A stretch of DNA of 64,000 nt from Mycobacterium sp. HUMS_12744610. Lineage in GTDB: Bacteria > Actinomycetota > Actinomycetes > Mycobacteriales > Mycobacteriaceae. The stretch spans positions 4,154,001-4,218,000 of the forward strand of contig NZ_JBGEDP010000001.1 of assembly GCF_041206865.1 (NCBI RefSeq). Reading direction: 5' to 3'. The position numbers were made by a program, and so were the translations under genes. Under the pieces are notes generated by a model that saw only the letters and a list, made by a program, of their open reading frames with translations, was not told the origin of the DNA and ran no database searches. This document shows positions 1-64,000 of the stretch, in pieces; within the stretch, counting starts at the first letter, position 1; each line of letters begins with the position of its first letter.

Positions 1-730
1 CCGACAGGCGGAAGTAGTCGCGAATGTCGGCCTCGGTGCCCACGCCCAGCGCGGTGGCGGCCCGCAGGGTGAGTTCGCGGAGCGCCTCGCCATCGTCGAC
101 CTCGCGGGAGAGCACCTCGGCCGGCAACACCCTTTCCACCAGGTCGTAGTGGCGGGCGAAACCGACCCGGGTGGCGGTGGTGAACACACCGGAGGCGAAC
201 AGCGCCTCGGCGACCCACTTGGCGTCGCTGCGGTTCCACCAGGCGCCCTTCCTGGGCCGCGGTTCGGCGGCCAGGTACGCCTCGATCTGCCCGGCGGTGC
301 TGGGGCCCAATGCGGCGACGGCCGCGACGACGTCGTCGACCAGTTGCGGGTTGTCTTTGACGATGTGGGTGCGCCAACGGCCGTGGGAGTACTGGCGCAT
401 CCGCCAGCGCAGCAGCGGCCAGTCCTCGACCGCCATGAGTGCGGCTTCGTGCGCCCAGTACTCGGCCAGCAACCGCGACGAACGCGGGCCCCACGCGACG
501 CGATCCAACAGGTCGCGGTCGTAGGGCCCGAGCCGGCTGAACACCGGCGCGTAGTGGGCGCGCACCGCCACCGACACCGAGTCCAGTTGCAGCACCTGGA
601 TGCGCGACATCAGCCGCTTCAGCTGCGCGGCGGTGATCTTGCTCGTCGAGCCGGGAGCGCTAAATCCTTGAGCCGCAACGGCTGTCCGCCGGGCTTGCGC
701 TGCGGTCGGCCTTCGACGCGGGATCGGCAC
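1..730 (-). CDS. YcaQ-like winged-helix protein (partial, cut by left edge)
   Basis: Reading leftward from a GTG at 730, the frame stays open to the window edge. The N-terminal third carries the pattern LMSRIQVLQLDSVSV followed by FSRLGPYDRDLL, which matches the winged-helix DNA-binding family that includes E. coli YcaQ, a DNA crosslink glycosylase. Downstream there is a second wHTH-like stretch (VVAAVAALGPSTAGQIEAYL). The family is associated with unhooking interstrand crosslinks, but this copy's activity is inferred. The GTG start is favoured because a TATTCT hexamer lies 7 nt upstream, suggesting a leaderless mRNA. The C-terminus lies outside the window. Confidence 0.75.
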   Translation of the reverse strand, partial: MPIPRRRPTAAQARRTAVAAQGFSAPGSTSKITAAQLKRLMSRIQVLQLDSVSVAVRAHYAPVFSRLGPYDRDLLDRVAWGPRSSRLLAEYWAHEAALMAVEDWPLLRWRMRQYSHGRWRTHIVKDNPQLVDDVVAAVAALGPSTAGQIEAYLAAEPRPRKGAWWNRSDAKWVAEALFASGVFTTATRVGFARHYDLVERVLPAEVLSREVDDGEALRELTLRAATALGVGTEADIRDYFRLS

Positions 731-737
731 GGCGCCG

Positions 738-743
738 AGAATA
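738..743 (-). promoter_or_regulatory. -10 hexamer for leaderless YcaQ-like mRNA
   Basis: TATTCT on the minus strand, 7 nt before the GTG at 730. A TANNNT hexamer at this distance puts +1 on or next to the start codon. Confidence 0.45.
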
Positions 744-788
744 CCGCCCCGTCCGGCCGTTTCCGGCTGTTTCCGGGCCGCCGCGGGC

Positions 789-1541
789 CTACCCGGTGCC
801 GACTTTCTGCTCCGCGGCCGCCTCGCCGTTCGTTTCCGGTCGCGGGCCCGCCGCATCCTTTCGCTCCCGGTACGCCGACTCGAGAGCGTCGGGCACCTCC
901 TCCAGCTCGCGGTACACGGCCATCAGCTGCTCGAGGACCTCGATCCGTTGCCGACTCGCCTCGTCCACCGCCCGGCGGGCCTGTTCACGGTAGTGATCGG
1001 CCTCCTGCTTCGCGTCGGCGAGGAGTTGCTCGCGCTCCCGCTGGGCGTCCTGCCACGCCTGCTCGATCGCCGTCTGGGTCTCGGCGCGCATCCCGGCCAG
1101 CTCGGCGTCGAGCTTGTCCTTGGTCTCGGCATACTCGGCTTCCAGGGCCTTCAACTGTCCGGCCATCTCGGTCAACAGCGCCTCGTGCTTGCGCTGCTCG
1201 TCCTCGGCCTCGGCCCGGGCCGCCGCGATCAGAGCCTCCGCCTCGGCGCCCGCCTCGGCCCGCATCTCGGAAACGTCGTCGACCGCGCGCCGCAGCATCG
1301 TGGCCATGCGCTGTTGCACCGCATGCGGCGCCGGTGAGTTGTCGGTGAGGACGGCGACCTCCTTGCGCAGCGCGGCGACCTCGTCGCCGGATTCCTCCAG
1401 CCGGGCCCGCAGGCTCTCGACGTCGTCTCGCAACAGCTGCTGTTTGGTGGTCAGGACCTCGATGTGGGCGTCGACCGCGGCCGGGTCGTAACCCCTGAAC
1501 TTGCGCGAGAACTCCTTCGCGGGTTCGGTTATCACTGTCAA
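789..1541 (-). CDS. DivIVA-domain coiled-coil protein
   Basis: The 250-residue product opens with EFSRKFRGYDPAAVDAHI, the N-terminal DivIVA/GpsB-type motif that binds curved membrane in Wag31. An almost uninterrupted, Glu/Ala/Arg-rich coiled coil follows from about residue 30 to 230. It lacks the length and linker of Wag31 itself, so it is a paralogue possibly involved in polar growth or septum placement. The start is a TTG at 1539-1541 preceded 5 nt upstream by AGGAGGGG, a strong Shine-Dalgarno that decides the start. It lies 3' of dfrA with a 94-nt gap and may share its transcript. Confidence 0.8.
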   Translation of the reverse strand: MTVITEPAKEFSRKFRGYDPAAVDAHIEVLTTKQQLLRDDVESLRARLEESGDEVAALRKEVAVLTDNSPAPHAVQQRMATMLRRAVDDVSEMRAEAGAEAEALIAAARAEAEDEQRKHEALLTEMAGQLKALEAEYAETKDKLDAELAGMRAETQTAIEQAWQDAQREREQLLADAKQEADHYREQARRAVDEASRQRIEVLEQLMAVYRELEEVPDALESAYRERKDAAGPRPETNGEAAAEQKVGTG

Positions 1542-1635
1542 TTCCCCCCTCCTGGGAACGCCCGAATAGACCCGATGACACCGACCCCCCGAGGTCGAGT
1601 ATGTCAGGTCGTGCCGCCGGCGCGGGCACGTGCAC

Positions 1636-2130
1636 TCACCCTCGACGGTAGCTGCGAAACCGGTAGCGCAGCCCGGTCCGGCTGACCCGCCACTCGCCCG
1701 TCTCGCCGTGCCAGGTGGCGTCGAGCACCGGGGCCAGCGCGTCGTCGTCGGCGAGCGGCAGGTCGACGTCGACCTCGGTGACCTCGCAGCGGGCGGCGTG
1801 CGGCAACGCGAGCCGGTAGATCTGCCCGCCGCCGATGACCCAGGTCTCGGGCTCCGTGCCGCAACCGGCGAAGGCCTCCTCGAGCGAACCCACCACCTCG
1901 GCCCCGTCGGCGGTGAAGCCGGCCTGGCGGGACAGGACGACGTTTTTGCGGCCCGGCAGCGGCCGGACGCCGGCCGGCAACGACTCCCACGTGCGCCGAC
2001 CCATCACCACGGTGCGTCCCGTGGTCAGCTCCTTGAACCGGGTCAGGTCTTCGGGCACCCGCCACGGGATGTCGCCGCCGCGGCCGATCACGCCGGACGT
2101 CGCCTGCGCCCAGACCAGGCCGACCGTCAT
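1636..2130 (-). CDS. dfrA: dihydrofolate reductase
   Basis: The 164-residue product has the DHFR hallmarks [21 protein letters not shown] at the N-terminus (NADPH/folate pocket, with the invariant Trp and the DIPW loop Asp), [15 protein letters not shown] and the glycine motif WVIGGGQIY. It reduces dihydrofolate to tetrahydrofolate in the cytoplasm, regenerating the cofactor that ThyA oxidises. Its ATG overlaps the thyA stop by 4 bp (ATGA), so the two are translationally coupled, as in the M. tuberculosis Rv2764c-Rv2763c pair. Length is normal (about 160 residues). Confidence 0.97.
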
Positions 2131-2927
2131 ACCGCGACGGGGGCCTTGATCGCCGGGTGGGGATCGTAATTGCGCACGACGACATCCTCGTAGGCATAGT
2201 CGAAGATCGAATCACGCTGCGCCAGAACCAGTTCCGGGTACGGTCGGGGCTCGCGGGTCAGCTGCAGCCGCACCTGCTCGACGTGGTTGTCGTAGATGTG
2301 GCAGTCACCGCCCGTCCACACGAACTCGCCGACCGACAGGCCGGCCTGGGCGGCCATCATGTGGGTGAGCAACGCGTAGCTGGCGATGTTGAACGGCACG
2401 CCGAGGAACAGGTCGGCGCTGCGCTGGTAGAGCTGGCAGCTCAGCCGCCCGCCGGCGACGTAGAACTGGAAGAACGCGTGACACGGGGGCAGCGCCATCC
2501 GGGGGATGTCGCCGACGTTCCAGGCCGACACGATGATCCGCCGGGAGTCCGGGTCGGTGCGCAGCAAGTCCAGCGCGGCGCTGATCTGGTCGATGTGCTC
2601 GCCGGACGGCGTGGGCCACGATCGCCACTGCACGCCGTAGACCGGGCCCAGATCGCCTGCGCCGTCGGCCCATTCGTCCCAGATGGTGACCCCGTGCTCC
2701 TGCAGCCAGCCGACGTTGGAGTCGCCGCGCAGGAACCACAGCAGTTCGTAGACCACCGACTTGAAGTGCACCTTCTTGGTGGTCAGCAGCGGGAATCCGG
2801 CAGACAGGTCGTAGCGCAACTGCTGGCCGAACAGGCTGCGGGTGCCGGTGCCGGTGCGATCGGATTTGGCCGCGCCCCGCTCGAGCACCAGGCGCAGCAG
2901 GTCCTCGTAGGGCGTCGGTATCGGCAC
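2127..2927 (-). CDS. thyA: thymidylate synthase
   Basis: The 266-residue product makes dTMP from dUMP using methylene-tetrahydrofolate. The catalytic cysteine is Cys149 in [23 protein letters not shown] (phosphate-binding Arg) and the dUMP-binding FNIASYALL and HIYDNHVEQ segments are present, and the C-terminal KAPVAV matches family ends. The GTG start is supported by a TAAGCT hexamer 6 nt upstream, which implies a leaderless message. It is the first gene of the thyA-dfrA pair. The coenzyme it spends is recycled by the next gene. Confidence 0.97.
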
Positions 2928-2933
2928 GCGGTC

Positions 2934-2939
2934 AGCTTA
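2934..2939 (-). promoter_or_regulatory. -10 hexamer for leaderless thyA mRNA
   Basis: TAAGCT on the minus strand, 6 nt before the thyA GTG; +1 would coincide with the start codon. Confidence 0.5.
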
Positions 2940-2992
2940 GCCGGTCGACGCCGACAAACCCGGCTGCGATCGCGGGGAGTACAACGAAAGCC

Positions 2993-3736
2993 ATGCCGAA
3001 AATCACCGATACCATCACCACCGCCGACGGCGTCTGCGGTGTCAAGCTCTTCACCCCCGAGCGGGATGGCCCGTGGCCGGGCGTGGTCATGTACACCGAC
3101 GCCGGCGGGGTGCGCGACACCTTCGACGGGATGGCCGCCAAGCTGGCCGGATACGGCTACGCCGTGCTGCTCCCCGACGTGTACTACCGCAGCGGCGACT
3201 GGGCCCCGTTCGACATGGCCACCGTGTTCGCCGATGCTAAGGAGCGTCGGCGGTTGTTCTCGATGATCGGCAGCGTCACCCCGGACAAGACGGCCGACGA
3301 CGCCGGCGCCTTCTTCGACTACCTGGCGGGACGCCCCGAGGTGTCCGGCGACCGGTTCGGCGTGTGCGGCTACTGCATGGGCGGGCGTGCCTCGGTGATC
3401 GTGGCGGGCCGCCTTCCCGAGCGTGTCGCGGCCGCGGCGTCGTTCCACGGCGGCGGCCTGGTCACCGACACGGCGGACAGCCCGCACCTGTCGGCCGACC
3501 GGATGCGGGCCACGGTGTACGTCGGCGCGGCCGAGAACGACGCGTCCTTCACGCCCGGTCATGCCGAACAGCTCGACAAGGCACTGACGGCGGCAGGTGT
3601 GCCGCACGCGATCGAGTTCTACCCGGCGGCGCACGGCTTCGCGGTCCCGGACAACCCCCCGTACGACGCCGGCGCCGACGAGCGGCACTGGGCGGCGATG
3701 GCGGACCTCTTCGGCTCGACGCTGGGGCGAAGGTAA
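2993..3736 (+). CDS. dienelactone hydrolase family protein
   Basis: The 247-residue alpha/beta hydrolase belongs to the dienelactone hydrolase family. The Cys-Asp-His triad is visible: Cys128 in GYCMGG, Asp183 in AAENDASF, and His214 in PAAHGFAVP. Such enzymes open cyclic enol lactones, but many mycobacterial members have unknown substrates. It is divergent from thyA with 65 nt between start codons, and equivalent to Rv2765 next to thyA in M. tuberculosis as I recall the map. The start ATG has only a weak GGGAG upstream. Confidence 0.9.
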   Translation: MPKITDTITTADGVCGVKLFTPERDGPWPGVVMYTDAGGVRDTFDGMAAKLAGYGYAVLLPDVYYRSGDWAPFDMATVFADAKERRRLFSMIGSVTPDKTADDAGAFFDYLAGRPEVSGDRFGVCGYCMGGRASVIVAGRLPERVAAAASFHGGGLVTDTADSPHLSADRMRATVYVGAAENDASFTPGHAEQLDKALTAAGVPHAIEFYPAAHGFAVPDNPPYDAGADERHWAAMADLFGSTLGRR

Positions 3737-3962
3737 CCCACTCGTGTGGCGGACCCGACACCCGCAACATCCCAGATTTGTGGGATTCGCACTGTTTAAG
3801 TTAGCGCCCGGTGGGTAATTCCCCGACGTGGCCGGGGGGTGACGATGCTGAGTTGAGCGACGCAGGTTTGATCGGGGATCGCGAATTCAAAGTTTGCTGA
3901 GTTGGAAGATGATTTCGCGCACCTTCGATGGAAACTGCTCGTGGCAAACAATCGCCGCCATC

Positions 3963-3992
3963 GTTAACAGGCAGTTTTAATTGGCTGTTAAC
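3963..3992 (+). promoter_or_regulatory. inverted repeat, candidate operator or activator site
   Basis: GTTAACAG (3963-3970) and CTGTTAAC (3985-3992) are exact reverse complements separated by 14 nt of AT-rich sequence. The repeat ends about 20 nt before the TAAGAT hexamer, so it would lie around -35 to -65 relative to the predicted +1. Confidence 0.5.
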
Positions 3993-4013
3993 CCGAACTT
4001 TTCGGGATCTGGC

Positions 4014-4019
4014 TAAGAT
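4014..4019 (+). promoter_or_regulatory. -10 hexamer upstream of PAS gene
   Basis: TAAGAT, close to the consensus mycobacterial SigA -10. It would give a 5' leader of about 115 nt before the GTG at 4142. A 6-bp hairpin, CCCGAA-CTT-TTCGGG at 3992-4006, sits just upstream. Confidence 0.45.
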
Positions 4020-4141
4020 TGACAATCACAAATGGACGTACGCGTGGGCATGATCTAGCATTTGCTGTCGTTAGCATGAGCGCGTTACGGGCTCCACCGC
4101 GTGGGGGGTGGGGCGGAATTGATCACCCGGGGGGGTATTTC

Positions 4142-4687
4142 GTGGTTTTGATCCAGTCCACAGCTGTCGACAGTCGTTGTGTCGAGCGCAGACGCCCGTC
4201 GCCACCTGACCAACTGCCCATCGAGGCACTGCACGAAATGCCCGCGCTGGTCGCCCTGGAGCGGCTGCCCACGCCGGCCCTCGCGGTCGACGGCGTGGGA
4301 ACCATACTGTTCGTCAACAACCCGTTCTGCGACATGGTGGGCTACGCCTACGACGAACTCTTGTCGATGACATTCGACGACATCTTCTACGGTCTGCCGT
4401 CCGACGACGGCTGGGTGCCGCGCAAGCGAACCGACAGCGATCGGCTGATCGGGTTGCGCCACAAGGAGGGTCACTCGGTGTGGGCGGACATGAGCGAGTC
4501 GGCCATGCAACGCTGCGACGACACCGTCACCCTGAACGTCTTCCACGACCGCACCGAGGAACTCTGGGTCAACAGCGGGGCCATGGAACACTTGGTCAGC
4601 CGGACGGCAGATCGACCAGTGCGGCCAGGCGCGCTCGGTGGCGGTAGGCGGTACCTAGCGCCAGTTGATCGCTTTTGGCCCGCTTGA
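4142..4687 (+). CDS. PAS-domain protein
   Basis: The product is 181 residues from a GTG preceded by a run of seven G. Roughly residues 35-145 form one PAS domain: ERLPTPALAVDGVGTILFVN, then FCDMVGYAYDELLSM, then the core strand TVTLNVFHDRTEELW. No output domain (kinase, GGDEF or HTH) follows, so it may be a stand-alone sensor or a remnant. Its last 92 bp lie antisense to the 3' end of the acyl-CoA dehydrogenase gene, so the extreme C-terminus is probably not conserved. The frame is also open upstream, and ATG 4079 is an alternative start. Confidence 0.7.
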   Translation: MVLIQSTAVDSRCVERRRPSPPDQLPIEALHEMPALVALERLPTPALAVDGVGTILFVNNPFCDMVGYAYDELLSMTFDDIFYGLPSDDGWVPRKRTDSDRLIGLRHKEGHSVWADMSESAMQRCDDTVTLNVFHDRTEELWVNSGAMEHLVSRTADRPVRPGALGGGRRYLAPVDRFWPA

Positions 4688-5693
4688 GATACAGGTGCGC
4701 CGGATACTCCCAGGTCATGCCGATGCCTCCGTGCAACTGCACGCACTCCTCGGCGGCGTGGACGGCGATTCCGCTGCAGTACGCCTGGGCGATCGCCGCG
4801 GCGATGTCGGCGTCCTCGTCGCCGCGGGCGCAGGTGTCGGCGGCGTAGCGGGCCGCGGCCGTGGCGGATCCGACCTCGAACCACAGGTCGGCCAGCCGAT
4901 GCTTGATGGCCTGGTAGGAGCCGATCGCGCGGCCGAACTGCTTGCGCTGCTTGGCATAGGCCAGCGTGGTGTCGAAGCACCACTGCGCCACCCCGAGTTG
5001 TTCGGAGGCCAGCAGCGCCGCGGCGGTCCGGAGCGCCTCGGTCACGGCCGCACCCGCCGCCCCGACGGGAGCTGAGGCAGCGCCCGAAAAGCGCAAGTCG
5101 GCAAGGGGTCTGGTCATGTCCAGGGCCACCAGCGGTGACACCTCGACGCCCGAAGCGGCACACGGGACCGTGTGCAGCTCGAGTCCGCCGCGGCCCGCGA
5201 CCGGCACCACCAGCACGTCGGCCTCACCGGCACCGGCGACGCTGGTGACTGATCCGGTCAGGCCGTCGGCGCCGGTGCTCACGCCGGTGACCGGATCACC
5301 CGGCGCGGTGGACAGCGGCACGGCCAGCGCGGCGGTGAGCTCCCCCCGCGCCAGCGCGGGCACGGTGTCGGTGTCGCCGGCGCGCAGCAGCGCGACAGTG
5401 GCCAGGACCGCGCTGGACAGGTACGGCACCGGCGCGACGGCCCGGCCGATCTCCTCCATGACGACCGCGGCCTCGCGGGCGCTCGCGCCGGCGCCGCCGA
5501 GGGCCTCGGGCACCAGCAGCCCGGCTACGCCCAGGTCGGCGGCCAGCGTCCGCCAGAGTGCCGAGAAGTCCTGCGGCGCCGGATCGTAGGCGCGGGCCAC
5601 CGTCTCGGGTGGGCAGCGGTCGGCGAACAGCTGGCGCACGCTGTCGCGCAGGGCTTCCTCGGTGTCGGAGTACAGCAAATCGCCGATGCTCAT
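4596..5693 (-). CDS. acyl-CoA dehydrogenase, partner subunit
   Basis: The 365-residue product has the acyl-CoA dehydrogenase fold: an N-terminal helical domain (LRDSVRQLFADRC, then LLVPEALGGAGASA) and a C-terminal domain with KQRKQFGRAIGSYQAIKHRLAD and QLHGGIGMTWEYPAHLYLKRA. The middle beta domain is divergent. It overlaps the upstream 393-residue dehydrogenase by 4 bp. Adjacent unequal pairs of this kind in mycobacteria assemble as alpha2-beta2 heterotetramers acting on sterol side-chain or branched acyl-CoAs. The actual substrate is not visible from sequence. Confidence 0.88.
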   Translation of the reverse strand: MSIGDLLYSDTEEALRDSVRQLFADRCPPETVARAYDPAPQDFSALWRTLAADLGVAGLLVPEALGGAGASAREAAVVMEEIGRAVAPVPYLSSAVLATVALLRAGDTDTVPALARGELTAALAVPLSTAPGDPVTGVSTGADGLTGSVTSVAGAGEADVLVVPVAGRGGLELHTVPCAASGVEVSPLVALDMTRPLADLRFSGAASAPVGAAGAAVTEALRTAAALLASEQLGVAQWCFDTTLAYAKQRKQFGRAIGSYQAIKHRLADLWFEVGSATAAARYAADTCARGDEDADIAAAIAQAYCSGIAVHAAEECVQLHGGIGMTWEYPAHLYLKRAKSDQLALGTAYRHRARLAALVDLPSG

Positions 5694-6871
5694 CGGGGGA
5701 TGTCCTTCCAGGCGACGTCCTTGTCGACGCGGTGTTCGCCGGGCAGGCCCAGGATTCGCTCGGCGACGGTGTTGCGCAGGATCTCCGAGGTTCCGCCCTC
5801 GATGGAGTTGCCGCGCGCCCGCAGGTAGCGGTAGCCGGGCTCGCGCCCGACGAGGTCGACGACTTCGGTTCTGCGCATGGTCCAGTCGTCGTAGCGCAAC
5901 CCGGCCTCGGCGTGCAGCTCGATGTCGAAACCCGAGATGGCCTGCGCGAGGCGGGCGAACGCGATCTTCATGCCGGCGCCCTCGGGTCCGGGCTGACCGG
6001 CCTGGGCCTGTTGTCCCAGCCGCTCACCGGCCAGCCGGAGCACCTCGGCGTCGACCCACAGCCGCATCAGCTCGTCGTGCATGGCCGGATCGCGCAACCC
6101 CGGCTCGTCGCGCCAGGCCGCGGTGACCTTGCCGATGATCCCGCCCTCCCGCGGCACGCCGGGGCGCGAACCGATCGCGACCCGTTCGTTGTTCAGCGTT
6201 GTGGTCGCGACCTTCCAGCCCGCGCCCTCCGGGCCGAGCCGGTTGGCGTCGGGCACTCGCACGTCGGTGAGGAACACCTCGTTGAACTCCGCCTCGCCGG
6301 TGATCTGGCGCAGCGGGCGGACCTCGACACCGGGCTGGGTCATGTCACACAGGAAGTAGGTCAGGCCGGCGTGTTTGGGCACCGTCGGGTCGGTGCGGGC
6401 GACCAGGATGGCCATCTGCGCGTGCTGGGCCATCGACGTCCACACCTTCTGCCCGTTGACGATCCACTCGTCACCGTCGCGGACCGCCCGGGTGGCCACC
6501 CCGGCCAGGTCCGACCCGGCGCCGGGCTCGCTGAACAGCTGGCAGTAGACCTGCTCCCCGGTGAACAACGGCCGCAGGAACTTCCGCTTCTGCTCGTCGG
6601 TGCCGAACGCCGCGATGGTCGGGGCCGCCATGCCCATCCCGATGAAGTTCTTCGGTGTGCCCCCGACCGGCGCCCCTGCGGCGGCCAGCCGGGCGTCGAC
6701 CCGTTGCTGGGCACTGCGCGGCAGACCCAGCCCGCCGAAACCCTCCGGCAGGTGCACCCACGCCAGGCCGGCGTCGTACTGCGCGCCGAGGAATTCCCGG
6801 GGGGCGGTGGTCGCCGGGTCGTGGCCGTCGAGCAGCGCCTGCACGCGTGCGTCCACCTCCGCGGTGTTCAC
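5690..6871 (-). CDS. acyl-CoA dehydrogenase, second subunit
   Basis: The 393-residue FAD-dependent dehydrogenase carries the canonical central motif YCQLFSEPGAGSDLAG and WIVNGQKVWTS, and the C-terminal SIEGGTSEILRNTVAERILG loop. It introduces the alpha,beta double bond in acyl-CoA beta-oxidation. It starts at a GTG overlapping the SDR stop (GTGA) and ends overlapping the second dehydrogenase (ATGA), so the three genes form one coupled operon. This subunit keeps the nucleotide-binding loops that its partner has partly lost, consistent with a heteromeric enzyme. Confidence 0.92.
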   Translation of the reverse strand: MNTAEVDARVQALLDGHDPATTAPREFLGAQYDAGLAWVHLPEGFGGLGLPRSAQQRVDARLAAAGAPVGGTPKNFIGMGMAAPTIAAFGTDEQKRKFLRPLFTGEQVYCQLFSEPGAGSDLAGVATRAVRDGDEWIVNGQKVWTSMAQHAQMAILVARTDPTVPKHAGLTYFLCDMTQPGVEVRPLRQITGEAEFNEVFLTDVRVPDANRLGPEGAGWKVATTTLNNERVAIGSRPGVPREGGIIGKVTAAWRDEPGLRDPAMHDELMRLWVDAEVLRLAGERLGQQAQAGQPGPEGAGMKIAFARLAQAISGFDIELHAEAGLRYDDWTMRRTEVVDLVGREPGYRYLRARGNSIEGGTSEILRNTVAERILGLPGEHRVDKDVAWKDIPR

Positions 6872-7650
6872 CGCCCGCCGCCCGGATGTGCCTGGAAGCC
6901 CGCGGCGTTGCCGAGCACCTGACCGCCGTCGATGACCATCACCTCGCCGGTGATCCAGCTCGCGGCGTCGGAGACCAGGAAGGCGACCGCGTTGGCCACG
7001 TCGACCGGTTCACCGATCCGGCCCAGGGCCGTCGACGACGCCAGCGGGTCCTCGTTGTCCTTCCACAGCGCCTCGGCCAGCCGGGTGCGCACCACCCCGG
7101 GGCAGATCGCGTTGACCCGCACGCGCGGCGAAAGTTCCAGTGCCAGTTGCTTGGTGACGTGGATGAGAGCCGCCTTGGTGGCGTTGTACATGCCCATGCC
7201 CGGCGACTGGTGCAGGCCGCCGATGGAGGCGGTGTTGACGACCGCGCCGCCGTGTTCACCCATCCAGGACTTCACGGCCAGCGACGTCCACAGCAGCGGG
7301 GCCCACAGGTTGACGTCGAAGATCTTGGCGAAGCGGGCGTGATCCTGATCGATCAACGGACCGAAGGCCGGGTTGGTCCCCGCGTTGTTGACCAGGATGT
7401 CGACGCTGCCGAAGCGCTCCATGGTGAGGTCCACGCAGCGCCGGGCGGCGTCCTCGTCGACCGCGTGGGCGCCCACACCGAGGGCCCGCTCCCCTACCTG
7501 CGCCGCGGCCTCCTCGGCCGCCTCCTGCTTGCGGGCGGTCAGCACCACGTTGGCGCCCGCTTCGGCAAGTTGTTGGGCGATGGCCAGCCCGATGCCCCGG
7601 GACGCCCCGGTGATGATCGCGGTGCGTCCGGTCAGGTCCGGCGAGCTCAT
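6868..7650 (-). CDS. short-chain dehydrogenase/reductase
   Basis: A classical SDR of 260 residues: TGASRGIG dinucleotide loop (residues 14-21), NNAG, catalytic Ser142 and YNATK (Tyr155/Lys159), and C-terminal ITGEVMVIDGGQ. I place the start at the internal ATG (MSSPDLTGR) because AAAGG lies upstream of it; the frame is open 16 codons further. It heads the operon with the two acyl-CoA dehydrogenases, so a 3-hydroxyacyl-CoA or sterol/keto substrate is likely but unproven. Confidence 0.92.
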   Translation of the reverse strand: MSSPDLTGRTAIITGASRGIGLAIAQQLAEAGANVVLTARKQEAAEEAAAQVGERALGVGAHAVDEDAARRCVDLTMERFGSVDILVNNAGTNPAFGPLIDQDHARFAKIFDVNLWAPLLWTSLAVKSWMGEHGGAVVNTASIGGLHQSPGMGMYNATKAALIHVTKQLALELSPRVRVNAICPGVVRTRLAEALWKDNEDPLASSTALGRIGEPVDVANAVAFLVSDAASWITGEVMVIDGGQVLGNAAGFQAHPGGGR

Positions 7651-7690
7651 TTCGCAGTGCCTTTTGTCATCCACCGCACCGGGGCAGGTT

Positions 7691-7705
7691 TTGTACACGT
7701 GTCAA
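7691..7705. promoter_or_regulatory. palindromic element between divergent SDR operon and secreted protein
   Basis: The central 8-bp palindrome ACACGTGT (7695-7702) is flanked by TTG and CAA arms with a one-base bulge. It sits between the divergent genes at 7650 and 7717, a typical place for a TetR-type operator. No cognate regulator gene is adjacent. Confidence 0.35.
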
Positions 7706-7716
7706 TGTGGTAACCA

Positions 7717-8061
7717 ATGCGCATGTCAGCGAAATTAGCCCTCATGAAACCACTGGTGGTGGCCGGGGCTGTCGCAGCGACGGTCGCCGCCACCCCCACG
7801 GCAGCGGCCGAGGCTTTCGCGGCCGCCCCCGCGCCGATCACACACGTTGCCTTCCAGGACAGTCCGGGCGGCGGAGGATGCGACAGCAACGGCAACTGCG
7901 GCTGGGGCGGCCAGAACGGCGGTCCCGGCGGCGGTCCCGGCGGCCACGGTTGCGTACCGGGCGTCGGTTGCGGCTCCGGCGGCCAGTTCGCCGGGCCCGG
8001 TGGCGTACCGGGCGGGGTCGGATGCCTGCCCGGTGTCGGTTGCGGCTCGGGACACGGCTGA
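7717..8061 (+). CDS. small Gly/Cys-rich secreted protein
   Basis: 114 residues. The start ATG (or ATG 7744) leads into a hydrophobic Ala-rich signal peptide of about 35 residues ending near AAAEAFAAAPA. The mature part is very rich in Gly and Pro, with six cysteines and two copies of a GC(V/L)PGVGCGSG unit. No enzymatic motif is visible. Even numbers of cysteines in an exported protein suggest disulfides or metal binding. Function unknown. It is divergent from the SDR/FadE operon across a palindromic intergenic region. Confidence 0.7.
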   Translation: MRMSAKLALMKPLVVAGAVAATVAATPTAAAEAFAAAPAPITHVAFQDSPGGGGCDSNGNCGWGGQNGGPGGGPGGHGCVPGVGCGSGGQFAGPGGVPGGVGCLPGVGCGSGHG

Positions 8062-8073
8062 CCCGCCCGCCCC

Positions 8074-11000
8074 TCAGGCTCCTGTGAGCCGGGTGATCCA
8101 GGCGCGGGAGTCCGCGGGGTCGATCACGTCGTCCAGTTCGAAGGTGGTGGCCGACCGCAGCGCCTTGCCGTGCTGGTAGGCCGCGTCGACCAAACGGTCG
8201 AACAGTTGCTGCCGTTCGTCGGGATCCGCCTCGGCGAGTTCCTTGCGGAAGCCAAGCCGCACAGCACCTTCCAGGCCCATGCCGCCGATCTCCCCGGTGG
8301 GCCAGGCAACGGTGAACTGCGGCGCGCGGAACGAACCGCCGGCCATCGCCATGGCGCCCAGGCCGTACCCCTTGCGCAGGATGATCATTCCGACCGGCAC
8401 CGTCAGCCGCGCCCCGACGACGAACATCCGGCCGAACCGCCGCACGGTGGCCTCCTTCTCCGCGTCCGGCCCCACCATGAACCCCGGGGTGTCGCAGAGC
8501 GAGATCACCGGCAGCCGGAACGACTCGCACAGGCCCAGGAAGTCGCTGGCCTTGTCCGCGGCCTCGGCGTCGATCGCCCCGCCCAGGTGATGGCTGCTGT
8601 TGGCGATCAGCCCGTAGGCCGCCCCCTCGACGCGGACCAGGGCGGTGACGACCCCGACACCGTGGTCGGGCCGCAGCTCCAGGATCGAGCCGACGTCGAC
8701 GATCGACTCGATCGCCCGACGAATGTCGTAGGCGCGCAATCGGTTCTGCGGCACCACGTGCCGGGCCAGCCGCGGGTCCGGCGCCTCCCAGTCCTCCAGC
8801 GCGCCCTGGAAGTAGGAGAGGTAGCGCTTGGCCAGCGCCACCGCGTGCGCCTCGTCGCGGGCGACCAGGTCCACCACGCCGTTGTGCCGCTGCACCTCGA
8901 TCGGGCCGATCGCCTCCGGGGGGTACACGCCCAGCCCGCCGCCCTCGATCATCGCCGGCCCGCCCATCCCGATGTTGGCGTCGGGGGTCGCGATGATCAC
9001 GTCGCACACCCCGGCCAGCGCGGCGTTGCCGGCAAAACAGCGACCCGACACGATCGACACCAGCGGCACGCGGCCCCGCAGGCCGGCCAGCATCCGGAAG
9101 GTGGGCACGTCCAGCCCAGCGGCGCCGCCCACGTCGGTGTCCCCCGGCCGGCCGCCACCCCCCTCGGCGAACAGCACCACCGGGACGCGTCTGCGCGCCG
9201 CCAGGTCGAAGACCCGGTCGGTCTTGGCGTGGTTGCGCATGCCCTGGGTTCCGGCCAGCACGGTGTAGTCGTAGGAGACCACGACGGCCTCGGCGGCGGC
9301 CCGCCCGAACCGTTCGGCGCCGATGGTGGCCAGGCCGGCGACCAGGCCGTCGGCCGGGGTGTTGGCGATCAGGTCCTCCTCGGAGCGCCGGCTGCGCTGC
9401 GCGGCGATGGCCAGCGCGCCGTACTCGACGAAACTACCGGCGTCGACCAGGTCGGCCATGTTCTCCCGGGCGGTGCGCCGGCCCTGCTGGTGCCGCTTGG
9501 CGACCGCGGCCTCCCGGCCCTCGTCCAGGGTGCGCCGGTGCCGCTGCCGAACCTCCTCGAGGTCGGCCCGCTGCCGATCGAGATCGACTGCGGCAGAACC
9601 TGATCCGTTGCCGACGTGGGGACCCGTACGGGCGAACACCAGCAGCGGGTCGCCGGTCCCCACGACCTGCCCGGGGACCACCAGGACCCGGAGCGTGCGC
9701 AGCGCGCCGGGCGCGGTGAGCACGTGCTGCATCTTCATCGCCTCGAGGACCACCAGTTGGTCGCCGGGCCCGAACTCGGCGTCCTGGGTCGGCACCTCGA
9801 CCACGGTGCCGGCCAGGTGGGCGCGCAGCGGTTCCTCCCCCGGGTACAGCTCGACCTCCGCGGCACGCACCTCGCCCTCCCGCGACAGCGCCGCGGCCGC
9901 CAGCCCGGGGAGTTTCTCGTCGAGAAAGTCCGTGGTCACCCAGTCGGATTGAATTTCCTCCTGCGCCAACAACTCTCGCAGCAACCCGAGGTTCGTGCAG
10001 ATTCCCTCGACGGCGAACTCGCCCAGGGCGGTCCGGACCTTGCGCACCGCGGCCGGAAACGACGGCCCGCGCACGTGGGCGACGACCTTGGCCAGCAGCG
10101 AGTCGTAGTGGGGGGCGGCGACCAAACCCGTCCGGCCGTAGGTGTCGACGCGCACGCCGGGCCCGCTGGGCGGCGTGAACGCCGTCAGGGTGCCCGCCGC
10201 GGGCACGACGGAGCCGTCGGGGGCGAAGGTCTCCATGTTCACCCGGGCCTGGATCGCGATGCCCCGCCGCGCCGCGGGCTCGCCGATGATCTCGGTGCCG
10301 TCGGAGGCGATCCCGGCCGGAAGCCCCAGCTCGTAAAACGGTGCGCCACCGGCGATGGCCAGTTGCACGGCGACAAGGTCGATCCCCGTCGTCTCCTCGG
10401 TCACCGTGTGCTCCACCTGAATCCGCGGGTTGACCTCCAGGAAGACGAACTGCTCACCGGAGACCAGGAATTCGACGGTGGCCAGCCCGCGCAGGGCGAC
10501 CCGGGCGCACAGCCGGGCCGCGGCCCGATGCAGGCTGTGCCGCAGGGCGTCGGACAGCCCCTGGGCGGGGGCGATCTCGATCAGCTTCTGGTGGCGCCGC
10601 TGCAGGCTGCAGTCGCGGTCGCCGAGCGCGAGCGCGTGCGTCTGATGGCCGGCCGGCGCGGCTACGACCTGCACCTCGACGTGGCGGGCCGCGCCGAGCA
10701 CCGCCTCGGCGAACAGCGCCGGATCGCCGAATCCACGCTGGGCCTCGGCGGCGCACTGCCGGTAGGCCGCCTCGATCTGGTCGGCGGCGGTCACCTTGCG
10801 CATTCCGCGGCCACCGCCGCCGGCCAGCGCCTTGATCATGACGGCGCCGTCCCGGGCCGCGAAGAAGGCCGCGATGTCGGCGACGCTGCTGGGTCCCTCG
10901 GTGGCCGGCAGCACCGGCACGCCGGCGGCGACGGCCGCGGCGCGGGCCGATGACTTGTTGCCCACCAACTCGAGCGCGGCGGCGTCGGGTCCCACGAACG

Positions 11001-11298
11001 TGCGCCCGGCCGCCGCGCAGGCGCGCGCGAATTCGGCGTTCTCGCTGAGAAACCCGTACCCGGGGTGGATCAGTCCGGCGCCGGACCTGTCGGCGGCCGC
11101 GAGGATGGCGTGCTGGTCGAGGTAGGCCGCCGGCCCGGCGCCGGGAAGGCCGATCGCCTCGTCGGCCGCATGCACGTGCGGGCCTGCGGCGTCGTCCTCG
11201 GCGTACACCGCGACCGTCGTCATACCCAGTTCGGTTGCGGTGCGGACGATCCGGAGCGCGATCTCGCCGCGGTTGGCGATCAGCAGGGTCGCGCTCAC
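8074..11298 (-). CDS. single-chain biotin-dependent acyl-CoA carboxylase (BC-BCCP-CT fusion)
   Basis: 1074 residues. Biotin carboxylase domain (about 1-450): LLIANRGEIALRI, ATP-grasp loop KALAGGGGRGMRKV, and FLEVNPRIQVEHTVTE. Biotinyl domain (about 490-560): LEAMKM with the biotin Lys near 522. Carboxyltransferase domain (about 590-1070) with ANIGMGGPAMIEGGG and GFMVGPDAEKEA. It would carboxylate an acyl-CoA in one polypeptide; most mycobacterial enzymes use separate AccA and AccD chains. The start is the GTG overlapping the FadD stop (GTGA). The pairing with an acyl-CoA ligase suggests activation then carboxylation of an unusual acid. Substrate unknown. Confidence 0.93.
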   Translation of the reverse strand: MSATLLIANRGEIALRIVRTATELGMTTVAVYAEDDAAGPHVHAADEAIGLPGAGPAAYLDQHAILAAADRSGAGLIHPGYGFLSENAEFARACAAAGRTFVGPDAAALELVGNKSSARAAAVAAGVPVLPATEGPSSVADIAAFFAARDGAVMIKALAGGGGRGMRKVTAADQIEAAYRQCAAEAQRGFGDPALFAEAVLGAARHVEVQVVAAPAGHQTHALALGDRDCSLQRRHQKLIEIAPAQGLSDALRHSLHRAAARLCARVALRGLATVEFLVSGEQFVFLEVNPRIQVEHTVTEETTGIDLVAVQLAIAGGAPFYELGLPAGIASDGTEIIGEPAARRGIAIQARVNMETFAPDGSVVPAAGTLTAFTPPSGPGVRVDTYGRTGLVAAPHYDSLLAKVVAHVRGPSFPAAVRKVRTALGEFAVEGICTNLGLLRELLAQEEIQSDWVTTDFLDEKLPGLAAAALSREGEVRAAEVELYPGEEPLRAHLAGTVVEVPTQDAEFGPGDQLVVLEAMKMQHVLTAPGALRTLRVLVVPGQVVGTGDPLLVFARTGPHVGNGSGSAAVDLDRQRADLEEVRQRHRRTLDEGREAAVAKRHQQGRRTARENMADLVDAGSFVEYGALAIAAQRSRRSEEDLIANTPADGLVAGLATIGAERFGRAAAEAVVVSYDYTVLAGTQGMRNHAKTDRVFDLAARRRVPVVLFAEGGGGRPGDTDVGGAAGLDVPTFRMLAGLRGRVPLVSIVSGRCFAGNAALAGVCDVIIATPDANIGMGGPAMIEGGGLGVYPPEAIGPIEVQRHNGVVDLVARDEAHAVALAKRYLSYFQGALEDWEAPDPRLARHVVPQNRLRAYDIRRAIESIVDVGSILELRPDHGVGVVTALVRVEGAAYGLIANSSHHLGGAIDAEAADKASDFLGLCESFRLPVISLCDTPGFMVGPDAEKEATVRRFGRMFVVGARLTVPVGMIILRKGYGLGAMAMAGGSFRAPQFTVAWPTGEIGGMGLEGAVRLGFRKELAEADPDERQQLFDRLVDAAYQHGKALRSATTFELDDVIDPADSRAWITRLTGA

Positions 11299-12827
11299 CG
11301 CCACGGTTCGCCCCACCGCACCTGCTCGCGCAGCCTGCTCTTGAGCAGCTTGCCGCCGGGGTTGCGCGGCAACGCGCTGTCGACGACGGTGACGTACTGG
11401 GGAACCTTGTAGTCGGCGAGCTGTTCGCGGCAGTGGTCCATCACGGCGGCCACGTCGACGGTGTCCGGGCCACCAAACAGCACGGCGCCGACCTTCTCCC
11501 CCATGACGTCGTCGGGAACCGCCAGCACGCAGGCGTCCGCGACGCTCGGCGCGGACAGCAGCACGGCTTCGACCTCGACGCTCGAGACGTTCTCCCCGCC
11601 CCGGTTGATGATGTCCTTGAGCCGGTCGACGATGTGCACGCGGCCGGCGTCGTCGACGCGCACGACGTCGCCGGTGTGCAGCCAGCCGTCCACGATCGTG
11701 GCCGAGGTGGCCTCCGGGCGGTTCCAGTAGGAGCCGGTCACGTTGGCCCCGCGTGCCACCAACTCACCCGTCATCGGGTCGTCGCCGGCGGCGATCACCC
11801 CGAGGTCCACCGAAGGCACCGCGTAGCCAACCGAGTCGGCGTGCGCGACGGCGTCGGCGTCGGGCAGCACGGTCAGCAGCGAGGCCGTCTCGGTCATGCC
11901 GTAGCCGTTGAACACCGTGGCGGCCGGGAACGCGTCCTGCACCGACCGCACCAGCGACGGCGCGATCGGCGCGCCGCCGTAGCCCACCCACCGGACCGCG
12001 GAAACGTCCGCAGCCCGGAAGTTGCCGTGCCGCAACAGCAGCGAGTAGATGGCGGGCACGGTCACCAGGAAGGAGATCCGCTCGGCGGCCAGGGCGACGA
12101 GGAACCCGTCGAGGTCGAGGGTGGGCATGATCACCGCCGCCCCGCCCACGCGGGCGGCCACCAAAAGCTGCGAGTTGCAACCGGTCACGTGGAACAGCGG
12201 CACCGAGATGAGCGTGCGCAGCGCCTCGCCCAGGTCGGCCGGCTCGCCCATGCTGCGCAGCATGTTCTCGGTGTTGGTCAGGAAGGCCTCGTGCGTGGTG
12301 GGCACCCCCTTGGGGTGATCGGTGGTGCCCGACGTGTAGAACAGGGCGGCGGTGTCGGTATGCCGCAACTGGTGCGTCACATACGGTTCGCCGTCGGGGA
12401 GCGGCGTCTGTGGCGCCAGCTCCATCCGCGCACCCGAGTCGGACAGCACGAACGCGACCTCGGGTGGCGCCGAGCGCGTATTGACCGGCACCGCAACGCC
12501 ACCGGCCATCACGGTGCCCCAGAACGCCAGCACCCAGTCGATCCCGGCGGCGTAGCGCAGCGCGACGCGGTCCCCCGGTTGCAGACCGTCGGCGTGCAGC
12601 CCGCCGGCCACGCGCGCGGCACGGCGCCACAACTGCCGGTAGGTCAGCCGTTCGCCGCCCAGTTCGACCACCGCCTCGCCGTTGGGGCGGTTGTCGACCT
12701 GCTCGGCGAGCATGTCGAGCAGCGTGGCGGGCAGGCGGTCGTAGCGCGGGATGCCGTCGGCGCCGCGGGAGACGCCCGTCGTCGCGAATGGGTTGTGAGT
12801 GCGGGGAATCTCGGTCACTGCAGGCAT
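11295..12827 (-). CDS. acyl-CoA synthetase (FadD/AMP-binding family)
   Basis: The 510-residue adenylate-forming enzyme shows the P-loop LFYTSGTTDHPKGVPTTH, A5 GYGMTETA, hinge/ribose motif GWLHTGDVVRVD and A8-A10 NRGGENVSSVEVE and PRNPGGKLLKS with the catalytic Lys. It activates a carboxylic acid to its CoA thioester. An AAGGAG Shine-Dalgarno precedes the ATG. It is translationally coupled (GTGA) to the fused carboxylase, so its product is likely the carboxylase substrate. Confidence 0.93.
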   Translation of the reverse strand: MPAVTEIPRTHNPFATTGVSRGADGIPRYDRLPATLLDMLAEQVDNRPNGEAVVELGGERLTYRQLWRRAARVAGGLHADGLQPGDRVALRYAAGIDWVLAFWGTVMAGGVAVPVNTRSAPPEVAFVLSDSGARMELAPQTPLPDGEPYVTHQLRHTDTAALFYTSGTTDHPKGVPTTHEAFLTNTENMLRSMGEPADLGEALRTLISVPLFHVTGCNSQLLVAARVGGAAVIMPTLDLDGFLVALAAERISFLVTVPAIYSLLLRHGNFRAADVSAVRWVGYGGAPIAPSLVRSVQDAFPAATVFNGYGMTETASLLTVLPDADAVAHADSVGYAVPSVDLGVIAAGDDPMTGELVARGANVTGSYWNRPEATSATIVDGWLHTGDVVRVDDAGRVHIVDRLKDIINRGGENVSSVEVEAVLLSAPSVADACVLAVPDDVMGEKVGAVLFGGPDTVDVAAVMDHCREQLADYKVPQYVTVVDSALPRNPGGKLLKSRLREQVRWGEPWR

Positions 12828-12853
12828 GCCCGCTCCTTAATATCCGCCTCGCC

Positions 12854-12859
12854 TATCGT
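12854..12859 (+). promoter_or_regulatory. -10 hexamer for thioesterase gene
   Basis: TATCGT, 7 nt before the GTG at 12867. This suggests that GTG 12867 may be the leaderless start rather than ATG 12861. Confidence 0.4.
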
Positions 12860-12860
12860 G

Positions 12861-13706
12861 ATGGCGGTGACGATCGAGGATTCCGCCATCATGCCCGAGG
12901 CGTTCTTCACTGTCGACGGCGACTCCTACCTGCCCGGCGCGCTGACGCGCGGGCCGTGGGGCGGCGCCATGGGCGGTCAGGTCGTCGGCGGCCTGCTGGG
13001 CTGGGGCATCGAGCAGTCCGGTATCGACCCGGACCTACAGCCCGCCCGCCTCACCGTCGACCTGTTGCGTCCGGTTCTGCTCGAGCCGGTGCGGATCGAG
13101 GTCGCGGTGCAGCGGGAAGGCCGGCGCATCCGGCTCGTCGACGCCGCCCTGATCCAGAACGGCCGGCAGGTTGCACGCGCCAGTGCGCTGTTCCTGCGAC
13201 GGGGCGAGCATCCCGAGGGCGAGGTCTGGTCCGCCCCGGTGCGGATACCCCCGATTCCGGCAGGTTCCGACGGCCTTCCGCCGGGCATGCCGTTTCTCAT
13301 CTGGCGTTACGGGGCCACCGCGACGGGCACTCCCGGCCTCGCCGCCGGCGAGTGGGAGCAGGCGCACTCGCAGAAGTTCGTTTGGGCAAGGCTGATTCGC
13401 CCGATGGTGCAGGGCCACCCGCTCACGCCCTTCACCCGGCTGGCGTTCGTCGGTGACTTCACCAGCTCACTGACCCATTGGGGCACCGGCGGATTGCGCT
13501 ACATCAACGCCGACTACACCGTCACCGCCAGCCGGCTGCCCGACGGCGAGTACCTCGGCCTGGCGGCCGCGAGCCATTTCGGCGCCGCCGGCGTGGCGAC
13601 CGGCAGTGCGACGCTGTTCGACCGGCACGGCCCCCTCGGGACCAGCTGCGCGCTGGCTTTGGCGCAACCCGCCGACGCGTTCCAGCCGCCTCATCCCATC
13701 AGCTGA
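12861..13706 (+). CDS. double-hotdog acyl-CoA thioesterase family protein
   Basis: 281 residues. The N-terminal hotdog carries RGPWGGAMGGQVVGGLLGWGIE, then LTVDLLRPVLLEPVRIEV. The C-terminal hotdog carries FTRLAFVGDFTSSLTHWG and INADYTVTASRLPDGEYLGL, as in TesB-like proteins of the thioesterase superfamily. It would hydrolyse acyl-CoA. It is divergent from the FadD-carboxylase operon (33 nt between starts) and so is likely co-regulated with it. The start could be GTG 12867, which fits a leaderless promoter. Its stop overlaps the convergent flavodoxin gene by 16 bp. Confidence 0.85.
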   Translation: MAVTIEDSAIMPEAFFTVDGDSYLPGALTRGPWGGAMGGQVVGGLLGWGIEQSGIDPDLQPARLTVDLLRPVLLEPVRIEVAVQREGRRIRLVDAALIQNGRQVARASALFLRRGEHPEGEVWSAPVRIPPIPAGSDGLPPGMPFLIWRYGATATGTPGLAAGEWEQAHSQKFVWARLIRPMVQGHPLTPFTRLAFVGDFTSSLTHWGTGGLRYINADYTVTASRLPDGEYLGLAAASHFGAAGVATGSATLFDRHGPLGTSCALALAQPADAFQPPHPIS

Positions 13707-14142
13707 GCAGCCACCGTCGCCCCGAGATTCCAGCACGATTCCAGGTCGTCCTTGCTCGGCTTACCCGAAACCACCACGTTCTCAGCCGCTTTGACCCAGC
13801 CCAGCCCGGTGGTGATGGCGTCGACGGCCCGCTCGGCGCCTTCGGTGCCCTCGTTGCCGTGCAGGTACAGGCCGAACGGGCGCCCGCGGGTGGCGTCGAG
13901 GCAAGGGTAGTAGCAGACGTCGAACGCGTGCTTGAGGGCACCGCTCATGTAACCCAGGTTGGCCGGGGTGCCCAGCAGGTAGCCGTCCGCCTGCAGCATG
14001 TCGGCCGGGGAGAGGGTCAGGGCGGCGCGACGGATCACCTCCACTCCCTCGATCTCGGGATCGGTGGCGCCCGACAGCACCGCCTCGAACATCGCCTGCG
14101 TGTGCGGCGACGGCGTGTGGTGCACGATCAGCAGCTTTTTCG

Positions 14143-14146
<4 letters not shown>
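13691..14146 (-). CDS. flavodoxin-like protein
   Basis: The 151-residue product begins KKLLIVHHTPSPHTQAMFEAV, a flavodoxin/NADPH-dependent FMN reductase phosphate-binding loop (TPSPHT), followed by YLLGTPANLGYMSGALKHAFD. It probably carries FMN. Its ATG overlaps the stop of the membrane protein gene upstream (ATGA), so it is the third gene of the dapB operon. It corresponds to Rv2771c by position. Partner unknown. Confidence 0.85.
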
Positions 14147-16817
<2,671 letters not shown>

Positions 16818-16822
16818 TGACT

Positions 16823-17911
16823 TCAGAGCTTGAAACGCCCCGCGAAGCCGCGCAGCGGCAGGTCCGCGCTGGTGATCAGGCCCGGCGGCGCCGCCACCAC
16901 CGACTTGATCGACGCCAGCGCGGGCATTCCCGTCACGGTCATCCCGATGGAGGCGAAGTTGTCCGGGTTGGACAGGTCCACCCCGGGCCTGGGGAAGATC
17001 ATGTGCTTGTTGTAGATGCAGGGATCACCCTTGATCTGGGTGATGTAGCAGCCCTTGATGTCCCAGCTCGGGTCGGTGTGCGGGGTCATCTGCCATTCCA
17101 GGTGCGTCTCGACCCGGGGCACGCCGTCGACCATGCCCTGGTACTTGATGTAGTTGCCGCCCAGCGATCCCTTGGGCAGGGTGTACCAGCCGAGGTCGAC
17201 GTCCTTGGTGCACGCGCCCAACTCGTAGCTGAACTTCACCTCGTCCAGCGGCAGGTCGAAGCAGTCGGCCATCATCAGCACGCTGTCGGCGAACACCCGG
17301 GTGTACTTCTCCAGCTTGGCCGGAATTTCCGGATCGTCAACTGGCAGGCCGTAACCCACCTCGATCCAGGTGTCCTTGGAGTGGTGGCACGACACGTCGA
17401 CGGACTCGATCGTGGTCACGTTCTCGATCTCGGCCACGTCGGCCGAGCAGACAACGCCCAGAATCTGATTCAGGCCCGGGTTCATCCCGGTGCCGTAGAA
17501 CGTCGCGCCGCCCTTCGCGCAGGCCTCCGAGAGCAGCTGCGTCACCGGCTTGCCCGACGGGTGCGGATGATTCTTGTCGCGGTGCCACCCGGTGATCCAG
17601 TCGGCGGTGGTCACGACGTTGATCCCCGCCTCGAGCACCCTGACGTAGAGGTCCTCGTCGGGAAACACACCATGGAAGGTGAGCACGTCGGGCCGGGCGG
17701 CGATGATCTCCTCGACGGTGCCGGTGGCCATCACCCCGACCGGGCCGATGCCGGCCAGCTCCCCGACGTCGCGGCCGACTTTGTCCGGCGAATAGCAGTG
17801 CACGCCAACCAGTTCCAGGTCGGGCTGGGTGGCGATCCGCTTGATCATCTCCTTGCCGACGTTGCCGGTGGCCACCTGGAACACGCGGGTCGGTCGAGCG
17901 GGTGCATTCAT
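16823..17911 (-). CDS. dihydrodipicolinate-reductase-like dehydrogenase
   Basis: The 362-residue product has an N-terminal Rossmann domain (RVFQVATGNVGKEMIKRI) and the mid-region motifs YGTGMNPGLNQILGVV and GYGLPVDDPE seen in the DapB-like/diaminopentanoate dehydrogenase family widespread in mycobacteria. It is probably an NAD(P)-dependent oxidoreductase on a non-amino-acid substrate. An AAAGG Shine-Dalgarno precedes the ATG. It starts 6 nt after the Rieske oxygenase stop, so the two form an operon facing a TetR regulator. Confidence 0.85.
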   Translation of the reverse strand: MNAPARPTRVFQVATGNVGKEMIKRIATQPDLELVGVHCYSPDKVGRDVGELAGIGPVGVMATGTVEEIIAARPDVLTFHGVFPDEDLYVRVLEAGINVVTTADWITGWHRDKNHPHPSGKPVTQLLSEACAKGGATFYGTGMNPGLNQILGVVCSADVAEIENVTTIESVDVSCHHSKDTWIEVGYGLPVDDPEIPAKLEKYTRVFADSVLMMADCFDLPLDEVKFSYELGACTKDVDLGWYTLPKGSLGGNYIKYQGMVDGVPRVETHLEWQMTPHTDPSWDIKGCYITQIKGDPCIYNKHMIFPRPGVDLSNPDNFASIGMTVTGMPALASIKSVVAAPPGLITSADLPLRGFAGRFKL

Positions 17912-17917
17912 TCGCGT

Positions 17918-18898
17918 TCAGCCTTTCTCGTAGAACTGCTTGGCCCACGCCCGGATTGCGGTGAAACCCTCGTACTCGTCGGTGGTCAGCCCCGGCGGGT
18001 CCGAGTAGCGCTGGTGCGCCCAGATATCGATGTCCTGCGTGAACTGGCGGATCACTTCCTGCCCGAACTCACACGCCTTCCGCTCGGCCCGCTCCGGATC
18101 CTTGCCCGGCGACCTGCCGATGTAGACCATGAACCGGACATCGGAGGTGGACTCGTCGACGGGGGTGATCGCCGAGATCGTCCGATTGTCGACCATCCCC
18201 CAACTCTTGGTCACCGCGATTCCCAGACCGCCGTTGATGGCCTGCACGCCGCTGTTGACGTCCTCGATCCTCTGGCCGTCGTCGCCCTCGAACGTGATGG
18301 TGAAGTCGACGTAGGACACCGCGTCGGCGAAGTCGTGGCGGGTGAAGACCGGCACGATCGGGGTGTGGTGCACGAACTTGAAATGCGCGAAGTCGACCCC
18401 GTTTTCGAGCACGTACTGCGGGTGCAATTCCAGGCCCGCGCGGTAGAGCCGCTGCTGCGGGTAGTAGTCGCCGGCGCTGCTGCCGTCGCCGAACGCGGCG
18501 AAGACGTCGGGCGCCTCGAAGTACGGCTCGCGGCGCTGCACGTCGTGCCAGATGTAGACCGACTCGTTCCGCTCGACCACGGGGTAGGTCCGGATCCGCC
18601 TGCCGCGGTTGGGGTGGTCCTGGTACGGGATGCGGACGTTGCGGCCCTGCTGATTCCACTGCCACCCGTGGAACGGGCACTGCAGCACCTCACCGACCAC
18701 CTGACCGCCATAGCCCAGGTGCGCCCCGAGGTGTTCGCAGTAGGCGTTCATTACGGTGAGCTCGCCGGACTCGGCCCGCCACGCGACCATCTCCTGGTCG
18801 AAATACTTCATCTTGTGGACGTCGCCGATGCCGATCTCGTCGGACCAGGCGACCTGGAACCATCCGGTCGGTTTCATCGACAACGGCGGCTTAGCCAT
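17918..18898 (-). CDS. Rieske non-heme iron oxygenase, KshA-like
   Basis: 326 residues. The Rieske [2Fe-2S] ligands are Cys54-x-His56 and Cys74-x2-His77 (YCEHLGAHLG, then CPFHGW). The catalytic domain has NGVDFAHFKFVHH, providing mononuclear iron histidines. The architecture and length resemble 3-ketosteroid 9-alpha-hydroxylase oxygenase components, but the substrate is inferred only. It needs a reductase encoded elsewhere; none is in this operon. It is first in a two-gene operon with a DapB-like dehydrogenase and divergent from a TetR gene. Confidence 0.9.
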   Translation of the reverse strand: MAKPPLSMKPTGWFQVAWSDEIGIGDVHKMKYFDQEMVAWRAESGELTVMNAYCEHLGAHLGYGGQVVGEVLQCPFHGWQWNQQGRNVRIPYQDHPNRGRRIRTYPVVERNESVYIWHDVQRREPYFEAPDVFAAFGDGSSAGDYYPQQRLYRAGLELHPQYVLENGVDFAHFKFVHHTPIVPVFTRHDFADAVSYVDFTITFEGDDGQRIEDVNSGVQAINGGLGIAVTKSWGMVDNRTISAITPVDESTSDVRFMVYIGRSPGKDPERAERKACEFGQEVIRQFTQDIDIWAHQRYSDPPGLTTDEYEGFTAIRAWAKQFYEKG

Positions 18899-18906
18899 GT
18901 GTACGA

Positions 18907-18912
18907 ATGATA
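18907..18912 (-). promoter_or_regulatory. -10 hexamer for Rieske oxygenase operon
   Basis: TATCAT on the minus strand, 8 nt before the ATG; leaderless or nearly so. It lies in the intergenic gap shared with the TetR gene. Confidence 0.45.
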
Positions 18913-18966
18913 GGAGGCTCGCACCAGAAATCAAAGTACCCTCTATGAAAACATGGATGGCCTCAC

Positions 18967-18972
18967 TAGGCT
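18967..18972 (+). promoter_or_regulatory. -10 hexamer for TetR gene
   Basis: TAGGCT, 7 nt before GTG 18980. This favours 18980 over the upstream ATG 18953 as the TetR start. Confidence 0.5.
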
Positions 18973-18979
18973 CGGCCGT

Positions 18980-19621
18980 GTGACAGGCACCGATGTCGCG
19001 GGCCGACGCCCGAACCGCCGCGGCCAGGCGACTCGCGAGAGCATGCTGGAGGCCGCGCTGACGTCGCTGGCCTCCGGCGATCCGGGCTCGGTGTCGGCCA
19101 ACCGCATCGCCAAGGAGATCGGCGCCACCTGGGGCGCGGTGCAGTACCAGTTCGGCGACACCGACGGATTCTGGGCCGCGGTGCTGCACCGCACGGCCGA
19201 GCGCCGCGCCGCGACGATCTCGACGCTGGCAACGGCCACGCAGCCCGAGGTGCCCCTGCGCGAACGAGTCGGCGCCATCGTCGACACCCTCTACCGGGGA
19301 CTGGCGTCGCCGGATTCGCGGGCGATCGAAAACCTGCGGGCGGCACTGCCCCGGGACCCGAAGGAACTCGAACGCCTCTACCCGCGCACCGCGGCCGAGC
19401 TGTTCTCCTGGGGCAAGAGCTGGCTGGAGACCTGCCAGAACGCCTTCGCCGGGCTCGGCGTCGACCCCGAGCGGGTCCGCGAGGTGGCCACCCTCATCCC
19501 CGGCGCCATGCGCGGCCTGGTGTCCGAGCGCCAACTGGGTTCCTACGCCGACCTCGACATGGCACGGCGGGGTCTGACCAACGCGTTGGTCGCCTATCTG
19601 GAACAGTCCCGGGTGGAATGA
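18980..19621 (+). CDS. TetR-family transcriptional regulator
   Basis: 213 residues. The N-terminal HTH is RRGQATRESMLEAALTSLA, then VSANRIAKEIGATWGAVQYQFGD (the family normally ends YYYF or similar). The all-helical ligand domain follows. It is divergent from the Rieske/DapB-like operon, which is its most likely target. The start GTG is chosen from the leaderless TAGGCT; ATG 18953 would add nine residues. Its stop overlaps the GNAT start by 4 bp. Confidence 0.9.
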   Translation: MTGTDVAGRRPNRRGQATRESMLEAALTSLASGDPGSVSANRIAKEIGATWGAVQYQFGDTDGFWAAVLHRTAERRAATISTLATATQPEVPLRERVGAIVDTLYRGLASPDSRAIENLRAALPRDPKELERLYPRTAAELFSWGKSWLETCQNAFAGLGVDPERVREVATLIPGAMRGLVSERQLGSYADLDMARRGLTNALVAYLEQSRVE

Positions 19622-20130
19622 ACGACAGCGAGCCCACGATCCGCGAAGCGACCCCGAGCGATTTCGGCCGCGTCGCGGACATGCACTACCCGGCGTGGCG
19701 GCGGTCCTGGGCCGGGATCCTCACCGCGCCGCTGCTCGACATCCTCGGGCCGGCGCGGCGCTGGGCGGCCGACATCTACCCCCAGAACCTGAGCCGGCCC
19801 GGGTGGAGCATGTGGATCGCCGAGTCCGGCGACCGGGTCGCGGGCGTGACGATCTTCGGGCCCGACCCCGCCGATCCCGGTCAGCTTCAAATCGACGCGC
19901 TCTACGTGGCCGAGGACTGCCAGCGCCACGGCCTCGGGGGCCGCCTGCTCGACACGGCGCTGTGCACGCTGCCCTCGGCCGACGCGGTGCTGTGGTGTGC
20001 CGAGCAAAACGACAGAGCGCGCAGCTTCTACGAGAAGAAGCAGTTCCGGCTCGACGGCCGCACCCTGGACTGGGAGCCGCTTGCGGGAGTGCGGGTGCCG
20101 CACGTGGGCTACACGCTCAGGCGTCGATGA
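19618..20130 (+). CDS. GNAT-family N-acetyltransferase
   Basis: 170 residues with the GNAT core: ATPSDFGRVADMHYPAWRRS at the N-terminus, LQIDALYVAEDCQRHGLGGRLLD (acetyl-CoA pyrophosphate loop QRHGLG), and ARSFYEKKQFRLDG. It transfers an acetyl group from acetyl-CoA; the substrate is unknown. ATGA overlap couples it to the TetR gene. By position it matches Rv2775. It overlaps the convergent reductase gene by 14 bp. Confidence 0.88.
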   Translation: MNDSEPTIREATPSDFGRVADMHYPAWRRSWAGILTAPLLDILGPARRWAADIYPQNLSRPGWSMWIAESGDRVAGVTIFGPDPADPGQLQIDALYVAEDCQRHGLGGRLLDTALCTLPSADAVLWCAEQNDRARSFYEKKQFRLDGRTLDWEPLAGVRVPHVGYTLRRR

Positions 20131-21193
20131 CGACGCGCTGACCGTCGGCCCGCGAGACGCAGACCAGCATCTCGTCGGCGCCCACGCCGAGACGTCCCCG
20201 GTGGTCGACCCGTCCGGCAAGCACTTTCACCTTGCAGGTCCCGCAAAAACCCTGCCGGCACGAGTAGGGGGTGGTGGGGTCTCGATCGAGCATGACGCTC
20301 AGCGCCGACCGGTCCGCCGGAACGCCGAGCACCTGCCGCGACCGTGCGAGCTCCACCTCGAACGCCACGCCCCCGACGACGGGCGGCGGGGTGAACCGCT
20401 CGTAATGCATTGGCGCCGAGGCAAACTCGGCGCGGGACGCCCGCACCGCCTCCAGCATCGCGGTCGGTCCGCACACGTACACCGCCGTCGTGGGCCCGGC
20501 GCCGGCCAGCAGGTCGTCCACACCGGCGCAGCGGCCGTGCTCGTCATCGGCCCAGACCCGCACCCGCTCCGGCGCCACTGACACCACCTCGTCCAGCAGC
20601 GGCATGTAGTCCCGGCTGCGACCGGCATACACCGCGCGCCAGGCGATTCCATGCTCTTGGGCCGCCCGCATCATCGGCAGGATCGGCGTCACCCCGATGC
20701 CGCCGATCACGAACAGCACGTCGCGCTCGGCGGCGCCGAGGAAGAACGCGTTGCGCGGGCCCTCGAACACCACGGTGTCGCCGACGCCGAGAGACTCGTG
20801 CATCTCGATCGAACCGCCGCCGCCGTCGGGGATCCGGCGGATCGCGATGCGGTAGTCGGTGCGTCGTCCGGGCTGACCGCACAACGAGTACTGCCGGCGT
20901 CGTCCCGAGGGCAACCGGACGTCGATGTGCGCGCCGGGCGTCCAGGACGGGAGCGGCCGGCCGTCAGCGTCGGCCAACGTCAGGGCGACCACGTCGGGGG
21001 CGACGAGTTCGCGCCGCGTGACCACCGCCGTCTGCGTCCGCCGGACCGGTCGCACCCGGGACGGCTCCCACCGCGAGACCGAGGCGAACCCGTCGAAGAC
21101 CACCCGCAGCCCCCACAACAGCGCGCCGAGCCGGTCGTGGTCGCGACGCCCGTACAGGTCGGCGGACCTGCTGCTCCAAAGGCTTTCGGGCAC
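20117..21193 (-). CDS. ferredoxin-type oxidoreductase (FMN/NAD + 2Fe-2S, phthalate dioxygenase reductase-like)
   Basis: 358 residues. Flavin-binding barrel RRQYSLCGQP, NAD-binding domain VLFVIGGIGVTPILPMMR and VYVCGPTAMLEAV, and a C-terminal plant-type [2Fe-2S] domain with SCRQGFCGTCKVKVL and a distal Cys (MLVCVS). It passes electrons from NAD(P)H to an oxygenase. The start GTG lies 11 nt after the stop of the ferritin-like gene, so that diiron-type protein is the obvious electron acceptor. It corresponds to Rv2776c by position. Confidence 0.9.
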   Translation of the reverse strand: MPESLWSSRSADLYGRRDHDRLGALLWGLRVVFDGFASVSRWEPSRVRPVRRTQTAVVTRRELVAPDVVALTLADADGRPLPSWTPGAHIDVRLPSGRRRQYSLCGQPGRRTDYRIAIRRIPDGGGGSIEMHESLGVGDTVVFEGPRNAFFLGAAERDVLFVIGGIGVTPILPMMRAAQEHGIAWRAVYAGRSRDYMPLLDEVVSVAPERVRVWADDEHGRCAGVDDLLAGAGPTTAVYVCGPTAMLEAVRASRAEFASAPMHYERFTPPPVVGGVAFEVELARSRQVLGVPADRSALSVMLDRDPTTPYSCRQGFCGTCKVKVLAGRVDHRGRLGVGADEMLVCVSRADGQRVVIDA

Positions 21194-21204
21194 AGCACAA
21201 CCCG

Positions 21205-22125
21205 TCAGCGCGAAGCACGCGCGGCCGGTGAGACGGCCAGGTAGTCCACCGCCCTGGCCAGCCCGCCCAGCTGCGAGGGATGGAAGCCGGGCCGGTGGTA
21301 GTCGGCGAAGGCCCGCACGAATCGCAGCGGAGACGGCACCAGGCCCCGACGTGCCGCGCGGACGTAGTCCCACCACCACAGCCACCACCGCGCCGTGGTG
21401 CCCGGCGGCAGGTGCGGATCGATCGCGTACAGGAACCGGACCCCGCGAAACCACAACAGCGCCATGGCCGGTGCGACGACCAGCTGTGCGCGGGTGCGCC
21501 GCCAGTACCCGGCGCGCAGGTGGACCATGGTGTCGAAGGCCACCGCCTTGTGTTCGACCTCCTCGGCGCCGTGCCAGCGCAGCATGTCCAGCATCACCGG
21601 GTCGGTGCCGATGGCGTCGTGGGCCGGCGAGTTGAGCACCCATTCACCCAATACGGCGGTGTAGTGCTCGATCGCGGACACGAACGAGATCTGCTCCAGC
21701 AGCCAGCTGCGCTGCCGCCGCACGCCCCACCCCGGCCGCTCCCCGAGCAGCTTCTCGAACAGCCATCGGATCTGGTCGGTGTAGGGCGTGACGTCCACGC
21801 CCCGGGCGGCGAAGTGGTCGAGCACCTTGGCGTGCGCGCGGGAGTGCACGGCCTCCTGGCCGATGAAGCCCTGCACGTCCTGCCGCAGCTGCTCGTCTTT
21901 GATCAGCGGCAGCGACTTCTTGAACGCCTCGACGAAAAACTCTTCGCCCGCCGGCAGCAGCAGGTGCAGGACGTTGAGGACGTGGGTGACGAACGGCTCA
22001 CCGGGCACGTAGTGAAACGGCAGCGCCGACCAGTCGAATTCGACATCGCGGGCCTCGAGGACCAGGCGTTCGTGGTCCAGCGAGGCGTCATGCGGACCCG
22101 CCGCCCGGTCGTCGACGCGCAACAT
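21205..22125 (-). CDS. ferritin-like diiron protein (annotated in databases as metal-dependent hydrolase)
   Basis: The 306-residue product shows the duplicated carboxylate/His pattern of diiron four-helix proteins: Glu61/62 (AGEEFF), E91-A-V-H94 (GQEAVH), Glu153 (SAIEHY) and E189-V-E-H192 (GAEEVEH), with about 30 and 36 residues between partners. This family is usually labelled predicted metal-dependent hydrolase. The motif set and the adjacent flavin/2Fe-2S reductase favour a diiron oxygenase, desaturase or hydroxylase. Trp-rich helices near WWLWWWDYVR suggest membrane contact. It corresponds to Rv2777c by position. Confidence 0.85.
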   Translation of the reverse strand: MLRVDDRAAGPHDASLDHERLVLEARDVEFDWSALPFHYVPGEPFVTHVLNVLHLLLPAGEEFFVEAFKKSLPLIKDEQLRQDVQGFIGQEAVHSRAHAKVLDHFAARGVDVTPYTDQIRWLFEKLLGERPGWGVRRQRSWLLEQISFVSAIEHYTAVLGEWVLNSPAHDAIGTDPVMLDMLRWHGAEEVEHKAVAFDTMVHLRAGYWRRTRAQLVVAPAMALLWFRGVRFLYAIDPHLPPGTTARWWLWWWDYVRAARRGLVPSPLRFVRAFADYHRPGFHPSQLGGLARAVDYLAVSPAARASR

Positions 22126-22134
22126 CGTGGCCCC

Positions 22135-23583
22135 CTACCGTCGCAGCTCGTACTGAGCGGAATCCGTCTTGGCCAGCATGGCCCGATGCGCGGCCGGCGT
22201 AAAGGGCCACACCTCGGGGATGCCGTCCTTGCCGAGGTACCAGCTGTCGCAACCCGTGGTCCACACGGTGCGGGGCATCGCGGCGCGCAGCGCGGCGTTG
22301 AACGTCTCGGTGGCCGACACCTTCGGCTCCACGGTGTCGAATTCACCGCTGCGCCAACGCTGGAGCCATCTCAGGATGTGGTCGGCCTGCGACTCGGCCA
22401 CCGACGTCAGGGCGAGGTTGCCCACCGGGCTGTGCGGCCCGAGCATCATGAAGAAGTTCGGGAAGCCCGGCATCGCGACGGTCTGATACGCCCGCGGCCC
22501 GTCGCGCCACACCTCGTCGGCGCTGATCCCATCCCGCCCGGTCAGCCGCATCGGCCGGAAGAACGCGTGGGTGTCGAACCCGGTGGCCAGCACGATGACG
22601 TCCGCCTCGTGCAGGACCCCGTCGCCGGTCACGATGCCGCGGCGTTCCAGGTGGTCGACGCCGGCGGTGACCAGTTCGACGTCGTCGCGCTGGATCGCCC
22701 GGTAGAAGCCGCCCGAGACCACCAGCCGCTTGCACATCGGCTGGTAGTCGGGGGTCAGCGCGGCGCGCAGGCCGGGGTCGCGCACGGTGCGCAGGCTGGC
22801 GCGGCACAGCGCCCCCATCGCCTTTCGCCGCAGGCCCGGCTTGGTCAGCGCGCCCGCGAACGTGTCGAAGGCCAGACTGTAGGCCCGGTGGGCCAACCCG
22901 CCCAGCCAGGGAACCGCTCGGTGCGTGCGCCCGGCCAGCCCGGGATAACGCGGGTTGGGCAGCCGGACAACCCATTGCGCGGTGCGCTGGAACAGGGTCA
23001 GCTTTTCCGCGACGCCGGCCAGGCCGCAGACCAACTGGATCCCGGTCGATCCGTTGCCGATCACCGCGACGCGCCGCCCCCGCAGCTCGACGGAATGATC
23101 CCAGCGGGCCGAATGGAACAGGTGGCCGCCGAAGTCGCCGGCACCGGGCAGCGACGGGACCCGGGGATGGTGCAGCACACCGGTCGCCGAGATCAAAAAG
23201 TCCACCTCGGACTCCGCGCCGGCGCCGGTGCGCAGCGCCCAGCGCCCGCCGTCGAACCGGGCGCTGACGATCTCGGTGCCGAACCGGATCCGGTCCCGCA
23301 GCCCGAACGTGTCGGCGATGCCCTGGAAGTAGGCCTGGATCTCCCCGCCCGGGGAGAACACGTGCGACCAGTCCGGCTTGCGGGCGAAGCTGTACTGGTA
23401 GACCCGCGAGGGCACGTCACAGAACAGGCCCGGGTAGGTGTTGTCCCGCCACGTGCCGCCCACGTCGTCGGCCTTCTCGTAGATCGTGACGTCATCGATC
23501 CCGTTGCGCAGCAACGCGATTGCGATGCACAGCCCGGACATGCCCGCTCCGACGACGGCTACGGCGGGATCGCGTCGGGTCAT
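22135..23583 (-). CDS. flavin-containing (Baeyer-Villiger type) monooxygenase
   Basis: The 482-residue product has the FAD Rossmann motif VAVVGAGMSGLCIA, YEKADDVGGTWRDNTYPG (typical of BVMO/FMO), the NADPH motif VAVIGNGSTGIQLV and VIVLATGFDTHAFF. It would oxygenate ketones or heteroatoms with NADPH and O2. It lies in the aldR operon between an SRPBCC protein (20-nt gap) and the diiron protein (9-nt gap). I do not recall this gene between Rv2777c and Rv2778c, so it may be an acquisition in this lineage. Confidence 0.92.
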   Translation of the reverse strand: MTRRDPAVAVVGAGMSGLCIAIALLRNGIDDVTIYEKADDVGGTWRDNTYPGLFCDVPSRVYQYSFARKPDWSHVFSPGGEIQAYFQGIADTFGLRDRIRFGTEIVSARFDGGRWALRTGAGAESEVDFLISATGVLHHPRVPSLPGAGDFGGHLFHSARWDHSVELRGRRVAVIGNGSTGIQLVCGLAGVAEKLTLFQRTAQWVVRLPNPRYPGLAGRTHRAVPWLGGLAHRAYSLAFDTFAGALTKPGLRRKAMGALCRASLRTVRDPGLRAALTPDYQPMCKRLVVSGGFYRAIQRDDVELVTAGVDHLERRGIVTGDGVLHEADVIVLATGFDTHAFFRPMRLTGRDGISADEVWRDGPRAYQTVAMPGFPNFFMMLGPHSPVGNLALTSVAESQADHILRWLQRWRSGEFDTVEPKVSATETFNAALRAAMPRTVWTTGCDSWYLGKDGIPEVWPFTPAAHRAMLAKTDSAQYELRR

Positions 23584-23603
23584 CGGGGCCGGTCCGGGTG
23601 CGT

Positions 23604-24086
23604 CTACCCGGCCTCGGCGCGCTGCTTGAGGCGCTGCAGGGTGAGCCGGATGTGCTCGGCGTTGGCGGCGGCCCGGTCGGGCACGCCGGTGGCCTTGCCG
23701 GCCAGCTTGCGAAACCAGCCGGGCCTGCGGTCCCAGGTGCTCTCGGTGACCAGGCAGCCTCCGTCGTCCGCGACGATGTCGTACTGCCAGCGGGCGATCG
23801 GCAGCACCGTGTGGGTGACGTCGAACGCGAACTGGCGGCCCGGTTCGGCGTCGGTGACCGTGCAGCGGGTGCTCCAGCGCCGGCTGGCGCTCGCGTTGTG
23901 GCCGGTGAACACGGCGCCCGGCCGGACACCGCCATCCCCGGGATCCCCCTTGCGCCATTCCATCGCCACCGTCTCCTCGGCCAGCGAGGCCAGCGTCGGC
24001 AGGTCGGTGAGCAGCCCGTAGACCACCTCGGCGGGGGCGTCGACGTGCACGGTGGCCGTCACGGCGGAATCTGTGGGCCGGGTCAT
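23604..24086 (-). CDS. SRPBCC (polyketide cyclase/START-like) protein
   Basis: 160 residues with the SRPBCC N-terminal strand-helix pattern VTATVHVDAPAEVVYGLLTD, then central strands FAFDVTHTVLPIARWQYDI and the long C-terminal helix HIRLTLQRLKQRAEA. It forms a hydrophobic ligand cavity. It matches Rv2778c by position. It lies 7 nt after aldR and 20 nt before the monooxygenase, so it may bind a substrate of the downstream redox enzymes. Confidence 0.85.
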   Translation of the reverse strand: MTRPTDSAVTATVHVDAPAEVVYGLLTDLPTLASLAEETVAMEWRKGDPGDGGVRPGAVFTGHNASASRRWSTRCTVTDAEPGRQFAFDVTHTVLPIARWQYDIVADDGGCLVTESTWDRRPGWFRKLAGKATGVPDRAAANAEHIRLTLQRLKQRAEAG

Positions 24087-24093
24087 CGCCCGA

Positions 24094-24609
24094 TCATATC
24101 GGTGCGGCCCCGCGCAGATGCTCGAAGATCAGCGACGTCTGGGTCCCCGCGACGTCGGCGTCGGCGTTCAGGTTCTCGACCACGAACGAGCGCAGGTCCT
24201 CGGTGTCGCGGGCGGCGACATGGAGCAGGAAGTCGTCGGCGCCGGCCAGGAAGTAGACGTCGCGCACCTGCGGCTTGCTGCTGATCCGGTGGATGAAGCT
24301 GCGGATCTTGCCGCGCGCGTGGGACTGCAGGCTGACCGAGATCATCGCCTGCAGCGGCAGCCCCACGGCCACCGGGTCGATGTCGGCGTAGAAGCCCCGG
24401 ATGACGCCGAGCTCCGCAAGCCGCCGGACGCGGCCGTGGCACGTCGACGGCGCGATGCCGACCGTCTCGGCCAGTGCGGTGTTGGTGATGCGCGCGTCGG
24501 CGTGCAACAGGGTCAGAATCCTGCGGTCCACATCGTCGAGGTCGGCGGGTCGAACATCCTTCGGCGGGCCAGCTTGCCCACCGTCCAGGCCAGTTGTTTC
24601 CTCAGCCAT
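24094..24609 (-). CDS. aldR: Lrp/AsnC-family regulator AldR
   Basis: 171 residues. AsnC-type [32 protein letters not shown], recognition helix [12 protein letters not shown], and a C-terminal RAM domain ([15 protein letters not shown], then [21 protein letters not shown]). It is divergent from ald. AldR in M. tuberculosis (Rv2779c) binds the ald promoter and responds to alanine and other amino acids. An ACTTTA/TAAAGT hexamer 6 nt upstream of the ATG points to a leaderless transcript. It is followed by SRPBCC and redox genes in the same direction. Confidence 0.93.
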
Positions 24610-24615
24610 CGCACC

Positions 24616-24621
24616 ACTTTA
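24616..24621 (-). promoter_or_regulatory. -10 hexamer for leaderless aldR mRNA
   Basis: TAAAGT on the minus strand, 6 nt before the aldR ATG. In the same aldR-ald gap, GTTTGCGAAAC (24640-24650) and TTCGAA (24652-24657) are palindromic candidates for AldR contact. Confidence 0.45.
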
Positions 24622-24708
24622 CCGAATCATCGGCGTCCCGTTTGCGAAACATTCGAACTTTCTTCACACTTGGAGTTGTCAATCGAAATCCCATGGCAGG
24701 GGGCCCAA

Positions 24709-25824
24709 ATGCGCGTCGGCGTTCCGACCGAGACCAAGAACAGCGAGCTCAGGGTGGCCATCACGCCCGCCGGTGTCACCGAACTGACTCACCACGGCCA
24801 CGAGGTGCTCGTGCAGGCCGGCGCCGGCGAGGGCTCGGCGATCGCCGACGCGAAATTCAAGGCGGCGGGCGCCCAACTGGCCGGCACCGCCGAGCAGGTG
24901 TGGGCCGAGGCGGACCTGGTGCTCAAGGTGAAGGAACCGCTGCCGGCCGAGTACGGCTTCCTGCGGCGGGGCCAGGTGCTCTTCACGTATCTCCACCTGG
25001 CCGCGTCCCGGCCCTGCACCGAGGCGCTGCTGGCCGCCGGCACCACGTCGATCGCCTACGAGACCGTCCAGACCGCCGACGGCGCGCTACCGTTGCTGGC
25101 GCCGATGAGCGAGGTCGCCGGCCGGCTCTCCGCCCAGGTCGGGGCCTACCACCTGATGCGCACCCAGGGCGGCCGGGGCGTACTGATGGGCGGGGTACCC
25201 GGCGTCAAGGCCACCGACGTCGTGGTGATCGGCGCCGGCACCGCCGGTTACAACGCCGCCCGGATCGCCGCCGGCATGGGCGCCGCCGTCCGCGTCCTGG
25301 ACGTCAACGTCAACAAACTGCGACTGCTCGACGCGGAGTTCGGCGGCCACATCAGCACCCGCCACTCCTCGAAGTACGAGCTCGAGGGCGCCGTCCAGCG
25401 CGCCGACCTAGTGATCGGGGCGGTTCTCGTGCCCGGCGCCAAGGCGCCCAAGCTGATCGGCAACTCACTTGTCGCACAGATGAAGCCGGGTGCGGTGCTG
25501 GTGGACATCTCCATCGACCAGGGCGGCTGCTTCGAAGACTCGCGGCCGACCACCCACGACAACCCCACCTTCGCCGTGCACGACACGCTGTTCTACTGCG
25601 TGGCCAACATGCCCAGCGCGGTGCCCAAGACGTCGACCTACGCGCTGACCAATGCCACGATGCCGTACGTTCTCCAGCTCGCCGACCGGGGCTGGCGGGC
25701 GGCCTGCCAGTCCGAGCCGGCCCTGGCCAAAGGGCTTTCGACGCACGACGGCGCGCTGCTGTCCGAACGCGTCGCCACCGACCTGGGCCTGCCGTACACC
25801 GCGCCGGCGAGCGTGCTGGGCTGA
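24709..25824 (+). CDS. ald: L-alanine dehydrogenase
   Basis: 371 residues, the family length. [22 protein letters not shown] at the N-terminus holds the pyruvate-binding Arg. His96 region [12 protein letters not shown]-binding [17 protein letters not shown] and signature [18 protein letters not shown] are present. It interconverts alanine and pyruvate plus ammonia with NADH, and also acts as glyoxylate reductase in M. tuberculosis. The ATG follows AGGGGG. It is divergent from its regulator aldR. Confidence 0.97.
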
Positions 25825-25839
25825 GGCCGACCCCGGCCG

Positions 25840-26859
25840 CTACTCGGTGAGGCCGGCGATGATGTCGGCCGCCGGTCCGGCCTGCGCGTGCTGGAACGAC
25901 GTCCCGGCCCACAGCGGAAATCCGTTCGGGTCCTCCAGGGCGGCGGCCGCCTCCCGGATCGGCGAGGTCATCTGGTTGACCTCCGGATAGCCCAGCGGCG
26001 CCACGTTGTCGAGCATCCGGGTGAAGTCGTTCTCCAGCCCGCGGGCGTAGCGCCCCGAGAACGCCCGCGTGACAACGGTCGTGGCGAACAGCGGATTCTT
26101 CATGGCGGTGCGGTGCGCGGGGTTGGTGCCCGCCTCGTCGGCCAGCAGCAGCGCGGTGCCGACCTGCGCGGCGACCGCCCCCCGGTTCAGCACGTCGGTG
26201 ACGTCGCGCGCGGTGCCCAGGCCGCCGGCCGCGATGAGCGGGACGTCATGCGCGCTGCGGATCCGGGCGAGCAGCTGGTGCAGCGACTCGTTGGCGGGTT
26301 GCATGTCGGGGGCGAACGTGCCGCGGTGCCCGCCGGCGGCGGGTCCCTGGACGACCAGGCTGTCGGCGCCGGCGGCGACGGCCACGCCGGCCTCGTAGGC
26401 CGAGGTCACGGTGACCATCACCAGCAGTCCCAGCGCCCCCAGCCGGTGGATGACGTCGGGCGGGGGCACGCCGAAGGTGAAGGACACCAGCTCGGGCCGC
26501 ACGTCGGCCACCACCTCGAGCTTGCGCTCCCAGTCGTCGTCGTCGCCGTACTCGGGCCGGCCGACCTCGACCTGGTAGTGCTCGGCGATCTCGACGAGTT
26601 CTTCGGCGTAGTACTCCAGGGCCAGCCAGTCGGCGACGCTGGGTTGGGGTACGAACAGGTTGACCCCGAGCGGGCCGGTGGTGGCCGCGCGCGCCGCGGC
26701 GATGTCAGCGGCGAACTGCTCGGCGGTGCGGTGCCCCCCGGGGATGAAGCCCAGCCCGCCCGCGTTGGACACCGCCGCGGCCAGCGCCGGGGTGCCGGGG
26801 CCGCCGGCCATCGGCGCACCCACGATGGGCACCGCGATGTCCCAAAAGCCCAGTACCAT
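25840..26859 (-). CDS. nitronate monooxygenase family protein
   Basis: The 339-residue TIM-barrel FMN enzyme (2-nitropropane dioxygenase family) has [28 protein letters not shown] at the N-terminus, [19 protein letters not shown] and [13 protein letters not shown] with phosphate-binding glycines, and [14 protein letters not shown]. It oxidises alkyl nitronates or related compounds. It follows pepR by 5 nt, so it probably ends the gpsI-pepR transcript. It is equivalent by position to Rv2781c and convergent with ald. Confidence 0.9.
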
Positions 26860-26864
26860 CTGCG

Positions 26865-28250
26865 CTAATTCACCATCGCCCGAAGTTGTTGGGGCAGCTG
26901 ACGTTTCGAGGCATACGGGCCGACGACGGCAGCGCCGTACCGTTTGCTCAGTAGCCTGCGGGCCACCGCGTTGACCTCCTCGACCGTCACCTCGTCGATC
27001 CGCCGCAGCGTCTGCTCGATGCTGCGGTGCCTGCCGTAGTTTAGTTCGCTGCGGCCCAGACGGCTCATCCGGGAACTCGAATCCTCCAGCCCCAGGACCA
27101 GCCCGCCGCGCAGCGAGCCCTTCGCGATCCGGCATTCGGCGTCGGTGATGCCGTCGCGGGCCACCGCGTCGAGCACCTCGCCGCTCACCCGCATGACGTC
27201 GGGGAACCGCTCCGGCAGGCACGCCGCGTACACCGACAGCGCGCCGCTGTCGGCGAACATGTCCAGCGAGGAGTAGATCGAGTAGGCCAGCCCGCGCAGC
27301 TCGCGCACCTCCTGGAAGAGCCTGGAGCTCAGGCCGCCGCCCAGCGCGGTGTGCAGCACCGACAGCGCCCAGCGATGCTCCCAGCCGCGGCCCGGCGTGC
27401 GCACCCCCAGCGCCACGTGGGTCTGCTCCGAGTCGCGGTGGCCCAGCGCCAGGCCGGGCACCGCCTGCACCCGACCCGCGCCCTTGCGGGGGGCCACGGA
27501 CCGGCGCCCGCGGACCAGATGCGGGCCGAAGTGCTCGCGCGCCAGGGCGACTACCCGATCGTGCTCGACGTTGCCGGCCACCGCGACGACCATGCGTTCC
27601 GGCCGGTAGCGGCGCACGTGGAAGGAGTGCAGCTGGGTCCGGGTCATCGCCGACACCGACTCCGCGGTGCCGATCACCGGACGGCCGACGGGGTGGTCGC
27701 CGAAGAGCGCCGACAGGAACATGTCGCCCAGCGCGTCTTCGGGGTCGTCGTCGCGCATGGCGATCTCCTCGAGGACGACGTCACGTTCGAGCTCGACGTC
27801 CTCGGCGGCGCAGCGGCCGTTGAGCACCACGTCGGCGACCAGGTCGACGGCGAGCTCCAGGTCGCTGTCGAGCACGTGCGCGTAGTAGCAGGTGTGCTCC
27901 TTGGCGGTGAACGCGTTCAACTCCCCGCCGACGGCGTCCATCGCCTGCGCGATGTCCACCGCGGTGCGCGTCGGGGTCGCCTTGAACAGCAGGTGCTCCA
28001 GGAAGTGCGCCGCCCCGGCCACGGTCGAACCCTCGTCTCGCGAGCCGACGCCCACCCACACCCCGACCGACGCGGAGCGCACCGCGGGCAGGAACTCGGT
28101 GACCACCCGCAGCCCACCCGGCAGGGTGGTGCGGCGCAGTGCGGCCCGGTGTTCCGGTTTCGCCTCGGCTCCGAGCGTGCCCCGGCGCAGGGCGGCCGCC
28201 GTGCGGGGCTTGGGCCCGGCCGGCGGGTCAGCTGCCGGTTGTCGCGGCAT
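26865..28250 (-). CDS. pepR: M16-family zinc metalloprotease
   Basis: 461 residues. The inverted zinc motif is His82-x2-Glu85-His86 in [12 protein letters not shown], followed by the downstream Glu in [13 protein letters not shown]. The second half has the inactive M16 repeat with [13 protein letters not shown] and [13 protein letters not shown]. It is related to mitochondrial processing peptidase and Rv2782c. The ATG lies inside the gpsI 3' end (23-bp overlap), so translation is coupled to PNPase. Confidence 0.92.
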
Positions 28251-30513
28251 CTGCAGGTGCGGCCCCCGAGTCGGCAGGCGTCTCGGAAGCGGCGCTGTCG
28301 TCGTCGACCAGGACCAGCGAGATCTTGCCCCGCTTGTCGATGTCGGCGATCTCGACCCGCAGCTTGTCGCCGACGCCGACCACGTCCTCGACCTTCGCGA
28401 TGCGCTTGCCCTTGCCGAGCTTGGAGATGTGCACCAGCCCGTCACGGCCCGGCAGCAGCGACACGAACGCCCCGAAGTCCGTCGTCTTGACCACGGTCCC
28501 CAGGAACCGCTCGCCGACCGTCGGGAGCTGCGGGTTGGCGATCGCGTTGATCCGGTCGATGGCGGCCTGCGCGGACGGGCCGTCGGTGGCGCCGACGAAC
28601 ACGGTGCCGTCGTCCTCGATGGAGATCTGCGCGCCGGTCTCCTCGGTGATGGCGTTGATGACCTTGCCCTTGGGGCCGATGACCTCGCCGATCTTGTCGA
28701 CCGGGACCTTGATCGTGGTCACCCGCGGGGCGTAGGGGCTCATCTCGTCGGGGGCGTCGATCGCCTCGGCCATGACCTCCAGGATGGTCAGCCGGGCATC
28801 TTTGGCCTGCTCGAGCGCGCCCGCGAGCACCTGGGAGGGGATCCCGTCCAGCTTGGTGTCCAGCTGCAGGGCGGTGACCATGTCCTTGGTGCCGGCGCAC
28901 TTGAAGTCCATGTCGCCGAACGCGTCCTCGGCGCCCAGGATGTCGGTCAGGGTGACGAAGCGGCGCTCGGTCTTACCGTCGATCTCGACGTCGTCGGAGA
29001 CCAGGCCCATCGCGATGCCCGCCACCGGCGCCTTCAGCGGCACCCCGGCGTTGAGCAGCGCCAGGGTCGACGCGCACACCGAACCCATCGAGGTCGAGCC
29101 GTTGGAGCCCAGGGCCTCGGACACCTGACGGATCGCGTACGGGAAGTCCTCGACGCTGGGCAGCACCGGGATCAGTGCCCGCTCGGCCAGCGCGCCGTGC
29201 CCGATCTCGCGCCGCTTGGGCGAGCCGACCCGGCCGGTCTCGCCGGTGGAGAACGGCGGGAAGTTGTAGTGGTGCATGTAGCGCTTGGACGTCTCGGGCC
29301 CCAGCGAGTCGATCTGCTGGGCCATCTTGACCATGTCCAGGGTGGTGACACCCAGGATCTGGGTCTCGCCGCGCTCGAACAGCGCGCTGCCGTGCGCCCG
29401 CGGCACCACGGCCACCTCGGCGCTCAGCGCGCGGATGTCGGTGATGCCGCGGCCGTCGATGCGGAAGTGGTCGGTGAGGATGCGCTGGCGGACCAGCTTC
29501 TTGGTCAGCGACCGGAACGCGGCGCCGACCTCCTTCTCCCGGCCCGCGTAGGTCCCGGAGTTCCCGGCGAGCCGCTCGAGGACCTGCGCCTTGAGCTCGT
29601 CGGTGCGGTTGTTGCGCTCGGTCTTGTCGGCGATGGTCAGCGCGGCGGCCAGTTCGTCGGTGGCCACCGAGGAGACCGAGTAGTAGACGTCCTCGCCGTA
29701 CTCGGGGAACACGGGGAACTCGCCGGTGGGCTTCGCGGCCGCGCCGGCCAGCTCCTGCTGGGCCTTGCACAGCGTGGCGATGAACGGCTTGGCGGCCTCC
29801 AGGCCTTGCGCCACAACGCTTTCCGTCGGCGCCTGGGCGCCGCCCGCGACGAGCTCGATGACGTTCTCGGTGGCTTCGGCCTCGACCATCATGATGGCCA
29901 CATCCGCCTTGCCGTCTTCCTCGCCGACGATGCGCCCGGCCACCACCATGTCGAAGACGGCCCGCTCGAGCTGTTCGACCGTGGGGAAGGCGACCCAGGT
30001 GCCGTCGATGAGGGCGACGCGCACGCCGCCGATCGGGCCGGAGAACGGCAGACCGCTCAGCTGCGTGGAGGCCGACGCGGCGTTGATCGCCAGCACGTCG
30101 TAGAGGTCGTTGGGATCCAGACTCAGGATCGTCACCACGACCTGGATCTCGTTGCGCAGGCCGTCGACGAACGACGGGCGCAGCGGACGGTCGATCAGCC
30201 GGCAGGTCAGGATCGCGTCGGTGGAGGGCCGGCCTTCGCGCCGGAAGAACGAGCCGGGAATGCGGCCCGCGGCGTACATGCGCTCCTCGACGTCGACCGT
30301 CAGCGGGAAGAAGTCGAAGTGCTCGCGGGGGCTCTTGCTGGCGGTGGTCGCCGACAGCAGCATGTTCTCGTCGTCGAGGTAGGCGACCACGGCCCCGGCG
30401 GCCTGCTGGGCCAACCGGCCGGTCTCGAAGCGGATGGTGCGGGTGCCGAAACTACCGTTGTCGATGACGGCGGTCGACTCGAACACACCCTGGTCAATCT
30501 CAGATACAGACAT
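28228..30513 (-). CDS. gpsI: polynucleotide phosphorylase (guanosine pentaphosphate synthetase)
   Basis: 761 residues. Two RNase PH domains (about 20-240 and 335-560) are joined by a helical linker, then a KH domain ([20 protein letters not shown], GxxG loop) and an S1 domain ([20 protein letters not shown]). It degrades RNA 3'-5' using phosphate and can add tails. The [14 protein letters not shown] and [12 protein letters not shown] motifs are present. The leader and rpsO-gpsI gap carry a 66-nt hairpin, a layout like the E. coli rpsO-pnp region where PNPase autoregulates. Confidence 0.97.
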
Positions 30514-30845
30514 CTGTGGGCGTACAGCCTCTCTGGGTATTCAGCTTTTTCGCGTGCTCCCGCAAGTCACCCGCGAGAGCGCGAAGAGCGAAGTCTGAAT
30601 ACGGCTACGGCCATCGATCGAAGCGGCCGACCTGCCCCAGATCCGGAGAGCCCGGCAGCCACTACCGAAGACCGCCCGATGCAGACTGGGCTGCTCACTC
30701 GGAGGTGCATAGTGACACGCTGGAACGGCACCCGCGGATCTGCGCGCACCGCACCGTTCGTCCGGGCCGAAACGGCCCAGAACGACCTCACTCTACACGG
30801 CCGCCGCGGGGGGCCCGAATCGCCGGGCCGACCTGCGCGCGCGGG
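30514..30845 (-). other. 332-bp rpsO-gpsI intergenic/leader region
   Basis: No gene. A 66-nt hairpin (30537-30602) dominates the gpsI-proximal part. The remainder (30603-30845) is GC-rich sequence in which I see no clear promoter hexamer or ORF. Confidence 0.6.
30537..30602 (-). promoter_or_regulatory. long hairpin between rpsO and gpsI
   Basis: Outer arms GTATTCAG (30595-30602 on the minus strand) and CTGAATAC (30537-30544) pair perfectly (8 bp). The interior continues with TTCGC/GCGAA pairs, then a 9-bp inner stem GCTCTCGCG/TGCGGGAGC around a 7-nt loop. There is no U tract, so it looks more like a processing or regulatory leader element than an intrinsic terminator. Confidence 0.6.
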
Positions 30846-31115
30846 TCAGCGACGCAGGCCCAGGCGCTCGATCAGGGAGCGGTAGCGCTCCACGTCGGTC
30901 TGGGAGACGTACTTGAGCAGCCGGCGCCGCCGCCCGACCAGCAGCAGCAGCCCCCGCCGCGAGTGGTGGTCGTGCTTGTGCACCTTGAGGTGCTCGGTCA
31001 GGTCCGAGATCCGCTTGGTCAGCAACGCCACCTGCGCCTCCGGGGACCCGGTGTCGGTGTCGTGCAGGCCGTAGGTGCCCAGGATCTCTTTTTTCTGCTC
31101 GGCTGTCAGCGCCAC
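30846..31115 (-). CDS. rpsO: 30S ribosomal protein S15
   Basis: 89 residues, the exact family length, from a GTG preceded by GGAG. The S15 signature [39 protein letters not shown] is unmistakable in its order (HDHHSRRGL core). It binds 16S rRNA in the platform. It lies between ribF and gpsI, the widely conserved rpsO-pnp order. Confidence 0.98.
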
Positions 31116-31223
31116 GAAAACAACTCCATCAATCGGTCCGCGATGAGTAGATATCCCGGCGCGGCCACCGCGAACCGCAGCCCGCGCCGATGTCGACCGG
31201 CAGTTTAGCAGCACGGCCGCCGA

Positions 31224-32195
31224 TCAGTCCTTGAGCAGGGCGCGCGTGCGATCGGTGTCGGCGCCGATCTCCGCGACCAGATCGCTCACCGCGTCGAACC
31301 TCTTCTGGCCGCGGATGCGCGCGACGAAGTCCAGCGCCACGTGCTGTCCGTACAGGTCGGCGGACTTGTCCAGCACGAAGGCCTCGACGGTGCGGGTGCG
31401 CCCGGAGAACGTCGGGTTGGTGCCCACGGAGACCGCGGACTGGTAGCGCTCCCCCGGCACTACCGTGCCCGTCACCGGTCCGTGCCCCAGGACGGTGAAC
31501 CAGGCGGCGTAAACGCCATCGGCCGGAATGGCCGAATACATCGGCGGCGCCACGTTGGCGGTCGGATAGCCCAACTCGGCGCCCCGCCCGTAGCCCCGGA
31601 CCACGACACCCTCGACGCGGTGCGGGCGGCCCAGCGCCTCGGTGGCCGCCATCATGTCGCCGGCGTCCACGCAGGACCGGATGTAGGTGGAGGAGAACGT
31701 CACGTTCTCGTTGCTGTGGTGCTCGGACAGCAGCGACATCGACTCCACCGCGAATCCGAATCGCTCACCCGCCTTGCGCAGCGTGCCGACGTTACCGCCC
31801 GCCTTCCTGCCGAAGGTGAAGTTCTCCCCCACCACGACCTCGACCACGTGCAGGTGCTCCACCAGCAGTTCGTGGACGTAGCGCTCGGGCGTGAGCTTCA
31901 TGAAGTCCGTCGTGAACGGCATCACCAGAAAGACGTCGATGCCCATCTCCTCGACGAGTTCGGCGCGGCGGGCCAGCGTCGTCAGCTGGGCCGGGTGGCT
32001 GCCCGGATAGACGACTTCCATCGGGTGGGGATCGAAGGTCATCAGCACGGACGGCACGTTGCGGGCCCGGGCCGCCTTGACCGCGTGGGCGATCAATTCG
32101 GCGTGCCCGCGGTGCACACCGTCGAACACGCCGATGGTGAGGACGCACCTGCCCCAGTCCGTGGGGATCTCGTCTTGGCCGCGCCAGCGCTGCAC
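31224..32195 (-). CDS. ribF: bifunctional riboflavin kinase/FAD synthetase
   Basis: 323 residues. The N-terminal nucleotidyltransferase domain has LTIGVFDGVHRGHAELI and the TYIRSCVDAGD motif (S-T-x-I-R). The C-terminal flavokinase domain has GYPTANVAPP and the distal GQHVALDFVARIRGQKRF. It converts riboflavin to FMN and then to FAD. The GTG start sits 7 nt after a TAGGCT hexamer, implying a leaderless message. It is divergent from sirR. Confidence 0.95.
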   Translation of the reverse strand: MQRWRGQDEIPTDWGRCVLTIGVFDGVHRGHAELIAHAVKAARARNVPSVLMTFDPHPMEVVYPGSHPAQLTTLARRAELVEEMGIDVFLVMPFTTDFMKLTPERYVHELLVEHLHVVEVVVGENFTFGRKAGGNVGTLRKAGERFGFAVESMSLLSEHHSNENVTFSSTYIRSCVDAGDMMAATEALGRPHRVEGVVVRGYGRGAELGYPTANVAPPMYSAIPADGVYAAWFTVLGHGPVTGTVVPGERYQSAVSVGTNPTFSGRTRTVEAFVLDKSADLYGQHVALDFVARIRGQKRFDAVSDLVAEIGADTDRTRALLKD

Positions 32196-32202
32196 AACCG
32201 CA

Positions 32203-32208
32203 AGCCTA
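32203..32208 (-). promoter_or_regulatory. -10 hexamer for leaderless ribF mRNA
   Basis: TAGGCT on the minus strand, 7 nt before the ribF GTG. Confidence 0.5.
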
Positions 32209-32264
32209 CGGCGCGAGATGGCGGTGCGCGCACGGGCGGCAGGGCGGACCAGGGGTGGGATGCC

Positions 32265-32270
32265 TAAACT
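32265..32270 (+). promoter_or_regulatory. -10 hexamer for sirR
   Basis: TAAACT, 8 nt before the sirR GTG; leaderless or with a leader of one or two bases. Confidence 0.45.
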
Positions 32271-32278
32271 GCAGGCTT

Positions 32279-32983
32279 GTGAGGGCGGACGACGAGCCGG
32301 GTGGCCTGACCGCGGTCGGCCAGGACTACCTCAAGGCCATCTGGAACGCCCAGGAGTGGTCCCCGAAAGACGCCCCGCACAAGGTCAGCACCAAGATGCT
32401 GGCCGAGAAGATCGGGGTGTCGGCCAGCACGGCCTCGGAGTCGATCCGCAGACTCGCCGAGCAGGGCCTCGTCGACCACGAGAAATACGGCGCGGTGTCG
32501 CTGACCGAGGCGGGGCGGCGGGCCGCGCTGGAGATGGTGCGCCGGCACCGGCTGCTGGAGACCTTCCTGGTCAACGAGCTCGGTTACAGCTGGGACGAGG
32601 TTCACGACGAGGCCGAGGTGCTCGAACACGCGGTTTCGGACCGCCTGGTGGCCCGCATCGACGCCAAGCTGGGATTCCCGCAGCGCGACCCGCACGGCGA
32701 CCCGATCCCGGCCTCCGACGGGCAGGTGCCCACGCCGCCGGCGCGCCAATTGTGGGCCTGCGCCGACGGCGACCTCGGCACCGTGGCGCGCATCTCCGAT
32801 GCCGACCCGGAGATGCTGCGCTATTTCGCCGACGTCGGGATCAACCTCGACTCGCGGCTGCGGGTGCTGACCCGGCGCGAGTTCGCGGGCATGATCTCGG
32901 TGGCGATCGAGGCCGCCGACGGCGCCGAGGCGACGGTCGACCTGGGCAGCCCGGCGGCCCGGGCGATCTGGGTGGTGGGCTGA
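32279..32983 (+). CDS. sirR: DtxR/MntR-family metal-dependent repressor
   Basis: 234 residues. The N-terminal wHTH has GQDYLKAIWNAQEWS, then VSTKMLAEKIGVSASTASESIRRLAEQGLV. The dimerisation/metal domain contains RRHRLLETFLVNELGYSWDEVHDEAEVLEH with Glu and His ligands. A C-terminal FeoA/SH3-like domain follows. It represses metal uptake or redox genes when bound to Mn or Fe. It corresponds to Rv2788. Targets are not visible locally; it is divergent from ribF. Confidence 0.92.
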   Translation: MRADDEPGGLTAVGQDYLKAIWNAQEWSPKDAPHKVSTKMLAEKIGVSASTASESIRRLAEQGLVDHEKYGAVSLTEAGRRAALEMVRRHRLLETFLVNELGYSWDEVHDEAEVLEHAVSDRLVARIDAKLGFPQRDPHGDPIPASDGQVPTPPARQLWACADGDLGTVARISDADPEMLRYFADVGINLDSRLRVLTRREFAGMISVAIEAADGAEATVDLGSPAARAIWVVG

Positions 32984-33003
32984 CCGGCGCCCGTCAGCCG
33001 GCC

Positions 33004-33017
33004 GCCAGGCCCCTGGC
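33004..33017 (+). terminator. possible sirR terminator hairpin
   Basis: GCCAGG-CC-CCTGGC, a 6-bp GC stem about 20 nt after the sirR stop. There is no U tract; terminators of this kind have been proposed in mycobacteria but are weak evidence. Confidence 0.3.
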
Positions 33018-33400
33018 GATGTGGGTGCCCCGAACCTGCGAGGCGATCCGCTGTCCGGTGTGCAACGGGCCCCGGGAGAGTTCGCGCAGGAGCGCGATGC
33101 CAGGACGACAGTATTCGTGCAGGGCGATAATTTGCGCGTCCCCGATAAAGAACGGGAATTATTGGCCGAATTCGCCGGCCGCGAGAAATGCTTCGGGTAA
33201 TTATTCCCGACGCAAATGCGCAACTCCGGACCCTATGTATCGCCCCTGCCGATGGCACCGGAATATAAGCGCCCCACCCTCGACTCCCGGACTTTGATTG
33301 ATCACAGCTATCAAGCGATTCGAATCCTGTCTTGGACGGCGACGGCATTGTTTGAGCACAATCTTGGTGATAGCCCCCTCACGCGCACAAACTTTCACCG

Positions 33401-33434
33401 CCCCGGAATTTTCACTTCCCCGGGATTTTCATTG
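33401..33434 (+). repeat. two 17-bp imperfect direct repeats
   Basis: CCCCGGAATTTTCACTT followed directly by CCCCGGGATTTTCATTG (three differences). They lie about 25 bp upstream of the tandem Shine-Dalgarno repeats and beside the hairpin CCGAGA-TT-TCTCGG at 33437-33450. Confidence 0.55.
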
Positions 33435-33458
33435 CTCCGAGATTTCTCGGATCGATCG

Positions 33459-33502
33459 GCCAAAGGAGGGCCAAAGGAGGGCCAAAGGAGGGCCAAAGGA
33501 GG
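33459..33502 (+). repeat. four tandem 11-bp Shine-Dalgarno repeats
   Basis: The unit GCCAAAGGAGG is repeated four times without a mismatch. Each contains a full AAAGGAGG anti-16S complement; the last lies 4 nt before the GTG at 33507. This decides the start of the secreted-protein gene. Confidence 0.9.
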
Positions 33503-33506
33503 GATT

Positions 33507-33866
33507 GTGACCAAACTCGTGGTCGCGGCGCGATACGGCGTCTGGGGAGCTGGGATGCTGCTCGCGGCGAGCATGTCCTGCCCCCAGGTGGCCGTGTCGC
33601 GTGCCGACCCGACCAGACCGGCCGAGCCTGACGTGGTGGGCTATGCGACCACGGCAGCGCCTGTCGTATGTCGAAGCCTGGACATCCGCCCGACGCTGCG
33701 CGGGGTCCTGTTGGCGATCCAGGACGTGATGGACCAGTCGGGTTTCAGCAGCCGCCAGGCCAGTCAAGTGGTCACGCTCTCGGTCACCGACCAATGCCCC
33801 CGCCATACCCACCTGCTCGAGGAGATGGTCGCGCTGGTGGAGAACAAAGGCGAGCAACTGATGTGA
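33507..33866 (+). CDS. DUF732-like secreted protein
   Basis: 119 residues. A signal peptide (VVAARYGVWGAGMLLAASMS, cleavage near AVSRADP) precedes a small helical domain with Cys residues at VVCRSLD and DQCPRHTHLL and the intervening GFSSRQASQVVTLSV helix. This fits the mycobacterial DUF732 pattern of one disulfide across a three-helix domain. Function unknown. The start is a GTG directly behind four tandem Shine-Dalgarno repeats. It is convergent with truB (27-bp gap). Confidence 0.82.
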   Translation: MTKLVVAARYGVWGAGMLLAASMSCPQVAVSRADPTRPAEPDVVGYATTAAPVVCRSLDIRPTLRGVLLAIQDVMDQSGFSSRQASQVVTLSVTDQCPRHTHLLEEMVALVENKGEQLM

Positions 33867-33893
33867 CTGCGGTCCGACTCATTCCGGTCCGGC

Positions 33894-34799
33894 CTACAGC
33901 TTCGCCGGGCGGATCACCACCACCGACTTCGTCCGCACGCCCTCGTCGCGCAGCAGCGCCATCACGCGGCCGTCGGGACCGCAGGCGGCGTAGACGCCGT
34001 CGATGCCGGCCGGCGCCAGGGGCCGGCCGTGGCCGGTGGCCTCGGCCTCCGCGGCGGTCAGGCCGCGGCGGGCGAACATCAGCAGGCAGGCCTCGTCCAG
34101 CGTGTAGGTCAGCCGGGGCTGCTCGGCCAGGTCGTCGAGCGAGCTCGCCTGGTCCAGGCCGAAGCGGCCGACGCGGGTGCGCCGCAACGACGTCAGATGC
34201 CCGCCCACGCCCAGCGCGGCGCCCAGGTCTCGGGCCAGCGCCCGGATGTAGGTCCCCGAGGAGCAGTCGACCTCGACGTCCAGGTCGACACACTCGCCGT
34301 GGGACCGGCGCCCCACCACGTCGAAGCGGTCGATGCGCACCGGCCTGGCCGCGAGTTCGACGGAACGGCCCTCGCGGACCAGACGATAGGCGCGCCGGCC
34401 GTCCACCTTGATGGCGCTGACGGCCGAGGGCACCTGCTCGATGTCGCCGCGCAACCCCTCGACCGCGGCCGCGATCGCCGCGTCGGTCAGGTGGCCGGCC
34501 GGGACGCCCTCCAGCAGTTCGCCGTCGGCGTCCTCGGTGGACGTGGTCTGCCCCAGGCGCACGGTGGCCGCATACGACTTCGGGGCCGCCGTCAGCAGGC
34601 CGAGGATCTTGGTGGCGCGGTCGATGCCGATGACCAGCACGCCGGTGGCCATCGGGTCCAGCGTGCCGGCATGCCCCACCCTGCGCGTGGCGAAGACGCG
34701 CCGACAGCGCGCCACCACGTCGTGGCTGGTCATCCCGGCCGGCTTGTCGACGACGACCAGTCCCGGCTCGGGTCCGGCCCCACCGGGACCTGCGCTCAT
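33894..34799 (-). CDS. truB: tRNA pseudouridine(55) synthase
   Basis: 301 residues. [18 protein letters not shown], then [19 protein letters not shown] with the catalytic Asp in [24 protein letters not shown] and the thumb region [19 protein letters not shown]-like C-terminal tail is present. It isomerises U55 in tRNA. Its ATG overlaps the pptT stop (ATGA). Its frame is continuous, without a stop, with the metallophosphoesterase two genes upstream. Confidence 0.97.
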
Positions 34800-35470
34800 A
34801 GGACGATCGCGGTGAGCACCAGCCCGCGCTCGACCGACCAGCGGCCCCGCAGCGCGGTCAGCGGCGGACCCGACAGCGCCTGTCCGTCGACCAGGATCTT
34901 CGAGACGAACGTCCCAACGGTCCCGGCCCGGGCCGGGTCGACGTCGAACACGATGTGCGCGTCCTCGAAACCGAGCCATCTGTTGGTCAACGGAAACCAC
35001 GCCTTGTACGTCGCCTCCTTGGCGCAGAACAGGATCCGGTCCCAGTGCAGCCCGTCGGGCAACGCGGCGATCTCGTGGCGCTCCTCGGTCAGCGTGATCG
35101 CGTCCAGCACCCCGTCCGGCAGCACGTCGTGCGGTTCGGCGTCGATGCCGACCGAACGCACCGCGCCGGCGCGGCCCACCACCGCCCCGCGGTAGCCCGC
35201 GCAGTGGGTGAGGCTGCCCACCACGCCGTCGGGCCAGCACGGTTGCCCCTTGTCGCCCTTGAGGATCGGCACCGGCGGCAGGCCGAGCTCGCCGAGCGCG
35301 ATCCGCGCGCAGTGCCGCGCGGTGACGAACTCGTTGCGCCGCTTGGCGACCGACTTGGCGATCAACGGCTCCTCTTCGGGCAGCGGGGCCAGGCCGGGCG
35401 GGTCGGAGTAGAGCTCCGAATACGCCAGGTCCCGCGACACGGTCTCCGGCAGCACCGCCGACACCAGCAT
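34796..35470 (-). CDS. pptT: 4'-phosphopantetheinyl transferase PptT
   Basis: The 224-residue Sfp-type transferase loads phosphopantetheine onto acyl and peptidyl carrier proteins for mycolic acid, polyketide and siderophore synthesis. Motifs: [45 protein letters not shown] (Mg ligands) and [20 protein letters not shown]. It starts at ATG 35470, three residues shorter than I recall for Rv2794c because the junction with the upstream gene has changed. It is coupled to truB by ATGA. Confidence 0.95.
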
Positions 35471-35477
35471 GCGCGCA

Positions 35478-36452
35478 TCGCGACTGCCGCTGCCGCACTC
35501 GTTCCCGGAACTTGGCGGCCTGCTCCCGCATCTGCGGGGTGATCTCGAAGTGGCCGCCGAAGTCGTTGAGGTAGCCGGGCGGGTACCGGGGGTCGGGCAG
35601 CACCTGGCGCAGCCAGCTGTAGGGCGTGCGGCGCCGCCACTCCCGCGGGTAGCCCACCGACACCTCCTCGAAGCGCACGTCGTCGTACCAGGTGGTGCGC
35701 GGGATGTGCAGGTGGCCGTACACCGAGCACACGGCGTTGTAGCGGGTGTGCCAGTCGGCGGTCTTGGTGGTCCCGCACCACAGCGAGAACTCCGGGTAGA
35801 ACAACGCGTCGCAGGGCTCGCGGACCAGCGGGAAATGGTTCACCAACACGGTCGGGGTCATCCAGTCGAGATCTTCGAGCCGGGCGCGGGTTTTCGCCAG
35901 CCGGTCCCGGCACCAGGCATCGCGGGTGGCGTAGGGCTCCGAGGACAACAGGAATTCGTCGGTGGCCACCACGTTGCGCTCCCGCGCGATCGCCAGGCCC
36001 TCGGCCTTGGTCGCGGCCCCCTCCGGCAGGAAGCTGTAGTCGTAGAGCAAGAACATCGGCACGATCGTGGCCGGCCCGCCACGTTCGGTCCACACCGGGA
36101 ACGGATGCTCGGGCGTGACCACGCCCATCTGGTCGCACATGTGCACCAGATACTCGTAGCGGCTCCGCCCGAAGATCTGCTTGGGGTCCCGATTCGTGGT
36201 CCACAGCTCGTGGTTGCCCGGCACCCAGATCACCTTGGCGAACCGCCGCCGCAGCAGGTCCAGCGTCCAGTGGATCTCGTCGGTGCGTTCGGCGACGTCG
36301 CCCGCGACGATCAGCCAGTCGTCCGGCGACGACGGGTGCAGTGACTCGGCGATCGGCTTGTTGCCCAGGTGCCCGGTGTGCAGGTCGGACACCGCCCACA
36401 GGGTCGGTTGAGGCGTCGGCTGCCCCCCGCTCGTCGATTCCTGCCCGGCCAT
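35478..36452 (-). CDS. metallophosphoesterase (Rv2795c-like), stop codon missing
   Basis: The homologous part is 325 residues from ATG 36452: [14 protein letters not shown] (metal-binding DLH), [17 protein letters not shown], then VNHFPL and [12 protein letters not shown], a complete calcineurin-like metallophosphoesterase set. It should end at about 35478 (RVRQRQSR), but the next codon is TGC and no in-frame stop occurs until 33894, the truB stop. As read, the ORF runs out-of-frame through pptT and then in-frame through TruB. I give the homologous segment. A TAGGCT hexamer lies 8 nt before the start. Confidence 0.85.
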
Positions 36453-36460
36453 GACCAACC

Positions 36461-36466
36461 AGCCTA
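36461..36466 (-). promoter_or_regulatory. -10 hexamer for metallophosphoesterase-pptT-truB operon
   Basis: TAGGCT on the minus strand, 8 nt before ATG 36452; near-leaderless. Confidence 0.45.
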
Positions 36467-36584
36467 ACGATCCGCACCGGACGAGCCCTGGCGTGCCCGG
36501 GCGGTACCCGGGTTCGGCTGTGACGGCGACCACGCGACTTGTACACTCCCGGGCAAGGGACCGCCGAGGGCATCAGGGGGTGAC

Positions 36585-37175
36585 GTGTTCGCCAACGTGC
36601 GTCTGATGGGGGCACTGGGGGCACTGTTCGCAGCGGTCCTTATGGGCGCGCTGGGCTGGCAGGGCGCCCCCGCACCGGTCGCGCCGGGCCGCGCGGGGCC
36701 CGTGGAGCTGCGGTCGACGGGGCAGCCGCTGGAAACGACGATGAAGAGCCCGATCCTGGCGACCACCGACCCGCGGCCGTTCGACGCCTGCGAGGACATC
36801 CCGTTCGACGCCCTGCAACGGCTGGGCCTGGCATTCACCCCGCCCGAACACGAGGACGGCCTGCGCTGCCACTTCGATGCGGGCAACTACCAGCTGGCCG
36901 TGGAGCCCATCATCTGGCGCACCTATGCGCAGACGCTGCCCCCCGACGCGGTCGAGACCACGATCGCGGGCCACCGCGCCGCGCAGTACTGGGTGATGAA
37001 GCCGACCTATCACAACGACTTCTGGTACCGGTCCTGCATGATCGTGCTCAAGACCAGCTACGGGCTGCTCCAGCAGGCGCTGTTCTACTCGACCGTGTAC
37101 TCCGACCCCGACGTCGACTGCATGGCGACCAACCTGCAACGCGCCAACGACCTCGCCCCGTACTACAAGTTCTAA
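36585..37175 (+). CDS. exported DUF3558-like protein
   Basis: 196 residues. The start is a GTG after GGGGG. An N-terminal hydrophobic segment (LMGALGALFAAVLMGALGW) acts as a signal or anchor, with no lipobox cysteine near its end. The mature part begins PFDACEDIPFDALQRLGL, a DUF3558 hallmark seen in Rv2796c-type lipoproteins, with later cysteines at GLRCHF, RSCMIV and VDCMA. It is probably cell-envelope located. Function unknown. It diverges from the metallophosphoesterase operon. Confidence 0.8.
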   Translation: MFANVRLMGALGALFAAVLMGALGWQGAPAPVAPGRAGPVELRSTGQPLETTMKSPILATTDPRPFDACEDIPFDALQRLGLAFTPPEHEDGLRCHFDAGNYQLAVEPIIWRTYAQTLPPDAVETTIAGHRAAQYWVMKPTYHNDFWYRSCMIVLKTSYGLLQQALFYSTVYSDPDVDCMATNLQRANDLAPYYKF

Positions 37176-37192
37176 TCCGGCCCTCCTGGGCC

Positions 37193-37198
37193 TAGCCT
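37193..37198 (+). promoter_or_regulatory. -10 hexamer for leaderless CocE-type hydrolase mRNA
   Basis: TAGCCT, 7 nt before GTG 37206. Confidence 0.5.
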
Positions 37199-37205
37199 GA
37201 GCACG

Positions 37206-38924
37206 GTGAGTACCACAGCGGCCCGCCGCGCCCGGCCCACCCTGCGCACCCTGACCCGGCAGGCCGGCGAGCGCGCCCTGAGCCGGCTGCTGGGTCTGCC
37301 TCGCGCGAGCACGGACTACACCGTGAACCGCGTCGAGATCCCGATGCGCGACGGGGCGCGGCTGGTGGCCGACCACTACGCCCCGCTGACCGCAGCCCCG
37401 GCGGGAACCCTGCTGGTGCGCGGGCCCTATGGGCGGAAGTTCCCGTTCTCCATCGCGTTCGGCCGGCCCTACGCCGCCCGGGGCTACCACGTCGTGCTGC
37501 AGAGCGTGCGCGGCACGTTCGGGTCGGGCGGCGCGTTCGAGCCGATGGTCAACGAGGCCGCCGACGGCGCCGACACGGCCGCCTGGCTGCGTGAGCAGTC
37601 GTGGTTCACCGGCAGCTTCGCCACCGTCGGCGTGTCGTATCTGGGTTTCACCCAGTGGGCGCTCCTGCAGGATCCACCGCCCGAACTGGCCGCGGCCGTC
37701 ATCACCGCCGGCCCCCACGATTTCAACGCCGCGGTCTGGGACACCGGCGCGTTCACCGTCAACGACTTTCTGGGCTGGAGCGATCTGGTCGCCCACCAGG
37801 AGGACCCCCAGCGCGTCCGGACCGCGATCCGCCAGATCCGGGCCCGCCACAAGGTCGCGCAGGCGGCCGCCGCGCTGCCGATGGAAGCCGGGGCGCGGAC
37901 CCTGCTGGGCGAGGGCGCTCCGTGGTTCGAATCGTGGGTCGAACACACCGACCCGAAGGATCCGTTCTGGAATGGGCTGCGGTTCGCCGAGGCGCTGGAC
38001 CGCGTGCGCGTACCGGTGCTGCTGGTGGGCGGCTGGCAGGACATCTTCCTGCGGCAGACCCTGCAGCAGTACGCGCGCCTGCGCGACCGGGGCGTCGACG
38101 TCGCGCTGACGGTCGGGCCGTGGGCGCACACCCAGCTGCTCACCAAGGGGCTGGCCACCAACCTGCGGGAATCCCTGGACTGGCTCGACGCCCACCTGGG
38201 CAGCGCGCCGGCGTCGCGGCGGCCCGGTCCCGTCCGCGTCTGCGTCACCGGCCAGGGCTGGCGCACCCTTGCCCACTGGCCGCCGGCCACCGCCGAACGC
38301 GCGCTCTACCTGCGACCGGGCGGCCACCTGGGCGAGACGACACCGGCGGACCTGACGGAGGTGCCCCCGGCGACGTTCCACTACGACCCCACCGACCCGA
38401 CGCCCACCGTCGGCGGTCCGCTGCTCTCGCCGGGCGCCGGCTACCGCGACGACAGCCGGCTGGCGGCCCGCGACGACGTGCTGGCCTTCACCAGCGCCAC
38501 CCTCACCCACGACCTGTGCGTGTACGGGAACCCGGTGGCCGAGCTGGCACACACCTCGGACAACCCGCACGTGGACCTGTTCGTGCGGGTCAGCGAGGTG
38601 GACGCCAAAGGCCGGTCCCGCAACGTCAGCGAGGGCTACCGGCGGCTGGACGCCACGGGCGCGGCGGCCGGCCCGGTCCGCGTCGAACTCGACGCGATCG
38701 CCCACCGCTTCCGGGCCGGCTCCCGCATCCGCGTCCTGCTCGCCGGCGGCTGGTTCCCGCGCTATGCGCGCAACCTGGGCACCGGCGAACCGGTGCTGAC
38801 CGGTCGGCGGTCCGAGCCGGCGACCCACGCGGTGCGCTACGGGCGTTCCCGGCTGCTGCTGCCGGTGGGTCCGCCCGACGTGTCAGCCGACCGCGTCGCG
38901 GACCCGGCGGGCGACCTCGGTTAG
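37206..38924 (+). CDS. CocE/NonD-family (X-Pro dipeptidyl-peptidase type) hydrolase
   Basis: 572 residues. Alpha/beta hydrolase core with oxyanion motif LLVRGPYGRK and nucleophile elbow GVSYLGFTQW (G-x-S-Y-x-G), a helical cap, an acid in LLVGGWQDIF and a likely His in VGPWAHTQLL. A C-terminal jelly-roll domain contains ARNLGTGEP. Family members cleave acyl or amide bonds. It matches Rv2800. The GTG start has a leaderless promoter 7 nt upstream. It overlaps the convergent DUF1802 gene by 42 bp. Confidence 0.92.
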   Translation: MSTTAARRARPTLRTLTRQAGERALSRLLGLPRASTDYTVNRVEIPMRDGARLVADHYAPLTAAPAGTLLVRGPYGRKFPFSIAFGRPYAARGYHVVLQSVRGTFGSGGAFEPMVNEAADGADTAAWLREQSWFTGSFATVGVSYLGFTQWALLQDPPPELAAAVITAGPHDFNAAVWDTGAFTVNDFLGWSDLVAHQEDPQRVRTAIRQIRARHKVAQAAAALPMEAGARTLLGEGAPWFESWVEHTDPKDPFWNGLRFAEALDRVRVPVLLVGGWQDIFLRQTLQQYARLRDRGVDVALTVGPWAHTQLLTKGLATNLRESLDWLDAHLGSAPASRRPGPVRVCVTGQGWRTLAHWPPATAERALYLRPGGHLGETTPADLTEVPPATFHYDPTDPTPTVGGPLLSPGAGYRDDSRLAARDDVLAFTSATLTHDLCVYGNPVAELAHTSDNPHVDLFVRVSEVDAKGRSRNVSEGYRRLDATGAAAGPVRVELDAIAHRFRAGSRIRVLLAGGWFPRYARNLGTGEPVLTGRRSEPATHAVRYGRSRLLLPVGPPDVSADRVADPAGDLG

Positions 38925-39575
38925 CGCGGCTTCGTCGTCAACCGGCGCCCCCAGCGCCGGCCTCAGCGGAAGCTCCACCCAGCTGGTGCACCCCCCGTAG
39001 CCGGGGTCGCGGGCGATCCGCACCGGCTCGGACAACGGGACCACCGACACCACCAGCACCGCCAGCTTGTGTTTCGGCCGGAAGTCGAGCCGGTCGGCGC
39101 GCACCGACTCCGCGGTCCAGATGTGCAGGTCCTCGATCGCCGCGAGCCCGTCGGGCCGGTTGACCTCTTGTGCGGCAACAACTTTCGCTGCAGCTCGCAC
39201 CACGAGGTGATCGTCGGTGCTGTCGGCGGCCGCGGGTTGCAGCAGGTCGCGGTGCTCGGGGCGGACGCGCTCGGCGTGGCTGTGCGCGACCGTGGGGAAC
39301 AGCAGGAACTCCCGGGCCGCCAGCTCGAACCGTTTCTCCCCGATGCCGCCCTTGCGCAGCAGCACCCGCTGCCGACCGTCCAGCAGCGCATGCACGACCG
39401 CGCTCCATTCCTTGAGCGCGGGCATCGTCGCGGTGGAGGTCATCTCGCGCCGGCCAGTCGGACGACCACCTCGGGCCGACGCAACGGTGGGCACGTACTG
39501 ACCCGCCGCCGCCGCGATCTCTTCGGCCGTGGCCGCCGGCTGTAAACCGCGCAGTTCGGTGATGTTCCGGCTCAT
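38883..39575 (-). CDS. DUF1802 protein fused to a truncated DUF2277 N-terminus
   Basis: 230 residues. The first 28 (MSRNITELRGLQP, then ATAEEIAAAAGQYV) are the N-terminal half of the DUF2277 family. The rest, from ATG 39443 onward (ALKEWSAVVHALLDGRQRVL, then REFLLFPTVAHSHAERV), is a complete DUF1802 protein. The join (PTVASARGGRPTGRRE) lacks the rest of DUF2277, as if a deletion fused two genes. A TATCGT hexamer 7 nt before 39575 would drive a leaderless fusion. Translation may instead begin at 39443. Neither family has a known function. Confidence 0.75.
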   Translation of the reverse strand: MSRNITELRGLQPAATAEEIAAAAGQYVPTVASARGGRPTGRREMTSTATMPALKEWSAVVHALLDGRQRVLLRKGGIGEKRFELAAREFLLFPTVAHSHAERVRPEHRDLLQPAAADSTDDHLVVRAAAKVVAAQEVNRPDGLAAIEDLHIWTAESVRADRLDFRPKHKLAVLVVSVVPLSEPVRIARDPGYGGCTSWVELPLRPALGAPVDDEAALTEVARRVRDAVG

Positions 39576-39582
39576 GTCTTCA

Positions 39583-39588
39583 ACGATA
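39583..39588 (-). promoter_or_regulatory. -10 hexamer for the DUF2277/DUF1802 fusion gene
   Basis: TATCGT on the minus strand, 7 nt before ATG 39575. Confidence 0.45.
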
Positions 39589-39602
39589 GGCGCGGCCTGC
39601 GC

Positions 39603-39995
39603 CTACCAAACCGTGACCGGGCGCGGATGCCGATGGCTGCGCAGCCGACGGTCTTTGGTCACCAGGCGCCAGCCATGTTCGACGGCGGTGGCGTAGATCA
39701 GGCGGTCGGCCGGATCGCCGGGAAACGACGACGGGAGCGACACCGCGGTGGCGGCGACCGATGGGGTGATGCTGGCAGTGCGGACATGCTCGGCGAGCAA
39801 CTGAAGCCACGAACGCATGGGAATCGTCAGCTGGATGCGTTCGTGCTCGGCGAGCCAAGCCAGCTCGAACCATGTGATCGCGGCGACCGCAAGTTCGTCG
39901 GCCTCTTCGACAGCCCGGCTGGCTACCTTGCTGAGGCGGCCCGGTTCGGCTGACCACCAATGGATCACGTGCGAGTCGAGCAACACCGTTGTCAT
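39603..39995 (-). CDS. vapC: VapC-type PIN-domain toxin
   Basis: The 130-residue PIN-domain RNase has the expected acidic site: Asp7 (LLDSHV), Glu44 (TWFELAWL), Asp94/Asp97 (PGDPADRLI) and Asp115 (VTKDRRL). It cleaves RNA when released from its antitoxin. The ATG overlaps the antitoxin stop by 4 bp (ATGA). Family length is about 130. The VapC label rests on the domain and the antitoxin pairing; the RNA target is unknown. Confidence 0.93.
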   Translation of the reverse strand: MTTVLLDSHVIHWWSAEPGRLSKVASRAVEEADELAVAAITWFELAWLAEHERIQLTIPMRSWLQLLAEHVRTASITPSVAATAVSLPSSFPGDPADRLIYATAVEHGWRLVTKDRRLRSHRHPRPVTVW

Positions 39996-40219
39996 GAGGC
40001 GTTCCAGGATGCCCCGGTGGTGAAGAGTTGGTCTTCGTCGGCGGCCGTCATCGCCACTCCCGACAACCGACCTTTGAGAGCATGGGACCCGGGCGCTGGT
40101 ACTAGACGGGCTATCGCTCGGCCGTGTTTTGTGATCTCGATTTCCCCGCCTACCGCCACTTCGTCAAGCAACGCAAGGATCTTGGCCTTCACCTCGGTAG
40201 CGGTCATCTTTCTGGTCAT
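39992..40219 (-). CDS. vapB: Phd/YefM-type antitoxin of the vapBC pair
   Basis: 75 residues. The N-terminal Phd-fold motif TATEVKAKILALLDEVAVGGEIEITKHGRAIARLVP occurs in that order, followed by a flexible acidic tail (TAADEDQLF) that would wrap the toxin. It likely represses its own promoter, a TAAACT hexamer 6 nt before the ATG (leaderless). Confidence 0.92.
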   Translation of the reverse strand: MTRKMTATEVKAKILALLDEVAVGGEIEITKHGRAIARLVPAPGSHALKGRLSGVAMTAADEDQLFTTGASWNAS

Positions 40220-40225
40220 CGTGTC

Positions 40226-40231
40226 AGTTTA
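40226..40231 (-). promoter_or_regulatory. -10 hexamer for vapBC
   Basis: TAAACT on the minus strand, 6 nt before the vapB ATG. Confidence 0.5.
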
Positions 40232-40274
40232 CTGGTCGGCAGGGTGTGCGCGGTCGCCGCCGGAAGCCACTGAC

Positions 40275-40280
40275 TACGGT
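40275..40280 (+). promoter_or_regulatory. -10 hexamer for enoyl-CoA hydratase gene
   Basis: TACGGT, 6 nt before ATG 40287. It lies back-to-back with the vapB promoter. Confidence 0.4.
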
Positions 40281-40286
40281 GATCGC

Positions 40287-41036
40287 ATGACCGACGACAT
40301 CCTGCTGACCGGCACCGAAGACCGAATCCGCACCCTGACCCTCAACCGGCCGCAGTCGCGCAACGCGCTGTCCTCGGCCTTGCGGGACCGCTTCTTCGAG
40401 GCCCTGGCCGCCGCCGAAACCGATGACGACGTCGACGTCGTCATCGTGACCGGGGCCGACCCCGTCTTCTGCGCGGGTCTGGACCTCAAGGAGCTCGGCG
40501 AGCGGTCGGCGCTTCCCGACATCTCGCCGCGGTGGCCGTCGATGACCAAACCGGTGATCGGGGCGATCAACGGTGCCGCGGTCACCGGTGGGCTGGAGCT
40601 GGCGCTGTACTGCGACATCCTGATCGCCTCGGAGCGCGCGCGCTTCGCCGACACGCACGCCCGCGTCGGCCTGCTCCCCACGTGGGGGCTGAGCGTGCGG
40701 TTGCCGCAGAAGGTGGGCGTCGGAGTGGCCCGGCGCATGAGCATGACCGGTGACTACCTGTCAGCCGCCGACGCGCTGCGCGCCGGGCTGGTGACCGAGG
40801 TGGTGCCGCACGAGCAGCTGCTGAGCACCGCCCGGGCCGTGGCGGCGTCCATCGTCGGCAACAACCAGGGCGCGGTGCGGGCGTTGCTGGCGTCCTACCA
40901 CCGGATCGACGAGGACCAGACCAGCCCGGGCCTGTGGCTGGAAGCCATGGCGGCCAGGCAATACCGGACCACCGGCGAGGACATCGCCGCCAACCGCGAG
41001 GCGGTGCTGCAGCGCGGGCGCGCCCAGGTGCGCTAG
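40287..41036 (+). CDS. enoyl-CoA hydratase/isomerase family protein
   Basis: The 249-residue crotonase-fold protein has ALNRPQSRNALS-type N-terminal strand (TLNRPQSRNALSSAL), the oxyanion-hole loop FCAGLDLKEL, the active-site helix AAVTGGLELALYCDILIAS with Glu at the catalytic position, and FADTHARVGLLPTWG. It hydrates or isomerises enoyl-CoA. By position it resembles echA16 (Rv2831). It is divergent from vapBC. Confidence 0.9.
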   Translation: MTDDILLTGTEDRIRTLTLNRPQSRNALSSALRDRFFEALAAAETDDDVDVVIVTGADPVFCAGLDLKELGERSALPDISPRWPSMTKPVIGAINGAAVTGGLELALYCDILIASERARFADTHARVGLLPTWGLSVRLPQKVGVGVARRMSMTGDYLSAADALRAGLVTEVVPHEQLLSTARAVAASIVGNNQGAVRALLASYHRIDEDQTSPGLWLEAMAARQYRTTGEDIAANREAVLQRGRAQVR

Positions 41037-41118
41037 CCGCGGCGGCCGGTGATCGCCAGGGGACACAAAAGCCAATACGATCCCAACAACCAAAGGTTCG
41101 GGAGCGCAGGAGGCATCG

Positions 41119-41715
41119 GTGCGTGCTGTCGTCGATCTCACCGCGCGGGCGCCCGGCGTGCTGGCGCTGGTGGCGGCCACCGCGATGGTCTTCGCGATCG
41201 GGGCGGCCGCACCGCGGGCGGGCGCCCAGCCCCCGCCCGGATTTCCCAACCTCGACGATTTCAGCGCGGTCCCCGCGGACGGCTACCTCACCGCGGCCGG
41301 CCCCCACACGTCCCCCCGGATAAGTTTCTCCACCCCGAACAACCTGGTATGCGACTTCTACGGCGGCCCGGCGCCCGCGCCGCGCCCCTCACAGGACATC
41401 AAGTGCACCGGCGACATGCCGGGAATGAGCGACGTCCCCTTCCCCGGCGGCGGCCATCCCCGGCCGGGCGACTGCGTGGTAGGAGCCGTGACCTTCAAAG
41501 GGCCCGGCTACGAGTTGAGCCGCATGTCCTACGGCGGCTGCGACGGCAACCCTGCCTCGCTGCCCTCGAACGGCAAACTGCTGGGCCTGGGCCAGAAGGT
41601 GTCGTACCTGAACGTGACGTGCGCCGTGGGCGGCGACAACCTCGTCGCCTGCCTGGACGCCACCAGCGGAGACCACGGGTTCGTTCTGCAGCGCTCCGGC
41701 AGCTGGGCGTTCTAG
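41119..41715 (+). CDS. secreted hypothetical protein with conserved cysteines
   Basis: 198 residues. A GTG start behind AGGAGG leads into a clear signal peptide (VLALVAATAMVFAIGAAAPRAGA). The mature domain has SFSTPNNLVCDFYGG, DIKCTGD, GDCVVGAV, YGGCDGN, VTCAVG and VACLD, six cysteines likely forming disulfides. This pattern recurs in mycobacterial exported proteins of unknown role. It is convergent with nrnA. Confidence 0.75.
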   Translation: MRAVVDLTARAPGVLALVAATAMVFAIGAAAPRAGAQPPPGFPNLDDFSAVPADGYLTAAGPHTSPRISFSTPNNLVCDFYGGPAPAPRPSQDIKCTGDMPGMSDVPFPGGGHPRPGDCVVGAVTFKGPGYELSRMSYGGCDGNPASLPSNGKLLGLGQKVSYLNVTCAVGGDNLVACLDATSGDHGFVLQRSGSWAF

Positions 41716-41727
41716 CCGGGCCGGTCC

Positions 41728-43202
<1,475 letters not shown>

Positions 43203-43254
43203 TATGACTTCACCGCCCTCTCCTCATCACTACGTTCTGCATCGTCGGTGGTGG
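43203..43254 (-). repeat. degenerate MIRU between infB and rbfA
   Basis: The minus strand carries GACGATGCAGAACGTAGTGA and GAGGAGAGGGCGG, clearly related to the MIRU core seen at 47575 and 58441. The in-frame peptide ([14 protein letters not shown]) ends in TAATG, overlapping the rbfA start, but no in-frame ATG remains at its 5' end. Confidence 0.75.
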
Positions 43255-46017
43255 TCAGGTCCGTTCCTTCTGCACCAGCTCGTAGGACTCGATGATGTCG
43301 CCTTCCTTGATGTCGGAATAGCCGAGCGTCATACCGCACTCGAAGCCCTCGCGGACCTCGGTCACGTCGTCCTTCTCCCGGCGCAGCGAGTTGATCGTGA
43401 GGTTCTCGGTGACCACGACGTTGTCGCGCAACAGGCGGGCCTTGGCGTTGCGGCGAACCACCCCGGAGCTGATCATGCAGCCCGCGATGATGCCCACCTT
43501 GGAGGACCGGAAGATCGCGCGAATCTCCGCGCGGCCCAGCTCGTTCTCCTCGTAGATCGGCTTGAGCATGCCGCGCAGGGCCTTCTCGATCTCGTCGATC
43601 GCCTGGTAGATCACCGAGTAGTAGCGGATCTCCACACCCTCGCGGTTGGCGAGCTCGGTCGCCTTGCCCTCGGCGCGCACGTTGAACCCGATGATCACCG
43701 CGTCCGAGGCCGACGCCAGGTTGACGTTGGTCTCGGTGATGCCACCGACGCCGCGGTCGATGACGCGCAGCGCCACCTCGTCGTCCACCTGAATCCCCAT
43801 CAGGGCCTCTTCCAGCGCCTCGACGGTACCGGCGTTGTCGCCCTTGAGGATCAGGTTCAGCTGGCTGGTTTCCTTCAGCGCCGAGTCCAGGTCCTCCAGG
43901 CTGATCCGCTTGCGGGAGCGCGCGGCCAGGGCGTTGCGCTTACGCGCGCTGCGCCGGTCGGCGATCTGGCGGGCGATGCGGTCCTCGTCGACGACCAGGA
44001 AGTTGTCCCCGGCGCCGGGCACCGACGTGAAGCCGATGACCTGCACCGGACGCGACGGCAGCGCCTCCTCGACGTCCTCGCCGTGCTCGTCGACCATGCG
44101 GCGGACCCGGCCGTAGGCGTCGCCGGCGACCACCGAGTCGCCGACGCGCAGCGTGCCGCGTTGCACCAGCACCGTGGCCACCGGCCCCCGACCGCGGTCC
44201 AGGTGCGCCTCGATCGCCACGCCCTGGGCCTCCATCTCGGGGTTGGCCCGCAGGTCCAGGGCGGCGTCGGCGGTCAGCAACACCGCCTCGAGCAACTGCT
44301 CGATGTTGGTGCCCTGCTTGGCCGAGATGTCGACGAACATCGTCTCGCCGCCGAATTCCTCAGCCACCAAACCGTATTCGGTGAGCTGCCCGCGAATCTT
44401 GGCCGGGTCGGCGCCCTCGACGTCGATCTTGTTGACCGCCACCACGATCGGCACGTCGGCGGCCTGCGCGTGGTTGATGGCCTCCACCGTCTGCGGCATG
44501 ACGCCGTCGTCGGCGGCCACCACCACGATCGCGATGTCGGTGGCCTTGGCGCCGCGGGCCCGCATGGCGGTGAACGCCTCGTGGCCCGGGGTGTCGATGA
44601 AGGTGATCGGCCGCTCCACGCCGTCGTGCTCGACCGTCACCTGGTAGGCGCCGATGTGCTGCGTGATGCCGCCGGCCTCGCCCTCGCGGACGTTGGCCTG
44701 CCGGATCGTGTCCAGCAGCCGCGTCTTACCGTGGTCGACGTGGCCCATGACGGTGACCACGGGGGGCCGGACCTGCAGGTCCTCCTCGCCACCCTCGTCC
44801 TCGCCGTAGGTCAGGTCGAAGGACTCCAGCAGCTCGCGGTCCTCGTCCTCGGGACTGACGACCTGAACGTTGTAGTTCATCTCGCTGCCCAGCAGCTCGA
44901 GCGTCTCGTCGCCCACCGACTGCGTGGCCGTCACCATCTCACCGAGGTTGAACAGCGCCTGCACCAGCGCGGCCGGGTTGGCGTCGATCTTCTCGGCGAA
45001 GTCGGACAGCGACGCGCCGCGGGCCAGCCGGATCGTCTCGCCGTTGCCGTGCGGCAGCCGCACACCGCCGACGACCGGCGCCTGCATGTTCTCGTACTCG
45101 GCGCGTTTCGCCCGCTTGGACTTGCGGCCGCGCCGGGGTGCGCCACCGGGACGGCCGAACGCGCCGGCCGCGCCGCCGCGCTGGCCCGGACGGCCGCCAC
45201 CGCCGCCACCACCCGGACGGCCGCGGAAACCGCCGCCGGCGCCGGGTGCGGCACCGACGCCACCGCCCGCGCCACCGCCGCGGTAGTTGCCGCCGCCACC
45301 GTCAGAGCGGCCGCCCCCGGGGCGAGCGCCTCCGGGCCGGGGTGCGCCGGTCCGCGGCGGGCGGGGCCCACCGGCGGCCCCGCCGGGACGCGGGGGCATG
45401 TTGCCGGGCGAAGCACCCGGCCGGGGCGCTCCGGGCCGGGGCGCCCCGGGGCGGGGCGCCACCGGACGCGGGATGGGCCGGTCGACGGGCTGGGCCGAGG
45501 AGAACGGGTTGTTGCCGACGCGCGGGGTGCGCACGCCGGGCTTGGGCGCGGGCCCGGGGCGCGGCCCCGGCGTCGCACCACCGGGGTGCGGCCCCGACTG
45601 GCCGGGTTGCTGTCCGGGCGCCGACGGCTTGGGCGCCGGGGCCGGCGGGCGTCCGGGGGTCGGCGCCGCCGGCCGCGGGGTTGCGGCGGGCGGGGCCTGC
45701 GGCGCCTGGGCCGCGGGGACCTCCGGCCTGGCGGGCGCCGGTGCGGCCGCGCCGTTGCCGACGGACTTGCTGATCGCCTTGTCGAGGGCCTGGTCGAGCG
45801 ATTTGTCGGGGCCCTTGGCGGGCGCCTTGGCCGCGCCCTTGTCGGGGGCCGGCTTCCCGCCGCCGAAGGACTCCCGGAGCCGGCGGGCAACCGGCGCCTC
45901 CACGGTCGACGACGCGGATTTGACGAATTCGCCCTGTTCGTTCAGCCGGGCGAGAACTTCCTTGCTGGTGACACCGAGTTCCTTGGCCAACTCGTGTACG
46001 CGGGCCTTACCTGCCAC
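43255..46017 (-). CDS. infB: translation initiation factor IF-2
   Basis: 920 residues. An N-terminal IF2N domain ([19 protein letters not shown]) is followed by a long Pro/Gly/Ala/Arg low-complexity linker (about 60-300), a second IF2N-like segment, the G domain ([17 protein letters not shown], then [17 protein letters not shown] and VAVNKIDV) and C-terminal domains that bind initiator tRNA. The GTG start follows CAGGAGA. It is part of the rimP-nusA-ylxR-infB-rbfA-nrnA cluster. Confidence 0.98.
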
Positions 46018-46094
46018 TACATCTCCTGTCTATGAGGCGCGACAGTCGTAGGCCGGCGCCTCGGGTTTAGCTATGACGCATGGTCATCGGGACT

Positions 46095-46457
46095 TCACGG
46101 TGTGCTCATGTTCTTGCTACCTGTTCTGTTTGCCGGGGGGCCGAGTGCATTGGAGTACTCGACCACCGCGGTGGTATCCGGTGAACCGGCGATGCGCAGC
46201 GATCTGGTGAAAGCTCGCCGCCGCACCGCCTGTTGGATGCACTGCGGGTCGGGATGCAGCCACGCACCCCGGCCCGGCAGGCTATTGCCCGCGTCAACGG
46301 TCACGGCGTAGGAACCGTTCCCCGTGGACACAGCCACCACTCGAAGCAGGTCGACGGCCAACTCTCGCTTTCGGCACCCGACGCACGTCCGCACCGGTCC
46401 ATCGGTACTTCTGTGCGCCCAGCTGGCTTCGGGGGCCGAAGGCTTGCGCTGGATCAC
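46095..46457 (-). CDS. ylxR: YlxR-family RNA-binding protein (DUF448)
   Basis: 120 residues. The family core is VRTCVGCRKRELAVDLLRVV, then PGRGAWLHPDPQCIQQAVRRRAF, with the paired cysteines and GRGAW loop. It is a small nucleic-acid-binding protein always found between nusA and infB; its exact role is unclear. The GTG start is 74 nt downstream of nusA. A TAGACT hexamer 5 nt before the start could be a secondary leaderless promoter. Confidence 0.9.
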   Translation of the reverse strand: MIQRKPSAPEASWAHRSTDGPVRTCVGCRKRELAVDLLRVVAVSTGNGSYAVTVDAGNSLPGRGAWLHPDPQCIQQAVRRRAFTRSLRIAGSPDTTAVVEYSNALGPPANRTGSKNMSTP

Positions 46458-46531
46458 GGCTCAGTCTAGCGTCACCCAACCCGTGGTCAGAACCACCCAC
46501 AGCCGTACCGTGACCTTCGCCTCCGGGCGGC

Positions 46532-47575
46532 CTAGCCCGAATGTCCGATCGCCCGGCTGGCACCCGGACCGGGTTGGTCCTCGGCGTGCGCCGGCGAATC
46601 CCCGCGGATGTCGATGCGCCATCCGGTGAGCCGGGCGGCCAGCCGCGCGTTCTGCCCCTCCTTGCCGATGGCCAGCGACAGCTGGAAGTCGGGCACCACC
46701 ACGCGGGCGGCGCGGGCGGCCTGGTCGATGATCGACACCGAGACGACCTTCGCCGGGGACAGCGCGTTGGCGACGAAACGGGCCGGGTCCTCGTCGTAGT
46801 CGATGATGTCGATCTTCTCCCCGGACAGCTCGCTCATCACGTTGCGGACCCGCTGCCCCATCGGGCCGATGCACGCGCCCTTGGCGTTCAGGCCGGGAAC
46901 GTTCGACCGCACCGCGATCTTGGAGCGATGGCCGGCCTCCCGGGCGACCGCCACGATCTCCACCGACCCGTCGGCGATCTCGGGCACCTCCAGGGAGAAC
47001 AGCTTGCGTACCAGGTTGGGGTGCGTCCGCGACAGCGTGATCAGCGGCTCGCGCGACCCGCGGGTCACGCCGACCACGTAACACCGCACCCGATCGCCGT
47101 GCTCGTAGCTCTCCCCCGGGACCTGCTCCGCGGCCGGAATCACCCCCTCGGACGCCTTGGTCTCGGTGCCTATCCGCACCACCACCAGCCCGCGAGCATT
47201 GGCCCGGCTGTCGCGCTGGATCACGCCGGCGACGATCTCGCCCTCCCTGGTGGAGAACTCGCCGTAGGTGCGTTCGTTCTCGGCGTCGCGGAAACGCTGC
47301 AGCATGACCTGCCGCGCGGTGGTGGCCGCGATGCGGCCGAAACCCTCGGGGGTGTCGTCCCACTCGCTGATGACGTTGCCGTCCTCGTCGGTCTCGCGGG
47401 CCATCACCCGCACGACACCGGTTTTGCGGTCGATCTCGATGCGGGCGTCGTTCTGGTGGCCCTGGGTGTGCCGATAGGCGGTGAGCAGCGCCGATTTGAT
47501 CGTCTCGAGCAGCTCGGTGACCGAGATGCCCCGGTCCACCTCGATGGCATGCAGCGCCGCCATGTCGATGTTCAT
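46532..47575 (-). CDS. nusA: transcription termination/antitermination factor NusA
   Basis: 347 residues, typical for actinobacteria. N-terminal RNA-polymerase-binding domain ([20 protein letters not shown]), S1 domain ([20 protein letters not shown]), then KH1 and KH2 ([20 protein letters not shown] and [18 protein letters not shown]). It modulates pausing and termination. Its ATG shares one base with the stop of a 17-residue MIRU peptide (TGATG), so its translation is coupled to rimP through the MIRU. Confidence 0.97.
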
Positions 47576-47628
47576 CAGCGCCGCTCCTCTTCATCGCTCA
47601 GCTCTGCATCGTCGCCGGCGCGGTTCAT
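47575..47628 (-). repeat. single MIRU element encoding a 17-residue micro-ORF between rimP and nusA
   Basis: The 54-nt micro-ORF on the minus strand reads [17 protein letters not shown]. Its ATG overlaps the rimP stop (ATGA) and its TGA overlaps the nusA ATG (TGATG); a GAAGAGGAG run precedes the nusA start. The sequence is one diverged copy of the 53-bp unit arrayed at 58441. Confidence 0.88.
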
Positions 47629-48173
47629 GCTTCGGCCTCCGTCCTGCGGGCCCGATCCGTCCCGGCCAGATCCTTCACGGCCAGGTCCAGCTCGGCCCGG
47701 CTCGGCGGGGAGAACTCCACCTGCACCACCGCGTTCACGATCTCGGCGAGGGGGATCTCGCGGACCGTCAGGCTGCGGCCGTCACGCACCACCAGCGCGA
47801 CGGCGTCCTCGCAGGTCTCGCCGACCCGGCCGGTGAGCCGGGAGCCGTCGGACAACGTCGCCTCGACCTTGCGGCCGCGGGCGCGGCGAAAGTGTTTGGC
47901 GCTGGTCAGCGGGCGCTCGACCCCGGGCGAACTGACCTCGAGCACATAGCGGTCCCCCGCGTTGTCCAGGCCGTCCAGCAACGCCGACGCCGAACGCGAC
48001 AGGGCCGCTATCGTGTCGAGGTCCGGCGCGGTGTCGCCGTCGGCGACCACCGTGATCCGCGGCGGGCGCGCCCGGGTGTCGATGACCACATCCTCGATCT
48101 CGAAGCCTGCGCGCGCGAACTCCCCACCGAGCAGCTCGATCACCTGCGTCTGCGAAGGTAGCCCGGTGGTCAC
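47625..48173 (-). CDS. rimP: ribosome maturation factor RimP
   Basis: 182 residues. The N-terminal domain has [22 protein letters not shown], then the [17 protein letters not shown] helix and [28 protein letters not shown], the RimP signature, plus an SH3-like C-terminal domain. It assists 30S assembly. The GTG start at 48173 follows GAGGAG. It is first in the rimP-nusA-ylxR-infB-rbfA-nrnA cluster, with a MIRU immediately after. Confidence 0.95.
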
Positions 48174-48322
48174 GGCGAGCTCCTCATCTTGAGTTGTCCG
48201 GTCGACTGGCGAGTGGCGCGGTGGAACGGTGACGGCCGCCGTTCCCCGAGAACCGTGTCTCAACGATACGCCAGGGATCGCCGATGGTGGCGTGATCGCC
48301 TGGTCAAGGTCCTGACACCGGT

Positions 48323-48328
48323 TAGCCT
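48323..48328 (+). promoter_or_regulatory. -10 hexamer upstream of putative lipoprotein gene
   Basis: TAGCCT, 7 nt before an ATG at 48336 that opens an 8-codon leaderless uORF rather than the main gene. Confidence 0.5.
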
Positions 48329-48335
48329 CGTGCCA

Positions 48336-48359
48336 ATGGCAGGATATTGCTGTGCCTAG
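48336..48359 (+). other. leaderless uORF with tandem Cys codons
   Basis: ATG GCA GGA TAT TGC TGT GCC TAG encodes MAGYCCA. It begins 7 nt after TAGCCT and overlaps the GTG (48352) of the downstream lipoprotein gene in another frame. Cys-codon uORFs that begin leaderless are known to control translation in mycobacteria. Confidence 0.4.
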
Positions 48360-48885
48360 CGCATCACCCGTGACCAACAGGCGGGGCGTGCTTGCCGGCG
48401 GCGCGGCCCTGGCCGCGCTGGGTGTGGCGGTGTCCGCCTGCGGCCAGCCCAAACCCAAGCCCCCCGCCGTCGAAGAATTGCTGGGACCGTTGGACCAGGC
48501 GCGCCACGACAGTGCGCTCGCCGCCGCGGCCGCGGCCGCCGTCGGCAACCCGCCGCAGGTCGCCGCGGCGCTGTCCGTGGTCGCCACCCAGCGCGCCGCG
48601 CACGCGCGCGCCCTGTCCACGGAGATCTGGCGGGCCTCCGCCAAGTTGGGTGCGCCCTCGAGCACGACGAGCGAGACCACCAGCCCCAGCCCGACCGGCG
48701 AGGCGGCGCCCCCCCCGCCGCCCCCGCTGTCCGACGTGGTCGAGTCGCTCCGCACGTCCGCCGAGACCGCCGGGCGCCTGGTGGCCACCTCGTCGGGCTA
48801 CCGGGCCGGGCTGCTCGCGTCCATCGCCGCGAGCTGCACCGCGAGTTACTCGGTCGCCCTGGCACCCGCGGGGCCGACGCCGTGA
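48352..48885 (+). CDS. putative Tat-exported lipoprotein (Rv2843-like)
   Basis: 177 residues. The N-terminus has a twin-arginine stretch ([23 protein letters not shown]) with a lipobox-like Cys near residue 30. A Pro/Thr-rich linker ([15 protein letters not shown]) separates two helical segments. It is probably membrane-anchored. Alternative start GTG 48370 gives the same signal peptide. Its stop overlaps the next start (GTGA), so it forms a pair with the DUF4439 protein. Function unknown. Confidence 0.8.
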
Positions 48886-49355
48886 CGACGCCGAAGCGCG
48901 CCCCCGCCGACCCCACCGCCAAGAACGGCGACGACGCGGCTCTGTGCGACGCTCTCGCCGTCGAACACTCCACCATCTACGGCTACGGCATCGTCTCGGC
49001 GCTATCGCCTCCCGGCGTCAACAATCTGGTGGTGGACGGCCTGACCGAGCATCGCCAGCGCCGCGACGACGTCATCGCGATGCTCGATGCGCGTAAGGTC
49101 AACGCTCCGGTCCCCGCGGCCGGCTACCAGTTGCCCATGGTGGTGGCCAGCCCGGCGGATGCGGCCCGCCTGGCGGTGCGGATGGAGAGCGACTGCGCGA
49201 CCGCGTGGCGTGTGGTCGTCGAGCGCGCCGAGACGGCGGACGACCGCGCGTTCGCCTCCACGGCCCTGACGCAGAGCGCGGTGATGGCCTCCAGGTGGAA
49301 CCGGGTGCTCAACGCCTGGCCCATCACGACGGCCTTCCCGGGCGGGGACGAATAG
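48882..49355 (+). CDS. ferritin-like DUF4439 protein (Rv2844-like)
   Basis: 157 residues. Helical bundle with AALCDALAVEHSTIYGYGIV, VDGLTEHRQRRDDVIAML and LAVRMESDCATAWRVVVERA, the DUF4439 pattern that resembles ferritin-like bundles (Glu-His pairs EH and EHRQR). It is coupled to the lipoprotein gene by a 4-bp overlap. Metal binding is inferred only. It is convergent with proS. Confidence 0.82.
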   Translation: MTTPKRAPADPTAKNGDDAALCDALAVEHSTIYGYGIVSALSPPGVNNLVVDGLTEHRQRRDDVIAMLDARKVNAPVPAAGYQLPMVVASPADAARLAVRMESDCATAWRVVVERAETADDRAFASTALTQSAVMASRWNRVLNAWPITTAFPGGDE

Positions 49356-49370
49356 CTCCCGCCCGCGGCT

Positions 49371-51128
49371 TCAGGAGCTCAGTACCGCTGCGATCTCGCC
49401 GGCCAGCGATTCTTTGGCCGCCAGCTCGCGGGTCTGCCCCGTGAAGCGGTCGCGCAGCTCGACCACGCCGTCTCCCCAGCCCCGCCCGACGACGACGACC
49501 CGCGGCACCCCCAGCAACTCGGCGTCCTTGAACTTCACGCCGGGGGATGCCGTTCGGTCGTCGAGCAGCACCTCCACGCCCAGCCGATCGAGCTCGGCGG
49601 CCAGCGCGGTGGCCCCGGCCCGGGCCGCTTCGTCTTTGTTGGCGATCACCAGGTGGACGTCGAAGGGCGACACCGCCGACGGCCAGCGCAACCCCAGCTC
49701 GTCGTGGTGCTGCTCGGCGATGACGGCGACCAGCCGCGACACCCCGATGCCGTAGGAACCCATCGTCACCCGCACGGGCCTGCCGTCCTCGCCGAGCACG
49801 TCGAGGGCGAAGGCATCGGTGTATTTGCGGCCGAGTTGGAAGATGTGCCCGATTTCGATGCCCCGCGCGGAGACCAGCGGTCCGGCCCCGTCGGGCGACG
49901 GGTCGCCGTCGCGCACCTCGGCGGCCTCGATGGTGCCGTCGGCGGTGAAGTCCCGGCCGGCCACCAGGCCCACGACATGGCGCCCGGGCTCGTCGGCCCC
50001 GGTGATCCAGCTGGTGCCCTCGACCACCCGCGGATCGACCAGGTAGCGAACCTTGTTCTCGCACAAACCCTTCGGTCCTATATAACCCTTCACCAGGAAC
50101 GGGTACCGGGCGAAATCGGTGTCGTCGAGCAGTGCGTGCTCGGCGGGCTCGAGGGCCGCGCCCAGCCGCTTTTCGTCGACCTCGCGGTCGCCGGGCAGCC
50201 CGATGGCCAGCAGCTCCCAGTCGCCGCCGGGCTCGCGAACCTTGAGCAAGACGTTCTTCAGCGTATCGGCCGCGGTGACGGTGCGGCCGAGGCCGGCGTT
50301 GTTGGCCCACTCCACCAGGCTCGCGATGGTCGGGGTGTCGCCGGTGTCGTGGACCTGCGCCTCGGGCAGGCCGGCCACGACGTCGGCGGGAGGCGGCTCG
50401 GGCCGGGGGGTGATCACGGCCTCGACGTTGGCCGCGTAACCGGACTCCAGGCACCGCACGAAGGTGTCCTCGCCGACCGGGCTCTCGGCCAGGAACTCCT
50501 CGGAGGCGCTGCCGCCCATCGCTCCCGAGGTCGCGGACACGATGACGTAGCGCACCCGCAGCCGGGCGAAGATGCGCTGGTAGGCCTCCCGATGCGCGCG
50601 GTAGGCGGCCTCGAGCCCGGCGTCGTCGACGTCGAAGGAGTAGGAGTCCTTCATCAGGAACTCCCGGACGCGCAGGATGCCGGCCCGCGGTCGCGCCTCG
50701 TCCCGGTACTTGTTCTGGATCTGGTAGAGCACCAGCGGCAGGTCTTTGTAGGAGTTGTATTCGCCCTTGACGGTGAGGGTGAACAGCTCCTCGTGGGTCG
50801 GGCCCAGCAGGTAGTCGTGGCCGCGGCGGTCCTGCAGCCGGAACACGCTGTCGCCGTACTCGGTCCAGCGGTTCGTCGTCTCGTACGGCGTGCGTGGCAG
50901 CAGCGCCGGGAACAGGATCTCCTGCCCGCCGATCGCGTTCATCTCCTCGCGGACGACGCGTTCGATGTTGCGCAGCACCCGCAGTCCCAGCGGCAGCCAG
51001 CTGTACAGCCCGGGCGCGACGGGCCGCACGTATCCGGCGCGGATCAGCAGCCTGTGGCTCGGGACTTCGGCATCGGCGGGATCATCACGCAGGGTGCGCA
51101 GGAACAGCTCGGACATCCGGGTGATCAC
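49371..51128 (-). CDS. proS: prolyl-tRNA synthetase
   Basis: 585 residues, the bacterial class-II type with the editing insertion. Motif 1 region [17 protein letters not shown], motif 2 [26 protein letters not shown], the INS editing domain (about 225-400), motif 3 [17 protein letters not shown] and an anticodon-binding C-terminus. It charges tRNA-Pro. A TAGGCT hexamer lies 8 nt before the GTG start. Confidence 0.97.
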
Positions 51129-51136
51129 AGGCCGCC

Positions 51137-51142
51137 AGCCTA
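51137..51142 (-). promoter_or_regulatory. -10 hexamer for proS
   Basis: TAGGCT on the minus strand, 8 nt before GTG 51128. Confidence 0.45.
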
Positions 51143-51176
51143 GTGTGCGTGGGAGGGCCGGCGGCGACGCGGGGCG

Positions 51177-52760
51177 CTAGAGCTCTCCGGCGTCCATCGC
51201 TTCCTTGACCTCCTGCGCGTGGGCGACCTGCTCAGGGGTGTAGCCGATGAACAGCGCGGCCGCGCCGACGATGATGGAGGCTCCGGCCACCCACAGCAGA
51301 CCATAGGTGTAGCCGTGGTCGAGCGCCCGCAACTGGGCGTCGTTCATGAATTTGACGGGGCCGGTGGAGCCGCCCAGATACAGCGTGCGCGAGGTGATCA
51401 CGGCCTGGATGACCGCCAGGACCAGCGGCCCGCCCAGGCTCTGCAGCATCAGGGTCATCGCCGATACCGGGTCGAAGCCCACGCCGGCGATAGCCGACAG
51501 GGTCAGCGGGACGACGGCCATGCCGATGCCGATCCCGCCGATGACGATCGGCATGACCAGGTTGGGGAAATAGGGTGCGCCGCGGTGCATGAACCACCAG
51601 CCGTACAGCATGGCGAGGAACAGCAGGTAGCCGCCGGCGATCGTCACGATCCGCGGTGAGAACCGCGAAACCAGCTGGGAGGAGACGCCCAGGCCGATGC
51701 CCATCGCGATCACGAACGGGATGAAGCCGACGCCCGCGCGCAGCGCGCTGTAGCCCAGGATGTCCTGCACGTAGAGGCCGATCAGCACCGTGAGGGTGAA
51801 CATGACGCCGCCGGCCAGGAAGATCGCGGTGAAGGTGACCAACCGGTTGCGGTCGCGGAAAAGCCGGAACGGGACGACGGGGTTCTCGGCGGTGCGCTCG
51901 ACGATGACGAACGCCAGAGCGGCGGCCATCGCCACCGCGCCGGAACCGAGGGTGGTGATCGAGATCCAGCCCTTCTCCGGGCCCATCGAGAAGGCGAAGA
52001 CGGCGGCCGTGCACGCCAGGGTGGCCAGCATGGCCCCCGCCGCGTCGAGCTTCATCCGCTCCCTGTTGGTCTCGCGCAGCGCGGTGCGGGCCAGGTAGAT
52101 CATCACCAGCCCGATCGGCACGTTCACCAAAAACGCCAGCCGCCACGACAGCTCGGTCAGCGCCCCGCCGACCACCAGGCCCATCACCGACCCGACCGCG
52201 GTCATCGCGGCGAACACCGCGGTGGCGAAGTTGCGCGCCGGCCCCTTGGGGAAGGTCGTGGCCACCAGCGCCAGACCGGTCGGCGACGCGATCGCCGACC
52301 CCACGCCCTGGGAGAGCCGCGCGATGACCAGCGTCGCGTCGTCCCAGGCTACGGCGCACAGGACGGAGGAGATGGTGAACAACGCGACGCCGACGATGAA
52401 GGTGCGCTTGCGCCCGATGGTGTCGCCGAGACGCCCGCCGAGCAACATCAGGCCGCCGAAGGTGAGCACGTAGGCGGTGATCACCCAGCTACGGCCGGCG
52501 TCGGACAGGCTGAGCTCGTTCTGGATCTTGGGCAGCGCGACGATGGCCACGGTGCTGTCCATGGTCGCCAGCAACTGCATGCCGCCGATCGCGATGACGG
52601 CCGCGATGAAGCGGCGGGATGGCAGCCACGTCGGGTAATACCTGCCGATGCGCGTGGGGGCGGTCTCTGCCGGACGCGTCGCGGACGCCGGGGCCGGCCG
52701 ATCGGGGCGTGCGGATGTCCAATTCCGGACCGCTCGCTCGGAGTCGTTGAGAGCCGTCAT
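51177..52760 (-). CDS. efpA: MFS efflux transporter EfpA
   Basis: 527 residues of the 14-TM DHA2 (QacA) subfamily. TM1 ends with MDSTVAIVALPKI. The loop 2-3 motif is LGGRLGDTIGRKRTF. Motif C in TM5 has FAAMTAVGSVMGLVVGGALTE. It exports lipids or drugs across the inner membrane; EfpA in M. tuberculosis (Rv2846c) is essential and drug-induced. It lies 22 nt after cysG in the same direction, with a TTACAGTAA palindrome in the gap. Confidence 0.95.
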   Translation of the reverse strand: MTALNDSERAVRNWTSARPDRPAPASATRPAETAPTRIGRYYPTWLPSRRFIAAVIAIGGMQLLATMDSTVAIVALPKIQNELSLSDAGRSWVITAYVLTFGGLMLLGGRLGDTIGRKRTFIVGVALFTISSVLCAVAWDDATLVIARLSQGVGSAIASPTGLALVATTFPKGPARNFATAVFAAMTAVGSVMGLVVGGALTELSWRLAFLVNVPIGLVMIYLARTALRETNRERMKLDAAGAMLATLACTAAVFAFSMGPEKGWISITTLGSGAVAMAAALAFVIVERTAENPVVPFRLFRDRNRLVTFTAIFLAGGVMFTLTVLIGLYVQDILGYSALRAGVGFIPFVIAMGIGLGVSSQLVSRFSPRIVTIAGGYLLFLAMLYGWWFMHRGAPYFPNLVMPIVIGGIGIGMAVVPLTLSAIAGVGFDPVSAMTLMLQSLGGPLVLAVIQAVITSRTLYLGGSTGPVKFMNDAQLRALDHGYTYGLLWVAGASIIVGAAALFIGYTPEQVAHAQEVKEAMDAGEL

Positions 52761-52771
52761 AATGGGTTACC

Positions 52772-52780
52772 TTACAGTAA
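52772..52780. promoter_or_regulatory. short palindrome before efpA
   Basis: TTACAGTAA (4-1-4) lies in the 22-nt cysG-efpA gap. Possible operator for a local regulator; weak by itself. Confidence 0.25.
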
Positions 52781-52782
52781 TC

Positions 52783-53997
52783 TTAAGAATCGTTTAAAGC
52801 CCCGAAGGCGGCGACGGCCCCGATAACGACGATCGCGGGAGGTCGGACGCCCTCGGCGCGGATTTTCTCTGGCGTGTCGGCGAGGCTGGCCCGCAACGTC
52901 TGCTGAGCCGCCGTCGTCCCGTGCTGGACGACGAGGACGGGCGTATCCGCAGGTCGACCGCCTTTTAGCAGGGCGTCGACGAAGAGTTCGATGCGCTCGA
53001 CCGCCATCAGCAAAACGATGGTGCCGGTCAATGCGGCCAAAGCGTTCCAATTCACTAACGATTCGGGGTGCCCGGGCGGCAGATGGCCGCTGACAACCAC
53101 AAACTCGTGATTTATCGCGCGATGGGTGACCGGGACGCCCGCCAGCGCGGGCACGCCTATGGCACTTGTCACACCCGGCACCACCGTCACCGGGATCCCG
53201 GCGTCGGCGCACGCGAGCACCTCCTCGTAGCCGCGCGCGAACACGAAGGGGTCCCCGCCCTTGAGGCGGACCACGAATTTGCCGGCCCGCGCCCGTTCGA
53301 CCATCACGTCGTTGATCGCGTCCTGGGCCATGGCCCGCCCGTAGGGGATCTTGGCGGCGTCGATGACCTCCACGTGCGGCGACAACTCGGCGAGCAGTTC
53401 CGGCGGCGCCAGCCGGTCGGCGACCACCACGTCGGCCTGGGCGAGCAGCCGGCGGCCGCGCACCGTGATCAGTTCGGGGTCCCCCGGGCCGCCGCCGACC
53501 AGCGCCACGCCGCCGCGCACGACATCGGAGCTCTCGGCCGTGATGACGCCCTGCTGCAACGCCTCGCGAAGCGCCGATCGGATCGCCGCGGACCGGCGGT
53601 GCTCCCCGCCGGCGAGGACGCCGACGGACAGTCCCGCGTAGCTGAAGGACGCCGGCGTGACCGCGGTCCCCTCGACCGCGACATCGGCGCGGACGCAGAA
53701 GGTCTGACGGCGCTCGGCCTCGGCGACGACGGCGGCGTTGACCTCCGGGTCGTCGGTGGCCGCGATCGCGTACCACGCGCCGTCGAGATCCCCGTCGCGG
53801 TAATCGCGCAGGGACAACGTGATACCACTCATCGACTCGACGGCGGGGGTGGCGGCGCGGGAGACGACGTGCACGTCCGCCCCGCTGGCGATGAGCAGGG
53901 GCAACCGGCGCTGCGCGACAGACCCGCCGCCGACCACGACGACCTTCTTGCCGGTCAGCCGCAATCCGACCAGGTAAGGGTTCTCGGTCTCGGTCAC
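52783..53997 (-). CDS. cysG: siroheme/uroporphyrin-III multifunctional enzyme CysG
   Basis: 404 residues. The N-terminal dehydrogenase/ferrochelatase domain (KKVVVVGGGSVAQRRLPLL, about 1-150) is joined to a uroporphyrinogen-III methyltransferase domain (VALVGGGPGDPELITVRGRRLL, then VRLKGGDPFVFARGYEE, about 165-404). It makes precorrin-2 and siroheme for sulfite reductase and feeds cobalamin synthesis. A TAGGCT lies 6 nt before the GTG (leaderless). It precedes efpA and follows cobB by 9 nt. Confidence 0.95.
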   Translation of the reverse strand: MTETENPYLVGLRLTGKKVVVVGGGSVAQRRLPLLIASGADVHVVSRAATPAVESMSGITLSLRDYRDGDLDGAWYAIAATDDPEVNAAVVAEAERRQTFCVRADVAVEGTAVTPASFSYAGLSVGVLAGGEHRRSAAIRSALREALQQGVITAESSDVVRGGVALVGGGPGDPELITVRGRRLLAQADVVVADRLAPPELLAELSPHVEVIDAAKIPYGRAMAQDAINDVMVERARAGKFVVRLKGGDPFVFARGYEEVLACADAGIPVTVVPGVTSAIGVPALAGVPVTHRAINHEFVVVSGHLPPGHPESLVNWNALAALTGTIVLLMAVERIELFVDALLKGGRPADTPVLVVQHGTTAAQQTLRASLADTPEKIRAEGVRPPAIVVIGAVAAFGALNDS

Positions 53998-54003
53998 CCG
54001 GCA

Positions 54004-54009
54004 AGCCTA
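54004..54009 (-). promoter_or_regulatory. -10 hexamer for leaderless cysG mRNA
   Basis: TAGGCT on the minus strand, 6 nt before the cysG GTG, inside the end of cobB. Confidence 0.5.
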
Positions 54010-55410
54010 GTGGCGACCGCCGACGCGGCGAAGCCGGGCGCGGCGGGCGGCGTGGGTGACGAAGCGCACCATCGCGTCCGGCGCTGCGGCCGGATGGGTG
54101 TGCAGGTAGGACGCGTGGACGCCGGCGTGCACGGCGCCGTCCCGCAAGCTGTCCCCGCCGTCGCCGCCGTATGCCCACGCCGGCGGGTAGTCGCGGTCGT
54201 AGGTGACCGCGGTGCGGTGGAATTCGTGCCCGACCAGCTGCCGGCCCGCACGGTAGAGGGGCGAATCGGCCGCCGCGACGGCGTCGCGGTACGCCAGGGT
54301 GAGGCGCGGCGTGAACCGGGCCGACCCGCCCAGCACCCCGCACATGGGGTGCCCGTCGAGCTCGGAGGTCAGATAGATCAGCCCGGCGCATTCCGCGTGC
54401 ACCGGCGCGCCGGCGCCGGCCAGCTCGCGGATCTGGCGGCGCACGAGGTCGTTGGCGGACAGTTCGGCGGTGAACTGTTCGGGAAAGCCGCCGGGCAGCA
54501 CCACCGCGCCGGTGCCTTCGGGCAGCGGGTCGACGAGCGGGTCGAACTCCGCGACCTCGGCGCCGGCGGCGCGCAGCAGTTCGGCGTGCTCGGTGTAGCT
54601 GAAGCTGAACGCCTTGCCCGCCGCCATCGCGACGGTGGCGGCCCCGGCGGGCTCGACGCCCGTCTCCGCCACCGCCGTCGCGGGATTCCACACCGGGCCC
54701 TCGGGGCGGCTGCGGGCGGCCGCCACGACGGCCGCCAAATCGACGTGGCGGGCGACCAGGCCGGTCATCGCCTCGACCGCGGCCTGCGCGCGCCGGCCGT
54801 GCTCGACGGCGGTGACCAAACCCAGATACCTCGTCGGCACCTCCAGTTCGGCGGTGCGCGGAATCGCCCCGAACACCGGCACGCCGGCCTGCGCGCAGCC
54901 CTGGCGCAGCACCTGCTCGTGCCGGGGCGACCCGACGCGGTTGAGGATCACCCCGGCGACCCGGGTCGCGGTGTCGAACGTCGCGAACCCATGCAGCAGG
55001 GCCGCGATGCTGTGGCTCTGGCCGCGCGCGTCGACCACCAGGACCACCGGGGCGCCCAACAGCCCGGCGACGTGGGCGGTGGATCCGGCCGCCGGCGTCG
55101 TCGCGCCGGACCCGATCCGCCCGTCGAACAGGCCCATCACGCCCTCGACCACGGCGACGTCCGCCCCGGCGGCGCCGTGGGCGTACAGGGGCCCGATCAG
55201 CCGCTCCCCGACCAGCACCGGATCCAGGTTGCGGCCGGGCCGGCCGGCGGCCAGGCCGTGATAGCCGGGGTCGATGAAGTCCGGGCCGATTTTGAACGGG
55301 GCGACGCGATGCCCGTTTCGCCGCAGGGCGCCCATCAAACCCGTCGCCACGGTCGTCTTTCCGCTGCCCGATGCGGGCGCGGCGATGACGACGGCCGGGA
55401 CCGGGGTCAC
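54007..55410 (-). CDS. cobB: cobyrinic/hydrogenobyrinic acid a,c-diamide synthase
   Basis: 467 residues. The N-terminal ATPase (APASGSGKTTVATGLMGAL P-loop and GPDFIDPGYH) is followed by a glutamine amidotransferase domain (VLPGGFPEQF, Cys in APVHAECAGLIYL, and EFHRTAV). It amidates corrin side chains a and c in cobalamin synthesis. The GTG start is 88 nt downstream of cobO. It is adjacent to cobO and the chelatase-like gene. Confidence 0.95.
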   Translation of the reverse strand: MTPVPAVVIAAPASGSGKTTVATGLMGALRRNGHRVAPFKIGPDFIDPGYHGLAAGRPGRNLDPVLVGERLIGPLYAHGAAGADVAVVEGVMGLFDGRIGSGATTPAAGSTAHVAGLLGAPVVLVVDARGQSHSIAALLHGFATFDTATRVAGVILNRVGSPRHEQVLRQGCAQAGVPVFGAIPRTAELEVPTRYLGLVTAVEHGRRAQAAVEAMTGLVARHVDLAAVVAAARSRPEGPVWNPATAVAETGVEPAGAATVAMAAGKAFSFSYTEHAELLRAAGAEVAEFDPLVDPLPEGTGAVVLPGGFPEQFTAELSANDLVRRQIRELAGAGAPVHAECAGLIYLTSELDGHPMCGVLGGSARFTPRLTLAYRDAVAAADSPLYRAGRQLVGHEFHRTAVTYDRDYPPAWAYGGDGGDSLRDGAVHAGVHASYLHTHPAAAPDAMVRFVTHAARRARLRRVGGRH

Positions 55411-55498
55411 GGATCGGCCCGCGAGCGTGCGCAGAATGCCGCGCTGCGCGGCGTGTCGGCGTGCAGACGCGCACGCTCGCGGGGAAAGGGGCGCGGGC

Positions 55499-56113
55499 TC
55501 ACCACTCGATGCCCTTCTGGCCCTTGCGCCCCGCGTCCATCGGGTGCTTGACCTTGGCCATCTCGGTGACCAGGTCGGCGGCCTCGACCAGCCGCGGCGG
55601 GGCGTCGCGCCCGGTGATCACCACGTGCTGACAACCGGGCCGGCCCCGCAGCGCCTCGACCACGCCGTCGACGTCGATCCAGCCCCACTTGAGCGGGTAG
55701 GTGAACTCGTCGAGCACGTAGAAGTCGTGCCGCCCGGCGGCCAGCCGCCGGGCGATCTCGGCCCATCCGTCGGCCGCCGCGGCGGCGTGGTCGACCTCGC
55801 TGCCCCGCTTGCGCGTCCAGGACCAGCCCGCTCCCATCTTGTGCCACTCGACGGCGCCGCCCATCCCGTGGGTCTCGTGCAGCTCGCCGAGCCGCGCAAA
55901 GGCCTCCTCCTCGCCCACTTTCCACTTGGCGCTCTTGACGAACTGGAAGACGGCGACGTCCAGCCCGGCGTTCCACGCCCGCAGCGCCATCCCGAACGCC
56001 GCGGTGGACTTTCCCTTGCCCGCGCCGGTGTGCACCGCCAGCACGGGGGTGTTGCGGCGGGCCCGCGTGGTCAGGCCGTCGTCGGGGACTTGCAGGGGCG
56101 TTCCCTGGGGCAT
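55499..56113 (-). CDS. cobO: cob(I)yrinic acid a,c-diamide adenosyltransferase
   Basis: 204 residues of the CobA/CobO type: P-loop VHTGAGKGKSTAAFGMALRA, then FQFVKSAKWKVGEEEAF and the YVLDEFTYPLKWGWID Walker-B-like motif. It transfers the adenosyl group of ATP to the corrinoid cobalt. It lies between the AAA/VWA chelatase-like gene (22-nt gap) and cobB. Confidence 0.95.
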   Translation of the reverse strand: MPQGTPLQVPDDGLTTRARRNTPVLAVHTGAGKGKSTAAFGMALRAWNAGLDVAVFQFVKSAKWKVGEEEAFARLGELHETHGMGGAVEWHKMGAGWSWTRKRGSEVDHAAAAADGWAEIARRLAAGRHDFYVLDEFTYPLKWGWIDVDGVVEALRGRPGCQHVVITGRDAPPRLVEAADLVTEMAKVKHPMDAGRKGQKGIEW

Positions 56114-56135
56114 GTGGCGCGTACCTTCCGGCGGT

Positions 56136-57974
56136 TCAGGCGGCGCCGCGCACGGCCCGCGTCAAATGGTCGGCGTGCAACTGCTCGAGCCGCACGGCCG
56201 GCGCGCCGAGTTGGCGGGCCAGCTGCCCGGCCAAACCCAGCCGCACATACGACGTCTCGCAGTCCACGACCACCGCGGCCGCACCCTCGGCGGCCAGCCG
56301 GGTCGCCGCGATGCGGGTGCGGCCCAACGGGTCCGGCCCACCCGTGGCCCGCCCATCGGTGAGCACCACGACCAGCGCGCGCCGGGTTCGGTCGCGCACG
56401 CGCTCCCGGACGATCAGCTCGCGCGCGGCCAGCAGGCCCTCGGCCAGCGGGGTCTTGCCGCCGGTGTCGAACCGGGCCAGCCGCCGTCCGGCGATGTGCG
56501 CCGACGACGTCGGCGGGAGCACCAGCCTGGCCTCCCGCTGGCGGAACGTGATGACCGCGACCTTGTCGCGGCGCTGGTAGGCGTCGCGCAGCAGGGACAG
56601 CGCGGCGCCGCCGACGGCGGCCATGCGGTCCCGTGCGGCCATCGAACCGGACGCGTCGACGACAAAGACCACCAGATTGCCCTCGCGCCCTTCGCGGATG
56701 GCCAGGCGGACGTCGTCGGGCCGTGGGCGCAGCGGTCCCCCGCCGCCGTGCCCGGCGGCCGACAGCAGCGTGGCGAACAGGTGCAGACCGCGCGCCCCGG
56801 AGCCGGTGTCGCCGGCCTCGGTCGCCCCGATCACGCCGCCGGTGGCGTTGCGGGCGCGCGATCGCCGCCCGGGCGCACCGGCGCCGACGCCCGGAATCCG
56901 TAGCGCGCGGGTCCTGAAGGTCTGCGACGGCGGCGCGCTGGGCCGCGGCGGCTGCGGACGCGACGGCTGCGATCGCGAATCCTGTTGTGGCGCAGCATTC
57001 TCGGGAGTGTTGCAGGCACCTCCGCCGGGCGGGTCGGGGTCCGGCTCGGGATCGCCGCCACCGGCCTGCGCCAGCGCTGCGTCGAGTTGCTCGCGCTCGA
57101 TGCCCGGGTCGTCGAACGGGTCGCGGCGGCGCCGGTGCGGCAACGCCAACTCGGCCGCGACCCGGATGTCCTGTTCCTCGACGGTGGCCGCGCCGCGCCA
57201 GGCGGCGTGGGCGACCGCGGTGCGGGCCAGCACGAGGTCGGCCCGCATGCCGTCGACGTCGAACGCGGCACACAGCGCCGCGATGCGCCGTAACTCGTTG
57301 TCCGGCAACACCACGTCGCCGACCAGGGAGCGCGCGGCCGCGATCCGCCGGGCCAGTTCGGCGTCGGCGTCGGCGTAGCGCTCGGCGAAGGCGTCGGGAT
57401 CGGCCTCGTAGGCCATCCGCTGCCGGATCACCTGCACGCGGACGTCGACATCGCGGGAGGCGTGCACGTCGACGGTCAGACCGAACCGGTCCAGCAGTTG
57501 CGGACGCAGCTCGCCCTCCTCGGGGTTCATCGTGCCGATCAGCACGAACCGCGCCTCGTGCGAATGGGAGATGCCGTCGCGTTCGACGTGCACCCGGCCC
57601 ATCGCCGCGGCGTCGAGCAGCACGTCGACCAGGTGATCGTGCAGCAGGTTGACCTCGTCGACGTAGAGGACGCCACCGTGGGCGCGCGCCAGCAGGCCCG
57701 GCGAGAAGGCGTGCTCACCCTCACGCAGCACCCGCTGCAGGTCCAGCGAACCGATCACCCGGTCTTCGGTTGCGCCCAGCGGCATCTCGACCAGGCCGGC
57801 ACCGCCGGTCGCGGCGGACAGCAGCACGGCAAGGCCGCGCACGGCGGTCGACTTGGCCGTCCCCTTTTCGCCCCGGATGAGCGCCCCGCCGATGTCCGGG
57901 CGCACGGCGCACAGCAGCAGGGCGAGCCGCAACTGGTCGTGCCCGACGATCGCGCTGAAGGGATAGGGCTTCAC
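56136..57974 (-). CDS. magnesium/cobalt chelatase-like AAA+ and VWA protein
   Basis: 612 residues. The AAA+ domain (about 1-300) has [17 protein letters not shown] and [14 protein letters not shown]. An acidic/Pro/Arg-rich linker follows (about 330-395). The VWA domain (about 430-610) has the MIDAS motif [15 protein letters not shown] and later LTDGRATGG. This is a ChlI-ChlD fusion like Rv2850c. Linked to cobO/cobB it may power cobaltochelatase with a CobN elsewhere. The GTG overlaps the GNAT stop (GTGA). Confidence 0.92.
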
Positions 57975-58441
57975 GGCAGCTCGGCCAGACCGGAACCGGG
58001 CCGCAGCATCGGCACATGCGGCACCCCGTCGTCGACGAAATCCTCACCGTCGCGGACGAACCCGTGCTGTGCATACATGTCGGCCAGATACGTCTGCGCG
58101 TTGATCCGGCACGGGTAGTCGCCGACCTCGGCCAGCGCGGCGCGCAGCAGCCGGGTGGTGTGGCCCTGACCCCGCACACTGCGTTTGGTGCACAGCCGGC
58201 CGATGCGGAACGCCTTGGTGCCCCCGGCGTGCTCCTCCATCAGCCGCAGGGTGCAGATGACTTCGCCGTCGGGCGATTCCAGCCAGAAGTGCCGGGTTTC
58301 GGCGAGCAGGTCGCGACCGTCCAACTCCGGGTAGGGGCAGGCCTGTTCGACGACGAACACCTCGACCCTCAGCTTGAGCAGCTCGTAGAGGGTTTGGGTG
58401 TCGAGGTCCTGCGACCAGGCGCGACGCAGCGGCTCACTCAT
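57971..58441 (-). CDS. GNAT/ElaA-like acetyltransferase
   Basis: 156 residues, ElaA-type [31 protein letters not shown], then [21 protein letters not shown] with the acetyl-CoA loop (RGQGHT). It corresponds to Rv2851c. The start ATG at 58441 is the last start in a chain of MIRU micro-ORFs: it shares a base with the stop of the sixth micro-ORF (TGATG) and has GAGGAGGAG 8 nt upstream supplied by the repeat. Confidence 0.9.
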
Positions 58442-58758
58442 CAGCGCCACTCCTCCTCATCGCTTCGCTCTGCATCGTCGCCGGCGCGACTCATCAGCGC
58501 CACTCCTCCTCATCGCTTCGCTCTGCATCGTCGCCGGCGCGACTCATCAGCGCCACTCCTCCTCATCGCTTCGCTCTGCATCGTCGCCGGCGCGACTCAT
58601 CAGCGCCACTCCTCCTCATCGCTTCGCTCTGCATCGTCGCCGGCGCGACTCATCAGCGCCACTCCTCCTCATCGCTTCGCTCTGCATCGTCGCCGGCGCG
58701 ACTCATCAGCGCCACTCCTCCTCATCGCTTCGCTCTGCATCGTCGCCGGCGCGACCCA
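58441..58758 (-). repeat. six tandem 53-bp MIRU repeats
   Basis: Units begin at 58441, 58494, 58547, 58600, 58653 and 58706. All are identical except one base near the outer end of the last. The unit is a mycobacterial interspersed repetitive unit of the 53-bp class. On the minus strand each copy carries GAGGAGGAG, an ATG and a stop in fixed register, and the array fills the whole mqo-GNAT gap. Copy number is likely variable between strains. Confidence 0.97.
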
Positions 58759-58765
58759 TCCTCAT
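58441..58765 (-). other. chain of six coupled MIRU micro-ORFs
   Basis: The first micro-ORF (58765 to 58706) overlaps the mqo stop (ATGA) and reads [19 protein letters not shown]. Five identical 17-residue ORFs follow ([17 protein letters not shown]), each 54 nt with its ATG sharing one base with the previous TGA. The GNAT start is the seventh in the series. Whether the acidic peptides are stable is unknown. Confidence 0.6.
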
Positions 58766-60249
58766 GCAACCTCCAGCCGTAAGGCCTTGCTGCCCCACGA
58801 CCACACCTCGTCGAACAGCGCCGGCTCGTCGGAAAGCTTCACGCCCAGGGACGGAACCATCTCCTTGAGGGTGGGAAGCCAGGTTTGGTACCGGTCGGCA
58901 AAGCACCGCCGCAGCACGTCGAGCGCGATCGGCACGGCGGTCGACGCCCCCGGCGAGCCCCCGAGCAGCCCGGCGATCGTGCCGTCCGCGTCGCTCAGCA
59001 GGGTCGTGCCGAAGTCCAGGGCCCCACCCCTGCGCCGGTCCCGCCGGATCACCTGCACCCGCTGACCGGCCACGGTCAGCTCCCAGTCCGAATCCTTTGC
59101 GCCGGGCACGAATTCCCGCAACATGCGCACCCGGCCGGGGGCGGTCAGTCGCAGCTGGCCGATCAGGTAGTTCAGCAGGGCCAGCTCGGTGACACCGACG
59201 CCGAGCATCGACAGCAGGTTGTCCGGCTTCACCGAGCGGGGAAGATCGCTGAAATGCCCGTGCTTCAAGAACTTCGGCGACCAGCCGGCGTACGGGCCGA
59301 ACACCAGCCATGCCCTGCCGTTGACCAGCCGCAGGTCCAGGTGCAGCGCGCCCAGCGGCGGGGCGCCCGGCGCCGGGACACCGTACACCTTGGCCCGGTG
59401 CGCGGCGGTGAGCGCCGGCCTGGCGGCGCGCAGGAAGCGACCCCCGATCGGGAACCCGGCGAACCCCCTGACCTCCCTGATGCCCGATCTCTGCAGCAGC
59501 GGCAGCGCATCGCCGCCGGCGCCGACGAAGACGAATTTCGCGTTGAGCCTGCGCCTTTGACCGGTCCGGCGATTGCCGACGAGCAGCGTCCAGCTGCCGT
59601 CGCCCTGGCGCGCGAGGCCGCGCACCTCGTGACCGAACAGCGCGGTGGTCCCGTGGCGCACGCAGAAGCCGACGAGCTGGCGGGACAACTCACCGAAGTC
59701 GACGTCGGTGCCGTGGGGCGCCCAGTTCAGCGCGAAAGGCTCGGAGAAGTCCCGCCCGGCGGCCATCAGGGGCAGCCGGCGCGCGAACTCGTCGGGGTCC
59801 TCGATCAGTTCGGTGCCGGCGAACAGGGGGTTTCCGGCCAGCGCCCGCCGCCGCCGCCGCAGGTAGTCGACGCGCTGCGCGCCGCGGACGAAGCTCGCGT
59901 GCGGAATCGGGTTGAGGAAGCCGCGATCGGGCACTATCCCCTTCGTGACGGCGTAGGCCCAGAATTGGCGGGTCACCTGGAATTGCTCGTTGACGTGCAC
60001 CGCCTTGCCGATGTCGATCGACCCGTCCGGGCGCTGGGGGGTGTAGTTGAGCTCGCACAGCGCCGAATGCCCGGTGCCGGCGTTGTTCCAGGGATTGCTG
60101 CTCTCGCCGGCGACGGCGTCCAGCCGCTCGATCAGGGTGATCGACCAGTCCGGTTCCAGCCGGCGCAGCAACGCGCCCAGCGTGGCGCTCATGATGCCCG
60201 CGCCCACCAGCGCGACGTCAGTCCGCGCGGCTCTGGGTTGCCTCGACAC
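58762..60249 (-). CDS. mqo: malate:quinone oxidoreductase
   Basis: 495 residues. FAD motif [20 protein letters not shown], then [26 protein letters not shown] (Mqo signature), [15 protein letters not shown] and the C-terminal [17 protein letters not shown]. It oxidises malate to oxaloacetate and passes electrons to quinone at the membrane, a TCA/respiratory step. It corresponds to Rv2852c. The GTG start has AAGGAA about 14 nt upstream. Its stop overlaps the first MIRU micro-ORF. Confidence 0.96.
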
Positions 60250-60353
60250 CGGATCGTCGGTTCCTTCCCTTGGGAGTGCCGATTCTCAGGCTATCGACCG
60301 GTAGCGGCGCAAAGACGTGCGCCTCCCTGCGGCCACCGGCCGTGACCGCACCT

Positions 60354-60359
60354 TAAGCT
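60354..60359 (+). promoter_or_regulatory. -10 hexamer for hydrolase-mtr operon
   Basis: TAAGCT, 6 nt before GTG 60366 (leaderless). Confidence 0.5.
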
Positions 60360-60365
60360 GGCCGG

Positions 60366-61385
60366 GTGACTGGCTGGATGCCCGACGTCCTGCCCGGCTA
60401 CTGGCAGCGCACCCTGCCGCTGGGTCCCGATCCCGACGGCGAAGGCGAGATCGTCGCCACGCTGGTCCGGCGTGGCGGGCCACCGGACGGGGACGTCGGC
60501 CACGCGGTCCTGGCGGTGCACGGCTACACCGACTACTTCTTCCACACCGCGCTGGCGGATCACTTCGCCGCCCGCGGTTTCGCCTTCTATGCGCTGGACC
60601 TGCGCAAGTGCGGCCGATCGCGGCGCGACGGCCAGACGCCGCACTTCGTCACCGACCTGGACCGCTACGACCTCGAACTCGGCCACGCCCTGGCCGCGAT
60701 CCGGGAGCGGGCCCAGCCCGGGAAGGTGCTGGTGTACGCCCACTCCGCCGGCGGGCTGATCGCGTCGCTGTGGCTGGACCGGCTGCGGCGGCGCGACGCG
60801 GCGGCGCACGCCGGCATCGGCGGCCTGGTGCTCAACAGCCCGTTTCTGGACCTGCACGGCCCGGCCGTCCTGCGCCACCCGGTGTCCTCGGCGGTGATCG
60901 CGGGGCTGTCGCGGGTGCGGTCCAAGGGGGTGGCCCGGCCGCCCGCCCAGGGCGGTTACGGCACCACCCTGCACCGCGACTACCACGGCGAATTCGACTA
61001 CGACCTGACGTGGAAACCCGTGGGCGGCTTCCCGATCACGTTCGGCTGGCTGCACGCCGTGCGGCGCGGCCAGGCGCGGCTGCACCGCGGGCTCGACGTC
61101 GGCGTGCCCAACCTGATCCTGCGGTCGGATTACAGCGTGGCCGAATGCAACGACCCGGCGGCGATGCATTGCGGGGACGCGGTGCTCGACGTCACCCAGA
61201 TCGCCCGGTGGGCCGGCTGCATCGGGAACCACACCACCGTCGTACCGGTCGCCGACGCCAAACACGACGTGTTCCTGTCCCTGGAGCAACCGCGCCGGGA
61301 GGCCTACCGCCGGCTCGACCGCTGGCTGGACGACCACCTGCGCGCCGAAAACATCGACGCCGCGGCGTCGCAGGAAGGCAGGTGA
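60366..61385 (+). CDS. alpha/beta hydrolase (serine aminopeptidase S33 type)
   Basis: 339 residues. LAVHGYTDYFFHTALADHFAARGFAFYALDLRKCGRS gives the oxyanion loop and lid entrance. The nucleophile elbow is YAHSAGGLIA (G/A-H-S-A-G). The acid and His lie in the C-terminal half, with His in DAKHDVFLS. It resembles monoglyceride lipase-like hydrolases and Rv2854. It is followed 9 nt later by mtr, so it is in the same operon. Substrate unknown. Confidence 0.88.
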   Translation: MTGWMPDVLPGYWQRTLPLGPDPDGEGEIVATLVRRGGPPDGDVGHAVLAVHGYTDYFFHTALADHFAARGFAFYALDLRKCGRSRRDGQTPHFVTDLDRYDLELGHALAAIRERAQPGKVLVYAHSAGGLIASLWLDRLRRRDAAAHAGIGGLVLNSPFLDLHGPAVLRHPVSSAVIAGLSRVRSKGVARPPAQGGYGTTLHRDYHGEFDYDLTWKPVGGFPITFGWLHAVRRGQARLHRGLDVGVPNLILRSDYSVAECNDPAAMHCGDAVLDVTQIARWAGCIGNHTTVVPVADAKHDVFLSLEQPRREAYRRLDRWLDDHLRAENIDAAASQEGR

Positions 61386-61394
61386 GCGGCCCCG

Positions 61395-62771
61395 ATGGAG
61401 AACTACGACCTCGCGATCATCGGAACCGGTTCGGGCAACAGCATTCTCGACGATCGCTACGCGGGTAAGCGGGTGGCGATCTGCGAGCAGGGCACCTTCG
61501 GTGGCACCTGCCTCAACGTCGGGTGCATCCCGACGAAGATGTACGTCTACGCCGCCGACGTCGCCCAGACGATCCGCGGCGCGGCGCGCTACGGCGTCGA
61601 CGCGCACCTGGACGGGGTGCGCTGGGCGGACGTCGTCTCCCGCATCTTCGGCCGCATCGATCCCATCGCGGTCGGCGGCGAGCAGTACCGGCGCAGCGCA
61701 GCCAACATCGACGTGTACCGCGAGCACACCCGGTTCGGGCCCGCGCAATCCGACGGCCGGTACCTGCTGCGCGCCGGGACCGACGAGTTCGCCGCCGACC
61801 AGGTGGTGATCGCGGCGGGGTCGCGGCCGGTGGTTCCGCCGGCGATCTCGGCGTCCGGCCTCGACTACCACACCAGCGACACCGTCATGCGGATCCCCGA
61901 GCTGCCCGGCCACCTGGTGATCCTCGGAAGTGGCTTCGTGGCAGCAGAATTCGCGCACGTTTTCTCCGCCCTGGGCGTGCGGGTCACGATCGTGGCCCGC
62001 GGCGGCTGCCTGCTGCGGCACTGCGACGACACCATCTGCGAGCGGTTCACCCGCATCGCGGCCGCCAAATGGGACCTGCGCACCCACCGCAATGTCGTGG
62101 GCGGCACCAACCGCGGCGCGGTCGTCGAGCTGCGGCTCGACGACGGGTCGACGCTGGCCGCCGACCTGTTGCTGGTCGCGACCGGCCGGGTGCCCAACGG
62201 CGACCTCCTCGACGCCGCCCGGGCGGGGGTCGACGTCGAATGCGGGCGCGTGGTCGTCGACCGGTATCAACGCACCTCGGCGCGCAACGTTTTCGCCCTG
62301 GGCGACGTGTCGTCGCCGTATCAGCTCAAGCACGTCGCCAACCACGAGGCCCGTGTCGTGCGGGACAACCTGCTCTGCGACTGGGACGACACCGGGTCGA
62401 TGGTGGCGACCGACCACCGCCACGTCCCGGCGGCGGTGTTCACCGACCCCCAGCTGGCGACGGTCGGCCTGACCGAGAACCAGGCCGTCGCAGCCGGATT
62501 CGACGTCGCGGTCGCGATCCAGGACTACGGGGACGTGGCGTACGGCTGGGCGATGGAAGACACCACCGGCATCGTCAAGTTGATCGCCGACCGCTCCACC
62601 GGACACCTGCTCGGCGCGCACATCATGGGCCATCAGGCGTCGTCGATCATCCAGCCGCTGATCCAGGCGATGAGCTTCGGGCTGAGGGCACCGCAGATGG
62701 CCCGAGGCCAGTACTGGATCCATCCGGCGCTACCGGAGGTGGTCGAGAACGCCCTGCTGAACCTCTACTAG
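61395..62771 (+). CDS. mtr: mycothione reductase
   Basis: 458 residues of the disulfide reductase family. FAD loop [12 protein letters not shown], redox-active Cys39/Cys44 in [18 protein letters not shown] loop [38 protein letters not shown], and the C-terminal [12 protein letters not shown] with the catalytic His-Glu pair. It keeps mycothiol reduced with NADPH. It corresponds to Rv2855 and lies 9 nt after the hydrolase. Confidence 0.97.
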
Positions 62772-62775
62772 ACGG

Positions 62776-63279
62776 TCAGCGCCGCGAGCGTCCGCGCGGC
62801 CGCGGACCGGGCTCGGCGGCGGCCTGGCACCGCGGGCACAGGCCGCGCAGGGTCAGGCCGGCCCGCTCGGAGAGCGCGAACGAGCTGCCCGCCATCGCCT
62901 GCTCGAGCGCGGAACTGAGCTGCCGGGCCGGAACCTCGATGATCGAGCCGCACTGGGTGCAGACCGCGTGGTGATGGGGGGCGGTGGCCAGCCCGTAGGT
63001 CGTGACGCCGCTGTCCAGCGTCAACGCATGCAGCACACCCTGGTCGACCAGGGTGGTCACCGTGCGGTAGATGGTCGCCACGTCGGGCGCCTGCGTGCCG
63101 GGCGGCAGACATTCGCGTACCCGCTTGTGGATGTCGGCGACCGGCAGGTGCCCGTCGACCGGCTCGAGCACCGCCAGCACCTGGATCCGCGACGCCATCC
63201 GCCGCAGCCCGCGCGCCCGCAGGAACTCACCGATTCGCTCGGTGACGGCGGGGTCCAGAACGGACTGCTTACAACTCAC
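62776..63279 (-). CDS. Fur-family nickel-responsive regulator (Nur-like)
   Basis: 167 residues from GTG 63279. The N-terminal winged helix has RRMASRIQVLAVLEP and APDVATIYRTVTTLVDQGVLH. The metal domain has HHHAVC with His102-104, and Cys107/Cys110 and Cys148/Cys151 form two CxxC pairs. It is divergent from the NiCoT transporter with a Nur-type box between, so nickel is the probable effector. I recall no Fur gene here in M. tuberculosis. A longer open frame upstream (to 63360) would place the operator inside the gene and is disfavoured. Confidence 0.88.
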   Translation of the reverse strand: MSCKQSVLDPAVTERIGEFLRARGLRRMASRIQVLAVLEPVDGHLPVADIHKRVRECLPPGTQAPDVATIYRTVTTLVDQGVLHALTLDSGVTTYGLATAPHHHAVCTQCGSIIEVPARQLSSALEQAMAGSSFALSERAGLTLRGLCPRCQAAAEPGPRPRGRSRR

Positions 63280-63344
63280 CCGTCCAGTGTTGCTCCCGAC
63301 GCCCGGGACCGCCAGTCTTCGTCGCGGCGCGGCGCCGCAGCTCC

Positions 63345-63359
63345 TGCAAGCGACTTGCA
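63345..63359. promoter_or_regulatory. Nur-type operator, with a degenerate second copy
   Basis: TGCAA-GCGAC-TTGCA is an exact match to the tGCaa-N5-ttGCa consensus known for Streptomyces Nur. A weaker TGCAT-GCTGC-TTACA follows at 63368-63382, 23 bp away centre to centre. Both lie between the divergent Fur-family gene (63279) and nicT (63424). Confidence 0.75.
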
Positions 63360-63423
63360 TCTAGGCGTGCATGCTGCTTACAGTCGGGCCGGTTGTTGTC
63401 CGCCCGATGCCGGAAGGATTCCA

Positions 63424-64000
63424 GTGGCCAGTGCTCAGCTCGACTGGCGGCCCTCATGGAAGACCAGGCTTCGCAGCGCCCTGACACCGGCGGAGTGGTC
63501 GCGGCTCGCAGCGATGTCGGCGCTCATCGTCGCACTGCACCTGATCGGCTGGCTGACCCTGGTGCTGCTGGTCGAGCCCGCCCAGCTCAGCGTGGGCGGC
63601 AAGGCCTTCGGCGTCGGCATCGGCATCACGGCCTACACCCTGGGCATGCGGCATGCCTTCGACGCCGATCACATTGCCGCGATCGACAACACCACCCGCA
63701 AGCTGATGAACGACGGGCAGCGTCCCCTCGCGGTCGGTTTCTTCTTCTCGCTGGGCCACTCCACGGTGGTCTTCGCGCTGGCGGTGCTGCTGACCTGCGG
63801 GATCAAAACCCTCGTGGGGCCCGTCGAGAACGACTCCTCGGCCCTGCACCACTACACCGGCCTGATCGGGACGAGCGTCTCCGGTGCGTTCCTGTACCTG
63901 ATCGCCATCGTCAACATCGTCATCCTCGCCGGCATCCTGCGGGTGTTCGCCCGGCTGCGCCGCGGCCACTACGACGAGGCCAAACTGGAACAGCACCTGG
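63424..64000 (+). CDS. nicT: NiCoT-family nickel/cobalt transporter (partial, cut by right edge)
   Basis: The visible 192 residues hold several membrane helices. The NiCoT signature RHAFDADHIAAIDNTTR at about 76-92 lies in the second helix, with the invariant His-x4-Asp-His residues, and FFFSLGHSTVVF in the next. It imports Ni2+ (and perhaps Co2+) for urease or hydrogenase. The GTG start follows GGAAGGA. It is divergent from a Nur-like regulator with a Nur box, and corresponds to Rv2856. The C-terminus lies beyond the window. Confidence 0.95.
   Translation, partial: MASAQLDWRPSWKTRLRSALTPAEWSRLAAMSALIVALHLIGWLTLVLLVEPAQLSVGGKAFGVGIGITAYTLGMRHAFDADHIAAIDNTTRKLMNDGQRPLAVGFFFSLGHSTVVFALAVLLTCGIKTLVGPVENDSSALHHYTGLIGTSVSGAFLYLIAIVNIVILAGILRVFARLRRGHYDEAKLEQHL

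Follow-up and report, generated by a model that had tools for sequence, protein, structure and literature searches.

A six-unit MIRU array chains overlapping micro-ORFs between mqo and a GNAT gene in Mycobacterium sp. HUMS_12744610

Six tandem MIRU units separate mqo from a GNAT acetyltransferase gene and carry six micro-ORFs, each overlapping the next, that form an unbroken chain from the stop codon of mqo to the start codon of GNAT. The array lies in a window of 64,000 nucleotides from Mycobacterium sp. HUMS_12744610 (contig NZ_JBGEDP010000001.1, positions 4,154,001 to 4,218,000). Probably, a MIRU inserted at the GNAT start, duplicated about six bases there and was amplified to six; its copies would rebuild the stop-start overlap and let ribosomes pass from mqo to GNAT.

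Tandem Repeats Finder describes the array as 6.1 copies of 53 bp with 99% matches (Table 1). The sequence-only reading had reported six 53-bp units, each with a micro-ORF, in a chain running from the mqo stop (ATGA) to the GNAT ATG (TGATG), and had counted one micro-ORF of 19 residues and five identical ones of 17. A scripted walk of the minus strand reproduces both statements exactly: micro-ORFs 2-6 have the same predicted 17-residue peptide. All junctions inside the array are TGATG with one shared base, and the final ATG, at 58441, is codon 1 of GNAT. Together with the GNAT junction they make six, and all six read TGATGA, that is, two successive in-frame stops. Their ATG shares one base with the first of these stops and two bases with the second.

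The same reading had placed a Shine-Dalgarno sequence in every unit. The motif is GAGGAGGAG, found 8 nt 5' of the ATG in micro-ORFs 2-6 and of the GNAT ATG; micro-ORF 1 has the GGAGG of the mqo tail instead. This GGAGG is perhaps the original Shine-Dalgarno of GNAT. Unit 1 differs from the others by a single base, ATGGGT instead of ATGAGT, and the ATGAGT of GNAT also opens units 2-6. When the array is folded as RNA, its Shine-Dalgarnos are mostly unpaired (0.71-0.85), with a lower value for the last one (0.43).

Table 1 Features of the mqo-GNAT junction, in window coordinates
Feature	Position	Strand	Basis
mqo (malate:quinone oxidoreductase), upstream gene, stop TGA 58764-58762	58762..60249	-	ORF list (start taken mechanically from it); Pfam Mqo 1.8e-202; NCBIfam
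GGAGG in mqo tail, ahead of micro-ORF 1	58770..58774	-	sequence
MIRU array, six 53-bp units	58436..58760	-	Tandem Repeats Finder; six profile matches (locus L102)
ATGGGT opening unit 1, putative left-hand copy of the target duplication, differing by one base	58754..58759	-	sequence; putative role at this locus
Micro-ORF 1, 19 codons, ATGA overlap with mqo stop	58706..58765	-	frame-walking script
Micro-ORF 2, 17 codons	58653..58706	-	frame-walking script
Micro-ORF 3, 17 codons	58600..58653	-	frame-walking script
Micro-ORF 4, 17 codons	58547..58600	-	frame-walking script
Micro-ORF 5, 17 codons	58494..58547	-	frame-walking script
Micro-ORF 6, 17 codons, TGATG overlap with GNAT start	58441..58494	-	frame-walking script
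GAGGAGGAG of last unit, Shine-Dalgarno of GNAT	58450..58458	-	sequence; duplex energy -11.5 kcal/mol
ATGAGT, GNAT codons 1-2, right copy of putative target duplication	58436..58441	-	sequence; putative role at this locus
GNAT acetyltransferase (ElaA-like), downstream gene	57971..58441	-	Pfam Acetyltransf_10 8.9e-12; PDB PA0115 1.3e-24, ElaA 4.8e-19
Cobaltochelatase/Mg-chelatase-like, next gene	56136..57974	-	ORF list; Pfam; NCBIfam TIGR02442 below its cut-off

The cobaltochelatase-like gene opens with a GTG that overlaps the GNAT stop (GTGA), and genes with CobO and CobB domains (Pfam) come after it. At this junction the nearest named relative is M. helveticum, with 95% identity in GNAT and 91% in mqo.

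We shuffled the bases from the mqo stop to the GNAT start, and 2.7% of draws formed a chain with -4/-1 overlaps. This null is not used as evidence: a single unit of suitable length chains in a fraction of 0.4 to 0.9 of its shuffles. The family-wide pattern is a sounder case against chance than shuffling the window junction.

We identify the repeat as a MIRU by its length, architecture and dispersal, an assignment made independently of published M. tuberculosis MIRU sequences. A BLAST search of the 6.42-Mb host genome returned at least 48 pieces (40 of 60 candidates scored), grouped into 35 loci; by profile, these hold 80 units, some of them partial. The core pattern, with two mismatches allowed, matches 74 times genome-wide and its reversed control not once. 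It added one locus, left out of the 35-locus counts. At 34 of the 35 loci the MIRU lies on the strand of two co-oriented flanking genes, as judged by the best-scoring codon frame (codon log-odds), some of these calls being weak (downstream frame scores of 0 or less in L088 and L107).

With starts adjoining the array, 22 of these 34 loci have an overlap between the last micro-ORF and the downstream start: -4 in 13, -8 in six and -1 in three. L091 and L101 end at -1, as does the mqo-GNAT array. The full chain from upstream stop to downstream start, with -4, -1 or -8 overlaps and in part through alternative starts, is present in 26 loci and absent from eight. In nine of the 34 the MIRU is open in frame into the downstream gene, three of these belonging also to the 22; six have neither arrangement. 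The view of MIRUs as intercistronic elements able to link stop and start codons, which the sequence-only reading had taken as known, is borne out in this genome.

Spacing between cores varies among the 14 multi-unit loci. It is 53 bp in eight, 51 bp in four (L086, L088, L094 and L115, the last with one step of 48) and 23 in L090. With 51 bp, one frame is kept through the whole array. Four such units at L086 (G000:C1:1795778-1795973, where G000 is the host genome) run on in frame into the downstream gene, of which they may form a repeated N-terminal extension. L087 (G000:C1:1876569-1877248) has 13 units and, because its period changed to 52 bp, a chain in which every ORF has 35 codons and covers two units.

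The window itself contains further MIRU sequence. A single unit (L101) occupies 47572-47628 on the minus strand, between ORFs 47625-48788 and 46532-47575; with ATGA to its left and TGATGA to its right, it has the same -1 junction as the mqo-GNAT array. A diverged core with two mismatches is found at 43225-43246, also on the minus strand, between ORFs 43255-46017 and 42768-43202, which by position and length we take to be perhaps infB and rbfA.

MIRU matches occur in at least 66 of 118 genus genomes, our own included, with at most seven candidates scored per genome. The family is clearly wider than M. leprae and the tuberculosis complex. We examined 80 mqo-GNAT loci in the genus, and mqo lies upstream of GNAT in every one. 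The junction is short in 53 of them: NTGA (-4) in 45, -1 in three, -8 in two, +13 in two and 0 in one. NTGA prevails at these junctions, and Supply reportedly described in 1997 that MIRUs insert at DTGA sites.

The other 27 junctions are enlarged, 22 of them by a MIRU according to the profile. With L028, the element is present in 23 of 80, which answers the suggestion of the sequence-only reading that the same junction be sought in other mycobacterial genomes. At L028 and L014, units are absorbed into the end of mqo as a C-terminal extension. The chain from the mqo stop to GNAT is unbroken in 25 of the 27 enlarged junctions when -8 is allowed and in 20 when only -4/-1 are, the exceptions to the former being L063 and L070; as the loci are related, these counts are not independent. 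The GNAT start provides stops in two frames in 28 of the 80 relatives, so that part of the chain-keeping pattern needs no selection.

A tree of the mqo and GNAT proteins (81 rows, quick method) requires at least 15 changes of MIRU presence, or 14 if remnants count as present, gains and losses being taken together. The sister, M. helveticum (L001), has no MIRU at the junction. In its place stands a tandem repeat of 16 bp, similar to the mqo tail, whose overlapping micro-ORFs (11 and 10 codons) likewise make a stop-start chain. At L043, the next relative, the junction is a plain NTGA. Given these two junctions, the array most probably arose on the branch of the window itself.

The flanks of single MIRUs resemble each other. 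At single-unit loci we compared the octamer that precedes CGCGCC with the one that follows GGCGC. Of 64 distinct pairs, 14 have the same NTGANN hexamer left and right; re-dealing the partners gives an expectation of 1.34, and 0 of 4000 permutations reached 14. Matches come both from the host genome (5/16, 0.57 expected) and from four others (9/48, 1.21 expected). Agreement is weak at the two positions preceding NTGA (9 versus 4.8 expected, P = 0.039). With strict anchoring, NTGA is found on the left in 33 of the 64, on the right in 37 and on both sides in 25; none of the 39 pairs without NTGA on both sides has a matching hexamer. A first test (11/23 versus 2.8) mixed arrays with single units and is superseded; it was repeated on single units and in other genomes because arrays match by construction.

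These matching flanks suggest that MIRU insertion may duplicate some six bases with the stop-start overlap at their centre, and may restore the overlap in this way. They could also be what remains when an array contracts. Relatives show a weaker signal at their mqo-GNAT junction, where positions 5-6 agree in 6 of 27 (2.7 expected, P = 0.035), and in the window the left hexamer, ATGGGT, is not identical to the right one, ATGAGT. At another locus of the host genome, L112 (G000:C1:5358124-5358159), the flanks share GATCGACGAGGACG, longer than the usual six bases, and the right side lacks NTGA.

We calculated the duplex energy of the GNAT Shine-Dalgarno in the relatives. Its median is -11.5 kcal/mol at MIRU junctions (n = 22, range -11.7 to -4.3) and -9.3 at the others (n = 58, range -13.1 to -2.9; P = 0.001), compared with -3.0 at 2000 random sites. 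At three of the 22 MIRU junctions it is weaker than -8. The stronger pairing suggests that the element supplies a replacement for the Shine-Dalgarno that it displaces.

On the reading we prefer, a MIRU would have inserted at the GNAT start codon within an mqo-GNAT operon, presumably transcribed as one. About six bases around that start would have been duplicated, and the element then amplified to six tandem copies. Owing to the duplicated start, a stop-free frame, the period of 53 (2 modulo 3) and one Shine-Dalgarno per copy, every copy would restore the broken overlap. With the overlap restored throughout, ribosomes leaving mqo could terminate and reinitiate through the micro-ORFs and so reach GNAT.

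Such a relay need not lose ribosomes stepwise, since the strong Shine-Dalgarno of the units would allow fresh initiation to add ribosomes along the array. If r is the efficiency of reinitiation and i the fresh starts per unit, the flow f(n) = r f(n-1) + i would tend to i/(1-r). Reinitiation and fresh starts at each unit would then settle the flow at a value set by the unit, not by the copy number. We infer that long arrays would not multiply GNAT output; they would buffer GNAT against mqo.

The overlaps might instead reflect harmless insertion sites of a tolerated selfish repeat, whose micro-ORFs are little translated and regulate nothing. The recurrent presence and absence on the tree agrees with this, and so do the units absorbed into mqo or open into the next gene. 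Peptide constraint is likewise not significant: 39 synonymous changes are seen against 33.2 expected (P = 0.10), and 0 stops against 1.7 (P = 0.15). A 2025 review also states, in the passages available, that coupling likely allows MIRU insertion with minimal impact on gene expression (PMC12548453). Against it, the frame is strictly kept in 10 of 15 hand-picked single-segment junctions whose length differs from 49 (binomial P = 0.0085 at 1/3, a value that is too strong, given related rows and a 73-nt form that makes up a separate length class). Moreover, zero translation would be surprising with strong Shine-Dalgarnos at the starts. On balance we find this account rather unlikely.

The array could also act as a rheostat, each unit shifting GNAT translation stepwise and strains tuning GNAT by unit number. 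Genomes named M. asiaticum do vary at the junction, with no unit in L058, one in L068 and in L069, two in L071 and three in L056 (three by sequence, two by profile); these close relatives count as different species. More fpg1 mRNA accompanies longer repeats in M. tuberculosis, according to the available text of PMC2734929, but that effect concerns mRNA and a differently built repeat. Here, the start signals adjoining GNAT belong to the last unit whatever the unit number. Because the last start keeps the same local signals, the effect of copy number on GNAT is expected to be weak and saturating. Tuning by copy number is possible, and we do not favour it; the stepwise form appears improbable.

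A promoter inside the array, as a third alternative, would serve GNAT directly. TA dinucleotides are absent from the array, and TANNNT, the mycobacterial -10 motif, does not occur on the coding strand of the array or of the 300 nt preceding it, which makes such a promoter unlikely. No sigma-70-like site was found between 58300 and 59100, and terminator and Rfam searches gave no match. The case for a promoter is one of precedent: passages of PMC4213456 credit the senX3-regX3 MIRU region with driving regX3 expression. That region resembles ours in having MIRUs, of 77 and 53 bp, between two genes, and differs in that the mqo-GNAT array lacks a -10 motif. A promoter role here is very doubtful.

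That the 17-residue acidic peptide is functional and the array a dosage device is hardly credible: third codon positions are somewhat more variable (42 substitutions versus 28 and 28), but the synonymous excess is not significant, and the 51- and 52-bp arrays of the same genome (L086, L087) read the repeat in other frames. From the absence of significant constraint, the micro-ORFs more probably serve ribosome passage than a product.

The relay that we prefer shares much with known MIRUs, which in the sources at hand are intercistronic, lie on the gene strand, insert at start codons and contain a short ORF with stop-start overlaps in a 53-bp unit that may be arrayed in tandem. Citing Supply 1997, the review PMC12548453 describes, in the part available, MIRU insertion at start codons, with the element's own ORF coupled at -4 spacing to the gene there. 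In contrast, the array and GNAT junctions studied here are TGATG (-1) with a second in-frame stop. The putative six-base target duplication seen in our analysis is a further difference. One function proposed for MIRUs in 1997, as related in the accessible text of PMC2734929, was differential translation within operons. The senX3-regX3 MIRUs occur only in M. leprae and the tuberculosis complex, according to PMC4213456 as far as its text was available.

Two other systems are comparable. Termination-reinitiation at an AUGA overlap has been shown for uPPE2-PPE2 of M. tuberculosis (PMC11260477, partial text), where a short ORF, called a ribosome landing pad, has a stop that overlaps the next start. 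That case differs in being a single uORF under a riboswitch, without a repeat and with some stop suppression and fusion; translation was measured there, whereas here it is predicted from the DNA. The variable repeat upstream of fpg1 likewise forms an array that separates two mycobacterial genes, and species outside the M. tuberculosis complex lack it. Its unit is differently built and its correlation is with mRNA, and the portion of PMC2734929 at hand describes no micro-ORF relay. Phase-variable promoter repeats of M. tuberculosis are treated in PMC12817950, whose available text does not use the word MIRU. In a search that reached few subscription papers and did not include Supply 1997, we found no publication on a MIRU at the mqo-GNAT junction; pairing MIRU with ribosome profiling returned nothing relevant.

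Stop-start coupling by MIRUs, and the way it softens their insertion, is already in print. What the present junction adds is the -1 geometry and a possible mechanism by duplication. More broadly, and with more doubt than belief, MIRUs may be self-mending insertions: their mobility would duplicate about six bases, a stop-free frame and Shine-Dalgarno would keep the operon translatable at any copy number, the displaced Shine-Dalgarno would be replaced, and long arrays would buffer the downstream gene. If true, three points would be new: duplication that generates coupling, replacement of the Shine-Dalgarno, and arrays as buffers that make the downstream gene independent of the translation rate of the upstream one.

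MIRUs are widely used as strain-typing markers, and despite this use their effect on neighbouring genes is unsettled. With 0 to 6 units before one and the same gene, the mqo-GNAT junction is a natural series suited to the question of how MIRU number bears on translation. The hexamer duplication, if borne out, would be the step by which MIRUs restore the coupling they break.
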